A DNA stretch of 64,000 nt from Prevotella melaninogenica. Its GTDB lineage: Bacteria > Bacteroidota > Bacteroidia > Bacteroidales > Bacteroidaceae. The translations under genes and the position numbers were made by a program. The stretch spans positions 64,501 to 128,500 of the forward strand of contig NZ_CP072347.1 in the NCBI RefSeq assembly GCF_018127925.1. The letters are read 5' to 3'. Below the pieces are notes generated by a model. It saw only the letters and a program-made list of their open reading frames with translations. It was not told the origin of the DNA and made no database searches. Positions 1 through 64,000 of the stretch are shown here, in pieces (the stretch's first letter is position 1; every line of letters starts with the position of its first letter).

Positions 1-242
1 ACTTTAACGAAAGGACCTGTTTTTTTACTATCCAAAGCTATCCAAAATACTGCCAAAACTCTATCTCGCCCCACCCTTTCACCCTAAAAACCACTCTATC
101 TTGACATCGCAAAAACAACAACAAGAGCCTGAAAAAACCTTACATAATTTCATTGAAAACAACTCCTAAAAAGACAAAAAACACCTAAGAAAACCACGTT
201 TACAACCATCAGTAAATCAAACAGTTATAAAGAAGTAAAACA

Positions 243-352
243 AAAGGTGTTTAATTGGACATCTAAAGGGCGTTAGTAAGAGTCTTAAAGGGCATCTTTT
301 GCAAGCCAAAAGGGCGTCTTTAAGAAGCTAAAAGAGCATGTACTGCGTTCGA
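243..352 (+). repeat. 22-bp-periodic array, copy 1
   Basis: Five head-to-tail units begin at 243, 265, 287, 309 and 331, each exactly 22 bp and starting with AAAGGGC or a one- to two-base variant (AAAGGTG, AAAGAGC). There are no spacers. It is preceded by a GTTATAAAG block that recurs before the other copies at 8371, 14801 and, inverted, 32206. The unit heads are conserved and the unit tails vary. Confidence 0.85.
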
Positions 353-656
353 ACCGTTAGAAAATAATTGACAAAGTTCCTATCACAAGAAAACTATCAG
401 ATTGTATTGAACGACAGAAAACACTGAATGAAAGCATAGTAACAAACCGCTTTTCCCACAGTTTCGTCTGGCTATTTCCCCCTTTCATAAGCCGATTTTG
501 ATTTATTCATCATGCCCTATAAATTTATAAATCTTACGCCTCTTTTCGCTCTACGCACTAACATTAAGACACAATAAATCTAAGATTTATGAATTAAGAA
601 ATACTAAAATCAACAGAATTATACTTTGTTCAGACTGCTATCTCAACTTAAAATGT

Positions 657-664
657 TATCTTTG
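657..664 (+). promoter_or_regulatory. -7 box of the lysozyme promoter
   Basis: TATCTTTG matches the Bacteroidota -7 consensus TAnnTTTG. It ends only five bases before the ATG at 670, so a start site at the usual distance would give a leaderless or nearly leaderless mRNA. The nearest TTTG upstream (625-628) is further away than the usual -33 spacing. Confidence 0.6.
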
Positions 665-669
665 CATCT

Positions 670-1377
670 ATGAAGTTAAAAAAGATAATATTGCTCATCG
701 CCTGCATATTCTCTTTTGCAGGTCTGAAGGCACAATATACTATCCAATGCGAAGACACCTGCAGCCATGTTCATGGGCTTGACATGAGCCATTACCAAGG
801 CGATGTGTGGTGGGAGACAGTAGCTGAAAACAGCAATCATAAGCTCAATTACGTTTACTTAAAAGCCACTGAGGGCGGTTCACGTATTGACCAACGCTAT
901 CTTGATAATATTGAGGCAGCACAACGTTATGGTATGAATGTCGGTTCTTACCACTTCTATCGCCCTGCCGTTCCACAAGAGGAGCAGCTACGTAATTTCC
1001 GTATGCAGTGTCGTCCACAAGACCAAGACCTCATCCCAATGGTAGATATTGAGACTACTGGCGGACTGAGTACGGAGGCTTTACGCGATAGTTTACAGAG
1101 GTTCCTCGTACTTATGACACAGGAATATGGTGTTAAACCATTGGTTTACACATATACAAACTTCTATAACAGATATCTCAGCGGTGCACTCAACGGCTAT
1201 AAACTTTTCATTGCACAGTATAACGGACGCGAGCCAGAGCTGAACGATGGAAGAGACATCTTTGCTTGGCAGTACACTGGCAAGGGACGTATCAACGGTG
1301 TGAGAGGATATGTTGATAAGTCTCGACTGATGGGTAACCACAGTATGCGTGAGTTGCGATTCCGACGAAAGCGTTAG
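670..1377 (+). CDS. Exported GH25-family lysozyme
   Basis: A 235-residue protein with an N-terminal signal sequence (about residues 1-21) followed by one glycoside hydrolase family 25 domain. Visible GH25 features are the opening GLDMSHYQG strand (Asp38), KATEGG (Glu68) and MVDIETTGG, which carries the acidic DxE pair Asp126/Glu128. Family members cleave the beta-1,4 bond between N-acetylmuramic acid and N-acetylglucosamine in peptidoglycan. The product should act in the periplasm or outside the cell. The length suits a single-domain GH25 enzyme without cell-wall-binding repeats. It is followed 64 bp later by a co-directional zinc-ribbon membrane protein gene, so the two may be co-transcribed. 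The start is supported by the signal peptide and the adjacent -7 box. Confidence 0.92.
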   Translation: MKLKKIILLIACIFSFAGLKAQYTIQCEDTCSHVHGLDMSHYQGDVWWETVAENSNHKLNYVYLKATEGGSRIDQRYLDNIEAAQRYGMNVGSYHFYRPAVPQEEQLRNFRMQCRPQDQDLIPMVDIETTGGLSTEALRDSLQRFLVLMTQEYGVKPLVYTYTNFYNRYLSGALNGYKLFIAQYNGREPELNDGRDIFAWQYTGKGRINGVRGYVDKSRLMGNHSMRELRFRRKR

Positions 1378-1441
1378 CTTCAACACCAAGAGAAAAGGAA
1401 ATAGATAATTATCCACACTACTATAATCTTACGTTAGATAA

Positions 1442-2827
1442 ATGATCATCAAATGCCCTGAATGTGGCCATCAAGTGAGCGACAAGGCTCCCGTATGCCC
1501 AAGCTGCGGTGTAGAGATTGCCGGACATATCATTAAATGTTCTCATTGCGGTGAATTATACCTCAAAGAAGAATCATCATGTCCAAACTGTCATCATACG
1601 GAACACCATGTAGAGAGTTCTGTAACGGCTGCAGAGCATCACACAAGTGAAGCTACGAACGATAGTAAGGTGCAAGAGCCTGTTGTTCTCATGTCAGTTG
1701 ACAAGGAGGCAGCAACAGGAAACGATGATGTTATCATCCCAGTAGAGGATACGGAAGAACACGAAACGGATAATTACGACGATAAGACACAAGACACGAT
1801 CAACGAGCCAAACACGGAGGAAGAGGCTGTCGATGCCGACTTCATCATGGATGATAATGCTGACGAGGAGGTGATTGCTAATGCCGAGGCTATAGCTGAG
1901 GACGAGGAGGAAAGCACTCCAGATAAGAATAATCATCTGTCATTGGCAGTCTCACTGCTCATCGCTGCTATCACTGCAGCCGTATTGCTATTCCTCTACA
2001 ACCAAGGGGTGGGCGCAAGCAAAGCTAACAATGAGCAAGAGGCTTTCGCACAAGCAATGAGTAGTAGCGAGCCAACCGTACTAAAGAATTATCTCAAAGA
2101 GAATCCATCTGCTTCTAAGGCACATCGTGATAGTATATCAGCCCGTTTGAAGGTGCTGACAACTACCACTCAGAATATGCAACAGTCTGATAATGACCTT
2201 TCAGTGGCATTGACCAGCAACTCAAAAGAAGTGTTGCAGCAGTTTATTGCTAAGTATCCAGACTCAAAACATCGTGGTGAGTTGGAAGCAAAGATTGACG
2301 AGATAGACTGGGCACAAGCTGTCGCTAAAAACAATGAGAATGCTTATCTTGGCTATAAGGCGCAGCATCCAAATGGCATTCATAGTAAGGAAGCCGATGA
2401 AAAGTTGAAGAATATTCTGACACCAGAAATGGCTGAAGAGTCAGCTGTTGCAAAGGTAACGGATGGTGAGAGAGCAAAGGCGGTTGCTGCAGTGCGCCAA
2501 CTCTTACAAGGTATCAACAGTAAAAGCACGGATAAGATCTCAGGTGCTGTTGCGCCATCATTAAACTTCCTTGGTTCAGGTGGTGCTACGGTGAAGGATA
2601 TTCGCCGTTATATGACCGACCGACTTTATCAAGCTGATGTCAAGACAATCAACTGGCACCTTGGTTCGCCTGCTGAAGTAACTAAAAAGGGTGATGAAGC
2701 TGGTGCAGATATTCGCATAAAGATACCAGCTACATTGGATATCGAGCGCAAGGGAGGTAAGTCAAAACGCAGTTATGTTATCTCTGCAACAATCAAAAAC
2801 GGCAGAATAACCCATATTAATTGGTAA
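1442..2827 (+). CDS. Double zinc-ribbon membrane protein
   Basis: A 461-residue protein with no assigned function. Two N-terminal zinc ribbons are clear: Cys5/Cys8/Cys19/Cys22 and Cys33/Cys36/Cys47/Cys50. A long Asp/Glu-rich linker (about 75-162), one membrane helix (about 167-186) and a large, probably extracytoplasmic, C-terminal part follow. The C-terminal part has short repeated motifs around 'LKEYLKENPSA', 'FIAKYPDSKH' and 'YKAQHPNG', which look like helical tandem units. The last 120 residues resemble a small alpha/beta domain. Such proteins are common in Bacteroidetes and may sense or scaffold at the membrane, but that is inference. Confidence 0.85.
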   Translation: MIIKCPECGHQVSDKAPVCPSCGVEIAGHIIKCSHCGELYLKEESSCPNCHHTEHHVESSVTAAEHHTSEATNDSKVQEPVVLMSVDKEAATGNDDVIIPVEDTEEHETDNYDDKTQDTINEPNTEEEAVDADFIMDDNADEEVIANAEAIAEDEEESTPDKNNHLSLAVSLLIAAITAAVLLFLYNQGVGASKANNEQEAFAQAMSSSEPTVLKNYLKENPSASKAHRDSISARLKVLTTTTQNMQQSDNDLSVALTSNSKEVLQQFIAKYPDSKHRGELEAKIDEIDWAQAVAKNNENAYLGYKAQHPNGIHSKEADEKLKNILTPEMAEESAVAKVTDGERAKAVAAVRQLLQGINSKSTDKISGAVAPSLNFLGSGGATVKDIRRYMTDRLYQADVKTINWHLGSPAEVTKKGDEAGADIRIKIPATLDIERKGGKSKRSYVISATIKNGRITHINW

Positions 2828-2875
2828 TAGGTTTTCCCTTTTAAGATAAATAAGTTATTGGCACTTAAACAAGTT

Positions 2876-2971
2876 TTGTTTTATTGTCGAGTGAAACAAT
2901 TGTCTTTATATTAGCGTTGTAGCAAATAACTCCAAGATAGAAAGACTGACAAAATACCGACAATAAAACAA
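2876..2971. repeat. 96-bp terminal-inverted-repeat element, copy A
   Basis: The ends are perfect 14-bp inverted repeats, TTGTTTTATTGTCG at 2876-2889 and its complement at 2958-2971. A second element of exactly 96 bp with 12 of 14 matching arm bases lies at 14355-14450. Both sit behind the 3' end of a plus-strand gene. The size and ends suggest a very short MITE-like or REP-like element. Confidence 0.7.
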
Positions 2972-3026
2972 GACTATTCAAAAACAATATGCTTTATATT
3001 GGGGCTAATGGCTGGTAAAATTAAAC

Positions 3027-3109
3027 TTGCTGTCACTCCTGTCAGCCATTTTAGACTCATAAGTGCCAACATTTCATCCATTTACACGAAATGTTAAAAG
3101 TGACAGCAA
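3027..3109. repeat. GCTGTCACT palindromic element, copy A
   Basis: An 11-bp arm TTGCTGTCACT (3027-3037) has its exact complement at 3099-3109. Inside is a nested hairpin with arms AACATTTC and GAAATGTT. The same 11-bp arms occur at 21016-21099 with nearly the same total length (84 bp) but different interior sequence. Confidence 0.65.
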
Positions 3110-3225
3110 CTTATTTTTAAAAATACCAAGTATATATAACTTGATATTCTATGAGAGATGTTATATATGTCAGCTGCCCTTTTCACAAACCATCAACACC
3201 CAACATTTAACACCTACCACCCACG

Positions 3226-3609
3226 TTAATTCTCAATCTGGTCAATCGTAGGCTTTTTAATCTCAGGCACTGGAGCCTTTACAACTGGTTCTGTCTGACC
3301 TTCTGGAACATTAGGAACAATGACAGGGTTCTCTGGATCTACTGTCTCTTCCGACTCAGAAGATTCCTTCTTTGGAGCTTCTGTCTTCTTCTCCTCCTTC
3401 ACCTCTTCGTCTTTCTCCTCTTCCTTTGTCAATACAGGAATCTTCGGACCATTATCAATACCGATAACTTCACCCGACATATCCACTTCGTACTTACGAG
3501 GAGGAGCCATCTCACGTGTTTCCATGAGAACAGCAAGTACTATAGTACCCACCACAAGCACAATAGCACAGACGGATACGGGTACCTTATAGGTTGGTTT
3601 CTTCTTCAT
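3226..3609 (-). CDS. Small single-pass membrane protein with acidic, proline-rich tail
   Basis: A 127-residue protein of unknown function. After a short basic cytoplasmic start (MKKKPTYK) comes one membrane helix (about 11-30). The tail of about 95 residues is low-complexity, rich in Lys/Glu and then Pro/Val, and resembles periplasm-spanning linkers such as those of TonB-like proteins. No catalytic motif is visible. The gene is 41 bp downstream of another minus-strand gene for an exported protein (3651-4133), so the pair is probably an operon. Confidence 0.75.
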   Translation of the reverse strand: MKKKPTYKVPVSVCAIVLVVGTIVLAVLMETREMAPPRKYEVDMSGEVIGIDNGPKIPVLTKEEEKDEEVKEEKKTEAPKKESSESEETVDPENPVIVPNVPEGQTEPVVKAPVPEIKKPTIDQIEN

Positions 3610-3650
3610 TATCTTCGTTTTCTATCCTTTTATCTTATTGCCTTTTTCGC

Positions 3651-4133
3651 TTACTCGGTAATCTGCACACAGTAAGGAAGTGGCTGCTGGAGAGTCAGAA
3701 AGCTAATTGTTGGCTGATTATCCTTCGTACAAATCAGCGTCGTCTTGTCTCCCTTCACAGCATTACCCATGTCATAACCCATCACTTTCACCTGTGCCTG
3801 TAAGCCAGCGAAGGCAGTGCGATTAAAGACATAGATATAAACCGTCTTGCCATTTTGTGCCAAGAGTACCATACTGGAGTTACCACGTCCCATGGCAGTT
3901 GGCAGGAAGTCGCTGGTTAGGTTCATATTCTTTACCCAGTTATAGTCCTTTCCAAACTCGTCCGACGAGACTCCTTTATAGCTATAGCCTTGCTTTTCAA
4001 GCACCTGTTTACCCACTTGTAGTGTCTTTGCTTGAAAGATTTTAATAGCATCAGCCATCGAAACAATATCTTTTTGCGCACTTGCTCCCATTGCAAAGAG
4101 AAGCACTGTCAATAATAGTAGTATTTTCTTCAT
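3651..4133 (-). CDS. Exported protein of unknown function
   Basis: A 160-residue protein with a clean signal peptide (MKKILLLLTVLLFAMGASAQ, cleavage near residue 20). The mature part of about 140 residues has mixed alpha/beta character and ends 'QPLPYCVQITE'. No family is recognised. It is probably periplasmic or surface-associated, and is the first gene of a two-gene minus-strand unit with the small membrane protein at 3226-3609. Confidence 0.8.
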   Translation of the reverse strand: MKKILLLLTVLLFAMGASAQKDIVSMADAIKIFQAKTLQVGKQVLEKQGYSYKGVSSDEFGKDYNWVKNMNLTSDFLPTAMGRGNSSMVLLAQNGKTVYIYVFNRTAFAGLQAQVKVMGYDMGNAVKGDKTTLICTKDNQPTISFLTLQQPLPYCVQITE

Positions 4134-4560
4134 TCTTCTTCTTTCATTTATTCCGTGTCTTCATCTGTCCTTATCATTTTAAAACAATGATATTATGACA
4201 CGTTACAAAATTATGAAAAATATGGAAAATGAGCAAGAAAAGGAGAAAATTTACTTTAAACTTTGAACATTGAGGTTTGAACATTGAACTTTATGATATG
4301 TGCTTTAGCCCTCTATCTCACTTTTACCGACTACGAATTTCACTAATTACGCTAATGCTTATTGCAATGTAATTCGTGTCATTTGCGTAATTCGTAGTTG
4401 ATGAGTTAGCACATTACTTGTAGCGATAAACCACACTTAATATCGGTAATCATAATTATGCATTTTGAATTATGAATTATAAATTAATAAAGGTGTACCC
4501 TAATAGTCATCCTATTATTGATACACCTTCATTACTTTATGTGATAAAGTTTATATGCAA
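4134..4560. other. Gene-free stretch between minus-strand genes
   Basis: No coding frame is supported. It contains two close copies of TTTGAACATTGA (about 4262-4285), an imperfect inverted repeat with CTACGAATT-type ends (about 4331-4399), and the terminator of the MarR gene at 4490-4529. Confidence 0.6.
4490..4529 (-). terminator. Probable terminator of the MarR gene
   Basis: Arms AAGGTGTA and TACACCTT enclose a second stem (CTATT/AATAG type). It lies 32 bp downstream of the MarR stop codon, and on the minus strand is followed by TTATTAATTT. The position and fold fit an intrinsic terminator. Confidence 0.6.
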
Positions 4561-5076
4561 TTACTTTCTTTTTCTTTTAGAAGCCAAGCGCTCTTCACGC
4601 ATCTTAGCCATTGCTTCCTCCTTCTCCTTAGAGCGTTGTCCTGAGAGACGAGCAATAAGACGATCAAGATCAGCAGCTATCTCCTTGAACTGAACGAACT
4701 CCTCTTCATTCTCAAACAACTTCCCTACCATGCAAGATGGGATATCCTTCGCCTTCTCTTGCAATTGCATTCCATGCTCAGTAAGCGAAACATAGGTTTC
4801 TCTTCCATCCTTTTCACCCTTGACACGGTTAACCAATCCAAGTTGATCCATACGCTGAACAAGTGGGGTCATTGTGTTTGAGTCAAGATAAAGCCGGTGT
4901 GCAAGTTCCATCACCTTTTGATTGTCTTCTTCCCAAAGAGCCATCAATACAAGATATTGAGGATAGGTAATACCTAAATTCTCAAGCAATGGATAATAAG
5001 TTTGAGTAACAAGGCGGCTTGCTGTGTACAATCTGAAGCAGAGCTGGCTCTGCAGTTTTAGTTGGTCGTATACCAT
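4561..5076 (-). CDS. MarR-family transcriptional regulator
   Basis: A 171-residue protein with the MarR winged-helix layout: N-terminal helix region ('QLCFRLYTASRLVTQTYYPLL'-type opening), 'LGITYPQYLVLMALWEED', recognition region 'LDSNTMTPLVQRMDQLGLV' and the wing 'KGEKDGRETYVSLTEHG'. These proteins are dimeric repressors that often respond to phenolic ligands or oxidative stress. The C-terminus is unusually basic (KRKRK end). It stands alone, with MaoC 254 bp upstream in the same direction behind its own terminator. Its target cannot be read from the sequence, but autoregulation is typical. Confidence 0.9.
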   Translation of the reverse strand: MVYDQLKLQSQLCFRLYTASRLVTQTYYPLLENLGITYPQYLVLMALWEEDNQKVMELAHRLYLDSNTMTPLVQRMDQLGLVNRVKGEKDGRETYVSLTEHGMQLQEKAKDIPSCMVGKLFENEEEFVQFKEIAADLDRLIARLSGQRSKEKEEAMAKMREERLASKRKRK

Positions 5077-5263
5077 ACTTTTTCCCTTAAATGTTTTGAT
5101 AACTTTAAACTCCTGAAGTAAACTTTAAACTATATTGTTACCTGAAAATAATCTGTTCGTGCTGCAAAGGTACAACAATTTATATTTATCGTTAATGACA
5201 TAAGCCTACTTTTAACATTAATTGTATAGCTAAAGTCGTGTTTTGATAACATAAAACAATAAT

Positions 5264-5301
5264 AAGCGGACATAAACAATACAGATCGTTTATGTCCGCT
5301 T
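5264..5301 (-). terminator. Terminator of the MaoC gene
   Basis: A perfect 14-bp stem, AAGCGGACATAAAC with its complement, around a 10-nt loop. It lies 29 bp downstream of the MaoC stop codon and before the MarR promoter region. Confidence 0.7.
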
Positions 5302-5329
5302 ATGCGTATTTATAAGGGTTTATTTCTAC

Positions 5330-5794
5330 TTATTCAAAGTAATAAAGGAAGGTAGCAACACCCTCAAGTGCTGGCTTGCGTTCGCCTTCAATCTCAATCT
5401 GGAACTTGATACCAGCCTTGCAGATACCACGGATATTCTCAATACTATCGAGTGTGGCAACAAGACGAATGCGTGAGTTCACGAGGACTGGACGACCAAA
5501 GCGCATCTTATCCATACCGTAGTTGACCATCATCTTAAGGTTGTTCACCTCAATAATCTCCTGCCACATGTGTGGGAGCAGTGAAAGTGTAAGATAGCCA
5601 TGTGCGATAGTACTCTTGAATTGGCTTTCCACAGCTGCACGCTCTGTGTCAACATGAATCCACTGATGGTCGAGGGTAGCATCAGCAAAGAGGTTAATTC
5701 TCTCCTGGTCAACGAGTAACCACTCGCTCTCACCAAGCTTCTCACCCAGTCGGGCAGCAAGCTCATCGTAATTGTTTACTGTTAATTTTGCCAT
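5330..5794 (-). CDS. MaoC-family (hot-dog fold) hydratase
   Basis: A 154-residue single hot-dog protein of the MaoC/NodN type. The R-hydratase signature is visible as 'FADATLDHQWIHVDTERA' with the Asp/His pair, followed by 'IAHGYLTLSLLPHM'. Relatives hydrate trans-2-enoyl-CoA or act on related acyl thioesters in the cytoplasm. No fatty-acid genes adjoin it, so the substrate is unknown. The start MAKLTVNN is supported by the normal family length, and the gene ends before a strong terminator. Confidence 0.9.
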   Translation of the reverse strand: MAKLTVNNYDELAARLGEKLGESEWLLVDQERINLFADATLDHQWIHVDTERAAVESQFKSTIAHGYLTLSLLPHMWQEIIEVNNLKMMVNYGMDKMRFGRPVLVNSRIRLVATLDSIENIRGICKAGIKFQIEIEGERKPALEGVATFLYYFE

Positions 5795-5960
5795 AGTTTT
5801 TGTTTCATGTAATTTCTACATTACTGCATATGATAGTCTTTCTTTACCCTCCCTACCCTCCTTATATACTATAAGGTGTGAAAGGATATACTATCTTTTG
5901 TCGCACAAAAATACAAAAAACTTTCCAATTGCCCAAATCGGCTTACGCTGCTGAGCCTCT

Positions 5961-7310
5961 TTATGGTGCCAATAGATGCACATGCAAAGTTTTTTCCTTA
6001 CCCGCTACAGACACCTCATTGACATAAACAAGCTTATACTTGATATCAAGAAAGTTGCCAGTTTTCTGCGCACTTATCACCTCGATACGTGGATCTAAGA
6101 GATAGATATCCAAATATTTCGCCAATCCACTACCAGGAATCCATGCGGTAAGGTTAGAATTTCCATTATCACCTTGCACCTCATTTGCATACAAGTCAAT
6201 GTTTTCGCCATCACGCATTAATGACATCTGAACTTTCTTAAACCATACTCGTGGGTCAAATGACTTCACTGCTGCAGAATAGTCACCATCAGCCTTGCTT
6301 CTAAAATACTTACCAAAGAACTTTCCTACGTCTGTACTGTTGGCAATAAGAAGTTCTTTATCAAGCGCAGAAAGTGGTTTAAAACCTGTAAGTTCCACAT
6401 TGAAATTAGCCAACTCTGTGTCGTGACCATCCTTTGCAACAAGTTGGATAGAGAGAGTCATCGAGTTTGAACCATCGTTTTTCTGCTTACCTGTAGGGTA
6501 AGTCACAAACTTATCTCTATCATAATTAAGTAAAGAGGTATGAAGTAAATCTGTATGCTCATACACACCACGCATATATAACTTGCTAACCTCCGCTGTA
6601 TTTACGCTGATTTGGTTGCGATAATACTCATTCTTATTCATCTCAACACCAACAGAACTGTTCTTTCGACCCTTATAAGTAATCGTAAACGCAATCTGAC
6701 CAGACGTACTGCCACCAACGTAACGCACATCGCTAACCGTCGTATTTGCCCAATCAGCTGGCGTAAAGGTGTAATGCTTGCTACCACCAACGCTTGAAGA
6801 AGACAGATTAATAAACTTCTGTAAATACGCTGCAGTAAACTTACTATTATCCTTAAGACGATAAAGTGAATCGAAATCGAAGTCTTTCAGATAGTTAACG
6901 TCCGTTTTCCATGCTGCAACAGCACGTGAAACCATCTCATAATCATTTGGTTTCTGTGCAAAACCAGCATATTTAACGTCCTTCGTAAAGGTTTTACCAC
7001 CGCTATTACCCATTACTCTTAACGTAAAAGTACCCTTCTCTTCATCGCTATTCAGTACATCTACAGCCGTAACATTCAGCACCTTACCATTGACAGTTTT
7101 ATTTCCTAATCTTGCCTTTGCCGTTTCCAATGCTTGATAAACATTCTGTTGCTTATCAAGATTGAGGAACTTCACAATATCATCAGTCGTTACTTCTGCC
7201 GCATTTTGCTCAGTAGATGGGGTTGGTTGTATTGGATCCGACGAACCTCCGTCGCCTCCACAAGCTGCACAGAGTAATACTATAGATACCGCAAGAATTA
7301 TTTTTCTCAT
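5961..7310 (-). CDS. Lipoprotein of unknown function
   Basis: The start is placed at the ATG at 7310 because it begins a lipoprotein signal peptide, MRKIILAVSIVLLCAAC, with the lipidated Cys at residue 17 and a Gly/Ser/Asp-rich tether. An ATG 15 codons upstream gives a poor signal. The mature protein of about 430 residues has no recognised motif. It appears beta-rich in the middle and may be surface exposed, since charged residues after the Cys are common on Bacteroidetes surface lipoproteins. No partner gene adjoins it. Confidence 0.8.
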   Translation of the reverse strand: MRKIILAVSIVLLCAACGGDGGSSDPIQPTPSTEQNAAEVTTDDIVKFLNLDKQQNVYQALETAKARLGNKTVNGKVLNVTAVDVLNSDEEKGTFTLRVMGNSGGKTFTKDVKYAGFAQKPNDYEMVSRAVAAWKTDVNYLKDFDFDSLYRLKDNSKFTAAYLQKFINLSSSSVGGSKHYTFTPADWANTTVSDVRYVGGSTSGQIAFTITYKGRKNSSVGVEMNKNEYYRNQISVNTAEVSKLYMRGVYEHTDLLHTSLLNYDRDKFVTYPTGKQKNDGSNSMTLSIQLVAKDGHDTELANFNVELTGFKPLSALDKELLIANSTDVGKFFGKYFRSKADGDYSAAVKSFDPRVWFKKVQMSLMRDGENIDLYANEVQGDNGNSNLTAWIPGSGLAKYLDIYLLDPRIEVISAQKTGNFLDIKYKLVYVNEVSVAGKEKTLHVHLLAP

Positions 7311-7627
7311 TGTTTTATCCTGTTTTTTAATGATTATTGAACTTCTTATCCTCACTTCTTACCATTCTAATAAAGCGGTGTAAAGCTGTTGAATCCTTGC
7401 ATCTCACAATGATTCAAGTGCAAAGATACTAAAAAAACTTGAAAAATCAGTATCGACATAAGACTTTATCATTAATCCATAGACAAAACATCTTACACAT
7501 CATGCCAATGAAAATACCATACGAATAATCAGAATTATAACACCCTAACAAGAACACCGTTCGAATAATTCTAAATGATAAAATCTGAATTAACATAGTT
7601 TTCTGCTCACATTTCAACATTTTTTTA

Positions 7628-7635
7628 TAATTTTG
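7628..7635 (+). promoter_or_regulatory. -7 box close to a start codon
   Basis: TAATTTTG fits TAnnTTTG and ends eight bases before the ATG at 7644, so the mRNA leader would be a few bases at most. It lies at the right end of an AT-rich stretch of about 330 bp (7311-7643) with no other visible feature. Confidence 0.55.
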
Positions 7636-7643
7636 CCACCATC

Positions 7644-8204
7644 ATGAGATATACTGTCAAATGCAATAACTGCGGTCGCGACTTTGTAGCTGAGACTGAG
7701 CAATATGGGACAATGAAATATCGTTGCCCTTATTGTGGTAATGTGTTGAACTGTAGGTTTGATGCCCCTAAGTCTTTCCGCACACGTGCTCGTTCCGTTA
7801 TTCCATTGGCTGACGCCTCACCTATTGAGGTAAAGAAAGCCAAGAATCTCCCTACTGTCTCAACCCATCTCGTTAGTTCGCCTTCAAAAGAGAAGCTTGC
7901 CGAGATGAGAAGTAAGCTAATGGAGGCTTCTCAGCGTGCCCTTCACGTTTCTAAGCAAGCCGGTGAGACCTTGAAGAATGCGACAGAAAGTACCACTGAG
8001 TTTGTAAATAAATCGTCTTCATGGCTTCGTCGTTTTCAAGAGAAATACACAGATGGCGACCTTTGGATATTCTTTGGCTTCAGTTTTATCTTCCTCCTCT
8101 CGGTCTTTATAGGACTTTTCGTCTGTGCAGAGGCCGTGAAACTCTTATCAGAGGGACACTCATGGCTGTTTAAGAACTATATTGAAATAAGGAATTCTAT
8201 CTAA
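7644..8204 (+). CDS. Zinc-ribbon membrane protein
   Basis: A 186-residue protein with one N-terminal zinc ribbon (Cys7/Cys10/Cys28/Cys31), a basic helical region of about 100 residues and one membrane helix near the C-terminus (about 140-165, 'WIFFGFSFIFLLSVFIG'). The layout resembles the double zinc-ribbon protein at 1442-2827, suggesting related cytoplasmic ribbon modules anchored in the membrane. Function is unknown. Confidence 0.8.
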   Translation: MRYTVKCNNCGRDFVAETEQYGTMKYRCPYCGNVLNCRFDAPKSFRTRARSVIPLADASPIEVKKAKNLPTVSTHLVSSPSKEKLAEMRSKLMEASQRALHVSKQAGETLKNATESTTEFVNKSSSWLRRFQEKYTDGDLWIFFGFSFIFLLSVFIGLFVCAEAVKLLSEGHSWLFKNYIEIRNSI

Positions 8205-8527
8205 TATTTGCATTTCTTATGCCCTCTTATCTTCTGTTTTTGAGCAACAGAGACTTAGAAATATCCTTACATTTCGAATACGCTTTTAGCCCTTATTTTA
8301 GCTAAAAAAGGGCTTAAAAGCAGACTGTTATAACCAACAGATAATCAAAGAGTTATAAAGTCGTATTCTAAAAGGTGCTTAATAAGGATTCAAAAGGGCG
8401 TTACTTAGCCTCTTAAAGGGCATCTTTAACAAGCCAAAAGGGCGTCTTTTCAAAGCCAATTAAGCGTCTATTGATTTTTGATTAGTGACTTTTTTATTCT
8501 GTGTTTTGATAAAAGTACTAACAAACC
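8205..8527. other. Gene-free stretch with repeat array
   Basis: No gene is visible. It holds the second 22-bp-periodic array (8371-8480), which touches the left flank of the small IS1595-like element beginning at about 8498. Confidence 0.65.
8371..8480 (+). repeat. 22-bp-periodic array, copy 2
   Basis: Units start at 8371, 8393, 8415, 8437 and 8459, each 22 bp, with heads AAAGGTG, AAAGGGC, AAAGGGC, AAAGGGC and a decayed ATTAAGC. It has the same order of unit types as copies 1, 3 and 4, so the whole array is the repeated object. Confidence 0.85.
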
Positions 8528-9038
8528 TTAAACACTTTCAAAGTATGCCTCATAGTCATCAGAGAGTGTATAGATGCTGTCCCTCTGCCCCATAATCTCT
8601 CGCAATTTCATCATCATCAACCATGCGGGAGAGTAATATTCGAGTTCAAGCTGATGCTGGATCTCCTTAGCCGACAGTACCTGCTTGATGGATGTCATCA
8701 TGTGCGCAGTAGAGAACCAATCATACAGCGGTAGTTTGCTATGTTCCATAACGGTACCCTTTGTCAACGAGATTCTGTTGCCACAGTTCTCACATTGAAA
8801 GGATTTCCTTCCAGGCAGCCATTTATACTTTGTAGCTCCACACTTAGGACACACAACACCTATTTCCTCTCGAACAGCTCTAAGGTAGTTCTCGCAGCTA
8901 TCCTCATCAGGGAACATCTGGAAGAAGTCTTTCAATAACATAGGTCTCATATTTGTGACAAATATAATTGATTTTCAGATTTTTACAATGGAGCTATATT
9001 GAAATTAACATACCTTAGTACTTTTATCAAAACACAGA
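8498..9038. mobile_element. Deleted IS1595-like element (about 541 bp) with intact ends
   Basis: Perfect 23-bp terminal inverted repeats lie at 8498-8520 and 9016-9038 (outer ends TCTGTGTTTTG). They are flanked by a direct repeat ACTTTTTTAT at 8488-8497 and 9039-9048. The element carries only the zinc-ribbon N-terminal part of an IS1595-type transposase. A complete element would be about 1 kb. It may therefore be an internal-deletion derivative that could be moved in trans. The 10-bp duplication is longer than the 8 bp usual for IS1595. Confidence 0.75.
8528..8950 (-). pseudogene. IS1595-family transposase, N-terminal part only
   Basis: 140 residues. The N-terminal IS1595 zinc ribbon is clear, with CPKCG near residue 35 and CENCGNR near 54, followed by the conserved 'TKGTVMEHSKLPLYDWF' and the helical 'KQVLSAKEIQHQL' segment. 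The frame then ends near the left terminal repeat, so the whole DDE catalytic domain (about 150 more residues in relatives) is missing. It could still bind DNA but should not catalyse transposition. Confidence 0.85.
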
Positions 9039-9368
9039 ACTTTTTTATTACAACTAATCAAATACTTTCCTTCTTTCCCTTGCTTTCTTACCTACTTATC
9101 AACCTGTCTTTTCGCGTTTGTTTTCAAAAGCAACCTACCCTTTCCGTACTGCTTTTTATATAAGGTAAACACCGCAAAACATGCACTATTATGTGTCCAA
9201 GATACAAGTTGGAAATAAAAACGCACGTAATATTATGTTAAAGAAGATAAAACATGCATGAATTAAAAAAAATACTATAATTTTGCACACATCTAAGCTA
9301 TCGACAACCTAAGTGTCATTTCTAATGTCACAAGACCTAAACAAAATATAAATAAAAACCTTTTAAGC
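9039..9368. other. Leader region of the SusC-like gene
   Basis: No gene is visible. A TAATTTTG -7 box at 9282-9289 fits the Bacteroidota promoter and would give a leader of about 70 to 75 nt before the ATG at 9369. No riboswitch-like fold was recognised. Confidence 0.55.
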
Positions 9369-12300
9369 ATGAAAGCTATGAGAAAATCTAACCTTGGAAG
9401 GTCGCTGCTACTGGTAGTGCCCCTTGTGTGTTGTCCTTATACTGCACATAAGGCATACGCCACTCCGACAGTAACCATACAGGCACAAGCCTCTGTTATC
9501 AAAGGAAAAGTTATCGATTCACGTACGGGCGAACCGGTTATAAGTGCCAGTGTCACCGTAAGTGGTACGAAGAAAATCGCTCTTACCAACATTGATGGTG
9601 AGTTCTCTATCGACGCAAAAGCTGGTGAGGAGCTGGTGATTACGTCCTTAGGCTATGAGAAAACGACGGTGCGAGCTGAAAACAACATGACCGTAAGCAT
9701 GGTTTCTTCCTCTACGATGCTTAGCGAAACAGTGGTTGTGGGCTATAGCACACAGAAACGAAACAGTCTGACGGGTTCGTTGCAGAGTATTGATAATAAA
9801 GAACTTACTAACATTACGACAGCTAATGTCACCAATATGTTGACGGGTAAAGTACCTGGAATGAACGTTATGCCGGGTTCTGGTAAGCCAGGTTCGTTCG
9901 GTGCCATCATCGTTCGTGGTAAGTCTACTATCAACGGTAGTACTGCTCCGCTGTGGGTTATTGATGGAGTAATCGTCGGTAAAGACCCAGGTGACATCAA
10001 TCCTAACGACATCGAGACTCTTACCGTACTCAAAGATGCAGCCTCAACAGCTATCTATGGTTCGCAGGGTGCCAATGGTGTCATCGTTGTTACAACCAAA
10101 GGAGCAAAGTCTGGTAAGACTTCTATTACCTTCTCTGCCAAGATGGGCGTTTCAACTCTGAACAATGGTAAAGTGAAGATGATGGATGGAGCCGAGCTAT
10201 ACGACTATTATAAGTCGTTTACTAATGCTGCTGAGATTGCTTTCCCACGCTGGAATGATAAGCTCCGTGATAGTAATTTCGATTGGTGGAAGTTGGCTAC
10301 ACACACAGGAAACGTTCAGAATTACGACCTTACTATTAACAGTGGTGGTGAGAAGTTGAGTGCTGTCTTCACAGGTGGTGTCTATAAAGAGAATGGTGCT
10401 GTGCGTGGATACGACTTCACTCGATACAACACGATGATGAAGCTGAACTTCAAACCTTATTCTTGGATTGCTATCCGTCCATCCTTCAATGGTAGTAAGG
10501 GAGTGATTGATGACCGCCAACGCTCTACCTATTCTATGTATTCTATGCTGCCATGGGATAGCCCTTACGATGAAACTGGCAAGATTGTTGGCAATAGATC
10601 ATCATCATGGGTGAATAGCAACTCTACCAATTACCTTTACGAATTGCAGTATAATTGGAGCAAGTACGATTCTTATGCCTTTAATGGCAACTTCGACTTT
10701 GACATCTATCTCACTGATTGGCTTACGTTCTCTTCTGTGAATAGCTATCGTTGGAGTACCCACCTCGATAAGAGTTACGCTGACCCTCGTACATCAGGTG
10801 CAGAGGGTAAGGGTCGTGTGAGTGAAAGCACGAGTACGAACACACGTCGTTATACCAACCAACTGCTCAAAGCGACACGTAGTTTCGGTGATTATCACGG
10901 CTTCTTAATGCTCGGTTATGAGTTTAATGATGGTGAATATCGTTATCATAGTAGCGATGGAACAGGTTTGGTTCCGGGCTTTGCTCAACTTGACATCACC
11001 TCTACACCAGAATCTGTTGGAGGTAATAAATTCGAGTGGGCAGTGCAGTCTTTCTTCGCCAACCTCAATGCTGACTATGCCAATAAGTATTTGCTTCAGC
11101 TCTCATTGAGAACGGATGGTGCAAGTAACTTTGGTTCTGATGCTGCTTATGGTACGTTCTTCTCAGTCAGTGGTGGCTGGGTTGCTACGGCTGAGAAGTG
11201 GTTTAAGGTACCTTGTATTGACTATTTGAAGGTGCGTGCATCGTTTGGTTCAGTAGGAAGTCGCCCTAACAGCCTCTATCCTCAATACGGACTTTACAGC
11301 TTACGTGCAAGCTATAACGAGGTTCCTGGTGCTGTTATCGCTCAGCTTGCCAATAAGAAACTGACTTGGGAGAAGAGCTATACCACTGGCGTAGGTATCG
11401 ACTTGAATATGTTTAAACGCCTGCGTATGACCTTCGACTTCTATAGCAAGCGTACAAGCAACCTCCTCTTTGCCGTGCCTATATCTGGTGTTATCGGTGT
11501 GACAAGCATCTGGCAGAACATTGGTGAGCTTACCAACACAGGCTTTGAGACCACCCTTTCGGCTGATATCATCAAGAGTAAGGACCTCACTTGGACGGTT
11601 GATGCCAACCTTTCTACCAACTCAAACAAGATTAAGAAGCTGTATAGCGGTAGAGACCAGATTATCGAAGGTGATGGTATAGCTGGTTCAACCAACACAT
11701 TGTTACGTCCAGGTCTGAGTGCAGATACGTATTATTTGCGTGAATGGGCAGGTGTTGACCCAGAGAATGGTGCGCCACAATGGTACACAACGGATGCGAA
11801 TGGCAATCGTGTTATTACCCACAACTATGCCAAGGCAGACCAAGTAGCCCTTGACAAGCGTGCCACTCCAAGTGTATTCGGTAGCTTCTCTACCACACTT
11901 ACCTATAAGAATTTCGACTTCAACGCTGTCTTCGGCTACTCAATGGGAGCTTACATCTATAACTACTCACGACAGGAGTATGACTCAGATGGTGCATATA
12001 CCGATCGTAACCAGTTCAGCTTGCAGAAAGGTTGGAAGAGATGGGCACAGAAGGGAGATGTTGCAACACACCCAGTTGCTGCCTATAATAATCCATCTAA
12101 CTCTAACAAGGCGTCAACTCGCTACTTAGAGAGCTCTGACTTCTTGAAGCTTCGCTCAATTACTTTGGGTTACAACTTCAATCTTAAGAGTGATATTGTG
12201 AAGGCACTGCGCGTTTATCTCAGTGGTGAAAACCTCTTCTGCATCACCAATTATTCTGGTGTAGACCCAGAATTGCCTGCTGCTGATGGTGGTCGCAATG

Positions 12301-12398
12301 CTTCTGGCGAACGCTCAACAGCCCTTTCAATCTCAACAGGCGCTGGTGTTTATCCTTCTGTTCGTAAGTTTATGCTTGGCGTTAACGTCACATTCTAA
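9369..12398 (+). CDS. SusC-like TonB-dependent outer-membrane transporter
   Basis: 1009 residues. A signal peptide (about 1-32) is followed by a carboxypeptidase-D-regulatory-like beta domain (about 42-125, 'IKGKVIDSRTGEPV'), the TonB plug ('GKVPGMNVMPGSG', 'IIVRGKSTI', 'DAASTAIYGSQGANGVIVVTTKG') and a C-terminal 22-strand barrel ending in Phe ('FMLGVNVTF'). SusC proteins import glycans or peptides across the outer membrane using TonB energy and are capped by a SusD lipoprotein. The SusD gene follows 16 bp downstream, so the two are one operon. The substrate cannot be inferred. The convergent beta-galactosidase at 16494 is a possible but unproven functional neighbour. Confidence 0.95.
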   Translation: MKAMRKSNLGRSLLLVVPLVCCPYTAHKAYATPTVTIQAQASVIKGKVIDSRTGEPVISASVTVSGTKKIALTNIDGEFSIDAKAGEELVITSLGYEKTTVRAENNMTVSMVSSSTMLSETVVVGYSTQKRNSLTGSLQSIDNKELTNITTANVTNMLTGKVPGMNVMPGSGKPGSFGAIIVRGKSTINGSTAPLWVIDGVIVGKDPGDINPNDIETLTVLKDAASTAIYGSQGANGVIVVTTKGAKSGKTSITFSAKMGVSTLNNGKVKMMDGAELYDYYKSFTNAAEIAFPRWNDKLRDSNFDWWKLATHTGNVQNYDLTINSGGEKLSAVFTGGVYKENGAVRGYDFTRYNTMMKLNFKPYSWIAIRPSFNGSKGVIDDRQRSTYSMYSMLPWDSPYDETGKIVGNRSSSWVNSNSTNYLYELQYNWSKYDSYAFNGNFDFDIYLTDWLTFSSVNSYRWSTHLDKSYADPRTSGAEGKGRVSESTSTNTRRYTNQLLKATRSFGDYHGFLMLGYEFNDGEYRYHSSDGTGLVPGFAQLDITSTPESVGGNKFEWAVQSFFANLNADYANKYLLQLSLRTDGASNFGSDAAYGTFFSVSGGWVATAEKWFKVPCIDYLKVRASFGSVGSRPNSLYPQYGLYSLRASYNEVPGAVIAQLANKKLTWEKSYTTGVGIDLNMFKRLRMTFDFYSKRTSNLLFAVPISGVIGVTSIWQNIGELTNTGFETTLSADIIKSKDLTWTVDANLSTNSNKIKKLYSGRDQIIEGDGIAGSTNTLLRPGLSADTYYLREWAGVDPENGAPQWYTTDANGNRVITHNYAKADQVALDKRATPSVFGSFSTTLTYKNFDFNAVFGYSMGAYIYNYSRQEYDSDGAYTDRNQFSLQKGWKRWAQKGDVATHPVAAYNNPSNSNKASTRYLESSDFLKLRSITLGYNFNLKSDIVKALRVYLSGENLFCITNYSGVDPELPAADGGRNASGERSTALSISTGAGVYPSVRKFMLGVNVTF

Positions 12399-12414
12399 AT
12401 AAAGAATCTGCCCT

Positions 12415-14169
12415 ATGAAAAAAGTATATGTGCTGCTCTTAGCAGCTATTGCAATGGTATCGTGTAGCGTAGAGCGTCATCCTGAATACATGATGGATGA
12501 TGATACCATGACTAAAAACATTGATGAGAGTTTTCCATCGCTACTGAATGGATGCTATGGATTCCTAAAAACGTGGTCGGACCCTATGTATCGCTGTGGC
12601 GAGTATGCTGGAGATAACATCATGATTCGTGGTACTTCCACCGATGCTTTCTATGAGTTTATCTCTTATTCGCGCACTCCTAATAACTACCGATTGCAGA
12701 ACTTCTGGGATTATAGCTATAAGGTGGTTGCGCAGGCATCTAATATCATCAAGGATATTCCTGAAGGTAAGAGTACGATTACCGATACACAGTTAGGAGA
12801 ATGCTACTATCTGCGTGGCATGATTTACTTCTATCTCTGTCGTGCATACGGTAGACCATACGCGCAAAACCCTGATACAAACCTCGGTATGCCTATCGTT
12901 AACGGTACACCTGACGACCCAGTACACGCTATGTTGCCTAATCGTTCTACTGTGAAAGAGACCTACGAACAGGCAATTAAGGACTTGGAGAAGGCGGCTT
13001 CGCTGATGACAGAAGACCTGCACGGCGAAGAACGTTGTATCTTTGCTTCTAAAGAGGCTGCTTGGGCTATGCTGAGTAGAATCTATCTCTATATGAGTGG
13101 AACTTACGAAACGCCTAACACTGCCTATGCACAGAAGAGTGTTGAGTACGCAACAAAGGTAATCGACTCTGGTAAGTTTAGTCTGTTGAGCCGTAAGGAC
13201 TATGGCGTTAGCAACACGCTTGAGCCAGAAAACAACCCTGAAAACATCTTCGTGGTGAAAAGAGTAGACTCTGAGTTCCCTGGTTGGGACTATTATTACA
13301 CCATCGGCGGTATGTATTCAAATATCGGCGGTATGGGTTGGGGCGAAATGTATGCGTCTGGTAAATACCTTGATTTGCTGAACGAGACTGGACAGAACGA
13401 CTGGTTTAATAAGAAGTACACCGATATTCGTGCGCAATTCATTGAGCCACAGTATGTAAAAGACAAGACAGACAAGTATGTTCCTGTCTTCCGCTTCATC
13501 AAGAATGTCTATGATGCCAAGGGTAATCAGGTGAATTTCAACTACGTACAGCTGCGTTATACCCGTCAGCCAGACAATAGTTTGACTTGCGATACCACTG
13601 GAACGGGACACACTACTCCGCTTGTTCTCACACCAATCGACCCTGCACAGCGTCTTTACTCGATTAATTATCAGGGGCATACCTATCGCGGTGTGCTTGA
13701 TTATCAGATGAAGCTCAACCGCGTTTATCCTATGTTCTATGTGGTGAAGTGCTCTCGTCAGGGTGGCAAGGAGAATCAGTTGTATTCGCCTATCATCTCT
13801 CGTCTTGACGAAATGTATCTCAATCGTGCTGAAGCAAATGTGAAATTGGGTAATATCGCCAGTGCGATGGCTGACGTGAACACAATCCGTGAGCGTGCTA
13901 TCGTGGGTGGAAGCTATACGAGTGCTCAGTTTACTGCTGCCACAGCAAAGACTTTGGTGGATAAAGAACGTCAGTTAGAGTTGGCGTTTGAGGCAGAGCG
14001 CAGCTACGATGTGTTCCGCAATGGCGACACCCTTACACGTCGTTTCCCTGGTCCTCATCAGCCAATGGTTGACATTCCAGCAACCGACTACCGTGTGATT
14101 TACTTCATTCCACAGTCGGCTATCAATGCCTATAAGGGCAATCTGGAACAAAATCCAAGTAGTAACTAA
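12415..14169 (+). CDS. SusD/RagB-family surface lipoprotein
   Basis: 584 residues. A lipoprotein signal (MKKVYVLLLAAIAMVSC, Cys17) is followed by the helical TPR-rich SusD fold. SusD-like hallmarks are the 'RGMIYFYLCRAYGRPY' helix, 'AWAMLSRIYLYM' and the C-terminal 'RLDEMYLNRAEANVKLGN' and 'VDKERQLELAFEAERSYDVFRNGD' segments. It should sit outside the cell as the lid of the SusC transporter and bind the substrate. It is followed by a long hairpin (14178-14250) that probably ends the operon. Confidence 0.95.
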   Translation: MKKVYVLLLAAIAMVSCSVERHPEYMMDDDTMTKNIDESFPSLLNGCYGFLKTWSDPMYRCGEYAGDNIMIRGTSTDAFYEFISYSRTPNNYRLQNFWDYSYKVVAQASNIIKDIPEGKSTITDTQLGECYYLRGMIYFYLCRAYGRPYAQNPDTNLGMPIVNGTPDDPVHAMLPNRSTVKETYEQAIKDLEKAASLMTEDLHGEERCIFASKEAAWAMLSRIYLYMSGTYETPNTAYAQKSVEYATKVIDSGKFSLLSRKDYGVSNTLEPENNPENIFVVKRVDSEFPGWDYYYTIGGMYSNIGGMGWGEMYASGKYLDLLNETGQNDWFNKKYTDIRAQFIEPQYVKDKTDKYVPVFRFIKNVYDAKGNQVNFNYVQLRYTRQPDNSLTCDTTGTGHTTPLVLTPIDPAQRLYSINYQGHTYRGVLDYQMKLNRVYPMFYVVKCSRQGGKENQLYSPIISRLDEMYLNRAEANVKLGNIASAMADVNTIRERAIVGGSYTSAQFTAATAKTLVDKERQLELAFEAERSYDVFRNGDTLTRRFPGPHQPMVDIPATDYRVIYFIPQSAINAYKGNLEQNPSSN

Positions 14170-14177
14170 CACACTTT

Positions 14178-14250
14178 AGAGAATGACAACTGATGTGTAG
14201 CGTGGCTGAAAAGAATCTTCTCAGTCCTTACACATCCTGTTGTCCTCTCT
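14178..14250 (+). terminator. Long hairpin behind the SusC/SusD operon
   Basis: The arms AGAGAATGACAAC...GATGTGTA and TACACATC...GTTGTCCTCTCT pair over about 20 bases with few mismatches. A second stem (CTGAAAAGA/TTCTCAG) lies inside, and TCTTTTC follows. It begins eight bases after the SusD stop codon. It could terminate transcription or protect the 3' end. Confidence 0.6.
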
Positions 14251-14354
14251 TTTCATCAGCCTAATAATAGGGAGGGCTATATCGTTAGCCTTCAACAAAA
14301 CTCTTGTAACGTTATTTTTTTAACCCCAATCGGTTATTAGAGCCTAAACATATT

Positions 14355-14450
14355 TTATTTTATTATCGAGTAGATTGCTTGGCTTTGGAACGCAGGCGTA
14401 GCGGGCTACGTCAAGTTACAAAGACAAACAAGATGCCGATAAGAAAATGA
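14355..14450. repeat. 96-bp terminal-inverted-repeat element, copy B
   Basis: It has the same length as copy A at 2876-2971. The left arm TTATTTTATTATCG pairs with the right end at 14437-14450 with 12 of 14 matches. The interior shares a GTCGAG/ATCGAG edge and a GCGT-GTAGC motif with copy A but is otherwise diverged. Confidence 0.55.
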
Positions 14451-14518
14451 AAGATGTTAGGAAACAATACCATAATATGATACAAACATATTGTGGTCTA
14501 ATGATTGATTGGGGTTTA

Positions 14519-14550
14519 AGGCTTGGTTAGCGGGCTAACTAAGCCTTTTT
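14519..14550 (+). terminator. Rho-independent-type hairpin
   Basis: AGGCTTGGTTAG and its near complement CTAACTAAGCCT flank a short GC loop and are followed by TTTTT. It lies 350 bp behind SusD, so it may back up the SusC/SusD terminator. Confidence 0.6.
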
Positions 14551-14800
14551 GATTATTCTTTTCGGCATCTTTTAGTATGTCTTCTTATCAGTTTTAGTTG
14601 CTTTTTGTTCCTACCAATGGTTACTACATGAATTCTATAGCTACGGTAAACTTTATTAATTCATATCCTATAAGAAACCCATAGTTCTGAATTTTCTTTA
14701 CATCCACCATTGATTTATTTACCAAAAACAGCCAAAAAAACGCTTTCCTTACAGCCTTTGTAACTCATTCGTTATAAATAAGTTACAAAACCGCTTTTCA

Positions 14801-14910
14801 AAAGGTGCTTAATTGGACTTCAAAAGGGCGTTAGTAAGGGTCTTAAAGAGCACCTTTTGCAAGGCAAAAAGGCGTTAATTCGAATGCAATTAAGCCTTAA
14901 TAAAAATCGA
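14801..14910 (+). repeat. 22-bp-periodic array, copy 3
   Basis: Units start at 14801, 14823, 14845, 14867 and 14889. The heads are AAAGGTG, AAAGGGC, AAAGAGC, AAAAGGC and ATTAAGC. The upstream block GTTACAAAACCG matches the blocks before the other arrays. Confidence 0.85.
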
Positions 14911-14980
14911 GTAGATGAAAAATACTTACAAAGAAGATTACTAACAGTTGAACTATTAACCTCCAAGACCTCTAAAAAAC

Positions 14981-15349
14981 CTACTTTAAAAGATACTGTT
15001 TTCTCGACTCAATAATATCTTCCATGTTCTCACTCGCCCATGAAAGGAGGTTGTCGATAAGCGGCAGTAGACTTTTTCCTTTCTCCGTAAGCGAATATTC
15101 AACGCGGGGAGGTATCTCTGGAAAGACTTCCCGATGAATAAGTCCGTCACCCTCCAACATCTTCAGCGTTGCAGTCAGCATCTTTTGAGAAATATCGGGT
15201 ATATTACGTTGCAGTTCCTTAAAGCGTTGGCAATCGTTGTTCTCCAACGTGAAAAGCACCAACATCGACCACTTGTCCCCAACTCTTGATAGTACATTTC
15301 TTATAGGACAGTTAGGATAGAGGGCATCTCTGACTTCGTTTCTATTCAT
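14981..15349 (-). CDS. HxlR-family transcriptional regulator
   Basis: 122 residues with the HxlR winged-helix signature: 'CPIRNVLSRVGDKWSMLVLFTLE', 'RFKELQRNIPDISQKMLTATLKMLEGDGLIHR' and the wing 'PPRVEYSLTEKGKSLLPLI'. The N-terminal Cys (CPIRN) is conserved in redox- or aldehyde-sensing members. It is divergent from the cupin gene starting at 15579, with a TACTTTTG -7 box on its own strand (15381-15388), so it probably controls that gene and itself. A shortened paralogue follows the cupin gene. Confidence 0.92.
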   Translation of the reverse strand: MNRNEVRDALYPNCPIRNVLSRVGDKWSMLVLFTLENNDCQRFKELQRNIPDISQKMLTATLKMLEGDGLIHREVFPEIPPRVEYSLTEKGKSLLPLIDNLLSWASENMEDIIESRKQYLLK

Positions 15350-15531
15350 ACTTATAAGTTCTTTAAGTCATATTATTGCACAAAAGTAACTATTATAAGC
15401 TAAGGCTCGTATCTTTTAGTGTTAAACTATGTAAAACAAGTATCCTTTAAATGCTTTATTATCAGTATTACTTACCTCAAGGTAACTGGCTGACATTTGC
15501 GTGCCTACTTGCAGAACAGACTGAAAGTCAA

Positions 15532-15539
15532 TACCTTTG
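15532..15539 (+). promoter_or_regulatory. -7 box of the cupin operon
   Basis: TACCTTTG matches TAnnTTTG. A TTGC at 15509-15512 lies 19 bases upstream, at the -33 position. This supports the downstream ATG at 15579 over the in-frame codon at 15537, which overlaps the promoter. Confidence 0.6.
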
Positions 15540-15578
15540 CATCATCAAAACAAACAATACAATAAAACAAAAAGAATT

Positions 15579-16031
15579 ATGAAAACAGTTGAAACGATCA
15601 AGAATGGTAAGAACTTCACAGCAGTAAACGTTGGTAAGCTCAGCGATATTAAGGATTATGTACTCCCATTCGGAGAGATAGAGATTCCGGGTAAGGTATT
15701 CGTTGGTCAGGCATTACAGACGACAGGTAGCGAACTTTCATTCCAGACTCTTGTACCTGGTCAGGATAGTGGTTTCCTTCATACACACAAGACACACGAG
15801 GAACTTTACTTTATCCTCAAAGGCGAAGGTGAGTATCAGGTTGATGGCGAGGTCTTCCCTGTAACTGAAGGTAGTATTATCCGCGTTGCACCAGAGGGAA
15901 AACGTGCGTTGAAGAACATGGGCAAAGATGAGATGCTGATGCTCTGCATTCAGTATAAGGCAAACAGCTTTGCTGAGAATGATGCACCTATGACCGACGG
16001 TGTGATACTGAATGAAGAACTGAAATGGTAA
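15579..16031 (+). CDS. Cupin-domain protein
   Basis: 150 residues from the ATG at 15579, chosen because the upstream in-frame ATG overlaps the promoter box. One cupin_2 barrel is seen with the metal-binding motif 'HTHKTHEELYFILKGEG' and the second motif 'GSIIRVAPEGKRALKN'. Small cupins like this bind a metal and either isomerise or oxidise small molecules or sense them. It lies between an HxlR gene (divergent) and a second HxlR-like gene that overlaps its 3' end by 7 bp, suggesting a redox or electrophile-responsive unit. Confidence 0.88.
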   Translation: MKTVETIKNGKNFTAVNVGKLSDIKDYVLPFGEIEIPGKVFVGQALQTTGSELSFQTLVPGQDSGFLHTHKTHEELYFILKGEGEYQVDGEVFPVTEGSIIRVAPEGKRALKNMGKDEMLMLCIQYKANSFAENDAPMTDGVILNEELKW

Positions 16032-16330
16032 TTGACCCACTATTCCCTACGTGCCCGATACGTAATATCCTCTCACGGATATGCGTGGCGGACACGCTTT
16101 GCCTTATCCAAACGCTTGGTAGGAAAGGCAGAGCAACTTACGAAGAGTTAAGGCATGACCTGCCCGACTCTCCCCTATCCGCCTCGCTAAATATATTAAA
16201 AGAAGATCGGATTATTGTTGAAAGCGACAAACAATACGTCCTTTCAAACATTGGGAAAGAACTCTTTCCACTCATTTCAATGCTCATCGCTTGGTGTGAG
16301 AAGAACGTTTCCCCATCTCTAAGGCTATAG
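16025..16330 (+). CDS. Short HxlR-like winged-helix protein
   Basis: 101 residues. The N-terminus 'FPTCPIRNILSRI' is clearly paralogous to 'YPNCPIRNVLSRV' of the HxlR protein at 14981-15349. The helical core 'TYEELRHDLPDSPLSASLNILKEDRII' matches the HxlR recognition region, but the wing is shortened. It retains the conserved Cys. The ATG overlaps the cupin stop codon (ATGGTAA), which indicates translational coupling. It may be a partner or antagonist of the upstream HxlR protein. Confidence 0.75.
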   Translation: MVIDPLFPTCPIRNILSRICVADTLCLIQTLGRKGRATYEELRHDLPDSPLSASLNILKEDRIIVESDKQYVLSNIGKELFPLISMLIAWCEKNVSPSLRL

Positions 16331-16386
16331 TTCAAACAAGGTGTAACATTGTATTTAGTGACATTTCAGGCTTCTACAAAACGAAA

Positions 16387-16420
16387 AGGAGTGAAAGAAA
16401 ATATCGTTTCTTCCACTCCT
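16387..16420. terminator. Bidirectional terminator between convergent genes
   Basis: AGGAGTG-AAGAAA arms pair with TTTCTT-CACTCCT. On the minus strand the stem is followed by TTTTCGTTTT, and on the plus strand by CATTCATTTT. It lies between the HxlR-like gene and the beta-galactosidase 3' end and can serve both. Confidence 0.65.
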
Positions 16421-16493
16421 CATTCATTTTATGTAGCTCTATCAGAAGCAGGGGTAGCAATTACAGGGATGCCCTACAACTGATAGAAAGCCT

Positions 16494-19400
16494 TTACTTC
16501 TCCAACACTTTGAACTCAGCACCTGTTGCAAAGTCCTGACCAGACTGCTCACTGAGGGCTGTCAGACGGACGAAGCGGGCCTTAACCGGTGTGGTGAGGA
16601 GGATAGTCTTTTCCTTTCTGTTGTTCTCAAACTCACCTTCAGCAACAGCCTTACCCCATGTCTTGCCGTCGTTGCTAACCTGAATGCTGTACTTCTTGAT
16701 GTTACCATTGTTGCTGTCCTGACGTGGAAGGTAGGTGAAGCCCTTGATAGTCTTCATACCGCCACAGTCGAAGTCAACCCAGTGTGGGTGATTAGCCACT
16801 GTAACAGAGTACATTGTGTGCCAGTAACTGCTTGGGTTGCCATCGGTAAGATGACTTGCATCACCCTCACCACTCTCCTGACTTGAAGCGAAGACCACTG
16901 ACAATGGGATGCTCTCGATGCGTGAGAAGGTCTGAGAAGCTACAAGCCAATCATTCTCCTGCGCCCAAGCTGAGATAGTACCGCCATCGCGCAAGTTAAC
17001 AGGACCAGTGTACTTCACTGCCTTCTTGTTGCCATTAACACGATAGTAGATATCGCCCTTCGCACCGTTTGCATTGATCGTCACATTGCCCTCACCATCA
17101 CGGATGATAGTAAGTGGCGTAGCACCGTTAAGACTTACATTCGCATTGCTAACGAGGTCATTAGTCTTAACAGAGTTCATAGGACGAATCATATAACCAA
17201 AGGTGTGTGGCGTTGCCATGACACGATCGCGCAATAACGGACCACCCTGTCCACAACTGTTACCACCAAGACCAGTGATAGCCATATCAAGGTGCAAATG
17301 AGTGTATTCACTCTGTGGCAACTCGTGTGGATGGTTAGCCATTGCGATGGTATTATCCGACCAAGGAAGTGCAGAGAAACTCATCTTATCCTTAGCCACG
17401 AAGACAGCACCATAGAGGCCATTGTTACCAGTATTACCAGTGAGTGAGAGCCAACGAGTATCCTGATGGTTACCCGTATCCTGTGGTTTAGGGAAGGCAA
17501 CGAACTCATCCTCAACTTCCTGCTGCTCGTAGAGACCAATCATCTGACCTGTCTTGCGGTCTGGATAGTTGTCAACAGTACCACGACCATAGTAATTCAA
17601 CAGGCTGAGAGCCTTTGGAACACGAACTGTATAACCTAACTTAGCGAGTGTGAGATTAGGCTTATTGCTTGTTATTGCGCTCTCGCTCTCGATGCTACCG
17701 TCAGGGAAGATGGTATAAACCACCTGCGTATTGAAGCGGAAATCATCCTTACCGAATGGCTTTTCCTTGTATTCGATGAGCTTCTTCCAGTTGGCATTAC
17801 CACCCTCAAGGCGATAACCATAAGGTGCCTGTGACTCAACATTGAACACAACAGAAACAGAACCGTCAGCATTTGCGTGGGTTGTATAGTTAGTACACTT
17901 ATGCTGCAGGTTGTTCAAACCATTTGCATACCATCCTTCGTAAGCCCAGTTATCATTGTTAACCCATGCACGGAAAGCGTTCAACTCTGGTCCACAACCG
18001 TCTGCAATGATAGTCTTACCATCGTACTGGAGGTTATAAATCGTACCCTTTGTGAGGTCGAATGTCGTTGTGAAGGTCTTGCCAGAGAAGACTATCTTAT
18101 TGTCCTTTACGGCAGACATATTCACCTTACCTGCTGCAGCGATAGCTGGACGAGCCGCTGCTACCTGTACAGGCAACTGCTCTTCAGCCTGAACATATCC
18201 TGCCTTTGCCCATGGCATGTCATGCTTGAGGCGATAGGTAATGTGGAGGAGGTACTCCTTATTTGGGTCAAGACCCTCGTTGAGTCCTGCGATTGTAATG
18301 CTCTTATGACTTCTTGCTGGTACACTACCAAGCTCAAGGTCGCCCTTCTTAACGATTACACCATCAGCTGTCAGGCTATAAGACATTGCATAACCACTGA
18401 GATCATCAGAGTAGTAGTTCTTATTGAATACATCCAAAGTAGCTGTCTTAGCGTCCTTCCAGCTTGTTCCAATATACTGATACACCTTCTTCACCTCATA
18501 ATACTGTGGCTTTGGTGTCTCATCACCGAAGATAACACCGTTCATAACAAACTGTCCATCGTTAGGCGTATCACCGAAGTCACCACCATAAGCGAGGTAA
18601 CGCTTGCCGTCCTTTGTGTAGTTGTACATACTCTGGTCAATCCAGTCCCAGATAGCACCACCCATAAAGAAGTTCGTAGACTCCATTGCTTCCCAATAGT
18701 CAACGAGGTTACCTACAGCGTTACCCATTGAATGGGCATACTCTGAGATATGGAAAGGATACTTGATACCCATCTTACCCTTCACTGCATCGCGAGTCCA
18801 AGCAATACTTGGATACTGGTTAGAACCCATGTCCACGATGTCGTTGTTGCGCTCATACTGTACTGGTCTTGAAGCATCGTAAGCCTTCAGAGAGTCGTAG
18901 GCTACAACAAAGTTATGACCCGGTCCTGCCTCATTACCCAAACTCCAGATAACGATTGAAGGCTGATTAACAAGCTGGTGAGTCATTGCCATTACACGAT
19001 CAACGTGTGCTGCTTGGAACTCTGGTACGTGTGAAAGCGATGCCTTGCCATAGAAGTACTCATGACTCTCAATGTTTGCCTCGCTCTCCAAGTAGATACC
19101 ATATTTGTTGCAGAGATAATAGAAGTAAGGGTCGTTAGGATAATGAGAGGTACGTATGTGGTTGATATTCGCACGCTTCATCAGCATAATCTCATGTTCC
19201 ATCTGCTCACGAGAGATAACCTTACCTGTCAATGGGTTGGTATCGTGGCGGTTCACACCCTTGAGTTTCACTGGCTTACCATTGATATAGTAATATCTTC
19301 CAGCCAATCCGAACTCGTCCTGACTTGCTGGTGTATTCTTAATCTCAACTGTACGGAAACCAGTTTGGAAACTTATCGTTTCGACTACCCTCTTTCCCTG

Positions 19401-20525
19401 CATCAACTCACCAACGAGAACATAGACATTTGGCTCTTCTGCTGTCCATGCTGCCGCATTGTTCACAGTGAGTGTCTGTCGAACGTCAGCCTGTCCCTTA
19501 CTGTTACAAACGGTCTTTGCCTTTGCATCCTCGAAGGTTGCCACCAACTCGTTGTCATCAGCAAAGAGTCTGTTTTTATAAATGCTCCAACGAAGGTGGA
19601 GATCCTTCGCATTCTTAGCTGTGAGGTTCTGCAGTGTTGTATTGAGATTTACAGTACCCTTGCCGTCAGTATAAGAAGGGATAGCCTTCACATCAGCAAT
19701 ATGTACCTTCGGAGTAGCTGTTACGCTGACATTACGGAAGATACCAGGCAAGCGGAACATATCCTGTGCCTCGAGGAAACTACCGTCTGACGAACGGTAA
19801 ACCTCTACTGCTACCTCATTCTTTCCCTTAGTGATATAAGGGGTAATATCAAATTGTGCCGTATTGCGTGAGTTCTTTGAGAAGCCCACGTAACGACCGT
19901 TGATCCACAAATAGAAGAATGAGTCTACACCATCAAAGTTGAGGTAGACTTCCTTACCGTCCCAAGTAGTTGGAATATCAAAGCTTCTTCTGAACGAACC
20001 TACCTCATTACGATATTCGTAAGTGGTATAGTTCTTTGGCGGTTCACGCATAACACCCTTCTTCCAGTCGCCTGGTTCGATGTTATATTTGAAGATAACC
20101 CACTGATTCACATAGATAGGCACACCATACTTCAGTGTTCCATCTTTCTGAATACCTGCCATATTCCAGCTTACTGGCACCTGCAGACGGTCCCACTTGC
20201 TGTCATCATAACCCTTTGTGAAGAAGTCTTTTGGACGTTCATCGGGGTTCTTTGAGAAGTGGAAACTCCATTCTCCGTTAAGAGAAAGGTAATCCTTAGC
20301 AAACTCTGGCAATACTTTTCTTGCCTCATCAACCGATGAGAAAGAAGAGAATAGCGCACGTGCTGGCAACTTGTTATAACCCAGTGCACCAGGTGACTGC
20401 CATTCATTACCAGTTGGTGCTGTTGCCTGACCGAAGAGATAGCCTCCAGTAGGATAGTCATCAGCCTGTATAGGCGCAGCTGTTAATGACGATAATAATA
20501 AACCGATTAAAAATTGTTTATGCAT
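16494..20525 (-). CDS. Exported GH2 beta-galactosidase with C-terminal F5/8C domain
   Basis: 1343 residues. A signal peptide (about 1-21) is followed by the GH2 jelly-roll sugar-binding domain, the immunoglobulin-like domain, the TIM barrel, the beta-galactosidase small-chain-type domain and a C-terminal discoidin (F5/8 type C) carbohydrate-binding domain (about 1200-1343). The acid/base Glu is in 'SLGNEAGPGHN' (near residue 530) and the nucleophile Glu in 'HISEYAHSMGN' (near 592), both intact. It should hydrolyse terminal beta-galactosides in the periplasm or at the surface, for example on mucin or milk glycans. It is monocistronic and convergent with the HxlR-like gene. Length is normal for Bacteroidetes enzymes with an added binding module. 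Confidence 0.95.
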   Translation of the reverse strand: MHKQFLIGLLLSSLTAAPIQADDYPTGGYLFGQATAPTGNEWQSPGALGYNKLPARALFSSFSSVDEARKVLPEFAKDYLSLNGEWSFHFSKNPDERPKDFFTKGYDDSKWDRLQVPVSWNMAGIQKDGTLKYGVPIYVNQWVIFKYNIEPGDWKKGVMREPPKNYTTYEYRNEVGSFRRSFDIPTTWDGKEVYLNFDGVDSFFYLWINGRYVGFSKNSRNTAQFDITPYITKGKNEVAVEVYRSSDGSFLEAQDMFRLPGIFRNVSVTATPKVHIADVKAIPSYTDGKGTVNLNTTLQNLTAKNAKDLHLRWSIYKNRLFADDNELVATFEDAKAKTVCNSKGQADVRQTLTVNNAAAWTAEEPNVYVLVGELMQGKRVVETISFQTGFRTVEIKNTPASQDEFGLAGRYYYINGKPVKLKGVNRHDTNPLTGKVISREQMEHEIMLMKRANINHIRTSHYPNDPYFYYLCNKYGIYLESEANIESHEYFYGKASLSHVPEFQAAHVDRVMAMTHQLVNQPSIVIWSLGNEAGPGHNFVVAYDSLKAYDASRPVQYERNNDIVDMGSNQYPSIAWTRDAVKGKMGIKYPFHISEYAHSMGNAVGNLVDYWEAMESTNFFMGGAIWDWIDQSMYNYTKDGKRYLAYGGDFGDTPNDGQFVMNGVIFGDETPKPQYYEVKKVYQYIGTSWKDAKTATLDVFNKNYYSDDLSGYAMSYSLTADGVIVKKGDLELGSVPARSHKSITIAGLNEGLDPNKEYLLHITYRLKHDMPWAKAGYVQAEEQLPVQVAAARPAIAAAGKVNMSAVKDNKIVFSGKTFTTTFDLTKGTIYNLQYDGKTIIADGCGPELNAFRAWVNNDNWAYEGWYANGLNNLQHKCTNYTTHANADGSVSVVFNVESQAPYGYRLEGGNANWKKLIEYKEKPFGKDDFRFNTQVVYTIFPDGSIESESAITSNKPNLTLAKLGYTVRVPKALSLLNYYGRGTVDNYPDRKTGQMIGLYEQQEVEDEFVAFPKPQDTGNHQDTRWLSLTGNTGNNGLYGAVFVAKDKMSFSALPWSDNTIAMANHPHELPQSEYTHLHLDMAITGLGGNSCGQGGPLLRDRVMATPHTFGYMIRPMNSVKTNDLVSNANVSLNGATPLTIIRDGEGNVTINANGAKGDIYYRVNGNKKAVKYTGPVNLRDGGTISAWAQENDWLVASQTFSRIESIPLSVVFASSQESGEGDASHLTDGNPSSYWHTMYSVTVANHPHWVDFDCGGMKTIKGFTYLPRQDSNNGNIKKYSIQVSNDGKTWGKAVAEGEFENNRKEKTILLTTPVKARFVRLTALSEQSGQDFATGAEFKVLEK

Positions 20526-20715
20526 AATAGTTAGGAGTTATATTCTGTCTTATCTGTCTCTGACTGCCTTCTTCAAGGTTTCTCCAAAGACGCTATGAGG
20601 TTGTTACTCAGCATGCAGACCTCACTTCTTTTATCAATGTAGGCAAAGTTAATAAAAAAAAACAAATAAGCAATGAGAAAGGGAGGATATTACGTAAATA
20701 ATACACTCTTGAGGG

Positions 20716-20930
20716 CGAGTGGACAAGTGAACGGGTAGACGAGTAAACAAGTTAATTGTGAAGGAAGACAAAGTAACAAGGGGGCAAGTGGACAAGTGAA
20801 CGAGTAGACGAGTAAACAAGTTAATAGTAAAGAAAGACAGAGTAACAAGGGGACGAGTGGACAAGTTAGACGAGTAGACAAGTGAACAAGTTGATTGCGA
20901 AGGAAAACAAAGTAACAGGGGAACAGGGGG
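20716..20930. repeat. Three tandem copies of a 69-bp unit built from octamers
   Basis: Units begin at 20716 (CGAGTGGACAAG), 20785 and 20854, a 69-bp period. Inside each unit is an 8-bp sub-period of the form GTnnACnn (GTGGACAA, GTGAACGG, GTAGACGA, GTAAACAA). Similar octamers recur at about 21145-21190. Copy 3 has a rearranged order of octamers. Confidence 0.8.
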
Positions 20931-21015
20931 TAAAGGCTTACGATATATGGGGAGAGAAGGGCTTGAAAAAAGCAAGAGACTAATACACTTCTTACAAGAA
21001 GAGTTTAGTTTTTAT

Positions 21016-21099
21016 TTGCTGTCACTTTTAACACTTCAAGTAATCACACTGTAAACTAACAAGTTAGACGAGCTTTTCGAGTGATAGCAGTGACAGCAA
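21016..21099. repeat. GCTGTCACT palindromic element, copy B
   Basis: TTGCTGTCACT at 21016-21026 pairs exactly with AGTGACAGCAA at 21089-21099. The arms are identical to copy A at 3027-3109; the interior differs but again contains small nested hairpins. Confidence 0.65.
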
Positions 21100-21244
21100 A
21101 GTTTGTTTTATAGAAATGTATTAAGAAAACAAGGCGACATGAGGGGGTGGCACGCTAAACGAGTGAACGAGTTGACAGGTTAACAGGTTGCTTGTGGAGA
21201 GTACGAGGCAACATGAGAACTCGGTTTCCGTTATGCCGCTAAAT

Positions 21245-21790
21245 CTATAACAAGTCACAAGGAGCAACGACTTTCTGATTTGGGTCCATACCACGTCTTT
21301 TCATTAGTTTACCAAGTCCGAAGATATAATAAGACTTGATAGGCTTGGGCGTAGTGAGTTGAATACCAAACTAATCCTTATAGATGTCATATATAAGTTC
21401 TGAACAATAGTACTTATCATTATTAAACTTAAAGGCTAAATCATAACGCTTACCAAGGTATTTAGCGTACTTAATTTTGACAGGTTTGTTCAGTACTCGT
21501 CTTCTCTTATACCTTCCCATCTTACCCCTATCAATCCATTTTTTTAGTGGAGTGACCTTGACAACATTAGAAGCTTCAAGCACATAGAGTTTGCCTTCCT
21601 TCTCTACAACCACACCACAATGTGACCACGGAGAATTAGTTGCTAATTGAATAAAAGGCGACTGACGACTTTGCGATACTTGAAAGATTAAGTCTCCCTC
21701 CTTAAAATCATTCGTCACTCTTGGAGTTCGCTGCGCATATAATGCAATAGCAACCAATAGCAACATGATTATTGTCTTAAACTTTTTCAT
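21245..21790 (-). pseudogene. YiiX-like NlpC/P60 protein with in-frame amber codon
   Basis: The first 139 codons (21790-21374) give a signal peptide (about 1-20) and a YiiX/permuted NlpC-P60 domain with 'DLIFQVSQSRQSPFIQLAT', the His in 'PWSHCGVVV' and the Cys in 'YYCSELIYDIYKD'. A TAG at 21371-21373 follows. The same frame then continues for 41 sense codons with typical family C-terminal sequence ('PKPIKSYYIFGLGKLMKRRG') to a TAG at 21245-21247. Family members are about 180 residues, so the full 181-codon frame is the ancestral gene and the inner TAG is a nonsense mutation or an assembly error. Relatives are exported cysteine hydrolases. Confidence 0.82.
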
Positions 21791-21917
21791 TATTATTCTG
21801 TTATTCTTTGACTTACAAGGACTCTAAAAATACATTTTCCGTTACTTAGGAGTAGCCGTAAAGCGATTGCAAAGGTAATGATTCTAAAGCAGAATGTCAA
21901 GCGGAGCAGACTTCTTC

Positions 21918-22403
21918 TTATAAGCTACTCTCTGACTGATGTTTCCAAAAGCGAGAAGTGATATCCTCAAAGCTTCCATCTGTGCAGCGGCGGTACATTC
22001 GTTGGTTAGTACGTGGGGAATCGAGTCCACCCAAATGGCGGAGGTAGGGGCCCACTTTGATATAGTCGAAATGCTGTTGATCGATGAGCGGAGAGATTGC
22101 CGTGCGCCCAGTGTACCAACCAACCTTCAAACCGTTGTAACGTTCTTGGACATATTTCGCAAGCAGGTCGACTTCCGCTGGGTCGCCATCGCCCCCCATA
22201 AAGCCCACACAGGTAATGGTATCTTTCGCATCATGAATCAGTGCAGACAGTGCTTCAGCCGTCAATTCATCTCCCCTATTTGCCCACAAGAACTGACTAT
22301 GGCAGCCCGGACAGCAACACGGACATCCCGAAATATTGATGGCAAGCGTCACCTCATCGGGAAACTCCTGAAAGACGATATCTGTATTAATATAACGAAG
22401 CAT
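21918..22403 (-). CDS. nrdG: Anaerobic ribonucleotide reductase activating protein
   Basis: 161 residues from the ATG at 22403; the frame extends upstream but 'MLRYINTDIVFQEFPDEV' is the usual start. The radical-SAM cluster is in 'GCPCCCPGCH' with the CxxxCxxC spacing, followed by 'FMGGDGDPAEV' and 'VGWYTGR'. NrdG uses S-adenosylmethionine and a 4Fe-4S cluster to make the glycyl radical on NrdD, allowing anaerobic dNTP synthesis. No nrdD is adjacent; the minus-strand upstream side holds a gene-free stretch and then the STAND operon, so nrdD may be elsewhere or separated by an insertion. Confidence 0.9.
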   Translation of the reverse strand: MLRYINTDIVFQEFPDEVTLAINISGCPCCCPGCHSQFLWANRGDELTAEALSALIHDAKDTITCVGFMGGDGDPAEVDLLAKYVQERYNGLKVGWYTGRTAISPLIDQQHFDYIKVGPYLRHLGGLDSPRTNQRMYRRCTDGSFEDITSRFWKHQSESSL

Positions 22404-22475
22404 TACTATCTGATTCTTTTTGCTGAACACGCTTATGCTCAAGTGATTATCTTCACCCACGCAACACCGTGTCAC

Positions 22476-23022
22476 CTCCTTTTATGTGAACGATTTTCTA
22501 TCCTACAAAGATATAAAGAAAGTATTAAACAGAGCAGACTTTATCTGGAATTATTGATAAAATTTGTAAAGTTTCATCTCTGTCTTTTAAGATCTGGAGT
22601 AAAAAAAAACCATTATATGCTGAGATAGAAGAACTTTAGATCGCGGAAACAGTGGGTATGGAACTGTACGAGAATAGTTATAATCTCGCTGTCCAACATA
22701 CAGCAGGCGTAGTTACGATGCAGCTTGCTGAACACTAGGAGCATGTACTTTTCAAACTTGGAAGTAAAATACTTGCAAAATCGTCAAATATACAGAATCA
22801 TTCTACTAAACTTGTATCACTCATAGGAGTGAATATTTCTTTACAACTATTTGATTTACAAACACAAAATTACAAAAACATCCTACTCACACAACTTTTT
22901 ATAGGTTTGCTTATACCGAACTTATTTGCAATAAAGTTTTGAACTGATTCAACGCTTTTTTCTAATTGCTTTTGTATCTATCACTCCCTTTATTTTTCCA
23001 TTTGTATACCGCATTTCACTCG
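22476..23022. other. Gene-free stretch between nrdG and the STAND operon
   Basis: No gene is supported. A plus-strand open run of about 33 codons at 22642-22738 has no start and was not recognised. The stretch is AT-rich and marks the right chromosomal edge of the 23-31.7 kb accessory block. Confidence 0.55.
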
Positions 23023-23796
23023 TTATTTGTCACGTTTATTCATTACAATCTCCACTCCGGCACTTAAGGATTTGATGGCTGAAGGTAGATGGATATTATC
23101 ATTACCGTCCTTTTCCAACGACGCAAGTACATCCCCTTGTCCGTTCTCCGAGAAGTGTTCATATTGCGAGAAATACTTGTAATAGTGATACAATCGTGTT
23201 GCCACTTTTTCGAGTTCAGGAATCCTAATCAAGAAGTTTGCAACATCTTTGGTCGTAATACTCTTCACTCTCGAAAAGCCCTCATCTTTCAATTGTTGTT
23301 TCGATTGCTTTTTTACCGTCAACTCCTCCAGATTATCTTCCAGTGTTAGCAGTCCCAAGAATTTATCTTCCATAGTTAACTCCCACAAATGGTCTATAAA
23401 GGCACCATCAAATATCTTTCTCGTACTTTTCACCTGATCTCTGTATACCTCTTTGCGCTCCAACATAGAGTTGGCATACTCTATTGTTCTCAGATCAAGT
23501 TCCTCGTAAGCTCGTTTCTTGCCGGCACGCTGTATGTATAGGGCGAACAAACAATCGGTAAAGCAACAACGCAACAACAATCCTATCGGTAACTGAAAAA
23601 ATGAAATCTTTCCAGTTTTCATGACCTGCGCAGTTAACAGCAGTGATGAATACAGATTTGAGTAGATACGGTATAACAGGAGTAGCTTAACCTTCTCAAC
23701 CCGTTCCAGTTCACCCTGTGAATGTCCTTTCCCGTACTTTTGAATCTTCTTCAGCAGGGTTAACTCTTCTGCTAACAGTTCTTTTATTTCAGTCAT
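23023..23796 (-). CDS. Helical protein of unknown function, last gene of the STAND operon
   Basis: 257 residues from the ATG at 23796, chosen because it overlaps the previous stop codon (ATGACTGA) in the usual coupled way; an ATG six codons upstream is also in frame. The protein is almost wholly alpha-helical, with a Leu/Cys-rich segment ('LPIGLLLRCCFTDCLFALYI') and a C-terminal 'YHYYKYFSQYEHFSENG' region. That region loosely resembles C-termini of DUF5677/HEPN-like proteins, but the similarity is weak and no catalytic motif is certain. Its place at the end of the operon suggests an effector or accessory role. Confidence 0.8.
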   Translation of the reverse strand: MTEIKELLAEELTLLKKIQKYGKGHSQGELERVEKVKLLLLYRIYSNLYSSLLLTAQVMKTGKISFFQLPIGLLLRCCFTDCLFALYIQRAGKKRAYEELDLRTIEYANSMLERKEVYRDQVKSTRKIFDGAFIDHLWELTMEDKFLGLLTLEDNLEELTVKKQSKQQLKDEGFSRVKSITTKDVANFLIRIPELEKVATRLYHYYKYFSQYEHFSENGQGDVLASLEKDGNDNIHLPSAIKSLSAGVEIVMNKRDK

Positions 23797-24076
23797 TATT
23801 GTGATTTTTTTCAAATTGTATCGGAGGTAAATATTTCATCCAGTCCATCATGTTGGCTAAATTGCGCATTCTTTCGTCTATATTGGCTATTTCTATTCTT
23901 CGGTTGGGAAGATACCGTGCATGTTCCAACGAGTCACCCAAAGCCCATGCACGGTTTGCCATGAAGGCTTTATCTCCGGCATGCTGCTCTAACTCGTCAA
24001 TCAGTAAAAACACATTATGCTCAAAGGCCGCTCTTGAATCAGGTGGCGGCATACCGTATTTACTTCTTTGTTTCAT
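23789..24076 (-). CDS. Small helical protein, paralogue of its upstream neighbour
   Basis: 95 residues from the ATG at 24076, which overlaps the end of the upstream gene. Its core shares with the 84-residue neighbour the pattern F-E-x3-LL, D-SL-x3-R, 'LPN-R' and 'I-DE-R'. No known family was recognised. The two genes are a tandem duplication that has diverged, and their products may form a heterodimer or act as adaptors for the STAND protein. That role is inferred from position only. Confidence 0.78.
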   Translation of the reverse strand: MKQRSKYGMPPPDSRAAFEHNVFLLIDELEQHAGDKAFMANRAWALGDSLEHARYLPNRRIEIANIDERMRNLANMMDWMKYLPPIQFEKNHNND

Positions 24077-24314
24077 CAAATTCTTTAAAAGGATTCATAA
24101 CCAACATGTGGAAAGTGGAACGCACAAATTCATCCACAGTATCCAGATTCAATCGTCCATTAGGCAGCATCTTTACTCTTGTTAAAGAATCAAACATATG
24201 CTCCATTTGGGCGGCAAAATTAATACGTTGTCCTTCTATACACTCTTTCAGCAAGTTTGCGCCTCGCTCAAAATCTCGCCTTCCCGGATATGATGACCTC
24301 AGATTCTTTGCCAT
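24060..24314 (-). CDS. Small helical protein, first of a tandem paralogous pair
   Basis: 84 residues, begins five bases after the stop of the split STAND gene and overlaps the next gene by 17 bp. It contains 'RRDFERGANLLKECIE', 'MFDSLTRVKMLPNGRLNLD' and 'VDEFVRSTFHML', which align along nearly the whole length with the downstream 95-residue protein. It is probably all-helical, with no signal peptide or membrane helix. The tight spacing shows that it belongs to the operon. Confidence 0.78.
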   Translation of the reverse strand: MAKNLRSSYPGRRDFERGANLLKECIEGQRINFAAQMEHMFDSLTRVKMLPNGRLNLDTVDEFVRSTFHMLVMNPFKEFDETKK

Positions 24315-24319
24315 TGCTA

Positions 24320-24919
24320 CTAGTCATTAATTGCATAATAAACCCTGTCTGCTCTCTTCATGTCAACTTTTCCATAGAGAACTTTGTTCAGAACAGCCTC
24401 CATTACCCTTCCGTATCTTCCTTTTGGTGCACTGCTTAGGTAAAAACTCCTCCTGACATACTTATCCGACTGATTCAGACAATCAAGTGTACCTTCTTTT
24501 CGTAACGTCCTAACAGCCTCTATATACGGCTTGGCGAAATCCTTTCCACCGGTCACCTGAAGGTTATTGAGTTTATCAATCTTATGGCTGATAAGAGGCA
24601 TGTCTTCAATGTCAATCATCACATCATCTCGATCTGGCATAGATGCCGGTATAATAGTCTTAATTCTTTCAAGTAGACTACTCTCGTCACATTGTCCAGA
24701 TAGAAGAGAACCTATCATATAAAGATTTCTAGAAATAGAGAAGTTCGGGATGTGACATAAGTTTTCTTGAATGTCACCATTCTGTAGATAGCTGCATACA
24801 ATTTTCGAATAATCCTTGGTGATTTCATGTAAAATCGCTGATGCAGCGACATCCAGCCCTGTCTCATCAGTTCGGAGTATTTCCGCAGTCAAGCATTTAA
24901 CCACCCTGTCATCATATCC
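24320..24919 (-). pseudogene. C-terminal piece of the split trypsin-STAND protein
   Basis: This open run is in the same frame as the piece at 24920-25684 and is separated from it only by a TGA (24920-24922). It codes for about 199 residues of helical repeat, reading 'GYDDRVVKCLTAEILRTDE' directly after the TGA. A GTG at 24904 could start a 194-residue product, but no start is needed if the TGA is a mutation or is read through. The sequence continues the HEAT-like pattern 'SRRAEESIIWL' found before the TGA, so it is best read as the end of one large protein. Confidence 0.75.
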
Positions 24920-25716
24920 TCACAACCATATTATACTTTCTTCTGCTCGTCTCGATATATTCCTATCCGGATGAATCAAGAACCAGATAAGGAAATGTAT
25001 CATCTGCTCATCTTTATTCTGTTCTTCGTGCGGTCCTACAAACCAAGTGAATTTATCTATTTGATACGGTGATGGCTGCACGTTAATATCATAATGTCCT
25101 ACTATAACATCAAACAACTGATTTTTTTCAAAATCGGGCATGCTAATAAGCGGAGTAATAAATTCGCTTAGCGAATACCAGTAACTTCCTATAGGTGATA
25201 CTATATCCTTTCTTTTCTCTTCAAGAATTCGCTTGCATGAAATCATACCAGCTAAGGCATCTTCTCTTTCGTATCGGCCTCTCTTCTTAGCTCTTCTTTT
25301 CCAAATATAGCCCACCTCCTTCAACGCTTGTTCAAAATCGTTTAGGATGTTGGCTGAGACGTTTGTTTCTTCCAAATCTGTCAGATAGGTACCTTTCTTA
25401 TCATAATAATAGTCATGTACGAAATACAAAGCCATTCGCTGAATCAAATCCGACTTTGCCCTTTCATCACCAAGCGCTGCTATAATCTCTGAATGAAGTT
25501 TGGCATATTGATGGTCATTATGCATCTTATCCCAGTTATACCAGAATAATTCGCTTAACGCATATCTAATGTATGGTGATACATCCTTACATTCCCGCAA
25601 CAACTGGCACATGGCACTGGCCTCTATCAGATGGTTACATCCGAGGTCATAGCCATCTCCCTTCTTGGCATGTCCACTTTCCAATCTTCTGCATTCGATA
25701 TAATTCTTTCTGACTC
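24920..25716 (-). pseudogene. Middle piece of the split trypsin-STAND protein
   Basis: The frame is open from 25716 and overlaps the end of the 1213-codon frame (stop at 25627) by about 90 bp in the -1 frame. It has no ATG near the overlap, only a TTG at 25684. It codes for alpha-helical repeat sequence ending 'SRRAEESIIWL' and then TGA. Supplying one missing base between 25627 and 25716 and reading through the TGA gives a 1650-codon gene from 29268 to 24320. A separate protein starting at the TTG cannot be excluded. Confidence 0.72.
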
Positions 25717-28700
25717 TGGCAATGTCTCAAACTTATAATAGGCAATAGCATCTGCCAATGAGGATGCATTTGCAATGGTTGCAACAAACTCGTTCTTTTC
25801 CTGTTGAACATAACGTTGGAAGGTCATCTCGCCTGAGGCTTCTTCAAATATCGCCGCCAAATGACCTATCTGGTCACCAGTGAGTTGAATACTATTTTTT
25901 CTGTACTCATTGATTAGCCCTATCTGGGCTTCCTTGTACCAATCTGGCCCCATAGAACTATTCAACATTTCCTGATAGGCAACTGCAACTTTCTCCTGTT
26001 CGCCCATACGTGCGTATTCCTGACACAGCCTGAGCAGATTTGTACAACGCTCACCCCTGTTCTGTACAGCATACTTAATATATTTAAAAACCTCCTCTGC
26101 TAGGAAAAGAGCTATATCTTTTGTCCTTGTATTACCATTGAATATGCCTGTCAATCTGATAAGTGAAGCACAGTAGCCTTCTCTATAAAGACATAACTGA
26201 TTAGGCATCCTGCTTTTCAGATGATCTATAAAATCGTTCAATTTGTCATCAAAGAACTTGCAGTACAATTCTGCCAGTTTATCATAAATAAACAGGAATA
26301 AATCTTCGGGCAGGAGATAACTCCGTAGCCAATGAATCCTAACCTCAAATGGGAAATCAATGCATTGCAGCACCTCATTCAACAGGCCGTATAACATGCT
26401 ATAGTCTTCACTTGCAGCACGTTTCCTGCATAGCATTCCGTCAAGATAAGCAATTCTCGCTATCAAGTGCTCAATATAGCCTTCCCATATTGTATCGCCA
26501 TAATAATCTCTGTTCACGTCTGGGCAAACGAGGCTATCATCTAAATAAGCCTTGTATAGACTCTCTTTATAGAAAGTAGCTAATGCTTTTGAATCAAGAT
26601 CTACACCATTACCATCCCGAAAAACTAACTTTCCGGGTTGGGGATTGTATTGGTTCAACAGTTTCTTAACAACGTCCACTTGGCTAGATTGGTCTACCAA
26701 AACCATTAGCAGAATATGTAAATCATTCTCTGAGAATACAAACGTATGGCTTGCCAATACTGTTTCAACCTGTTTCAAACAATCTTGGTATGCACTGTTG
26801 CGTCCTATCTTGTTTAGTCCAAGTTCTCTTTCATCGTACAGGGCTAATACTTTAACGAAAAGCATCAAGATCCTTTCGTCCCACCCCACCTTGAATGACT
26901 TCAGATATTTTTCAATAGGAATTTTCTTTTCCGAACGCAACTGATTAGACAACTGATAGGCAATAATAACATCCTGTACTGTATAGATAGCTTTAACAGA
27001 GTCTTCATCTTTTTTGTCCACAAGTTTTTGAAGTGTCTTAAAATAGCGAACTAAATCTGACGGTTCTTCTACGCCCGCCAAGATACCTTCAACTATCAAA
27101 AAACCCTTTGCAGCAAAAACAAATGGGTCTGCTCCTTTTTTCGATGTATCGCTGAGATCCTTTCTGATACAGGCCTCAATGGCGTCTGATAGCGTAAATG
27201 CTTGATCTTGATAATCTTTCTCAAACATTACTCGAAGATAATGGATAGCCGCCTGTAAACTTACTAAGAGTGTATGGTCCCTTACAATATATTTCATGGC
27301 GACATCTGGCTTACCCAAGAGGAAAGCCAATTCTGCAATTTCATCAACATTGTCCACCATGATAGAGTCATAGCGGTTTTCTATTCGCTGAGCAAGCAGC
27401 ATCAGTCTGATAACTTCCACGGCAAGACCTTGGTCAACAGCAAATGACAGACACTCTTTAATATCGTGCATTACCAAATCTGGCGACACGTCATGCCTAG
27501 CGCATTGATCCGCCCATACTTGGTTGCACATTGCAAGCCCTTTCTTCACATCACTGCCGTTAACCACATGATGCAAGTGGTTATCAATTGTATATCTGGA
27601 CTCAGGATGTGCCTCACAATATGCAGCTATTTGGTCGTTGGTGTAAATGATGACTGACATCAACTTATCTGTCACGAAGAGTCTGAACGAACTATGGTAG
27701 ATCTCATACACATCCTCGTCTTTCTCTTTCATCAGGTGGCGGAACTCCTTAGTGACCGACTTGAATTCATAGGGGGTCAATTGCTTCATCATTCCTAACA
27801 ACTGGGTTTCGTCAACCAGCCCACGGGTCTGTGATAATATCGCCATCACCTCCGTCACGATAGCGTTAGTCTCTGCCCTTTTCCAAATTGCTTCATAATA
27901 GGAACGGATGTTACCGTTGATGGTTGGCAAGCTATCCAACCATTCGTTCAATTGGCTCTCACGTGTCTCGTCGTCAAATGTGTCAGCTATATAGCGGCAT
28001 AGATAATTCATATACAGTGGATGCCCCTCCGTCTTATTCGCCACAGCCTGAACAAATGAGTAGGGCTTGTTCCACTCGCCACTGTTTGCTTGGATATACA
28101 ATTCACAGGCAGCTATGTCCAAAGGGGTAACTTCTATGTAGTTGTCTGGCGCTATCTTCTCTACAACTGTTGCAGGTAGTATCTCCTTGCTGATACACGA
28201 GAGTACGACGCTAATATTCTGCGGCATAGTTTCTGGCAGCAATGCTAAGAATTCACCAACTCGGTTCCGATTGTCATCTGCGAGCTCATCCAGACCGTCT
28301 ATAAAGAGGATACCCTGTTTGGCATCTAGGGAAAGCTCATTCCCAATAATATTAATCCATCTGGGTATTCTTTTTCTTCTTTCCTCAAATGATAGTTTTT
28401 CTATCTCTTCTCCCGTCTTGTTGATATATACCGTTTCAAGAAACTCTGCGAAGTGACTCTCTGAACATCTGACGGCTCGACTCAGCGGGTCATTAGGTAC
28501 TTTAAAGAAAAACCGGCCAATGACTTCTACATTATCGTTATCTGGTTCATAACCTGCAGCTAGTATCGTTTTACCACATCCCGGCGAACCGAATAAAAGC
28601 AACCAGTTACTGTTCTTTTCCCCGATCCTTTCATCCAATATTCCCATAACAGTGTGGTTGGGTTTAGACAATGCAACGTCATGGGCAATTGATTCTGGTA

Positions 28701-29268
28701 TATCGGTTAGTATTGTTTCCTCTTCCACGGAGATGCCATTTTCATGTAGGGCATTAATCAGTTTTCTAACACTAATAAAGGTTAGGTTATTGCCCGATTG
28801 TTCAATCACAACACCAACCACTTTTCCCTCTTGCAACACAGGCGCTCCTGACATACCGTCGTAGTCGAAAGCATCATCCACATTGTTTACTTGAATATTG
28901 ATGTCGCCAGTACCCTGTTGGTTCTTTTGCCTCACACTGCCATCAATTCTCATACCCCCATGCTTCGCAGCATAGGGGTACCCAAATGAGCTGACCAATT
29001 CCTTTACCCTGAGGGTATGCAGGAAAAGCGGCAAACTCTCTGATGTTGTGCGACCTTCTACTTTCAAGACCGAGATATCCAAATCTTCATAGTTTTTGAC
29101 AATGGTAAAGGTCATATCGCCGTCAGTTTCATCTTTTATAATATGCACACCTACCTCTTCAAAGGAAGAAACTGTGTGAAAGGCGGTCAATATGAGATTG
29201 GGAGCCACATAAAATGCAGTTCCGGCCTCGTTTCCACAGATACTCTGTACTACTAAGTTTTCTATCAT
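25627..29268 (-). CDS. Trypsin-like protease fused to a STAND NTPase (Avs1-like), 3' end frameshifted
   Basis: 1213 codons. Residues 1-165 are a trypsin-like domain with an intact triad: His31 ('LILTAFHTV'), Asp64 ('EDLDISVLKV') and Ser140 ('DGMSGAPVL'). Residues about 200-420 are a STAND/NACHT-type NTPase with Walker A 'GSPGCGKT' (227-234) and Walker B 'GILFIDGLDEL' (319-329). The rest is helical repeat, the usual sensor part of STAND proteins, and continues in two further pieces downstream. STAND proteins of the AVAST type bind phage proteins, oligomerise and switch on an attached effector. Here the N-terminal protease is the likely effector. The ATG is four bases after the MBL gene stop, so the two are co-translated. 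Confidence 0.88.
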   Translation of the reverse strand: MIENLVVQSICGNEAGTAFYVAPNLILTAFHTVSSFEEVGVHIIKDETDGDMTFTIVKNYEDLDISVLKVEGRTTSESLPLFLHTLRVKELVSSFGYPYAAKHGGMRIDGSVRQKNQQGTGDINIQVNNVDDAFDYDGMSGAPVLQEGKVVGVVIEQSGNNLTFISVRKLINALHENGISVEEETILTDIPESIAHDVALSKPNHTVMGILDERIGEKNSNWLLLFGSPGCGKTILAAGYEPDNDNVEVIGRFFFKVPNDPLSRAVRCSESHFAEFLETVYINKTGEEIEKLSFEERRKRIPRWINIIGNELSLDAKQGILFIDGLDELADDNRNRVGEFLALLPETMPQNISVVLSCISKEILPATVVEKIAPDNYIEVTPLDIAACELYIQANSGEWNKPYSFVQAVANKTEGHPLYMNYLCRYIADTFDDETRESQLNEWLDSLPTINGNIRSYYEAIWKRAETNAIVTEVMAILSQTRGLVDETQLLGMMKQLTPYEFKSVTKEFRHLMKEKDEDVYEIYHSSFRLFVTDKLMSVIIYTNDQIAAYCEAHPESRYTIDNHLHHVVNGSDVKKGLAMCNQVWADQCARHDVSPDLVMHDIKECLSFAVDQGLAVEVIRLMLLAQRIENRYDSIMVDNVDEIAELAFLLGKPDVAMKYIVRDHTLLVSLQAAIHYLRVMFEKDYQDQAFTLSDAIEACIRKDLSDTSKKGADPFVFAAKGFLIVEGILAGVEEPSDLVRYFKTLQKLVDKKDEDSVKAIYTVQDVIIAYQLSNQLRSEKKIPIEKYLKSFKVGWDERILMLFVKVLALYDERELGLNKIGRNSAYQDCLKQVETVLASHTFVFSENDLHILLMVLVDQSSQVDVVKKLLNQYNPQPGKLVFRDGNGVDLDSKALATFYKESLYKAYLDDSLVCPDVNRDYYGDTIWEGYIEHLIARIAYLDGMLCRKRAASEDYSMLYGLLNEVLQCIDFPFEVRIHWLRSYLLPEDLFLFIYDKLAELYCKFFDDKLNDFIDHLKSRMPNQLCLYREGYCASLIRLTGIFNGNTRTKDIALFLAEEVFKYIKYAVQNRGERCTNLLRLCQEYARMGEQEKVAVAYQEMLNSSMGPDWYKEAQIGLINEYRKNSIQLTGDQIGHLAAIFEEASGEMTFQRYVQQEKNEFVATIANASSLADAIAYYKFETLPESERIISNAEDWKVDMPRREMAMTSDVTI

Positions 29269-29272
29269 GACA

Positions 29273-30409
29273 TTATATTGTTATTGTGATACCTTTATCG
29301 CCTTCAGGCATAATCACATCGAAATCATGTCCCTCGTGATAATCAGGCTTCAATAGCTCTTGACATACAGGTAATGGATAGTTGAAATATAATTGATTGT
29401 TCACTCCAGATGTTATGATATGTGCCAAAGTAGGCATATCAGGATGGTTATACTTATCACCCTTCGTAGATATCAACCATTTGTCTGAAACTATCAAACT
29501 AAACAACTCTGGCGAATTGTTGTTATAGGAACCATGATGAGATAGTTTCACCGCATCAAATTTATAGGGTGCTTTCTCTTCACAGTAAAGGGTCCTCAGA
29601 GAAGCTACCACAGTTTCCGCATGTGAATCACCTAAAAACAGTAATCTCTTTCCTTCTGTCTCAAGCACGAATGAAATGGAGCTGCCCTTACTTGCTGAGC
29701 TGTCAGGTTCGTAAGCCTCTTTACACAACATAAGCAAATCATAACTCTTAGATACCTTTTTCTCATGAAAATGAAATCCAGGCATATCTTTGCTAATACT
29801 AAACTCATAAGCATCATCCCAGTACTCTTCACTGTGAGCCTTTTTAAGCAATCCATCCTTAATCAGTCTTTTCTTCCAAAAACTTTCAAGGGCTTCTATA
29901 TCCTCATTATTTGGAGAAAGAACGTGAATGATAGCATCTCCTAACGGGAAGGTCATTGGGGCCATAATGGTATAACCTTTCGACGGTGTATTCCATGAAA
30001 TCCCGTTTTTTGCTATAAGTGCAGACAAGGTACACCCCTGTTTTGCACTAATTGTTTTTGCTCTCTCCGCTTGACACTCTTTGGATATATTTCTATGAAC
30101 AAACGTTTCTTTTTCTGCCACAGTGACAGCCACAGACTGAATATGTCTGTAACCATTATACCATATTTCTCTTATCCCAATAGGCATATCTTCCATCATC
30201 CTGATGATGCCAGAGATATGGTCACCGTCTATATGGGTCACAACTACTACATCAAGTTCACCTCCTCGCGCTGCAATTTCTTTTAAAGTAGGTAAAAGAT
30301 AGTTCTCGTATGTATCTACGTATCCTCCATCAATGAGCATATAATGAGATAGCTGGAATTCCACCAGAATACAATCTCCATTGAATGCCGGAAGAATGAT
30401 AATTCTCAT
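29273..30409 (-). CDS. Metallo-beta-lactamase-fold hydrolase of the STAND operon
   Basis: 378 residues from the ATG at 30409 (a start four codons upstream is also possible). It is an MBL-fold protein of the ComEC-C-terminal type without membrane segments: 'AFNGDCILVEF', 'LIDGGYVDTY', the metal motif 'THIDGDHISG' (HxDxDH), 'LLFLGDSHAE' and 'KLSHHGSYNN'. All metal ligands look present. Such domains hydrolyse nucleic acids or nucleotides. In AVAST type I an MBL protein accompanies a trypsin-like protease and a STAND NTPase, and the same trio is seen here. It is the first gene of the tight minus-strand cluster. Confidence 0.9.
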   Translation of the reverse strand: MRIIILPAFNGDCILVEFQLSHYMLIDGGYVDTYENYLLPTLKEIAARGGELDVVVVTHIDGDHISGIIRMMEDMPIGIREIWYNGYRHIQSVAVTVAEKETFVHRNISKECQAERAKTISAKQGCTLSALIAKNGISWNTPSKGYTIMAPMTFPLGDAIIHVLSPNNEDIEALESFWKKRLIKDGLLKKAHSEEYWDDAYEFSISKDMPGFHFHEKKVSKSYDLLMLCKEAYEPDSSASKGSSISFVLETEGKRLLFLGDSHAETVVASLRTLYCEEKAPYKFDAVKLSHHGSYNNNSPELFSLIVSDKWLISTKGDKYNHPDMPTLAHIITSGVNNQLYFNYPLPVCQELLKPDYHEGHDFDVIMPEGDKGITITI

Positions 30410-30485
30410 AAATCCTTTCACTTATATTGGTTCACATGCTTATACTTCTCCTCCAATTCCAGTATTTCCCTAAACTTCTCAATCC

Positions 30486-31739
30486 TCACACCTCCATCAG
30501 CCACTTCCACACTGACACCACGGGTATTCCCTCTTCCGTGCCCTCCTCATCATACGTAATCAATAGGCACTTCCAGTCCTGGTGCGCCTTGGCATACTTC
30601 ACCAGTGGCGGCACCTCCCTATTGTAGGTGGTCGCATCCTTGATGCTGTAAGACACTTGTATAGCCAACTTCTCGTCGGGTACAATGAAGTCTATCTCCT
30701 TCTCCGCATTCAGGTAAAACACATTCTTTTTGCCATACCGCCTACACAGTTCCACCGCCACCATATTCTCCAATAGCGATGTCTCTGAATTCATCAGGAA
30801 CAGGTTCAGTAAACCGTTATCAACAAAGTAGTACTTCTTCTGCGTCTCCTTCTCCGTCAGTTTCCCTATCTCATTCTCCATGGGCAATATCAGCCAACTG
30901 TCAGCGGCATAATCCGCATAGTCTATCGTAGTGGGCACACTGATGGGCGATCCCGTTGCCACTATCACATTCTTCAGCCTGTTATACGACAGCGGTTGCT
31001 TTACGCTTTCTGCCATCTTCTTAATCAGAATATTCAACACCCTATCATTCTTAATATTATTTCGGGCACAGATGTCACCCAAGTAGATCTTCTGGTACAA
31101 ACTCGAAAGCATAGCCCGCTTGTTCTTAAACGAAAGGATCTCTGGCAGACCACCGTAATAGAAGTACTCATTCAGATGTCGCTTCACTTCACTTCGCTGA
31201 ATTGTATCATACTCCCAATGCTCCCTCAGTTCCACCTGCTGCGCTGTCAGATACTCTTTGAAAGAATATGGGTACGCATCGTAAATAAAGAACCGTCCGC
31301 CCAACGTAGTTGCCACCTCTTTACTCAGCATCTTCGCATTGCTGCCCGTCACATACACCCTGTATTTCGCATCAGCCAACCTGCGCACGAACTTATCCCA
31401 ATACGGAATGTTCTGCACCTCGTCCAAAAATACCACTGGCTTTTTACCATACAGTTCCAGATGGGCTTCCAGCAAACTGTTAAAGTCTTCCGGTTGGAAT
31501 TCCGCCAGACGTTCATCTTCAAAATCCACAAACAGAATCTCATCCCATCCCTTTCCTGCTGCCTGCAGTTGTCGCACACGCTGATACAGCAGATACGACT
31601 TACCCGCATGTCTCACGCCAACTATCACATAATTGCCATTCTCTTCAAAGTCTGTAGGACGGTTCACAAGTACCGCCTCATCCACTTCGCGCTGTTTACT
31701 AATCAGGCACTGTTTGATGACATCTTTACTAACACCCAT
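30486..31739 (-). CDS. AAA ATPase with DUF4143-type C-terminal domain
   Basis: 417 residues. An N-terminal AAA_14-type ATPase has Walker A-like 'GVRHAGKSYLL' and Walker B 'PVVFLDEVQNI', followed by 'VYVTGSNAKML' and 'TLGGRFFIYDAYPYSF'. The C-terminal DUF4143-type part has 'EIDFIVPDEKLAIQVSYSI', which fits a PD-(D/E)XK-like fold. These proteins are abundant in Bacteroidetes and their role is uncertain. The gene lies 76 bp upstream of the MBL gene in the same direction, so it may be co-transcribed, but the family often occurs alone. Confidence 0.88.
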   Translation of the reverse strand: MGVSKDVIKQCLISKQREVDEAVLVNRPTDFEENGNYVIVGVRHAGKSYLLYQRVRQLQAAGKGWDEILFVDFEDERLAEFQPEDFNSLLEAHLELYGKKPVVFLDEVQNIPYWDKFVRRLADAKYRVYVTGSNAKMLSKEVATTLGGRFFIYDAYPYSFKEYLTAQQVELREHWEYDTIQRSEVKRHLNEYFYYGGLPEILSFKNKRAMLSSLYQKIYLGDICARNNIKNDRVLNILIKKMAESVKQPLSYNRLKNVIVATGSPISVPTTIDYADYAADSWLILPMENEIGKLTEKETQKKYYFVDNGLLNLFLMNSETSLLENMVAVELCRRYGKKNVFYLNAEKEIDFIVPDEKLAIQVSYSIKDATTYNREVPPLVKYAKAHQDWKCLLITYDEEGTEEGIPVVSVWKWLMEV

Positions 31740-32096
31740 ATAAACTACATTTAATAAGAAGTATCTATTTTTATAAAGTTTGATTTACAAAGTTACACAT
31801 TTCCTATAAAACAAACTTAATAACCTATGACTTTTTACACTTTTTTTATCATGAATCATTATTTCTCATAACCTATGCTTCTGCTAAGGTTTATTTATTT
31901 TATTTGGCATCGTCTTAAACACTTCTATCAAATACAATACATTCCGTCTTCTCATACAAAATAAAAGCGTCTACCTTAGGACCAAATCAAACTTGTATTC
32001 CTTGTGAATGAAAAAACAAATGGAACATAGGAATACAGAAAAGAACACGCCAGAACAAAAAACAACTATCTATTTTGTAATAAAAAAAATAATACT

Positions 32097-32206
32097 AAAA
32101 ATTCAACACATGCTCTTTTAGGTTCGTAAAGACGCCCTTTAAGCTTGCAAAAGGTGCCCTTTAAGACCCTTACTAACGCCCTTTTGGAGTCCGATTAAGC
32201 ACCTTT
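32097..32206 (-). repeat. 22-bp-periodic array, copy 4 (inverted)
   Basis: Read on the minus strand, units start at 32206, 32184, 32162, 32140 and 32118 with heads AAAGGTG, AAAGGGC, AAAGGGC, AAAGGGC and AAAGAGC. The unit order matches copies 1-3, and GTTACGAAACGG precedes it as in copy 3. Confidence 0.85.
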
Positions 32207-32327
32207 TAAAACACCGTTTCGTAACTTCTTTATAGCGAGAGGCTTACAAAGGTAGACAAAAACGCCACTCTTTAGGCTTTTTTCGGTATAAAAGCATAAG
32301 ATAATGTAAAGGAAATTCAGAAACAAC

Positions 32328-32371
32328 AAAACGTCCTCAGTAATCTGAAAGCAGATTGTTGAGGACGTTTT
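32328..32371 (-). terminator. Terminator of rmuC
   Basis: AAAACGTCCTCA pairs perfectly with TGAGGACGTTTT, with an inner AATCTG/CAGATT stem. It lies 41 bp behind the rmuC stop codon and is one of the strongest hairpins in the window. Confidence 0.75.
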
Positions 32372-32412
32372 ATATGATTTTAGGAAGCTATTTATAGCTC
32401 GATTTCCACTTA

Positions 32413-33744
32413 TTACAGGCTCTCTGGAATCTGTTTCTTCGGACTGATACCTAATGTTTTTAATCCTTCTAATCGACGGACAATGTTTCCCTTACCCTCG
32501 TTTAGCTGACCCTTCGCCCTGCTGAAATCCTGCTGTAGGCGTTCGATGTCGGCACCTAACTTTACGAAAGTCTCTGCAAAGGTGACGAACTTATCGAAGA
32601 GTTCGTTTGATTGGTGTAGGATTTCCTCTACATTCTTTGTCATACGGAAGTTCTGCCACATCGTGTGTGTCAGCTGCAGAGCCATGAGAAGATTGCTTGG
32701 ACTCAGAATGATAATATGCTTACGATAAGCGTATTGCAAGATAGATGGGTCGGTCTTCAAGGCTGCAGAATAGCCACTTTCGTAAGGGACGAACATCAGT
32801 ACAAAACCAATACAGCCCGGTACAAGTTTCTCGTAGTTCTTAGCCGACAGTTCGTCGACATGCTTCTTGATAGAGGAAACATGTTCCTTCAAATAGCGTT
32901 CACGCTCCGTAGCATCTTCTTCTCTGATTGCTGCCTGATAAGCCGTCAATGAAACCTTAGCATCTATCACGGCACGTTCTTCGTTCGGGAAGACAATCAC
33001 GGCATCTGGTCGGAAGTTATTACCGTCCTTATCTTTGTAGTTCTCTTGCAGAAAATACTGTTGCCCCTGAATAAGACCGCAGTCTTCCAACGTCTTATCG
33101 AGAATCATCTCACCCCAATCGCCCTGCATCTTAGAGTCACCTTTAAGGGCTTGTGTGAGCGAAGCAGCATCATTACCGATACGTTCCGTTTGTTCACGCA
33201 GTTCCTTCACCGCCCGTTCTTGATTCTCGCGCATCGCCTTGATGGTCAGTTCCTGCTCCGCATGAAGACGTTTCATCGCCTCCTCGAAGGTCGTTTTAAT
33301 CTCTGTTTTATTGGCAGTATTCTCCTTACTGTTGTTTGTAACAGTCTGATTAAAAGCCTCTAAACGCTCTTTTAGTGGCGAGAGGAGAGCGTCCAAACGT
33401 TCTTTATCAGCCGTATTCATCTTCTCCCGACTCTCATCCAACATCTGAGCAGCCATATTGCGCACCTCTTCCTGCAGGAGTCGGTTCTTCGCTTCAGCCT
33501 GCTTCTGGAGTTCGTTGCGTAGCTGTTCGCCATGCTTTCGCTCTGCCTCAAGTTGCTGTAAAGCATTCTCTTTCACCACCGCAATACGTTCGTCAACATT
33601 CTTTCGTTCTGTTTCAAGTTGACTACGGAGGACCGCTAATTGCTCACCAGCATTCTTTTGTTCCTGTGTTGATTTGTTCTTCATCCAGAGGAACATGATA
33701 CTTGCACCGATGATGATACCGAGAAGTAGATAAATTATTGCCAT
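32413..33744 (-). CDS. rmuC: DNA recombination protein RmuC
   Basis: 443 residues. One N-terminal membrane helix (about 2-20) and a long coiled coil (about 25-190) are followed by the RmuC domain with 'KGDSKMQGDWGEMILDKTLEDCGL', 'FRPDAVIVFPNEERAVIDAKVSL' and 'PYESGYSAAL'. RmuC belongs to the PD-(D/E)XK superfamily and limits inversion at short repeats in E. coli. Recent work on relatives links it to defence against foreign DNA. It is monocistronic with a strong terminator. Length and domain order are normal. Confidence 0.94.
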   Translation of the reverse strand: MAIIYLLLGIIIGASIMFLWMKNKSTQEQKNAGEQLAVLRSQLETERKNVDERIAVVKENALQQLEAERKHGEQLRNELQKQAEAKNRLLQEEVRNMAAQMLDESREKMNTADKERLDALLSPLKERLEAFNQTVTNNSKENTANKTEIKTTFEEAMKRLHAEQELTIKAMRENQERAVKELREQTERIGNDAASLTQALKGDSKMQGDWGEMILDKTLEDCGLIQGQQYFLQENYKDKDGNNFRPDAVIVFPNEERAVIDAKVSLTAYQAAIREEDATERERYLKEHVSSIKKHVDELSAKNYEKLVPGCIGFVLMFVPYESGYSAALKTDPSILQYAYRKHIIILSPSNLLMALQLTHTMWQNFRMTKNVEEILHQSNELFDKFVTFAETFVKLGADIERLQQDFSRAKGQLNEGKGNIVRRLEGLKTLGISPKKQIPESL

Positions 33745-34187
33745 ACTTGTTCTTTTTCATTTGATTTTTCCTCATATAAAGCCATGAATGAATCGACTTT
33801 ATAGAGCCTCAGTAGCGCCTCAACAGACGTGAATAGCACAGAGTTCTATCATGAGCACTTTGCTACATCGTAAAAGTCACCTTATTTATTATTGGATAAA
33901 AGCGTCCGAAACGGTACGATTAGCATGACAAAAATACAAATAAAATCAGAGAAAAACGCCCCTTTTAAAAGAATATTTTTCAGTTGGTAGTATCTTAATT
34001 CTAAACATTTCCTTCCCATGACAAGCCTATACTCAACGCCCGATGAAGCCCTTTCAGTTAACGACTCAGCATGTCAATTTGTCTATCCATCCAACATACG
34101 GAGTAAACAACATCAAAAACGCTCGTATCTTTCATCCTTACACAGGCGACAACCGTCCACCCCCACCTTCGAAAATGACCACATAAA

Positions 34188-34217
34188 AAAGAGTTGCAGA
34201 AACCTCTACAACTCTTT
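34188..34217 (-). terminator. Terminator left behind the tRNA 3' end
   Basis: On the minus strand AAAGAGTTG pairs with CAACTCTTT and is followed by TTTTTTA. It lies 12 bases beyond the tRNA 3' end and shows that the chromosome-side flank of the original tRNA gene is at the left. Confidence 0.65.
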
Positions 34218-34223
34218 AATACT

Positions 34224-34274
34224 CCTTTGTGGACCAGCCTGGGCTTGAACCAGGGACCTCCAGATTATGAGTCT
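34224..34274 (-). tRNA. tRNA-Met (CAU) 3' fragment with att core
   Basis: Minus-strand bases 34274-34230 form the 3' part of a tRNA. They include anticodon loop CTCATAA with its 3' stem TCTGG, a perfect T arm (CCTGG-TTCAAGC-CCAGG) and acceptor strand CTGGTCC-A. The 5' half is absent; bases upstream of 34274 do not pair. The 18-bp att core CCTTTGTGGACCAGCCTG (34224-34241) recurs at 52527-52544. It is an attachment site, not a working tRNA gene. The CAU anticodon could belong to Met or to lysidine-modified Ile. Confidence 0.8.
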
Positions 34275-34469
34275 CGCCACACAAACTATATATGAGCTTA
34301 TTTATCAGCTTGTTAATGAACTCTGTGCGAATAAGAGGTCAACTATAGGTCAACGCTCTATCGTATCACAAAGTTACAAAAATATCTTGAATAATACTGT
34401 ACTAAACTAACAAATTTAGGTCAGTTGTGTGAAAATAATCTCACAGTTTGAAATAGGAAGTATGGCTGT

Positions 34470-35120
34470 TTATCCTCTATCTGTGTTTTTCTTATATAAT
34501 GCGTTTAACTCTCTTTTCGTGGAGGGTAGTCCCATCTTTTTACACCATTTACGGATAGCATTGTCAGTTACTCCGTATATTCTACCGATTTCGGTAAATG
34601 GTTTCTCTTTTATTAGCTGCAGTAGCTCTTCCTTGGAGGGCTTATCAGAGGGTGAAACCTTGTGTACACGGTTATGTTTCAATGCACATTCGGGACACCA
34701 AGTAGACTTAGGAGTAATCTCTTTTCCACAGTCTTTACAGTAGTTGTGTTGTCTAAGTTTTCGAGTACAGAACGTATCTGTTTGTGTATGACAGTTTGGG
34801 CAGACGATGCGCAGGTTCTCCAATCGGTTATCAGTGTGTATACCATTGATATGGTCTAATTGCAAGACAAGTAGTTTGTCATTCCATGTGTTACCTTGTC
34901 CGCATATTTCGCAATGTTCCTGCTTGATACCCTCTTCAATCAGTCTCTTCTTTAGTTTAGAAGATTGATAAGTACTGTTTTCTACAAGTATGTCTTTTAA
35001 GGGAATTTTCTCTTGTATCAGTCTAATGGGAAGAGTATGATAAGCTATGCCGTATTTATCTAATAAAGTAGTAAGCTCTTCTATGTTAGTTTTACTCTGC
35101 CTCTTATTCAGTATCTTCAA
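34470..35120 (-). CDS. HNH endonuclease with zinc ribbon and helix-turn-helix
   Basis: 216 residues. The central HNH fold shows 'CEICGQGN', 'LDHINGIHTDNRLENLRIVCPNCH' with the expected His/Asn residues and paired Cys zinc ligands. A second zinc ribbon 'CKDCGKEI..CPEC' follows, then a C-terminal helix-turn-helix ('FTEIGRIYGVTDNAIRKWCKKMG'). The layout resembles homing-type or phage HNH nucleases that bind a specific site. It is the first gene inside the left end of the element. Confidence 0.88.
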   Translation of the reverse strand: MKILNKRQSKTNIEELTTLLDKYGIAYHTLPIRLIQEKIPLKDILVENSTYQSSKLKKRLIEEGIKQEHCEICGQGNTWNDKLLVLQLDHINGIHTDNRLENLRIVCPNCHTQTDTFCTRKLRQHNYCKDCGKEITPKSTWCPECALKHNRVHKVSPSDKPSKEELLQLIKEKPFTEIGRIYGVTDNAIRKWCKKMGLPSTKRELNALYKKNTDRG

Positions 35121-35189
35121 TATGTCAACAAGACTTTTAGCCTCGTTGACGAGTGCCTATAAGTGTTCTTTTGTTATCATTGCCTGTAG

Positions 35190-35405
35190 TTATGTTGTGA
35201 ATAATATCATTCCATCTTTTCTCCCCTTATCTGTAGGGATTTTACATCTTTGTGTGGCAAAGCCATATTCAGTAATCTGTGTTCCTTTAGCCTTTCTCTT
35301 GCAACCAAACTTAGTGTAAATTGTTTGTAGGGTAGCTTTTATATCTTTGTTAGTAGCCCTTTCTCCTGTCTTATAAATATGGTGTAAGGCTTCCTTGATT
35401 TTAGT
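35190..35405 (-). pseudogene. Remnant of a replication-protein-type C-terminal domain
   Basis: A 71-codon open run with no start codon, beginning within the stop of the upstream gene in another frame. It reads 'IYKTGERATNKDIKATLQTIY' and 'KRKAKGTQITEYG', which resembles the C-terminal winged-helix-like domain of replication or primase proteins on Bacteroidetes phages and elements. That comparison is from memory and uncertain. It is probably a decayed gene end, or the C-terminus of the preceding gene lost by a frameshift. Confidence 0.4.
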
Positions 35406-36021
35406 CTACAAAATGGTATTGTCCATATTCATCAATGTAATCATTATCACCCATAACCTCTGGGCATAGTTTCATAATTTTCTCTTTCTCTGATTCTTTT
35501 GTTGTTAGGAATAAATCATCTCGGAGTATTGTTATCCGTTTCTTCTTCTTATCTCTCTTGATATATTGTCTGACTTCTAATGCCCTCAAATAATTGTCAA
35601 TCATGCTCCGTTTAAGAGTCATTATTTCCTGTAAGCCCTTTCCATAGTAATCAGTGTAATTACAGTGGTTGTAGCAAAGACTTTTCAACAATAAGAGAAA
35701 GCCTATCTGTTCTCTTGTTATGTTTTCTTCCAGTATCTTTCTTTTAACGCCAAACCAGTTAGTTCTAATTAGCTTATATCTGTTCTTCTCTCTCCAGCCA
35801 TATCTGTCTTGATGAATGGTAAGCAAGTTGTTCTCTTGAAACACTCGTAAGGCTCTTTGTATAGCACCGACATCACATTGTAGGAACTTTGCCAAGGTAT
35901 CTTGGTTAATATTTGAAATATCATTCTTAAAATCTGTATGTAGGCATAATCCCAAGTATATGTATGCTTGAAGTGGATTAAGACAAGCTCCGATTTCCTT
36001 GCTTAGGGTAGTGTAATCCAT
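35401..36021 (-). CDS. Winged-helix protein, possible replication or regulatory protein
   Basis: 206 residues. Two helical DNA-binding-like regions are visible: 'NPLQAYIYLGLCLHTDFKNDISNINQDTLAKFLQCDVGAIQRALRVFQENNLL' and a later 'LQEIMTLKRSMIDNYLRALEVRQYIKRD'. The arrangement of two winged helices resembles small Rep or initiator-like proteins. Two 15-bp direct repeats lie just upstream (36255-36293). No catalytic motif is seen. The start overlaps the small upstream gene by 43 bp; the ATG at 36021 gives a plausible helix at once. Confidence 0.7.
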   Translation of the reverse strand: MDYTTLSKEIGACLNPLQAYIYLGLCLHTDFKNDISNINQDTLAKFLQCDVGAIQRALRVFQENNLLTIHQDRYGWREKNRYKLIRTNWFGVKRKILEENITREQIGFLLLLKSLCYNHCNYTDYYGKGLQEIMTLKRSMIDNYLRALEVRQYIKRDKKKKRITILRDDLFLTTKESEKEKIMKLCPEVMGDNDYIDEYGQYHFVD

Positions 36022-36163
36022 CGCTTGCTATGTTATTACCATCCTTTATAAATCTTATCTCTCCGTTTTTTACTAATTTTTCAAATGCCCATTTACCTCC
36101 AACACGTTCTTTGGCTTCTTTTCGGGTTTCAAATTGTTCTCCTGTTGTTACTTTTATAATCAT
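35978..36163 (-). CDS. Small protein of unknown function
   Basis: 61 residues, beginning 'MIIKVTTGEQFETRKEAKERVGG' and containing a predicted helix and a 'GEIRFI' strand. No family is recognised. It overlaps the winged-helix gene by 43 bp in another frame, which suggests either a coupled pair or that the downstream start lies further in. Its composition looks like real protein. Confidence 0.5.
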   Translation of the reverse strand: MIIKVTTGEQFETRKEAKERVGGKWAFEKLVKNGEIRFIKDGNNIASDGLHYPKQGNRSLS

Positions 36164-36254
36164 GTCCCATTGTTAAATCAATAAGTTTAGATAAGCGAAA
36201 ATCTGAAAGATTTGAGCTGTATGAGTAATAGTTTTTTTATTAATAGTATCTATT

Positions 36255-36293
36255 GCTCTCATTGGCAATTCTCATACGGCTCTCATTGGCAAT
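36255..36293. repeat. Two 15-bp iteron-like direct repeats
   Basis: GCTCTCATTGGCAAT occurs at 36255-36269 and 36279-36293, 24 bp apart, 92 bp upstream of the small gene that leads into the winged-helix protein gene. They look like binding sites for that protein. Confidence 0.55.
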
Positions 36294-36542
36294 GTGTTTT
36301 TCTTTCATTAGGTATATCTGTACTTCAATTTTATCTGTAGTGGCTTATAAATAAAAAATCGACACTTCAAGCAATAAATAAAGAGGTACATTGTTGCACC
36401 TCCATATTTCCTTTATATCGTTGGGATTACCTGAATATCTAAAACAAATATAGGTATCTTATTCTGTAAATCCAAACTGCTTCGCACTTTTCTGAAAAAT
36501 CGAGTAAAAGTGTACTTAAAATCAGAATTTCTCGTTTGGAGT

Positions 36543-36593
36543 GACATTTTTACATTTGGGTATATATAATAATTTTCAGAGTAAAAATGTCAT
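36543..36593. repeat. 51-bp inverted-repeat motif, copy 1
   Basis: TGACATTTTTA at 36543-36553 and its exact complement at 36583-36593, with a GGGTATATA core. Copies of exactly the same length lie at 43823-43873 and 50971-51021. It sits 45 bp behind the stop codon of the interrupted GHKL gene. Confidence 0.7.
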
Positions 36594-37970
36594 CAACGAA
36601 AAAGCACTAAATGATTTTATTCATAGGATGTTGTCTTTTTATTTCTCCTTGGCAGAATCTACGATGTTGTGCAAATCTTCTTTATTAGAGTATTGTGCAG
36701 ACAGTTCCTGACGTCGAAAATTTAACCTCCTTAATAGAAAATCATGTCTTATTTCAAAGTCATCGAAAATAGTGCTCCATGTTTTAACGAAAATCTCATA
36801 TCTTTGAGAGTTTTTATCAACATGTAAAACTAAATCCCTCTTCCCCCATGTCTTGTTAGAATCGTATTCTGTTTCAATGCTTCCGCTATTATCTAATTCA
36901 TTTCCTACGAGAATGAACGTCCATTTTGCACTTGCAGAACAAAACTGTGGCTCTTGATATATAGTCCTCATATAAGTTTTTATTTGGCTCAATTCAAGCT
37001 CCCCTAGTTTTACTGATGGTCTCTTCAATTCTATAATGATATTTTCTACCGTATTACTGTTTCTTGTTTGGCGGAAAGCAAATATATCCATTTCTTTATT
37101 TACATCTGGACTACGCATTTTATCCACACTAACTTTACTTTTTCCAACGCCAGCTGTAGTATTGTGTAATGCATTTAAATATGCCTCTAAAGCCTGCTGA
37201 AAATCTGGCTCTGCTTCCGTAACTATATTGTATTGTTCACCGAATAACCAGAAGGCACTCGAAACTATCTTTTGAATATCTTTAACTTCATAAGCCTTTA
37301 GTCTTTTGTCAAAAAGCATAGCTTTTAATGCAGACACTGTTTTTAATCGATCTTCTAAGAGTCCAATTGTACTAGTAATATGCGACAACTCTGTTACTTT
37401 GAGAATACCTGCTAACTTATGTCGCTCATCATCGGACATTTTAACAACACTATCTATTATAGAAATCAAATCTTCGCGTTTATCTGTCTGTAACAATAGT
37501 TTTAAACAGCCTACCAGTGTTTTAGCTGGCTTCTCTCTAATATTTTCGAATATTTTTGGTTGGACAGAGTAAATTCCTGTTACCGTATTCTTTAATTCTA
37601 AATAGAGAGGAAGCTCATATTCATTTTTTGGATAAGCAACAATCCCTTTCTTTTCAAATCTATGCCATAGTTCCTCACCTGCTACTAACGAAATATATTC
37701 TTTCTGTTTTTCATTTAGCCAAACACCAGCTATTTTAATTAACTGCTTAAAAACTTTATCTTTTTCTGACTTAGAAAATTTTGTTTCATCAAAGGTAATT
37801 TCCTGTTGTGAGTATTCCTCATCTATATCTTGGCTTTTTCTCGAAGTTGGATGAAATTCATCAAAATACGATGAAATTATATAGACACTATGATGAAAAC
37901 CAACATCTTTTCTATTAAGGGATGTTGTTTTTTCGAAGCGCTCAATCTGCCCATTATCTAGAAAATAATA

Positions 37971-39276
37971 GGTTCTTCCGTTAAATGGATAGATATCTCT
38001 GATTAGTTATATATAAAAAGCTGGTATTATGTATCTTTGTAGTGACCAAACTTCAAGAACATGAATACCAGCATAATGCAAAACGCCTTAGGCGTCTCCC
38101 AACAAGATTGTCAGAATCTGCGCTACGAAGGTAATAACTTAGTTTTAGAAATCCAAACTCCAAAGGAAAAACTTTGTTGTCCTGTATGTGGAAGTCATAA
38201 TATTAATCGTAACGGCAGTCATATTCGTCGCTTTGTAAGTGTTCCCATAGGTCTGAGCAAGACCTATCTGGACATGCGTGTACATCGTATTCAATGTCAC
38301 GACTGCGGCTGTATCAAACAAGAAAACATCGACTTTGCGAAAGGAAAACGTCGGCACACTATAGCTTTTGCAAATATGGTGTTTGACCTGTCTCGCTTTG
38401 CAACAATTCAAGATATATCATGGTTCCTACAGGTATCCTGGGATGTAGTACGTAATATACAGATGGAGTTTCTACAGTCAAATTACTCTAACCCAGACCT
38501 TTCCATGTTAAGGCGTATTTCCATTGATGAGTTTGCCACTCATAAGGGGCATGTATACAAGACCATAGTTGTAGATTTGGATAATGGTCATATTGTTTAT
38601 GTCGGTGATGGTAATGGCAAGAATGCTCTTGATGGATTTTGGGAACGGCTCGGCAAAGACAAAGAGCATATACAAGCAGTATGTACAGACCTTTCTGCCG
38701 CATATACACGAGCTGTAAGTGAGCATCTTCCCAATGCAGCACTTGTAGTAGACCACTTTCATGTAACCAAGCTTATGAACGAAAAGCTGGACTTGCTAAG
38801 GAGACAGTTATGGCATGAGGAAAAGGACATCAACAAGCGTAAAGTAATCAAAGGAACACGTTGGTTGTTACTCAGAAATGGAAATGATATCTTTGATCAT
38901 GCACACAGAAATAGACTGGAGAACGCACTAAGCCTAAACCGTCCGCTAATGATTGCCTATTATCTCAAAGAAGATCTTAAGGAAATATGGAATCAGTGTA
39001 GTAAGCAAAAGGCTAAAGCTGTGTTGGATGAATGGGTAAAGCAAGCTATAGAATCCAAAATACAACCATTAATGAAAATGGCGTCAACTATTAGAGCATA
39101 CAAGACATACATATTAGCATGGTATGACCATTATATAACAAACGGAACAATAGAAGGAATTAACAACAAAATAAAAGTTTTGAAAAGACAGATATATGGG
39201 TTCAGAAATGAAGAATACTTCAAATTAAGACTATATGCACTGCATGATAGGAGTCTACGCATTTAACGGAAGAGCC
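37971..39276 (+). mobile_element. ISL3-family insertion sequence, intact
   Basis: 1306 bp. The ends are near-perfect inverted repeats (GGTTCTTCCGTTAAATG at left, GGCTCTTCCGTTAAATG read inward from the right). An 8-bp target duplication AAATAATA is exact at 37963-37970 and 39277-39284. It carries one full transposase gene with its own TATCTTTG -7 box (38032-38039). The perfect duplication and restored host frame show a recent insertion. Confidence 0.92.
38061..39266 (+). CDS. ISL3-family transposase
   Basis: 401 residues. The N-terminal zinc-binding region shows 'CPVCGSHNINRNG' and 'CHDCGC'. The DDE catalytic domain has 'RRISIDEFATHKGHVYKTIVVDLD', 'AVCTDLSAAYTRAV' with 'VVDHFHVTKL', and the final Glu in 'NGTIEGINNKIKVLKRQIYGFRN'. 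Length and motifs are normal, so it is probably active. The stop codon falls inside the right inverted repeat. Confidence 0.93.
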   Translation: MNTSIMQNALGVSQQDCQNLRYEGNNLVLEIQTPKEKLCCPVCGSHNINRNGSHIRRFVSVPIGLSKTYLDMRVHRIQCHDCGCIKQENIDFAKGKRRHTIAFANMVFDLSRFATIQDISWFLQVSWDVVRNIQMEFLQSNYSNPDLSMLRRISIDEFATHKGHVYKTIVVDLDNGHIVYVGDGNGKNALDGFWERLGKDKEHIQAVCTDLSAAYTRAVSEHLPNAALVVDHFHVTKLMNEKLDLLRRQLWHEEKDINKRKVIKGTRWLLLRNGNDIFDHAHRNRLENALSLNRPLMIAYYLKEDLKEIWNQCSKQKAKAVLDEWVKQAIESKIQPLMKMASTIRAYKTYILAWYDHYITNGTIEGINNKIKVLKRQIYGFRNEEYFKLRLYALHDRSLRI

Positions 39277-40022
39277 AAATAATAACTATAATTCTCTTTT
39301 ATTTTTTCTTTCCAACGTATAAAAGTTAATTCAAAATGATAGTTTTTATTATTTGTTTCATCCTTAATTTGTATTTCCTTATTATCCGTATCTGCAATAA
39401 TTGTATTATAATCTAATTCTTTACCGTTTATGATGATAGATTTACCTTTGTTTCCATTCAATTTTAGGAAAACGGCATATTCTTTTTTTAAATAATCAAC
39501 AAATTCTTTTGACTCAAAAAAGGATTGGTTTAATGAAACATTTGCAAATGAAACAATGGTTCCTGTTTTTTCATTATGAACAATATAATTTTTATCTGAG
39601 TCGCTATGATCATTAAAATGATGATTGTCTCCAGCATTGATTGATATTGTGTGTTTAATCAAATTCTTACCATCACTATAAATACTTGTCCAATCAGCAC
39701 GAGTTGCAAAACAGTTGAAAGCATATCTTCCCTTTCCTTTATGTCCTTTTACTTGTGAACTCCATTGGAAAGAACGCTTTTTAATTGAGTCTTGATATTT
39801 TCCAAATGTCTCATTCAGTTGACTGCGATTTATTCCTTCGCCATCATCTATTATATAGAGATGAGTTATTGCACCTAATTCGGTGGATTGGTATTCAATA
39901 TTAATATGAATAGCTTTTGCATCAAAACCATTCCATATAAATTCACATATAGCTTTTTTAGCATCATTCGTCACTCCATTTTTGATACTATTATCTGTAA
40001 TTGAAACTCTTTGCTTAGACAT

Positions 40023-40436
40023 TTTTCTCTAAAGGTTTATATTAAAACATTCCCAACAATATTTGTGTTACCTTATTTCCTTTTATGTTGAAATAATAGG
40101 TTGGCAAAACTAGAATTGTGTTAAACCTATATTCCATTATAAGGAAGCAAATAATTTATCAACATTATCATATTTTTGACACGCTGTTGCTTATTGGCTT
40201 CAAGTACATATTTGTAGGTTATGAGCTCTTCATGAGTGAGTTAAAGCAAGATACCACTTTGAGATTTCCAAAGAGGATGTGCTTGTTGTGGTGTTATTTG
40301 TACTCATTACTAGTCCTCTTTTTTTTCGTTTATATTGCAAATATAATCTTTTCTTTTGAGAGTTGCAAGAGAATAAAATAAAAAGCACCAAATGATTGCT
40401 CAAATGGTGCAAATAACCCTCTTAATTGGGAGATCC
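40023..40436. other. Gene-free stretch between the GHKL and WG-repeat genes
   Basis: No gene is supported. It contains the terminator of the WG-repeat gene (40385-40410) and the AT-rich upstream region of the GHKL gene. Confidence 0.6.
40385..40410 (-). terminator. Terminator of the WG-repeat gene
   Basis: On the minus strand GCACCA pairs with TGGTGC across a 14-nt loop and is followed by TTTTTATTTTATTC. It lies 27 bp after the stop codon. Confidence 0.65.
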
Positions 40437-41252
40437 TTATCGGAATAGTTCTATGTTGCTAAAATCAAAATCCTGTTTGCGTATTTTTTCTGTATCATTG
40501 TTACTTAACAAATTTATGATGTCTTTATTACAAATACTATCAGTCTTATCAAACCTTGGGATGATTAAGTATTGTTGACTACCAAAAACAGTGCCTTCTT
40601 CATCCATGACGTATAAAGTATTCCCTTGGGAAAAACAAAATATTCTCTTTTCTCTTATTTTTCCATCGGTAAGTTCCCAGCGATAATATCTATTGCTTTT
40701 ATTATGAATTCGACCCTTTAGTTCTTCGATTCCATTTGCTATTTTTTCTATCATAGAATCTTTCTCCATATCATATATAGGAGGGATAATTTCTATTCCA
40801 CAACTATTTATCAAGCCAATATAATCTCCAAGTGTTACTGTAGCAAATGATTCGTCAACAGGAGTAATTGCGTCATAGCGTGGATGGAAGATTTCTTGTC
40901 CATCTTTATCTAACAGTGAATATTTAGGATTATAAAAAGCGTTGTAACTTTTTCTTTTTTGATAAATCCAAAGCCAGTTGAAGTTTTCAGAAAGTCCATC
41001 AGCAATGATTGCAATAAACTTTTTCCCCCATAGGTATAATCCAGAGTAAACAGGTGGAACTATAGTCTTAAAATTGGTATTCAGAACACCATACTTTTTA
41101 TTTAATCTTATAAGATATATGTTGTCAGTAGGAATATATTCTATAGACTCATATATGCAAGGAATTATTATGGTATTATTTTCGTTGATGATGCCATAGT
41201 GTTCCCTCTCTTGAATGATGTAAACACCTTCTTGCGTTTCTATCTTTTTCAT
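40437..41252 (-). CDS. WG-repeat protein
   Basis: 271 residues from the ATG at 41252 (the frame extends 11 codons upstream and overlaps the next gene). It contains several degenerate WG repeats: 'HYGIINENNTIIIPCIYESI', 'KYGVLNTNFKTIVPPVYSG' and 'DYIGLINSCGIEIIPPIYD', each a small beta unit of about 25 residues. WG repeats act in protein binding, and proteins of this type sometimes join toxin or defence gene sets. There is no signal peptide. Its upstream neighbour is another cargo gene of unknown function transcribed the same way. Confidence 0.8.
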   Translation of the reverse strand: MKKIETQEGVYIIQEREHYGIINENNTIIIPCIYESIEYIPTDNIYLIRLNKKYGVLNTNFKTIVPPVYSGLYLWGKKFIAIIADGLSENFNWLWIYQKRKSYNAFYNPKYSLLDKDGQEIFHPRYDAITPVDESFATVTLGDYIGLINSCGIEIIPPIYDMEKDSMIEKIANGIEELKGRIHNKSNRYYRWELTDGKIREKRIFCFSQGNTLYVMDEEGTVFGSQQYLIIPRFDKTDSICNKDIINLLSNNDTEKIRKQDFDFSNIELFR

Positions 41253-41269
41253 ATATTTTATATTATTTG

Positions 41270-42145
41270 TTAATCTAATATCCAATCTCCGCCATTCTCA
41301 TATATATATTCTAACTCACCCTCTTGTCCCCAATCGTTAGAATCATCGCAATCATAACTACAACTTTTGCTTAGTAATTCTGCATCACGGCTTTCAATAA
41401 CAAATTTCTCCATAGCTCGTTTCGCACCATCCCGCAAGAAAAGTTCTTGTAGTGTTTGTTCTTTATAGTGGGTTTGATTTGCCTTCAGATTTAGATAAAC
41501 AAGCATTGGACAGAATAAATCATCTATTTTATTTGCTGAATATATAGAATAATACTTTGTCCTAAAGAAATAATCTGAATTTCCTACACTATTAGAGAAT
41601 ACACTATTAGAAAATAAGAACTCATCAAAACTGACGAATGCGATTCTATGTTTATAATCAAATTGTGGACAATATTTGTTAAGTATGCTAAAAGCATATC
41701 TTTTGAATCTTGCTACAGCACGATACAAAGGATGCGCATTTTTATAACTATTATAAAGAATCAACATATTAGGATCATTAAGTTTTTCAATATTGTAGAT
41801 AGGGTTATTAAATGTGCTTTGCTTATATGCATCGTTTACTTTGCATATTGAAATCTTCCCTTTAGTATCTTTCGCTAATTGGGAGAATGGGCTAATAAAC
41901 TCATATACAGCCTGCTGTAAGAACTCATCAACTATTTTTTTGTTATACTCAAAGTTATTACCATACATCCTTAATGGAGTCTTAGCGAAATCAAGAACTT
42001 TTATTGCTGTATATTTGGGCAGTAAATTTTTAGTGCAATCTTCCTCGTTTATAAAACTGATTATTGTTTTTACCTTTAATATCTCAAGAAAACTATGAAA
42101 TTTAGTGGAATCAATCCACTTAGGGTTTATTAAATAGATATTCAT
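41270..42145 (-). CDS. Protein of unknown function
   Basis: 291 residues, no signal peptide or membrane helix, rich in Asn, Lys, Tyr and Phe. A small tandem duplication is visible at 'FSNSVFSNSVGNS'. The C-terminus is acidic ('CDDSNDWGQEGELEYIYENGGDW'). It lies between the pseudo-transpeptidase (4 bp upstream) and the WG-repeat gene, so the three probably form one cargo operon. No domain is recognised. Confidence 0.75.
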   Translation of the reverse strand: MNIYLINPKWIDSTKFHSFLEILKVKTIISFINEEDCTKNLLPKYTAIKVLDFAKTPLRMYGNNFEYNKKIVDEFLQQAVYEFISPFSQLAKDTKGKISICKVNDAYKQSTFNNPIYNIEKLNDPNMLILYNSYKNAHPLYRAVARFKRYAFSILNKYCPQFDYKHRIAFVSFDEFLFSNSVFSNSVGNSDYFFRTKYYSIYSANKIDDLFCPMLVYLNLKANQTHYKEQTLQELFLRDGAKRAMEKFVIESRDAELLSKSCSYDCDDSNDWGQEGELEYIYENGGDWILD

Positions 42146-42149
42146 ACTA

Positions 42150-43169
42150 TCAAAAAAAGTTGTTTGTTTCTACTATTTGTTTTGTTATTTCTCCTGCCAT
42201 TCCACCACTTGCTGATAATCCTTTCTTATTCAAAGAAACGATGATGCTGTATTGTGGATTGTCTGATGGATAGTAGCCACAGAACTGTAAGCAGTAAACT
42301 GTGTTATCTCCATCTTCCTTTACAATGGCAACTCCTTGTTCTCCCACAATGGGGATTTTATCAGAGAAGACTTTGGTAGTAAGTCTTTTTTGTATAAGTA
42401 ATTGCTGGATAGTGGCAATATTCTCCTTGCTTGCTATTTGTTCTTTTATAATGGTAGTATCCCTCTTATGAAAAGTGGGCTTTACCATCTTACCATTATT
42501 GGCTATGGCATTATAAAATGTAAGTATCTGTAAAGGTAATATCTGCTGATTCTTTCCATTTACAAACTCGGCAAGAGAAATGTCATTGTAGGGACTTGGT
42601 AAGATTGCTTTGAAGCTATTTTGTGGTAAACCATAGCCCATATTAGTAATGGCTTTATAGAACCTGTCATACTCCTTGCCAAATGCTTGCTTAACTGTTA
42701 AGTATGTAGCGATGTTTGATGATAACAAAAAGCCTTGCTGTACGCTTGTCTTTCCATTTCCTCCTCTAAGCCAGTTGTAATCTTTTAGCAGATAGCCGTT
42801 TATATCAAGCATTCCTGCTTTAGTATCAATACTATCATTCAGGTTTACCTTACCTTGTTCTAATACTGCTAATAATGAAACTGTACGCATTAAGGCAGTT
42901 GGTTCTGACAATTGTCTTATTGCTGGCTTGATTCCTGATTTAGTATTCATCAAGTTTACCATTGCCTTAATCTCTCCAGACTTACAATCCATTATTATTA
43001 TCTGTCCATTAATAGCATCTATCTTTTTGATATTCTCCTTTAAAATGGAACTGACATGATTTTGTAAGGTGGATTTAGCTTGTAAATGTGAATTAATCTG
43101 TTGAGCATACCCTTGGTTGGCAAAGAATAATATACTCATAGATAGTAAGTTAAATATCCCTTTTTTCAT
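42150..43169 (-). CDS. Exported penicillin-binding-protein homologue lacking catalytic residues
   Basis: 339 residues from the ATG at 43169, which gives a good signal peptide ('MKKGIFNLLSMSILFFANQG'); the longer frame starts at TTG. The class B PBP transpeptidase fold is recognisable: 'IIIMDCKSGEIKAMV', 'LSEPTALMRTVSLLAVLEQGKV', 'GFLLSSNIATYL', 'NMGYGLP' and 'QILTFYNAIANNGKMVKP'. The active-site SxxK, normally EPGSxxK, reads EPTALMR, so Ser and Lys are Ala92 and Arg95. KTG is replaced by EQG near 278, while SxN survives (SSN, 150-152). It should not cross-link peptidoglycan or react normally with beta-lactams. It may bind a PBP substrate or partner. Its place on a mobile element is unusual. 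Confidence 0.82.
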   Translation of the reverse strand: MKKGIFNLLSMSILFFANQGYAQQINSHLQAKSTLQNHVSSILKENIKKIDAINGQIIIMDCKSGEIKAMVNLMNTKSGIKPAIRQLSEPTALMRTVSLLAVLEQGKVNLNDSIDTKAGMLDINGYLLKDYNWLRGGNGKTSVQQGFLLSSNIATYLTVKQAFGKEYDRFYKAITNMGYGLPQNSFKAILPSPYNDISLAEFVNGKNQQILPLQILTFYNAIANNGKMVKPTFHKRDTTIIKEQIASKENIATIQQLLIQKRLTTKVFSDKIPIVGEQGVAIVKEDGDNTVYCLQFCGYYPSDNPQYSIIVSLNKKGLSASGGMAGEITKQIVETNNFF

Positions 43170-43191
43170 AGCAGGAAATTGTTGTATTTGT

Positions 43192-43398
43192 TTATCCAAA
43201 TAAAAAGCCGAAGAGTTTAAATAAAAGTATCAATCCACCTACGACTAAAAATATTTCGAAGATAACATAACCACAGCCCATTCCTCCAGCAAGAGCACCA
43301 GAAAAGAATCCTTCTCCTTTTTCTCCATCCTTGGAGTTTAGTGCACCTAAGATTCCAGCAATGATAGCTACAACAATAATGGTAGTCAACCACTTCAT
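43192..43398 (-). CDS. Small membrane protein
   Basis: 68 residues from the ATG at 43398 ('MKWLTTIIVVAIIAGILGAL'). Two hydrophobic helices (about 3-20 and 45-66) flank a short Gly- and charge-rich loop with 'KDGEKGEG'. It ends 22 bp before the start of the pseudo-transpeptidase gene and is probably its operon partner. It could be a small membrane anchor or a holin-like or superinfection protein; no family is recognised. Confidence 0.7.
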   Translation of the reverse strand: MKWLTTIIVVAIIAGILGALNSKDGEKGEGFFSGALAGGMGCGYVIFEIFLVVGGLILLFKLFGFLFG

Positions 43399-43463
43399 AA
43401 TTTTGTATCTTGTGCTCACTGTTTCCCAGAAGTAAGCGGTTAATATTTAGGTAAATGGAAAAA

Positions 43464-43615
43464 GCGTGGGAACTATTGTTATTATTGTCGAGAGGCTCTG
43501 GACTGCCTGTAACTGAATAATAAACAATAGCCCACGCATTGAGGTATATTATTCCCTTAGTTAAGGGTACAATAATCCCAAGCGTGAGCGTTATTGCCAC
43601 TATCCCCAGTTACAG
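43464..43615. other. Nested hairpin region, possible structured RNA or DNA site
   Basis: Hairpin 1: GCGTGGG (43464-43470) and CTATTGTT pair with AACAATAG and CCCACGC (43531-43537), continued by ATTATT/AATAAT. Hairpin 2: ATTATT-CCCTTA pairs with TAAGGG-AATAAT (43548-43576). A longer-range pair joins CTGTAACTG (43507-43515, in the loop of hairpin 1) with CAGTTACAG (43607-43615). Such ordered nesting suggests a folded RNA leader for the small membrane protein gene, or a processed DNA site. Confidence 0.5.
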
Positions 43616-43822
43616 AAATTGTCCAGATTTCTCAACAGGATAATATCAAAACGCTCTTTTAAAAGTTGAACTCTTTATAACGCACATCTGCACACAGATG
43701 TACTGAAAGTCCACTGCAAAGATAGATAAATTTTCTTATTAAATGTTTCTTTCTTGCAAAAAGTTTGTATAACAGAGTGATTTTTTATTTTTAAGGTGTT
43801 TTGTTTGTTATTCAGCATGTGA

Positions 43823-43873
43823 TGACATTTTTAGTATGGGGTGTATAAAAGAATTATTCTCTAAAAAATGTCA
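43823..43873. repeat. 51-bp inverted-repeat motif, copy 2
   Basis: TGACATTTTTA at the left and AAAAATGTCA at the right, with GGGGTGTATAAAA in the core. It is aligned column by column with copies 1 and 3 and begins 5 bp behind the stop codon of the small recombinase gene. Confidence 0.7.
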
Positions 43874-43877
43874 TTGC

Positions 43878-44465
43878 TTAGAATGTAAGACAGTCGTAGG
43901 TTTCCAAGATTTCTTCCTTACGTAATCCAAGATACCGTTTGGTAATAGCTACAGATGAATGGTTGAAAAGCTCCATTAGCTTGATCAGTGCCAGTTCTGC
44001 ATTGTCACTATTCATGTTATAAACTTGTCTTCCAAATGTCTTTCTCAAACTATGACAGCTGAAATGTTTTATTTTCAGTCTGTACCTCTGTTTGAGTTCT
44101 TTGAGTATTACGTTGATGCGTTGCACGGTGAAAACTGTACCTTTCTGACTAACAAGGACAGGAGCTGCAATGCCAAGAGGATTGATATGCTCGTAACAGT
44201 CTTTAATATGCAATTGCAGTTCTTTGTTAAGGCGTATAGTTCGTTGCTTACCTGTCTTACGTTCGGTTATAGTAAACTCTGAAACACCAAGTATCTGCTT
44301 CCATCGTAAGGTTAGAATATCAGATATTCTTAATCCTGTAAAACAACCAATCGCTATAAGAAGCGAAATCTTATAGTTCTTGTCTTTTGTCAGCTTATGT
44401 ATTAAGTTCATGGCTTCTGACCATTCAAGGTAGTCTGCCGTTGTGTTGCTATATTTCAAACTCAT
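43878..44465 (-). CDS. Short tyrosine recombinase (catalytic domain)
   Basis: 195 residues, covering the catalytic domain with little N-terminal arm- or core-binding region. The catalytic residues are seen: Arg in 'FTGLRISDIL', 'HSLRKTF' (HxxR), His in 'ELFNHSS' and Tyr in 'KRYLGLR'. It is shorter than the 400-residue integrases and may act in inversion, resolution or excision inside the element. An inverted repeat (44496-44561) lies directly upstream. Confidence 0.87.
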   Translation of the reverse strand: MSLKYSNTTADYLEWSEAMNLIHKLTKDKNYKISLLIAIGCFTGLRISDILTLRWKQILGVSEFTITERKTGKQRTIRLNKELQLHIKDCYEHINPLGIAAPVLVSQKGTVFTVQRINVILKELKQRYRLKIKHFSCHSLRKTFGRQVYNMNSDNAELALIKLMELFNHSSVAITKRYLGLRKEEILETYDCLTF

Positions 44466-44495
44466 AATAATATTCTTTTATGTTGGGTTTATAAG

Positions 44496-44561
44496 GAAAG
44501 TGAACATTATTCTGACAGTATTTTTATTAAGTGGTTGATTATCAGAACAACATTCACTTTC
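44496..44561. repeat. Inverted repeat upstream of the short recombinase
   Basis: GAAAGTGAA (44496-44504) pairs with TTCACTTTC (44553-44561), and the inner TTCTGA (44510-44515) pairs with TCAGAA (44542-44547). It lies 31 bp upstream of the recombinase start and could be its recognition or control site. Confidence 0.5.
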
Positions 44562-44578
44562 TCTATTAGTGAATATAA

Positions 44579-44782
44579 TCAGAGGTAGTTTTCCTCTTTC
44601 AATGTCTCACACGTCATCCAACAGCAGTCTTTTACTTGAAAGCCATATTTGGGTTCAAGTGTAAAGAGGAACTCTTCAAAGTCATTATATTTGTAGGATT
44701 CTTCAATCTGCTCTTTCGATAGGTGTATCTTAATCACAGTTGCTGTACTGAGATCAAGAATTACGACATAATTAGTTTCCAT
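44579..44782 (-). CDS. Small protein downstream of the RadC-like gene
   Basis: 67 residues from the ATG that overlaps the RadC-like stop codon (TGATG). The acidic alpha/beta protein begins 'METNYVVILDLSTATVIKI' and contains 'SYKYNDFEEFLFTLEPKYGF'. No family is assigned. The overlap shows translational coupling to the RadC-like gene. Confidence 0.7.
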   Translation of the reverse strand: METNYVVILDLSTATVIKIHLSKEQIEESYKYNDFEEFLFTLEPKYGFQVKDCCWMTCETLKEENYL

Positions 44783-45231
44783 CACAATATCCTCCCTTCT
44801 TCACGATAGCTGTAATAGCTATCTACTGATATGATTATATGGTCAGTAAAACGTATCCTCATAATCTGACAAACTTTCTGCAGTTCTCTTGTAAGCATAT
44901 CATCCTGTGGGCTGGGCCTTAAGTTACCAGTTGGATGGTTGTGAGCAAATATTATTTGCGTGGCATTGGTCAGTAAAGCCCCTTGTAGTATTATCCTCAG
45001 GTCAACGGCAGTTTCTGTCCGTCCTCCCTCTGAAATCGTGTTATAAGCAATAACTTCATTTACTTGGTTGAGATATAACACCTTAGCATATTCCCTGTAC
45101 TCTATTGTTCCCTCTTTGAATGTAGGAAGTAAGATATTATATGCTTCCTCTGAACCAAAAACCTTGCTTTGTTTTTTGCAGGTCGGTTTGTATTGTAGCG
45201 TTACCTCTGCTACCTTGAAATCCATGTCCAT
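44782..45231 (-). CDS. RadC-like JAB-domain protein
   Basis: 149 residues from the ATG at 45231 (an upstream in-frame ATG overlaps the previous gene). The JAB/MPN metalloprotease-like fold of RadC is clear in 'EYAKVLYLNQVNEVIAYNTISEGG' and the metal motif 'IIFAHNHPTGNLRPSPQD' (HxHPxG..SxxD). The N-terminal helix-hairpin-helix part of long RadC proteins is absent, as in most mobile-element versions, where they are very common in Bacteroidetes and may counter host restriction. Confidence 0.9.
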   Translation of the reverse strand: MDMDFKVAEVTLQYKPTCKKQSKVFGSEEAYNILLPTFKEGTIEYREYAKVLYLNQVNEVIAYNTISEGGRTETAVDLRIILQGALLTNATQIIFAHNHPTGNLRPSPQDDMLTRELQKVCQIMRIRFTDHIIISVDSYYSYREEGRIL

Positions 45232-45257
45232 AGTTGTAATGTATGAATAAGTTGTTG

Positions 45258-45530
45258 TTAAAATGGCAGTTCTGCATATTCTTCCTCGCAGATGGTTGCA
45301 CAAACCTTGTCGTATTGCGAAAGACCTGTGCCATTAGCGAATATCTCCTTATAAGCATTACTGTATATACCGTATTTGCGTTGGTCTGGTGTCAGCATAC
45401 TGTCGAAATCCTCCATAAGGCTTCTTATCTGGTATAGCATTTTAAGGCAGCCCTCTCTGTGTGGCATATTGCATAACTGCTCCTGTAAAGTATATATAAG
45501 GTGTAGAGCCTTGTCTATCTCTTTATTCAT
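45258..45530 (-). CDS. Small helical protein of the mobile element
   Basis: 90 residues from the ATG at 45530 ('MNKEIDKALHLIYTLQEQLC'). It is helical, with a C-terminal acidic 'CATICEEEYAELPF'. No function is known. It lies 26 bp upstream of the RadC-like gene and 80 bp downstream of the DUF3871-like gene, so it belongs to the same minus-strand run. Confidence 0.65.
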   Translation of the reverse strand: MNKEIDKALHLIYTLQEQLCNMPHREGCLKMLYQIRSLMEDFDSMLTPDQRKYGIYSNAYKEIFANGTGLSQYDKVCATICEEEYAELPF

Positions 45531-45610
45531 CGTGTTGTGTGTATAGTTTACCAATTAAAAAGGGAGACACCCATTGCAGAATGTCTCCCTGCTCTCAATC
45601 AACAGTTCAC

Positions 45611-46633
45611 TTATCCAATGAACCATTTATATTTCTCATCACCATGTAGGGCATTGTTGATGCCAACCACTACCTCCGTGGCATTTACCGCTCTCTGCAA
45701 GTAGGTGTCAATATAACTTCCCTTGTTGGATTCCGTAAGCAGATTGTGGAAGTCCCACATAGACAGACTGTCGTCGTTGGCACCAAAATCAGGATTGCTG
45801 TAATAGCCACGACATACGCTGTTCACTTGGCTGTCCGTAATCAGCAAGCGTGGTATCTGTTTGGTATATCCTTGCGGTAAGGCTTGGTACATTCTCATTC
45901 TGCCTATTATCTGTGCAAACTGTGTTTCTGTGAGAGAAGTATTTGAGAGAGTCTGCATTAGGTGTATATCCTTAGCTGGATTAAATTGATAGAGTAACTC
46001 CATCACATTCTTATATAAGTCACGAATACTCATGACCTCGATAGATAGTTTGACACCATCACCTGTTAGCACTTGGTTACTGCACACGTTTACTCTCCAG
46101 CCTATAAAAATAGAGAACTTCTCTACACCTTTACTTGCCCTATAAAGGTTGAGGTCGTTGTAATTACGCACTCCACCCACACAAAGTTCAAGTTTCTGAC
46201 CATTCAAGGTTTCATAAATAGTTGGGATAGTAAAAGCAAACGCCATACGCTGATAGAACTGTGTCTTTTCACATTCTAAAAGTTCAGATGCTTTCTTGCC
46301 TAATGCGTTAGGTGTTCTACCTCTTACTATATGAGAAACACGGATAGCAGGATTATTTATCTGCTCGCCATGATAGAAGTCTTTGGCAGCATCATGTACA
46401 CAGTTAATAAAGTCTTGATGTGCAATGGTCAGTTCTTGATTACCCCAAGTTGGTACGACACATGTACTGACAAGTTCATCAAGTGAGATAGCATTGGTAT
46501 TGGCTTCAAGGAAAGAAACACTACTGTTGTTAGTTGATGTTTCATCAACGATTACAGCATCTTCAATGTTACTGAAATCAAAGTTTCTGTTGTTCTGTGC
46601 CACAACATCAGGCATTAATGTTACGTTGTTCAT
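45611..46633 (-). CDS. DUF3871-like protein
   Basis: 340 residues. Characteristic stretches are 'NNSSVSFLEANTNAISLDEL', 'IRVSHIVRGRTPNALGKKA', 'FYQRMAFAFTIPTIYETLNG' and 'LCVGGVRNYNDLNLY', which match my recollection of the DUF3871 family found on Bacteroidetes integrative elements. Function is unknown; some relatives resemble phage anti-restriction or DUF932-like proteins. There is no signal peptide. Confidence 0.75.
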   Translation of the reverse strand: MNNVTLMPDVVAQNNRNFDFSNIEDAVIVDETSTNNSSVSFLEANTNAISLDELVSTCVVPTWGNQELTIAHQDFINCVHDAAKDFYHGEQINNPAIRVSHIVRGRTPNALGKKASELLECEKTQFYQRMAFAFTIPTIYETLNGQKLELCVGGVRNYNDLNLYRASKGVEKFSIFIGWRVNVCSNQVLTGDGVKLSIEVMSIRDLYKNVMELLYQFNPAKDIHLMQTLSNTSLTETQFAQIIGRMRMYQALPQGYTKQIPRLLITDSQVNSVCRGYYSNPDFGANDDSLSMWDFHNLLTESNKGSYIDTYLQRAVNATEVVVGINNALHGDEKYKWFIG

Positions 46634-47393
46634 AACTGTAAATGATTAAGTGAATATTGATTGAAAATAGGTATAAATGAGAACAGACCGAAAGCGGATT
46701 ACTCCAACTTCCAGCCTGTTACACATCTAAATCCCCTAAGATTATATAGAGGTTTATTCATAGCCTATTTTTCACTGTAGAGACCTCTGCTATTTTTCTT
46801 TTCCCTTTGTATTGTGTGGAGGGGATGCAAAGTGGGTATGCCCTTGTGCGTATCTTCTCATTAGAATTGACTGGTGAATAATTCTCTCGTATTTCGATAA
46901 TAGGAAAGAACTTAGCGATTGATGGAGAGGTATTTTAAGATGGCGTATATAGTGGGATATCCCCTTTATTGCAGCATCTATATTTTAGAGGATAAGGAGG
47001 GGTGTTTTCGTTTGTTAGCTATATATAGATTTAGTAACGAACTTGGTTTGCAAGATCATAAAAGTCCTTTTTGAATCTGATCTATATCTGTTCACTTGTT
47101 GGCTACTTACGCCTTTTTGAACTACCTCTGTGTATTTCTCCTTATCTTGACTTTACTAATCTCTTTGTACACTTTTAGACATTTTATCACCTATTTTCTA
47201 TGTTAACCTTTTGAGTTGTATTCTCTGGCAAATTCTGTAAATTCAGATGTTTCAAAACCTATAATAGGCTCTACCATAATCTTTGTAATAATCTCTTCTT
47301 GTTCAATGTGATTCTATCTATCCTTAATGTGAGGGAGCACATTGTATTTGGATGATAGTTTCTTTATAAAGAGTAATCTTAATCTAATAGTTT
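46634..47393. other. 760-bp gene-free stretch inside the integrative element
   Basis: No reading frame of credible composition exists in either direction. Short inverted repeats are present (for example AGAGGTTT/AGACCTCT about 46748-46788) but nothing definite. It may be the control or transfer region of the element, or decayed sequence. Confidence 0.55.
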
Positions 47394-49202
47394 TCATTCT
47401 GTAGTAAATTTCAGACTGATGAGGTAATAACCTCTTTCTTTTGCTTTCCGTTTCTCTGTAGCTTCGAAGTATTGACATATATCTTTTGCAGTGATAGCTT
47501 TACTCTTGGGAACTCCTAATGAATTGTGTATCCGCTTCAGCTCTTGCTTTATAAAAGAAGAAGCATACCAATGCCTTGAAGTAAACGAATTATAGACCAT
47601 TCTAATTACATCTGAAGATTTAGCCTTCTTCTCATGTAAGGTAAGTATTATCTTCTCCCTAATTAATTTAGAATTATAATTAAGTTCCTCAATCGTCTGT
47701 TTCCCTAACACCTCCCATGCTTTTACTATGAAAGAATCTATGTGACGAAGTTCATCTCGGAATTGCATTGCCATTTCTGTCTCGTCTTCTTTTAGAGCTT
47801 CCAACTGGTCTACAATTCGTTTCCGTATATCTTTGATAGGCAAAGTATTATTTGTAATTTTCAATCGATCATAATCACCGTATCTATAAGTTATGTTTGA
47901 GGTGGTTACTTCAAAATATCCACATTCATTATATCCTTGATAGAGACGTGTATAATCATGGTACATCACCCTTACCAATTCTTCGTGGATATAGTTGTCT
48001 ATCTTGAAAGCATCCTCTTTGCTGTAATCGTTAAGGAATCTATTGTAAGGCAACACATTCATAGCATCATTGAAAGCCGCCCTTCGGTTGATATCTGTTT
48101 CACAGTTCTTGAATGTTCTAAAGTTCTCATATATTTCCTTATCGCATTGATACCGTATGATAATGCTCTTCTTGTCTTTTATTGGGATTCTTTTATCGAA
48201 ATTACTGATATGGTAGATGGCGTTAGTTCCATTACGAAATCTCCCTGTTATCTGCACTGCATCCATATAAGGGTCTATCATTGTGTAATCAGCGGTGTAA
48301 CAATCGGTAATCATCACAACATTTGGATTTTCATTCAACTCTATATCCATAGCATTGTAAAAACGGCTTGTCATCCAGTTGTATTTTGCCATGTATTTCT
48401 TCTCCCAGTTTTCGTGTGCGTTGCTAAACTTCTGTGATTTCAGTTTATCCACACTGTCGGCAGAACAGAACACCGCTGATTGATCCCTTAATCCAAGTTG
48501 TTCCATCATAGCAAGGATAATGTCCGTGGAGTTTACGAAAAAGAAAACTGGTCGCTCGTCCAGTTGTAGTAACAACTGCCGTGTTCTCTCCAGTACATTG
48601 TTGGTGGTACAAACCGTTATCGTTTTTTTGTAGTTGAAGTCGGGATGGATGATGAGAATATCAAAATTCTCAAACCGTGAGTCTGCAAACTCTGATGGAG
48701 GTGTAGCAGAAACCATAGCTTTGTCTTGACACTCAAAGAAGAAATCCATTGGCAGTGATATGTTTTTACGATAGCCACAGTCTTTAACAATCTTCTGGCA
48801 CTCATCGAACAATAGGAAATAACCGTCTGTCCGAATATCTATCCCCATCTGTTCAAATGCTGTTCTCACCTTGTAGAAGCTCTCGGGAGTGGTCAGTATC
48901 TTTATCTTCTTGTTCATGTCTTGAGATTTTATGATGTAGTTAACAATGTCTTGGGTATAGATGCCCTCGTAAACTCCAAACAGATTGTCATTTTTATGTT
49001 TTGGGGCACGACACTTCCCATATATAACAGGTCTGTTCGGCTCTATGATGATAGAGTTTCTGGCAGACCGAATTTCTCCGTAAGTTGCTCCTATGCCAGT
49101 AAGTGTCTTGCAAAGGATTGTATTTGTTGGAATCAATGGCAGGACTTCTGAAAGATGTTGTACCTTGCCGTAACTCACTGAGATTTCAAATTTCTTCTCC
49201 AT
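47394..49202 (-). CDS. Superfamily 2 helicase-like protein
   Basis: 602 residues. A divergent SF2 core is visible: 'LCKTLTGIGATYGEI' as a P-loop-like start (about 31-43), 'LLFDECQKI' as Walker B/motif II (about 130-138), 'AMVSATPPS' as motif III (about 162-170) and 'VQITGRFRNG' as motif VI. The C-terminal 250 residues are helical. Genes of this type are conserved on Bacteroidetes integrative elements; the exact role (replication, transfer or defence) is unknown. The P-loop departs from GxGKT, so ATPase activity needs testing. Confidence 0.75.
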   Translation of the reverse strand: MEKKFEISVSYGKVQHLSEVLPLIPTNTILCKTLTGIGATYGEIRSARNSIIIEPNRPVIYGKCRAPKHKNDNLFGVYEGIYTQDIVNYIIKSQDMNKKIKILTTPESFYKVRTAFEQMGIDIRTDGYFLLFDECQKIVKDCGYRKNISLPMDFFFECQDKAMVSATPPSEFADSRFENFDILIIHPDFNYKKTITVCTTNNVLERTRQLLLQLDERPVFFFVNSTDIILAMMEQLGLRDQSAVFCSADSVDKLKSQKFSNAHENWEKKYMAKYNWMTSRFYNAMDIELNENPNVVMITDCYTADYTMIDPYMDAVQITGRFRNGTNAIYHISNFDKRIPIKDKKSIIIRYQCDKEIYENFRTFKNCETDINRRAAFNDAMNVLPYNRFLNDYSKEDAFKIDNYIHEELVRVMYHDYTRLYQGYNECGYFEVTTSNITYRYGDYDRLKITNNTLPIKDIRKRIVDQLEALKEDETEMAMQFRDELRHIDSFIVKAWEVLGKQTIEELNYNSKLIREKIILTLHEKKAKSSDVIRMVYNSFTSRHWYASSFIKQELKRIHNSLGVPKSKAITAKDICQYFEATEKRKAKERGYYLISLKFTTE

Positions 49203-49254
49203 ATTTAATTTTTTATTATGGAGGAGGGAATTTAAGCCCTCCTTCTATTCCTGT

Positions 49255-49818
49255 TTAGATGGCTACATTGTAATCTCGTAGTAATTCTATATTTTCTTCC
49301 GTCCTTGGAATTTGGAAATATATTTTTCCTTTCCACAACACTTTTTGAGCTGTAATGTAGTTAGACCTTCCTCTGAAAAGAGGTGTGAACTGGATACCCC
49401 AATGCTGTTCCAGCATCAGCTTCAACACAAAGAGGGCATAATTGGTTCCCTCTTTCAAAGGCTGAACTTTCATAGGCGAAGAGTCAAAATCAGTAACCTC
49501 ACCTGATATGAGGTAGTTCATCAAACCTTTAAAACTTGTGTCTTTAAGTTCGTACCTAAATCCTGCCACTTGCTTACTCTCAATCCAAGCACATGGCTTG
49601 TTGTCCTTTCCTGTATAGAATTTGACAGATAACTTCTGCCCTGCTTTCATCATTGCTTGGAGCTGGTTGTAAGCTCCGATGTTGTCATACTGGTTTTGTG
49701 CTTCCTGTAAAGTTGGTAACGTGAATGTACCTTCTCTCATGCTTTCTTTGTTTTGAGTTCCTGTACTTGCAGATACCTCTGCGTTCTTAACCTTCTTATT
49801 AGCATTGTTATTCTTCAT
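49255..49818 (-). CDS. Protein of unknown function of the mobile element
   Basis: 187 residues. A low-complexity Asn/Lys/Ser start (about 1-30) is followed by 'FTLPTLQEAQNQYDNIGAYNQL' and an alpha/beta domain with 'KFYTGKDNKPCAWIES' and 'LMLEQHWGIQFTPLFRGRSN'. It was not recognised as a named family. It lies 52 bp upstream of the helicase-like gene in the same direction, so it probably works with it. Confidence 0.7.
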   Translation of the reverse strand: MKNNNANKKVKNAEVSASTGTQNKESMREGTFTLPTLQEAQNQYDNIGAYNQLQAMMKAGQKLSVKFYTGKDNKPCAWIESKQVAGFRYELKDTSFKGLMNYLISGEVTDFDSSPMKVQPLKEGTNYALFVLKLMLEQHWGIQFTPLFRGRSNYITAQKVLWKGKIYFQIPRTEENIELLRDYNVAI

Positions 49819-50017
49819 TTTTTTATTATATTACGGCTCTTACATTAAGAGGTGAGCCAGTTACCTCACAATCACTTAGACAGCGCGCTTGTCTCGTAAT
49901 TGCGATGCAAAGGTAAGGGGAAATTAAGGGGAAAGAAAGTAAAGAAGGCTTGAGGGCTTTAGGGAATTTTTTACAATGGAAAATTCCCTAAAACCTAAAA
50001 TAATGGATGATAGTTAC

Positions 50018-50893
50018 TTACTCGTCAACTGGAGAAAAGTAGAAAGAATGGCGTAATTGGGGAATCATGGTACATTTCTTTATGTGGTCTGATAAATCCT
50101 TTCCCACATCAAATGGTATGGCAATATATTCTACTCCCTCAACCATAATCTTTTGATATTGGGCAATTTCGTATTTCTTACAGTATTTCTCTAATGTTGG
50201 TTTACATCCATACCAATAACGTTCATCCCTTGTCAAATCAGCCAAGTAAAGGAATTTACCTATAAAGGACTTTCTACCTCGTTGTGATTTGTGAAGATAT
50301 TGATCAAAGAAGTGGCTGTATAATTCTGTGGAAAATTTCATTCTTGCAGTTGTGTAGCGTTCTATATCCTCTTTGATATCTTTAGAAACAAACGTATTAT
50401 TATTTACCCAGTCAAATGGGAAATCTTGTTTTAGAGCAGAAAGTAAGGCTACACCTACCCAAGGATTTCGAGTTGACAACTTCTCTTTATTAATCCTTAT
50501 ATCGAGACAGAATTTCTCTATATCTGTTTTTTCTAAGGATTTGATAAGTTTTTCAATATACTGCTTTGTGCTTAGTTCCTCAAATATGGTGACACTTCTA
50601 AAGGCATCTGTTGCATAATCGATGATAAACAAATGTAGATACCAGAATTTGATAGGGTCAAGTTGCCATTTCGAAAGTTGCTTTTGAATATGATTATTTC
50701 CAAGGAATAATTCGTACTTTTCTTGATTATCCTTGAATAACTTGGAAAATCTATTAGCAAAATGATCTGTCGCTGCCTTTTGAGCCAGTTCGATATATGA
50801 GGGATCTATAATTTCGTCCTCATTGGTACGTGGTAAACAGTCCATTCCTGCTATAACAGCAATATATTCTGTTTTATTAATCTCAAATGTCAT
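50018..50893 (-). CDS. Protein of unknown function of the mobile element
   Basis: 291 residues, without signal peptide, largely helical, with 'LDPIKFWYLHLFIIDYATDAF' and 'RSVTIFEELSTKQYIEKLIKSL'. It may belong to DUF6043, a guess from memory. It is the first gene downstream of the integrase; the third 51-bp motif lies between them. Confidence 0.7.
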   Translation of the reverse strand: MTFEINKTEYIAVIAGMDCLPRTNEDEIIDPSYIELAQKAATDHFANRFSKLFKDNQEKYELFLGNNHIQKQLSKWQLDPIKFWYLHLFIIDYATDAFRSVTIFEELSTKQYIEKLIKSLEKTDIEKFCLDIRINKEKLSTRNPWVGVALLSALKQDFPFDWVNNNTFVSKDIKEDIERYTTARMKFSTELYSHFFDQYLHKSQRGRKSFIGKFLYLADLTRDERYWYGCKPTLEKYCKKYEIAQYQKIMVEGVEYIAIPFDVGKDLSDHIKKCTMIPQLRHSFYFSPVDE

Positions 50894-50970
50894 ATCCTTT
50901 ATCTTTTGATACCCTGCAAAGGTAATAAAAAGACTCCACCTGCATTAGAGCCGATGGAGTTTTCTTTGGG

Positions 50971-51021
50971 TGACATTTTCTAAACAAGGGGTATAAAACT
51001 TTTTTTCGTTATATTCTGTCA
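50971..51021. repeat. 51-bp inverted-repeat motif, copy 3
   Basis: TGACATTTT at the left and TGTCA at the right, with GGGGTATAAAA in the core exactly where copies 1 and 2 have it. It ends 3 bp from the integrase stop codon. The right arm is more diverged than in the other copies. Confidence 0.65.
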
Positions 51022-51023
51022 CA

Positions 51024-52292
51024 TTATTTCCCAAACACGTATTTTACGACTTTTGCATTTGCCTTGTTCTCATTTGAGAAGTCACGTTCAATATAAATGT
51101 CGGTTACTCGCATAGATTCGTCAATATGATTGAGGGCTTCGTGTACCACGTATTTGCTTACTCCGACCTTGTTAAGGGCAATGGTAGCCCAAGAATGGCG
51201 TGCAGCATAATATTCTAAATCCTCAATTTTAAGAATACTACCAATCTCTTTCAATCCCTTGTTGATGGCTTTGTTAAAGGCTTTCTCATTGACATAATTC
51301 TGGTAGAAATTGAATATCCGTTTGCCTGTTGTATCCTTGTACTTCTCAAATAAAGGATGCAATATCTTAGGAACTGTTACTATCATCTTAGCTTTATCCA
51401 TTCTCCTGTCTCTCGTCTTAGTACGATAGTAAGTAAGCGTATTACCATCATATTCGGTTGCGTTAAATAAATCCACAGAGTTTATTCCCATCATGCAAAA
51501 TGAGAGGATAAAACAATCCTTTGCGAGATTGAAGCGGTTGGTGTGGTGTATGCCTTTATAAACAGTCTGATACGGTAACTGCTCTATCTTACGGATTAAT
51601 TCTGCTGTGATAGCTCTTTTTCGTGTTGATTCCTGTTTGGGGATTTGGAAATAAGCAAATGGGGTATTCTTGATACGGATTAGCCCTTGGTCTGGCTTGT
51701 TGTATTGCTTTACAGCCTCCTTAAACAATCTACGAATGCTCATCAAGTAAAGGGAGGTGCTGCGAGTAGAGGGAACACGCTTGCCTTTCTTCTTCAGTTG
51801 TTCCGCTCGTTCCTTACTTTCATGGAGTAAGAATGCCATAAACTCTTGCAGGAATTCACTTGTAATTTGATGCGTGTACAGCTTCTCACTTTTGTTGAAT
51901 CGGATGAGGCTGTTAAGTGCGGAGGTGTAGTTGACTGCTCCCTTTAACGTGGAATTGGCAATCCATTCCTTAGCGAACTGGATAAAATCTACTGGTTTGT
52001 CGCTTTTGTCCCTGCTGTTCAGTCGATCTACAATCTCGTTTACATCAAGCGTCTCTGTTTCTAAGTGCATTTCGTTAAACATCTTACGGTAATGAAGGAT
52101 AAGTATGTCCGCTTCCTGCTTGATAAGAGAATCTTCCTTGATAGTAAACCTGTCAGTTAAATCGGCTTTTGTTGCAAACAGACTTGTGGAAATACGTTTT
52201 ACCTTACGGTCTTTCGTAAACCTGATGCGGACGTTGTAACTGCCATCCTGCCTTAACTTGTCTCTCTGAATCTCTGCTTTAATTGTCAGCAT
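51024..52292 (-). CDS. Tyrosine-type site-specific integrase
   Basis: 422 residues from the ATG at 52292 ('MLTIKAEIQRDKLRQDG', the usual start of Bacteroidetes integrases); the frame extends seven codons further. An N-terminal arm-binding domain, SAM-like core-binding domain (about 95-200) and catalytic domain follow, the latter with 'LSFCMMGINSVDLFNA', 'RHSWATIALNKVGVSKYVVHEALNHID' and the terminal Tyr in 'VTDIYIERDF'. The first catalytic Arg region is atypical (MGINSVDL in place of GxRxxE), as in many relatives. It sits next to the right att repeat and should mediate integration into the tRNA. Confidence 0.93.
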   Translation of the reverse strand: MLTIKAEIQRDKLRQDGSYNVRIRFTKDRKVKRISTSLFATKADLTDRFTIKEDSLIKQEADILILHYRKMFNEMHLETETLDVNEIVDRLNSRDKSDKPVDFIQFAKEWIANSTLKGAVNYTSALNSLIRFNKSEKLYTHQITSEFLQEFMAFLLHESKERAEQLKKKGKRVPSTRSTSLYLMSIRRLFKEAVKQYNKPDQGLIRIKNTPFAYFQIPKQESTRKRAITAELIRKIEQLPYQTVYKGIHHTNRFNLAKDCFILSFCMMGINSVDLFNATEYDGNTLTYYRTKTRDRRMDKAKMIVTVPKILHPLFEKYKDTTGKRIFNFYQNYVNEKAFNKAINKGLKEIGSILKIEDLEYYAARHSWATIALNKVGVSKYVVHEALNHIDESMRVTDIYIERDFSNENKANAKVVKYVFGK

Positions 52293-52526
52293 AATCTCTC
52301 GTTTTGAGGTCAACCTCGGGTCAACAATAGGTCAACAGGAGGTCAACAAGTGGGTAAATTAGCTGAAATTTTGCTCAAAATAGCGTGATATGTGCGTTCT
52401 AAACTAAGGAGAAGATAGAGGGATTTTACAACAAATGAATCGTTATAGTCATCATAACCTACTGATGAAACTACTTGATTACCAATAAAAAAGAGCCTTA
52501 CAGCATAGTGTAAAGCTCTTCTTTTC

Positions 52527-52544
52527 CCTTTGTGGACCAGCCTG
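52527..52544. other. Right attachment repeat of the integrative element
   Basis: CCTTTGTGGACCAGCCTG is identical to 34224-34241. Only the last 11 bases of the tRNA acceptor side are present; sequence beyond 52544 does not rebuild a tRNA, so the intact tRNA gene is not at this junction. Confidence 0.8.
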
Positions 52545-52772
52545 AACTAATCCACAATATGTCCTTATCGCTGTTAGCTAAATATTTACCTTTTTGTACT
52601 GACAGTCTCTGTAGCAGAAATGTAGCAGCAAACTGACTGGTTTATGACCGCTATTTTGACTATCTGTTGAAAGCACGCTCATTCCCATTCTCGGAGTACA
52701 AAGTTAGATCTTTTTGTTTATATCTCCAAATCTTTGTGCCATAAATATTTAGAGATTTTACTGCTACATTTT

Positions 52773-52824
52773 CCAGTGCAAGGTGCAAGCCCTTATATAT
52801 AAAGGGACTTGCACCTTGCACTGG
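52773..52824. repeat. Long perfect palindrome
   Basis: A perfect 17-bp outer stem CCAGTGCAAGGTGCAAG (52773-52789) pairs with 52808-52824. An inner CCCTT/AAGGG stem surrounds TATATA. It lies 200 bp upstream of the regulator/primase operon and could be an origin, an operator or a terminator. Confidence 0.65.
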
Positions 52825-53025
52825 AGTTTTACAAAACAATAATAATTATACAAAGATATAAGAGTAATAAAATGTTTTAGATTTAGTTCGTTATATTTAT
52901 TGGTACACTGTGTATTCCGCTACTAACAAACAAACTTGCACCGTCTGCAAGACGGATTGCATAGTGTGCAAACATTTGCATGTGGCGGGTTGCTCTTGTA
53001 ACGGTGCTTTAGTAACTTTATAAGT

Positions 53026-53367
53026 ATGAAAAAGTTATTGGAAATGCTGAAGTCAGCAAGAGTGAAAAATGGTTATTCGCAGGAGTATCTGTCTGTTATT
53101 CTGAAAGTTAGTTCGAGTCGAATCTCGCGCTGGGAAAGAGGAAAGACAGCAATGACTCTTGAACAAATTCTGATGTACGCTTCAAAGGTGGGCATCCCGT
53201 CTACCAAAATATTTGAGTTTCTTGCACGTAATGGGCAGCCCGGTCCTTTACCTATAGCAGAAATTCATCTGGAGGTTTTTACTGAGGAAGCATTCAGAAG
53301 ACTTTCACAGTTAGTCAGTGAACTTGGAATAGAACATGTAACAATTAAAACCAAACGATTACGCTGA
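53026..53367 (+). CDS. XRE-type helix-turn-helix regulator
   Basis: 113 residues. The N-terminal HTH_3 domain has 'MLKSARVKNGYSQEYLSVILKVSSSRISRWERGKTAMTL', followed by a short helical C-terminal part. It should be a cytoplasmic DNA-binding protein controlling the operon it begins. Its stop codon overlaps the next start (TGATGG), so the genes are coupled. Confidence 0.87.
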   Translation: MKKLLEMLKSARVKNGYSQEYLSVILKVSSSRISRWERGKTAMTLEQILMYASKVGIPSTKIFEFLARNGQPGPLPIAEIHLEVFTEEAFRRLSQLVSELGIEHVTIKTKRLR

Positions 53368-53747
53368 TGGAAATAATAGCAGTAGAAAGCCAAGCCTATC
53401 AAGAACTGATAGACAAGCTCAATCGTATTGAGCAGTATGTTGAGCGCACCTCCCGTCTTATTCAAGACATTGACGACGAGCTGGAGATGACCACGAAAGA
53501 CCTTATCGGGACTCTGAATGTTTCAGAGTCCACCCTTTACCGCTGGCGCAAGAAGCAGCTAGTGCGTTACCGCTACACGGAGGGTGGCGATGTGCGCTAC
53601 TTCTTCAAGTCTATCGTGATAGCCACGAAATGTAACCGACTCCGCATATCAGGTATGAGAAACGATGAGGTTCTTGGGCGGCTCAACCGTTTCAAGGACA
53701 ATCTCATCATGAGTTCATGTCTTAATCCTAAAAACCGACAATTATGA
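53367..53747 (+). CDS. Helix-turn-helix protein
   Basis: 126 residues with an N-terminal coiled-coil helix and a MerR/excisionase-type helix-turn-helix: 'KDLIGTLNVSESTLYRWRKKQLVRYRYTEGGDVRYFFKSI'. It overlaps both neighbours by a few bases (TGATGG upstream, ATGATAG downstream). Such small proteins are excision or transfer regulators on Bacteroidetes elements. Confidence 0.82.
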   Translation: MEIIAVESQAYQELIDKLNRIEQYVERTSRLIQDIDDELEMTTKDLIGTLNVSESTLYRWRKKQLVRYRYTEGGDVRYFFKSIVIATKCNRLRISGMRNDEVLGRLNRFKDNLIMSSCLNPKNRQL

Positions 53748-55804
53748 TAGAAAAGGAACAGATTCTTTTGCTTACACAAGGAGGTTTGAATGTGTTTTCA
53801 CATTTCCTTGGCTTTGAGGTGAACCTTCATCGCAACTTCCGAAGTCCTTTCTATGACGACAGGCGAGCTTCCTGCCATATCTACTACGACAGGAAAACTT
53901 CTTCTTACAAATTCTATGATCATGGAGATACCACCTATTCTGGGGATTGTTTCTGGTTTGTGGCAACCCTCCGTAATTTGAACCTGAAAACAAGTTTTCC
54001 CGAAGTATTGGAAACGATAGTACAAGAACTTGGATTGTATTCTTTATGTGATGGTGAAAAGCATAGCAGCCATATCATGTCAGCATATAAAGAAACTATT
54101 GTTCCCACTCCTAAGGCTGATATAACCAAGTGTACGGAAGAACGTCCATATAGTTTTGAGATACAGCCATTTGACGATGGTCTGCTGAACTATTGGGCGC
54201 ATTACGGCATCCATGAAGATACACTCCGTCGCTTTTGTGTACGGAGTCTTAAGCGCTATGAAAGTGTATCTGCTGAAGACAGGAAGTTTGAACTTTATGG
54301 ATCACCTACGGAACCTATGTTTGCCTATATAGGAAATGGCTATGTAAAGATATACCGACCTCACAGTCCAAAAATCCGCTTTCTTTATGGTGGACGGATG
54401 CCTGCTACTTATTGCTTCGGAATGGAGCAGATTCCTGCCAAAGGAGATATGCTTTTCATTACAGGTGGAGAAAAGGATGTACTCTCATTGTATGCACACG
54501 GCTTCAATGCGATTTGCTTTAACAGTGAAACGGCACAGATACCGACAAGTATCATTGAGAGCCTTCAGCTTCGTTTTAGGCATATAATACTCTTATATGA
54601 TGCGGATGAAACAGGTGTACGGGAGGCACATAAACAGTCTGAACATCTGGTGGAATACAAGGTCTTGAACCTTTCACTTCCGCTAAGTGGTACGAAGTCT
54701 GAAAAAGACATTTCTGATTTCTTTGCCTTAGGCAACGGGGCAAAGGAACTGAAAGAGCTGCTTGCCAAGATGTTCTCAGATCTATATAGCCAAACCATAA
54801 TGATGTTACGTTCCTGTGAGATTGATTATGAGAATCCACCGGACATTTCCAAATCAGTAGTAGCAGTAAACGGTGTGCCACTCGGCACACAGGATAACCT
54901 GTTCTGCATTACCGGAGGTGAGGGTACGGGCAAGAGCAACTATGTGGGTGCCATCCTTGCCGGAGCGTTGGGAGAAAAACGATTGCCGATAGAAAAGACC
55001 TTGGGATTGGAGATCACCGCCAATCCCAAAGGCTTGGCGGTCCTACACTATGACACTGAACAGTCCGAGGCACAGTTGCACAAGAACTTGGGTAAGACAC
55101 TGCGTAGGGCTTCTTTGACGGCAGTACCGGAGTTTTGCCATTCTCTGTACCTTGCCTCTCTGTCTCGTAAGGACAGACTGAACCTTATCCGTGAGAGTAT
55201 GGATTTGTTCCATCACAGGCATGGAGGTATCCATCTCGTGGTGATTGACGGAATAGCCGACTTAATACGTTCTGCCAACGATGAAACGGAAAGTATTGCC
55301 ATTGTGGACGAGCTTTATCGCTTGGCGGGGATTTATAATACCTGTATCATATGCGTGCTACACTTCGTACCGAATGGTATTAAACTCCGTGGGCATATCG
55401 GCTCAGAATTGCAGCGCAAAGCAGCGGGAATTCTTTCCATAGAGAAAGATGATAATCCCGAATACTCGGTCGTAAAAGCATTGAAAGTCCGTGACGGAAG
55501 TCCGTTGGACGTACCGATGATGCTTTTCGGCTGGGATAAGGCTGAGGACATGCACGTCTATCGTGGCGAGAAATCTAAAGAGGACAAGGAAAAGCGCAAG
55601 ACTGATGAACTCATTGCCGTTGTCAAAGAAGCCTTCCGAAATTCTTTCAAGCTCACTTACCAAGAACTTTGTGAGGTTCTGATGCGCGAAATGGAAATCA
55701 AGGACAGAACTGCAAAGAAATACATCGCCTATATGAAAGAACAACGTATCTTGGCACAAGATACCAATGGTAACTATCAAAAAGGAGAACTATGCCGTAC
55801 ATAG
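53744..55804 (+). CDS. Primase/RecA-like helicase of a mobile element
   Basis: 686 residues. The N-terminal part resembles a CHC2-type primase zinc domain but with weak Cys ligands. A Toprim domain shows '[18 protein letters not shown]' (about 237-254) and '[16 protein letters not shown]'. A RecA/DnaB-like ATPase follows with Walker A '[14 protein letters not shown]' (about 388-401) and Walker B '[14 protein letters not shown]' (about 495-508). The C-terminus is a helical DNA-binding-like region. It probably primes and unwinds element DNA during replication or transfer. It overlaps the next gene by 13 bp. Confidence 0.87.
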
Positions 55805-56100
55805 ATTATAAAACCGAAGACACTTGGCAAAAACGCCTGTTCGACAAGCTGATAAGCGTCGAGGATAAACTCGACCGCCTGCTTGTCCTGCAGGATCAAT
55901 CTGTTGACACAACCGTCCATCCTCCCCTGAAACCCGAATACTTGGATATCATAGATGTATCCAAGATACTCAAAGTGGAGCAAAAGACCATATATAATTG
56001 GGTGTGGGCAGGAAAAATTCCCTATCTCAAAGCCAATGGCAGGTTACTTTTCCTTCGGGAAGAAATTGATGAAATGGTACGAAAGCGAGATGGTTGGTAA
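55792..56100 (+). CDS. Excisionase-type helix-turn-helix protein
   Basis: 102 residues. The C-terminal half is an excisionase/MerR-like domain: '[46 protein letters not shown]'. The N-terminus is a short coiled coil. It is the last gene of the four-gene operon. Proteins like it direct excision by bending DNA next to a recombinase; no recombinase lies in this segment. Confidence 0.85.
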
Positions 56101-56121
56101 CGAAAGACGGTATAATAATAA

Positions 56122-56164
56122 GTTAGATTTTGGCAATATATTTGTTTTATTGCCAAAATCTAAC
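56122..56164. promoter_or_regulatory. 43-bp palindrome overlapping the abiE promoter
   Basis: Perfect 17-bp arms GTTAGATTTTGGCAATA (56122-56138) and complement (56148-56164). The -33 TTTG (56141-56144) is in its loop and the -7 TATCTTTG (56165-56172) directly abuts it, 20 bases apart. This is the arrangement expected for an AbiEi operator. Confidence 0.75.
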
Positions 56165-56169
56165 TATCT

Positions 56170-56907
56170 TTGCATCGGACCATTAATGCTAGCAGAATGA
56201 ATGTCAGTAATATCATTGTAGATTTTGCAAACACCAACAAGGAATTCAGAACGAATGACTTGTCTGAGTATCTTTCTGGGAAGATTGAACTTTCCAAGAA
56301 GATGTTGTCTTGGCATTTACGCAAGTTGTTGGACGAAAAAAAAATATTCAGAATAAGCAAAGGAGTATATACAACAACCCCAAAAAACATTTTCCATCCT
56401 GTTCCTAATGCTCACTCCATTCGGTTGTATAAGAAATTAAAAGCGGTATATCCCTTATTGGACTTTTGTGTCTATAATGGTGAAATACTGTCTGACTTGC
56501 AGCATCACCTGTCGTATAACAACAATATCTATATAGAAACGGAGCGTGATGCCACTGAAACCATTTTCCACTTTGTACAGGATATGCACGAACGCAGTTT
56601 CCTTTCGCCAAAGGAGGATATTATGTCCGATTATATCCGGTTGGACAAAAGATCCTTTATTGTGAAGCCTCTTGTTTCAGAATCGCCCATACAGGAAGTA
56701 AACGGTATCAATGTACCAACAATAGAGAAACTCTTAGTTGATATCCAATGTGACAGGGATTTCTTCTACCTGCAAGGACAAGAGTCCTTGTACATGATGC
56801 AGAATGCCTTTGCCAACTATAATGTGAATATAGGAATGTTACTGCGTTATGCCTCACGGCGCAATATTAAACCGCAAATAGAAAAATATATCAAGGAATT
56901 TGTATGA
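56170..56907 (+). CDS. abiEi: AbiEi antitoxin (type IV toxin-antitoxin)
   Basis: 245 residues from the frame start at 56170; the ATG at 56197 ('MNVSNIIVDFANTNKEF') is the likelier start, since 56170 lies within the -7 box. An N-terminal winged helix ('FRTNDLSEYLSG...LSWHLRKLLDEKKIFRISKGVYTT') binds the operator, and the C-terminal antitoxin domain has 'IEKLLVDIQCDRDFFYLQGQE'. AbiEi neutralises the toxin without binding it and represses its own operon. It overlaps abiEii by 4 bp (ATGA). Confidence 0.85.
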   Translation: MHRTINASRMNVSNIIVDFANTNKEFRTNDLSEYLSGKIELSKKMLSWHLRKLLDEKKIFRISKGVYTTTPKNIFHPVPNAHSIRLYKKLKAVYPLLDFCVYNGEILSDLQHHLSYNNNIYIETERDATETIFHFVQDMHERSFLSPKEDIMSDYIRLDKRSFIVKPLVSESPIQEVNGINVPTIEKLLVDIQCDRDFFYLQGQESLYMMQNAFANYNVNIGMLLRYASRRNIKPQIEKYIKEFV

Positions 56908-57971
56908 TCAAGAAGAAATGTATGACTGCAGAATGGATAAAGGCCATATCTGTTCGTAACAAATATAAAGACCTGAATCTGATAGAGAAAGTTATTAGGG
57001 CAATGTCGCTCTTGGAGATGCTGAAATTGTCCGGTTGCCCTTTCTGTTTCAAGGGTGGTTCGGCTCTGATGCTTATTTTGGGAGAATCTGCCCATCGACT
57101 ATCCATAGACATTGACATTATCTGTCCACCAGGTACGGATATTGAGCCATATCTGAAAGATATAGAAAAGTTCGGTTTTATATCCAAAACTCTTGAAGAG
57201 CGGCAGCAGAGAGACACGAATATTCCAAAGAGTCACTCGAAATTCTTTTATCACATAGCTTATAAGAACGATGATAAACCTGCATATATACTGCTTGATG
57301 TCCTGTACGAGGATTTACAATATCATGCTACCGAAGAAGTCGAGATTAAAGGTCCTTTTATAGAATTGGACAATGAGCCATTGATGGTAACTGTGCCCTC
57401 TGCTGATGATATTCTCGGTGATAAACTTACGGCATTTGCCCCCAATACCTCAGGCATTCCTTATATCAAGGGAGGTAGAGACCGCTCATTGGAAATTATC
57501 AAGCAGCTATACGATGTAGGTAGGCTGTTTGAACATGCCGATAACTTTCAGCACATTAAGGATATTTTCACCCAAATAGGGAAAATCGAATTGCAATATC
57601 GGGGCTTACCCGCTGAACTGTCACTCATTTATGAGGATATTAGGGAGACCGCCTTGTGTCTGGCTACCAGAGGGCAAAAGGGTAAAGGTGATTTCAATAT
57701 GCTGCAAAGTGGTATTAAGAAAATAGACGGCTACATCTATAAGGGGAAATATCGCATAGAAGAAGCTATCGTAGATTCGGCTCGTGCGGCTTATCTTGCT
57801 ACCTCAATAGAGAAATCAAGCACGAGAATTGAGAAATACGATGGAAATCTAAACACCATACTTGCCATGGAATTGTCTCCTTCCGTCAATAATAAACTCA
57901 ACAAATTGAAGAAAGTACTACCTGAAGCTTTCTTCTATTGGGTCAAGACGAGCGAACTATTACAAAAATAA
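56904..57971 (+). CDS. abiEii: AbiEii nucleotidyltransferase toxin
   Basis: 355 residues. The DUF1814/nucleotidyltransferase motifs are clear: 'CFKGGSALMLILGESAHRLSIDIDIICP' (GGS and the DxD pair), 'LLDVLYEDL' and 'SADDILGDKLTAFAPNT'. AbiEii toxins transfer nucleotides, for related MenT3 to tRNA, and stop growth of phage-infected cells. Length and motifs suggest a working toxin. A second copy of the promoter palindrome lies 3 bp after its stop codon. Confidence 0.9.
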   Translation: MIKKKCMTAEWIKAISVRNKYKDLNLIEKVIRAMSLLEMLKLSGCPFCFKGGSALMLILGESAHRLSIDIDIICPPGTDIEPYLKDIEKFGFISKTLEERQQRDTNIPKSHSKFFYHIAYKNDDKPAYILLDVLYEDLQYHATEEVEIKGPFIELDNEPLMVTVPSADDILGDKLTAFAPNTSGIPYIKGGRDRSLEIIKQLYDVGRLFEHADNFQHIKDIFTQIGKIELQYRGLPAELSLIYEDIRETALCLATRGQKGKGDFNMLQSGIKKIDGYIYKGKYRIEEAIVDSARAAYLATSIEKSSTRIEKYDGNLNTILAMELSPSVNNKLNKLKKVLPEAFFYWVKTSELLQK

Positions 57972-57974
57972 TCA

Positions 57975-58017
57975 GTTAGATTTTGGCAACAAACAAGTAT
58001 TATTGCCAAAATCTAAC
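57975..58017. repeat. Second 43-bp palindrome, downstream of abiEii
   Basis: It has the same arms as at 56122-56164 (15 of 17 base pairs retained) and the same total length of 43 bp. It may serve as the terminator, a second AbiEi site, or the edge of a mobile cassette. Confidence 0.7.
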
Positions 58018-58049
58018 CAGCTCGATAAATAATTACAAATACACTTCCA

Positions 58050-59797
58050 TTAGTGTCTCCACTTGGGTCTGAAACTCTGTAACCGGCTATCCTCTTCTTT
58101 ATTTTGGATAGGGTTATTCTCATTTTTTATTTTGGCAGAGTAGTTGTTGTTGGATAAATCTTTTCTTTGCTTTATTTCCTCTTTTTCTTCCTTTTCTTCA
58201 TCAGGTGGAGTAAGGGTAAGCGCAATCTTTCTGTCCAATTCAGCAGTTTCACTTTTAAGTGAGCGAAGCTCGTCCTCTTTCTTCCAAGAACTGTTAGCAA
58301 TGTTAGTATAAACATCTTTATTTGCAACAACCTTTGCCATTTCCTTCTCATGCGACTCTATTACCTTTGGAATACGTTCCAAAGCATTAACGAAGTTCTG
58401 GCAGGCAAGTTTCGGGTCTGTTGCCAACTTACCGTTATTGTAAGTGTAGTAGATAGACTCCTGCCCTTTCACAAAGAAGCGGTTCACCGAGTAGTCGAAC
58501 AAGTCCTTGGAAGTGCTCTCTGTCTTGACCATGATGGAAAACCCATAAATCTCACCGATTTTGTTGTACTCTCCTTTGGTGCGTGCCTTCTCGTCTATCT
58601 CCTGCAAGCGTGCAGCAATGACCTTGATATCGGTGCTGTCTTCCACACCTTTGATTGTCAGTTTATTTATAGGTGTACCTTCATCATTACGCTCCACACG
58701 CTGCTCAAATAGAGCCAGGTCTGACTGTGCCTCTTTGATTTTGTCCGTATGGAAGGATACCGAACTCTCAATCTCAGCCAACTTGCCCGTTGCCGCGTCA
58801 CGCTCCCGAAGAAAGTTCTTGCGCTCTGATTCCAAGGTGGTAATCTTCTTATCCAATCTTGCTTTCTCCAAAAGGTCGGTATTGCCAGAAAGCACCGCTA
58901 CGTATTCTGAGAAGTTCATGCCGCTGTCCTCATCCATTGAACCCTCATCGATGGTGCGACTGCCAAGCGTGTTTGTCTTCAGCTGATTGATGAAAAGCTG
59001 CTTATTATGCAGCAGGTTAAACTTGTAGCTATCCAAGGAACGTTCCACGGCATAGATAATCACATCAACCTTGTTGTCCGCAAACTCTTTGGCGATAAGG
59101 TTTCCCTTGCGCACGGCTCGTCCGTTGCGCTGCTCCAAGTCTGATGGGCGCCAAGGCGTGTCTAAATGATGGACCGCAACGGCACGTTGCTGGGCATTCA
59201 CACCAGTACCCAACATAGAGGTAGAACCGAAGATAATGCGAATGTCACCACGGTTCATGGCATCTACCATCGCTTTCTTGGCCTTCTCGTTCTTGCATTC
59301 TTGAATGAAGCGTATCTCGTAGGACGGGATATGATAGTCTTCTACCAGCTTACGCTTGATTTCCGAATAGACATTGAAGTCTCCGCCGGACTTATAAGTA
59401 CCTAAATCAGAGAAAACGAACTGCGTTCCTTTCTGTGCATCGAACTTTTGGTAATAGTCATTGAGCATCTTGGCACAGTGACTTGCCTTGTTGTCGATAT
59501 GATCTGAGTACCCATTTTCATCTATCATGCGTAAATCAAGGCTCATCTTGCGGGCGTAGTCCGTTGCAATAAGCATCTTTGCCTTTTCCTCGCTCTCACT
59601 CAGAGGTGCTCGTCCTAAGATCGTGGCATCACCACTTTTGGCAAACTCCATCAGCTTGCCGATAAAAACTTCCTGCTCGGGTGTTGGCGGTATATTGTGC
59701 AGTATCTCATTCTTCTCCGGTCTGTCGATACCGATGTCTTTGGCGGTACGAAAATCGCAAATCTCCGCATAAAAGTAATGGGGGTGAATGTAATCGA
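58050..59797 (-). pseudogene. 3' part of a giant helicase/methylase gene
   Basis: About 582 codons, open from about 59797, where an in-frame stop marks the break; the first ATG (59651) is internal. It has the C-terminal SF2 helicase half: '[48 protein letters not shown]' (motifs V and VI), then long coiled coil and a low-complexity tail. Intact relatives on Bacteroidetes elements are about 1,900 residues with an N-terminal DNA methylase-like and helicase domain, all missing here. It has probably been cut off by recombination or a transposon. Confidence 0.85.
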
Positions 59798-60042
59798 CTG
59801 ATTACTAATAAAAAGCAGAATATATAATCTGATAAGGTGAACGACTAAGAAACGAGCGAGTTTCTTTCCCTTTCTTTATTCTGCAAAGTCTCAAAGAACT
59901 CTCTGTTTGATGTTGCAAAGATAGCGATATAATTCATATAAGCAAAGTATTTACGTTGTTTTTTCAATGAAAATCAACCTTAGACATTTCTAATTCTATA
60001 AAATCGCCATTTTAAGGTATTGCATATATCTATGAACAATGG

Positions 60043-60050
60043 TAATTTTG
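60043..60050 (+). promoter_or_regulatory. -7 box next to the TonB-receptor start
   Basis: TAATTTTG lies four bases before the ATG at 60055, implying a leaderless mRNA, as for 657-664 and 7628-7635. Confidence 0.55.
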
Positions 60051-60054
60051 CAAA

Positions 60055-61776
60055 ATGATAATCAAAAGATTTCTTTTAATCTTCATCATTCTACTTCTGC
60101 TGTTTCCCACTGCTAATGCTACTATTTTGAATTTAGTTGTGGGTGATACTATATACCCTACTCGAAAACATGTTTCTTCATTACATAAAACGATAGAACT
60201 CGATGAAGTTCAAGTTATTGGACAGCGGAAATTGTTTTCCATAAGAAAAGACACCACGTTTATCAATACTGATTGCCTTCGAGTAAGGAAAGGTGCTAAC
60301 TTGGAAGACTTAATCAGGAATATTCCGGGCATGGAATACGACAAGGCGAACAGGCAACTATCATTCAAAGGAAAGCCATTGAACGGCGTAAACATCAATG
60401 GCGAGACCTTTATGGGCAACGACATTATCGCAGCGTTGGAGAATATGCCAACCGATGCAGTGGAACTACTGAAACTGTATGACATGCTCAGCGCATTGGA
60501 GAAAATGACGGGAGTAGATGATGGTGCCGACAATTATGTGCTGGACATCAAGACCAAATCTACCTACAATGGCAGCCTGACAGGAACACTAACGGCTGAA
60601 CACGGCAATCGCGACAGACGCAGGGATGAGGTACAGGGCAATCTATTCAATGCCGATGGCGAAAACACCTCGCTGACTTTGCGCTCTGACAATCTTAGTA
60701 ATATGAACATTGGGGGAAACAATTTCCAAAACATATTGTCGGGCAATATCGTGAAGAAATTTGGTAAGAAAATTACGCTCAATGCAAGCCTCTCACTCAA
60801 TGCCTTCCACAATGGAAGCGAGAATCATGACTATGATGAGCAATATCTTTCATCGGGAACAAAATATCGGGAATCAATGCTGCTTTCCTTGAGCAAGAAT
60901 CACAGTAATGCCGCAAACATAAATCTGCAGTATAACATAGACAAAAAGACTTTGCTGAATATAAGTGCAAATGGAAACTTCGGACGGTCAGACAACCTGA
61001 CTGACAACACAACATACCTATATGAGCGCAATACGGCTGCGGACACGCTGACCTCGGGAACGCTGCGAAATAACACAAAAAGCAATGGAAAGAATTACCA
61101 TGTATCTGCCGACCTCACACGGCGGATTGGCAAGGCTGGGGCATCATTTACCGTGAAGGCGACACTTGGCGGTAACTCGAATGAAACTAATAATACCAGC
61201 CTTTCACTGACGAAATTCCACCACCTGCGCAACGCTGTGGGCGGAGATTCACTACTGTTGCGCAATCTTTGCCAACAACTGCCCACCCTGCGCAACGAAA
61301 GCAGAATATCATTGCAATATACCCATCCTTTTGGCAAACAGTTGAAATTGCAGACAGGGTACGGACTGCATCACGAAGAGGATAGAAACACAAGCAACAC
61401 TTACGACTATACTATACCGAATAGACCATACATAGATAGCCTAAGTTATGAGAACACACTATCTATATGTGGGCAGGAACTCACCCTGAGAATGGATTAT
61501 AAGGGTAAGCAATGGAAGATAAACAGTGGCATTGATGTAGAATGGCAACGCAGGAATATCTGCCGGCAACACAATTCGGAAACAGTGGACTATACAGTCA
61601 AGGCTACGGAATACAAGCCCAAGTTCGGCGCAAAGTGGAACAACGGAAAAATAGAAGTTGAACTGCGTTATAACGGAAACACACAACAGCCTTCCATACA
61701 GGCTTTGCTGACACTTGATGACAAGAGGCACATAACAAACAAATTGGCAATAGAGCCGGTGAAGTACTTCTATTGA
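60055..61776 (+). pseudogene. TonB-dependent receptor, 3'-truncated
   Basis: 573 codons. A signal peptide (about 1-23) and a plug domain are seen ('ELDEVQVIGQRKLFSIRKDTTFINTDCL', 'GANLEDLIRNIPGMEYD', 'NGVNINGETFMGNDIIAALENMP'), then part of an outer-membrane beta barrel. The frame ends 'NKLAIEPVKYFY' with no terminal barrel strand; family members have about 200-300 more residues. The break at about 61770 coincides with the start of the erm(F)/IS4351 segment, so the receptor was interrupted by that insertion. Confidence 0.82.
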
Positions 61777-61925
61777 ACTTTTGTGCAATGTTGAAGATTA
61801 GTAATTCTATTCAACATTTGTGCTAAAAGTCGGCTCCATCGCCAATTTGCCAGCCGTTATGCGGCAGCTTAAAAAAAGACGACACCAAACCAAAAAAATC
61901 ATCTTGACAACCACCCGACTTTGAA

Positions 61926-62726
61926 CTACGAAGGATGAAATTTTTCAGGGACAACTTCCAGCATTTCCAAAAAACAGTTTAACCATTGACTTGGAGACAA
62001 ACAAACAATTTGAGCATTAAGGTTTAAACCGAATTTTTCCGAAATTGACCTGACCTGACTTTTCCTGAAAATCGACTTTAAAGCTGTTTTTACAGATAAA
62101 TCAGGTTTCTCTAACAGACAGGAAATAAATGCTAAGTATTTGGCTTTAAACTTAAAATCAAAAAATAAGTGTTTTCTTTTAATGTTTAACAGGGCTGATT
62201 TGACAGTTGGCGGTGGCAAGAAACTTTCAGGACCTACCTCATAGACAAGTTTCAAATCAAAAAAAGTATGATAGAAAACGGTATATGGATTGTAAAGCTT
62301 CCTCGAAAATAACTTTTGTGTAGGTTCTAATTGAAGGATAATGGAACCTCCCAGAAAATTTCCAAGACTCTCAAACATCAGGATTTTGAAAATATCGGAA
62401 GTAATGCCATAAGGAATATTTGACACCACTTTGAAAGGAAATTTCGGAACTGCAAAATTCCTAAAATCACAACCGACAACTTGAACATTTCGGGCATCAG
62501 AAAATAATTTTCGTAAATGTTCAACCAAAGCTGTGTCGTTTTCAATAGCAACAACATTGTTGGCGATTTTTAATAAATGAACAGTAAGAAACCCCTTGCC
62601 TGCCCCAATATCTAAAACCGTATCCTGATTACTTATATTTGCTTGTCTTATTGCATCTTTTATTAGCACTTTATCAATAGTAAAGTGCTGACCCGTAAAA
62701 CGAACGGGCAATTTCTTTTTTGTCAT
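61926..62726 (-). CDS. erm(F): 23S rRNA adenine N6-methyltransferase ErmF
   Basis: 266 residues, start 'MTKKKLPVRFTGQHFTIDKV'. The rRNA dimethylase motifs are seen: 'VLDIGAGKGFLTVHLL' (SAM site), 'VVAIENDTAL', 'VVGCDFRNF' and 'VVSNIPYGI' (NIPY). The length and sequence agree with ErmF as I remember it, apart from a few substitutions such as SIILQ and ISCLLE. The enzyme methylates A2058 of 23S rRNA and gives macrolide-lincosamide-streptogramin B resistance. In Tn4351 the adjoining IS4351 supplies its promoter, and the same arrangement is present here. Confidence 0.96.
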   Translation of the reverse strand: MTKKKLPVRFTGQHFTIDKVLIKDAIRQANISNQDTVLDIGAGKGFLTVHLLKIANNVVAIENDTALVEHLRKLFSDARNVQVVGCDFRNFAVPKFPFKVVSNIPYGITSDIFKILMFESLGNFLGGSIILQLEPTQKLFSRKLYNPYTVFYHTFFDLKLVYEVGPESFLPPPTVKSALLNIKRKHLFFDFKFKAKYLAFISCLLEKPDLSVKTALKSIFRKSQVRSISEKFGLNLNAQIVCLSPSQWLNCFLEMLEVVPEKFHPS

Positions 62727-62755
62727 TAGTAACTTCTTACAGGTGAATACTTCTT

Positions 62756-63905
62756 GAGTTCAACTTATAAATGCAACTTTTTGGGTGCGGATAATAAGCA
62801 ATAAAAACATTTATTTTTCAGAGAGGAAAGAGAGACAATGTCCCCCTTTCTCTCACTCTGAATGGATAAAGTTTGCTATCTTTGCTTTAATTGTCCGTCC
62901 AAAGAAAAAAAAGTTGCAGATGAGCAAACATATAACCGAGGAACAAAGGTATGCAATTTTCTATGATGTTGCAAATACCGATGAGCAAAAAAGCAATAGC
63001 GGAAGCTATCGGAGTAGATAAAAGCACTGTTTACAGGGAGATAAAGCGCAATTGCGACGCCCGAAGTGGTAGCTATAGCATGGAGCTTGCCCAGCGAAAA
63101 GCAGACAGGCGCAAGCAGCAAAAACATCGCAAGGAAGTGCTTACACCGGCAATGAGAAAACGGATAATAAAGCTGTTGAAGAAAGGATTCAGCCCGGAGC
63201 AGATTGTCGGCAGGAGCCGCTTGGAGGGAATTGCGATGGTATCTCACGAAACGATATATCGCTGGATTTGGGAGGATAAGCGGCGGGGTGGCAAACTGCA
63301 CAAATATCTTCGCAGACAAGGTCGCAGGTATGCCAAACGTGGTTCTAAAAATGCAGGGCGAGGATTTATCCCAGGCAGGGTGGATATTGATGAGCGTCCC
63401 GAGATAGTGGAACTGAAGGAGAGATTTGGTGATTTAGAGATAGATACAATTATTGGTAAGAACCACAAAGGTGCCATTCTTACCATTAACGACAGAGCAA
63501 CAAGCAGGGTCTGGATACGCAAGTTGTCGGGAAAAGAAGCCATCCCGGTAGCTAAGATTGCAGTATGGGCACTGCGGAAAGTGAAAAACTTAATACACAC
63601 AATTACGGCTGACAATGGAAAGGAGTTTGCAAAGCACGAGGAAATTGCGCAAAAATTGGAAATAAAATTCTATTTTTGCAAACCATACCACTCATGGGAA
63701 CGTGGTGCCAATGAAAACACCAACGGGCTTATCAGGCAGTATATCCCAAAGGGTAAGGACTTTAGTGAAGTAACCAACAAACAGATTAAGTGGATTGAAA
63801 ATAAACTCAATAATCGACCTCGTAAAAGACTTGGATACCTCACGCCAAACGAAAAATTTAAACAAATTATTAATCAGAATTCTGTTGCATTTGCAAGTTG
63901 AATTC
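62756..63905 (+). mobile_element. IS4351 (IS30 family)
   Basis: About 1150 bp between imperfect inverted repeats GTTCAACTTATAAATGCAAC (left) and ATTCAACTTGCAAATGCAAC read inward from the right; the exact ends are approximate. It carries the IS30-type transposase with a one-base frameshift. It lies upstream of erm(F) on the opposite strand, as in Tn4351. A TATCTTTG -7 box (62877-62884) serves the transposase gene. Confidence 0.85.
62920..63901 (+). pseudogene. IS4351 transposase with +1 T frameshift
   Basis: The normal frame starts at 62920 ('MSKHITEEQRYAI') and then goes out of frame at TTTT (62957-62960); the rest ('SMMLQIPMSKKAIAEAIGVDKST') is in the next frame. Removing one T leaves exactly 327 codons (326 residues), the IS4351 length. 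The IS30 motifs are intact: N-terminal helix-turn-helix and DDE residues in 'GDLEIDTIIGKNHKG', 'HTITADNGKEFAKHE' and 'WERGANENTNGLIRQYIP'. A shorter product from an internal ATG (62951) is possible. Confidence 0.88.
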
Positions 63906-63906
63906 A

Positions 63907-64000
63907 GCTTATAATAAGAAAGGAGATGAAGAATTTACTTCCCAACAGGACATTTTATTCCCTAAAGTGTTTGATGTTGATGGCATGCGAGTTTTTATTT
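63907..64000 (+). CDS. Partial reading frame running off the window, directly beyond IS4351
   Basis: Right of the IS4351 end is an open frame reading 'AYNKKGDEEFTSQQDILF' and 'PKVFDVDGMRVFI' to the window edge. Its composition looks coding, so IS4351 may have inserted in or near it. No start is visible and the family is not known; a loose similarity to DUF4160 starts was noted but is weak. Confidence 0.4.

Follow-up and report, generated by a model that had tools for sequence, protein, structure and literature searches.

The block of genes on the minus strand from 30409 to 23023 in the window (the whole stretch of Prevotella melaninogenica DNA analysed, 64,000 nucleotides from contig NZ_CP072347.1) is, judged by homology, an AVAST type I (Avs1) system. 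It probably represents a decayed and mosaic operon of the Bacteroidota branch of this type, ending in a gene, here called D, that would be an accessory gene found at the 3' end of various defence systems. Avs1 itself is known in kind, and the new part is gene D together with the slot that the operon occupies. All of the gene products described in the earlier note, namely an MBL-fold protein, a trypsin-like domain joined to a STAND NTPase, two small paralogues and a 257-aa protein, were recovered when the open reading frames of this strand were read (Table 1). A 4 bp gap separates the end of Avs1a from the start of Avs1b, and the Avs1c1 and Avs1c2 genes overlap. The nrdG and rmuC genes named as the flanks are both present, the match of the latter being below the naming cut-off, but an AAA_14/DUF4143 ATPase gene sits between the block and rmuC. 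The GC content from 20 to 35 kb (0.38-0.44) is not unusual.

Table 1. Features of the Avs1 block and its surroundings, in coordinates of the window
Feature	Coordinates	Strand	Remarks
NrdG-type gene	21918-22475		TIGR02826, 181 bits, above cut-off
Relic related to start of 320-aa ORF of L094 (3925-4887)	22626-22922		75% identity; ORF transposase-like by eye
Gene E relic, 5' end	22929-23018	-	~90 bp, 87% identity; E open after D in L025 and L100
Gene D, 257 aa	23023-23796	-	No significant family match; start overlaps Avs1c2 stop
Avs1c2, 96 aa	23789-24079	-	Profile matches, tree; within separate last-copy lineage
Avs1c1, 84 aa	24060-24314	-	Profile matches, tree
Avs1b, third open piece (C-terminal end)	24320-24919	-	Same frame as second piece
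Avs1b, second open piece	24920-25684	-	Other frame than first part; in-frame stop at end
Avs1b, first open part, 1213 aa	25627-29268	-	Trypsin, STAND/NACHT NTPase, beginning of C-terminal part
Avs1a, MBL-fold gated pro-nuclease	29273-30409	-	Open; family profiles and alignment
Exchanged tract (Avs1a end, whole Avs1b, Avs1c1)	24050-29450	-	Probable
AAA_14/DUF4143 ATPase, left flank of slot	30486-31739	-	Within blocks shared with L025, L028 and L094 (86.6-90% nt identity)
RmuC-like gene	32413-33744		NF007686, E = 3e-55, below naming cut-off

The earlier assignment to AVAST type I was borne out by profile matches. PADLOC profiles matched Avs1a (E = 4.5e-83), Avs1b (1.7e-182) and both Avs1c proteins (2e-7 and 1.5e-8), and NCBIfam models matched the same proteins (8e-104, 4e-185, and 1e-14 and 3e-12, respectively). 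The NCBIfam bit scores were all below the curated cut-offs (347 against 420 for Avs1a, 618 against 1500 for the first part of Avs1b, 54 and 47 against 70 for Avs1c), which are naming thresholds and not a defining part of the system. Avs1a also matched the LmuA model (6.2e-88) and the RTasMBL model in PADLOC. In an alignment with four plasmid reference systems, the HxDxDH motif of Avs1a and the trypsin residues His31/Asp64/Ser140, Walker A (GSPGCGKT) and Walker B (LFIDGLDE) of Avs1b fell in invariant or conserved columns. The components expected by homology were thus all found, with an Avs1a carrying the metal motif upstream of a trypsin-STAND Avs1b and two copies of Avs1c downstream.

Residues 6-1199 of Avs1b align with positions 10-1207 of the 1924 in the PADLOC profile. 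The fusion of protease and NTPase had been proposed as a novelty, but the Avs1b profile (1924-1931 positions) already combines trypsin with STAND and the two are encoded by one gene in the four plasmid systems, therefore fusion is the normal state of Avs1. The Avs1 of Erwinia piriflorinigrans (locus L081) and those on plasmids of Priestia, Vibrio, Cupriavidus and Chimaeribacter (L016-L019, annotated wholly or partly as AVAST type 1) share the gene order a-b-c, the fused trypsin-STAND protein, the MBL metal motif and the gate Ile with the window. However, they have one Avs1c where the window has two, and gene D was not found in them. The annotated plasmid Avs1b proteins are also longer (~1910-1940 aa) than those of close relatives of the window, where the open frame has 1642-1665 codons, the window copy being broken.

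A genome scan with an Avs1b alignment gave 66 loci out of 84 pattern matches, and a scan of viral sequences gave one locus, which appears to be the L051 element again. Together with the four plasmid systems, the survey comprised 71 loci besides the window. All four plasmid references and 60 of the 66 genome loci have the genes on one strand in a-b-c order; of the exceptions, L066 is without Avs1a, and the other five (L029, L047, L053, L075 and L084) run into the end of the stored contig. In L066 (1-4454), Avs1b lacks the N-terminus and no Avs1a was seen despite 4.4 kb of upstream sequence, so this is probably a truncated locus. In L026, a D-less close relative, Avs1 is directly followed by matches to Kiwa KwaA (15460-16071) and KwaB (16068 onward), and a near-copy of this KwaA gene is present in L029 (4525-5136).

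The two small genes had been regarded as extra parts of the operon, but both match Avs1c, which is a known component. Two copies of Avs1c (E < 1e-4) were found in 24 and three in six of the 30 loci assigned to Bacteroidota by their record labels, though some loci are closely related to each other and these counts are therefore not independent events. Of the other 41 loci, 39 carried one Avs1c, L053 carried none (its contig ends inside Avs1b) and L029 carried two. The L029 contig is labelled Lachnospiraceae and its Avs1 locus is nearly identical to the Bacteroidales locus L026, hence misbinning is suspected, or else a very recent transfer. A tree of 77 Avs1c copies (70 from loci with at least two, including the window and L029, and seven chosen single copies; 90 columns) placed 27 of 32 last copies on one side of a branch (support 90/91), suggesting that the duplication is old, though many forks in this short alignment were unresolved. 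A description of the function of the two Avs1c proteins was found nowhere.

No significant match to gene D was found in Pfam, NCBIfam, PHROGs, PADLOC or PDB sequences. The predicted structure is all-helical with medium confidence (pLDDT 60), and dN/dS values of 0.09-0.44 for 28 pairs from eight loci (leaving out L101) indicate purifying selection. Only four of the 71 other Avs1 loci (L023, L025, L027 and L028) carry D, and it is absent from the close relatives L024 and L026. Direct searches for D found it in 1 of 295 genomes of the order (single-sequence query), in 5 of 248 relatives (three convincing), in 6 of 398 genomes of the genus and in 6 of 211 of the family (three convincing); these sets overlap, and nine distinct D loci were found in all. 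A weak match of the D profile in L107 (8733-9560) appeared by eye to be a LytTR-type regulator and was set aside as a chance match.

In five of the nine loci (the window, L023, L025, L027 and L028), D follows Avs1, a proportion that becomes three of seven when only finds from searching D itself are counted. In L094, it follows an MBL gene and a trypsin-Avs2 gene with ~300 bp between, in L095 it lies 30 bp after DSR2 (SIR2; PADLOC 7.9e-140), and in L100 it follows AbiEi/AbiEii. In both L095 and L100, D is directly after the system and in the same orientation, as in the window, though their sensors and effectors are unrelated to those of Avs1 and D is all that they have in common with it. A distant form, 33% identical, was found in L101, where it comes after TssR and closes a type VI secretion cluster. 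Linkage of the 257-aa gene to Avs1, as proposed earlier, is thus seen in five loci, but D does not define an Avs1 subtype because it also follows other systems, and it would instead be an accessory gene that different defence systems carry at their 3' end. The idea that D tunes the preceding system, whichever that is, or serves as its backup is a guess, and the weakest of our inferences.

For D to be a passenger is no less likely than for it to act with its neighbours. D could be part of an independent unit, either a single-gene or D-E defence or one resembling a toxin-antitoxin pair, that merely lies downstream of defence genes, and we give this possibility a little under an even chance. It is favoured by the variable spacing between D and the upstream gene outside Avs1, and by a further gene, E (609-615 aa), which follows D, open or as a relic, in six of the eight close D loci. 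E is open in L025 and L100, with relics in the window, L023, L028 and L094; neither gene nor relic was seen in L027 or L095, and L101 has only a 20-bp match, far off and on the other strand. However, plasmid homologues of E occur without a recognisable D (none with the profile up to an E-value of 10; six of eight matched records), and D remains open and under purifying selection even where E has been lost. The match of E to Pfam DUF4365 (0.075-0.097) is below the cut-off, and some of the plasmid homologues are annotated as DUF4365, which is named as a nuclease domain in PMC10810196. In the window, the transposase-like relic adjoins the E relic and possibly marks the event that took out E.

The single open Avs1b frame that a working AVAST type I system needs was not found in the window. 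The first open reading frame stops at 25627, following a frameshift near 25.65 kb, and the homologous continuation, which lies in the other frame, is interrupted at 24920 by an in-frame stop, the last open piece reaching 24320. Since Avs1b is one open frame spanning all three of these pieces in five relatives (L023, L024, L026, L027 and L028), the window copy is broken, unless the breaks are sequencing errors, which they could be. The trypsin-STAND gene is as first described in its conserved catalytic triad and Walker motifs, but it is not intact. Avs1b was in more than one open piece, by one threshold, in L025, L033, L078 and L085 among 72 loci, and beyond that threshold further broken copies are those in the window, L044 (interrupted) and perhaps L079. 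In L044, a Bacteroidales MAG, Avs1b ends at 14680 and a homologous C-terminal piece resumes at 17134, as if by an insertion. Two breaks in Avs1b should have left the sensing arm dead. Avs1a, D and both Avs1c genes are still open, and from the sequence the Avs1 system in the window appears to be decayed and inactive.

It is improbable that the operon is instead a functional new AVAST type I subtype that requires D and the paired small genes and whose Avs1b works as split polypeptides or via recoding. The same overlap of D with Avs1c2 in all five D-bearing Avs1 loci and the presence of at least two Avs1c copies in 30 of 30 Bacteroidota loci would fit such a subtype, but the rarity of D among Avs1 loci, its absence from close relatives, its occurrence with other systems and the single open Avs1b frame of the five relatives all argue against it. 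Inspection by eye also revealed no slippery-looking sequence at the Avs1b break.

In the predicted structure of EpiAvs1a from E. piriflorinigrans, two insertions block the active site (PMC12799240). Mutation of either of two conserved Ile residues reduced defence and mutation of both eliminated it, infection led to a product matching cleavage next to Ile134, and the trigger of this system was the terminase (PMC12799240). When 67 Avs1a proteins were aligned (23 rows printed), Ile120 of the window Avs1a matched the residue taken as Ile134 of EpiAvs1a, a numbering obtained from the ORF in L081, and this column contains Ile in 65 proteins, including that of the window, and Val in two. At the position taken as the second gate, the window protein has Val (a residue seen in 17 of the 67, against Ile in 42), so a second cut site may be absent or altered. 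Cleavage and gate residues have been shown for EpiAvs, and homology and the conserved residues suggest that gate cleavage also applies to Avs1 of the window type. In an intact relative, a phage protein would be bound by the C-terminus of Avs1b, after which the STAND ATPase would form oligomers. Cleavage of the Avs1a gate loop beside the conserved Ile by the fused trypsin domain would then release a DNase that would kill or arrest the cell.

Identity between the window and the other four D-bearing Avs1 loci was not uniform. Avs1a (80-83%), Avs1c2 (88-92%) and D (84-91%) are closely related, whereas the trypsin part (48-49%), the NACHT part (63%) and the rest of the first Avs1b part (59-60%) as well as Avs1c1 (55-62%) are not, with identity falling near 29450, inside Avs1a, and rising near 24050 at the Avs1c1/c2 junction. 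Synonymous divergence (pS) from these loci was 0.13-0.35 for Avs1a codons 1-318, 0.16-0.22 for Avs1c2 and 0.15-0.45 for D, and inside the tract it was 0.84-0.90 for Avs1a codons 335-378, 0.83-0.84 for the first part of Avs1b (three relatives, the broken Avs1b of L025 having been excluded) and 0.80-1.00 for Avs1c1. The D-less locus L024 gave pS of 0.67-0.93 throughout. In the Avs1a tree, the window groups with the four D-bearing loci (99/99), and in the Avs1b tree it lies outside them, though the branch setting the window apart from L024 and the other D-bearers has support of only 80/80.

Judged by synonymous divergence, which places the borders, the window operon is a mosaic. This is most simply explained if the Avs1b-Avs1c1 unit and the last ~45 codons of Avs1a were exchanged by homologous recombination, such that the body of Avs1a, Avs1c2 and D would have been kept while a sensor unit from another lineage came in. 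The pattern suggests a pairing of Avs1c1 with the sensor Avs1b and of Avs1c2 with the conserved rest. Rapid diversifying selection in place of recombination is very unlikely to account for the low identity of Avs1b and Avs1c1, as, although sensor C-termini such as that of Avs1b are expected to diversify, synonymous sites are saturated only inside the tract and one border lies within Avs1a.

The locus with the Avs2-type system has related flanks. L025 and L094 share a left side of 76-87% nt identity in three pieces (~4.5 kb in total, including the DUF4143 ATPase gene) and D at 93%, and the sequence between is Avs1 in L025 and protease-Avs2 in L094. The window and L094 likewise have the ATPase (90% nt) and D (90.6% nt) in common, and both combine an MBL protein with a trypsin-STAND protein. 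However, the STAND protein of L094 matches Avs2 (PADLOC 4.6e-115) and no Avs1c was found in this system, while its MBL protein matches LmuA (3.6e-49) and shares 24-25% identity with Avs1a; a residue other than Ile occupies the gate position in the alignment with Avs1a, which is unsure there. In L094 (7148-12344), the gene after that for the MBL protein codes for a trypsin-STAND fusion of Avs2 type (1335 aa); Avs2 does not occur in the main text of PMC12799240. The Hachiman, Lamassu and DRT nuclease-protease pairs described there also consist, like the window system, of an MBL pro-nuclease and a protease-fused partner, but with different sensor proteins (PMC12799240).

We tentatively propose, as a possibility less likely than its converse, that there is, in this Bacteroidales group, a chromosomal slot consisting of the DUF4143 ATPase gene, an interchangeable nuclease-protease-sensor system, D and E. 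Exchange of phage sensors would involve either part of an operon (Avs1b together with Avs1c1) or a complete system (Avs1 in exchange for protease-Avs2), and D would be the common partner of unrelated phage-sensing systems.

The duplication of Avs1c in all of the Bacteroidota loci surveyed bears on how annotation models count the parts of Avs1, and the exchanged tract is a natural experiment that offers a testable split of roles for Avs1c1 and Avs1c2. If D acts alike with Avs1, protease-Avs2 and DSR2, unrelated immune receptors of bacteria would have this component in common.
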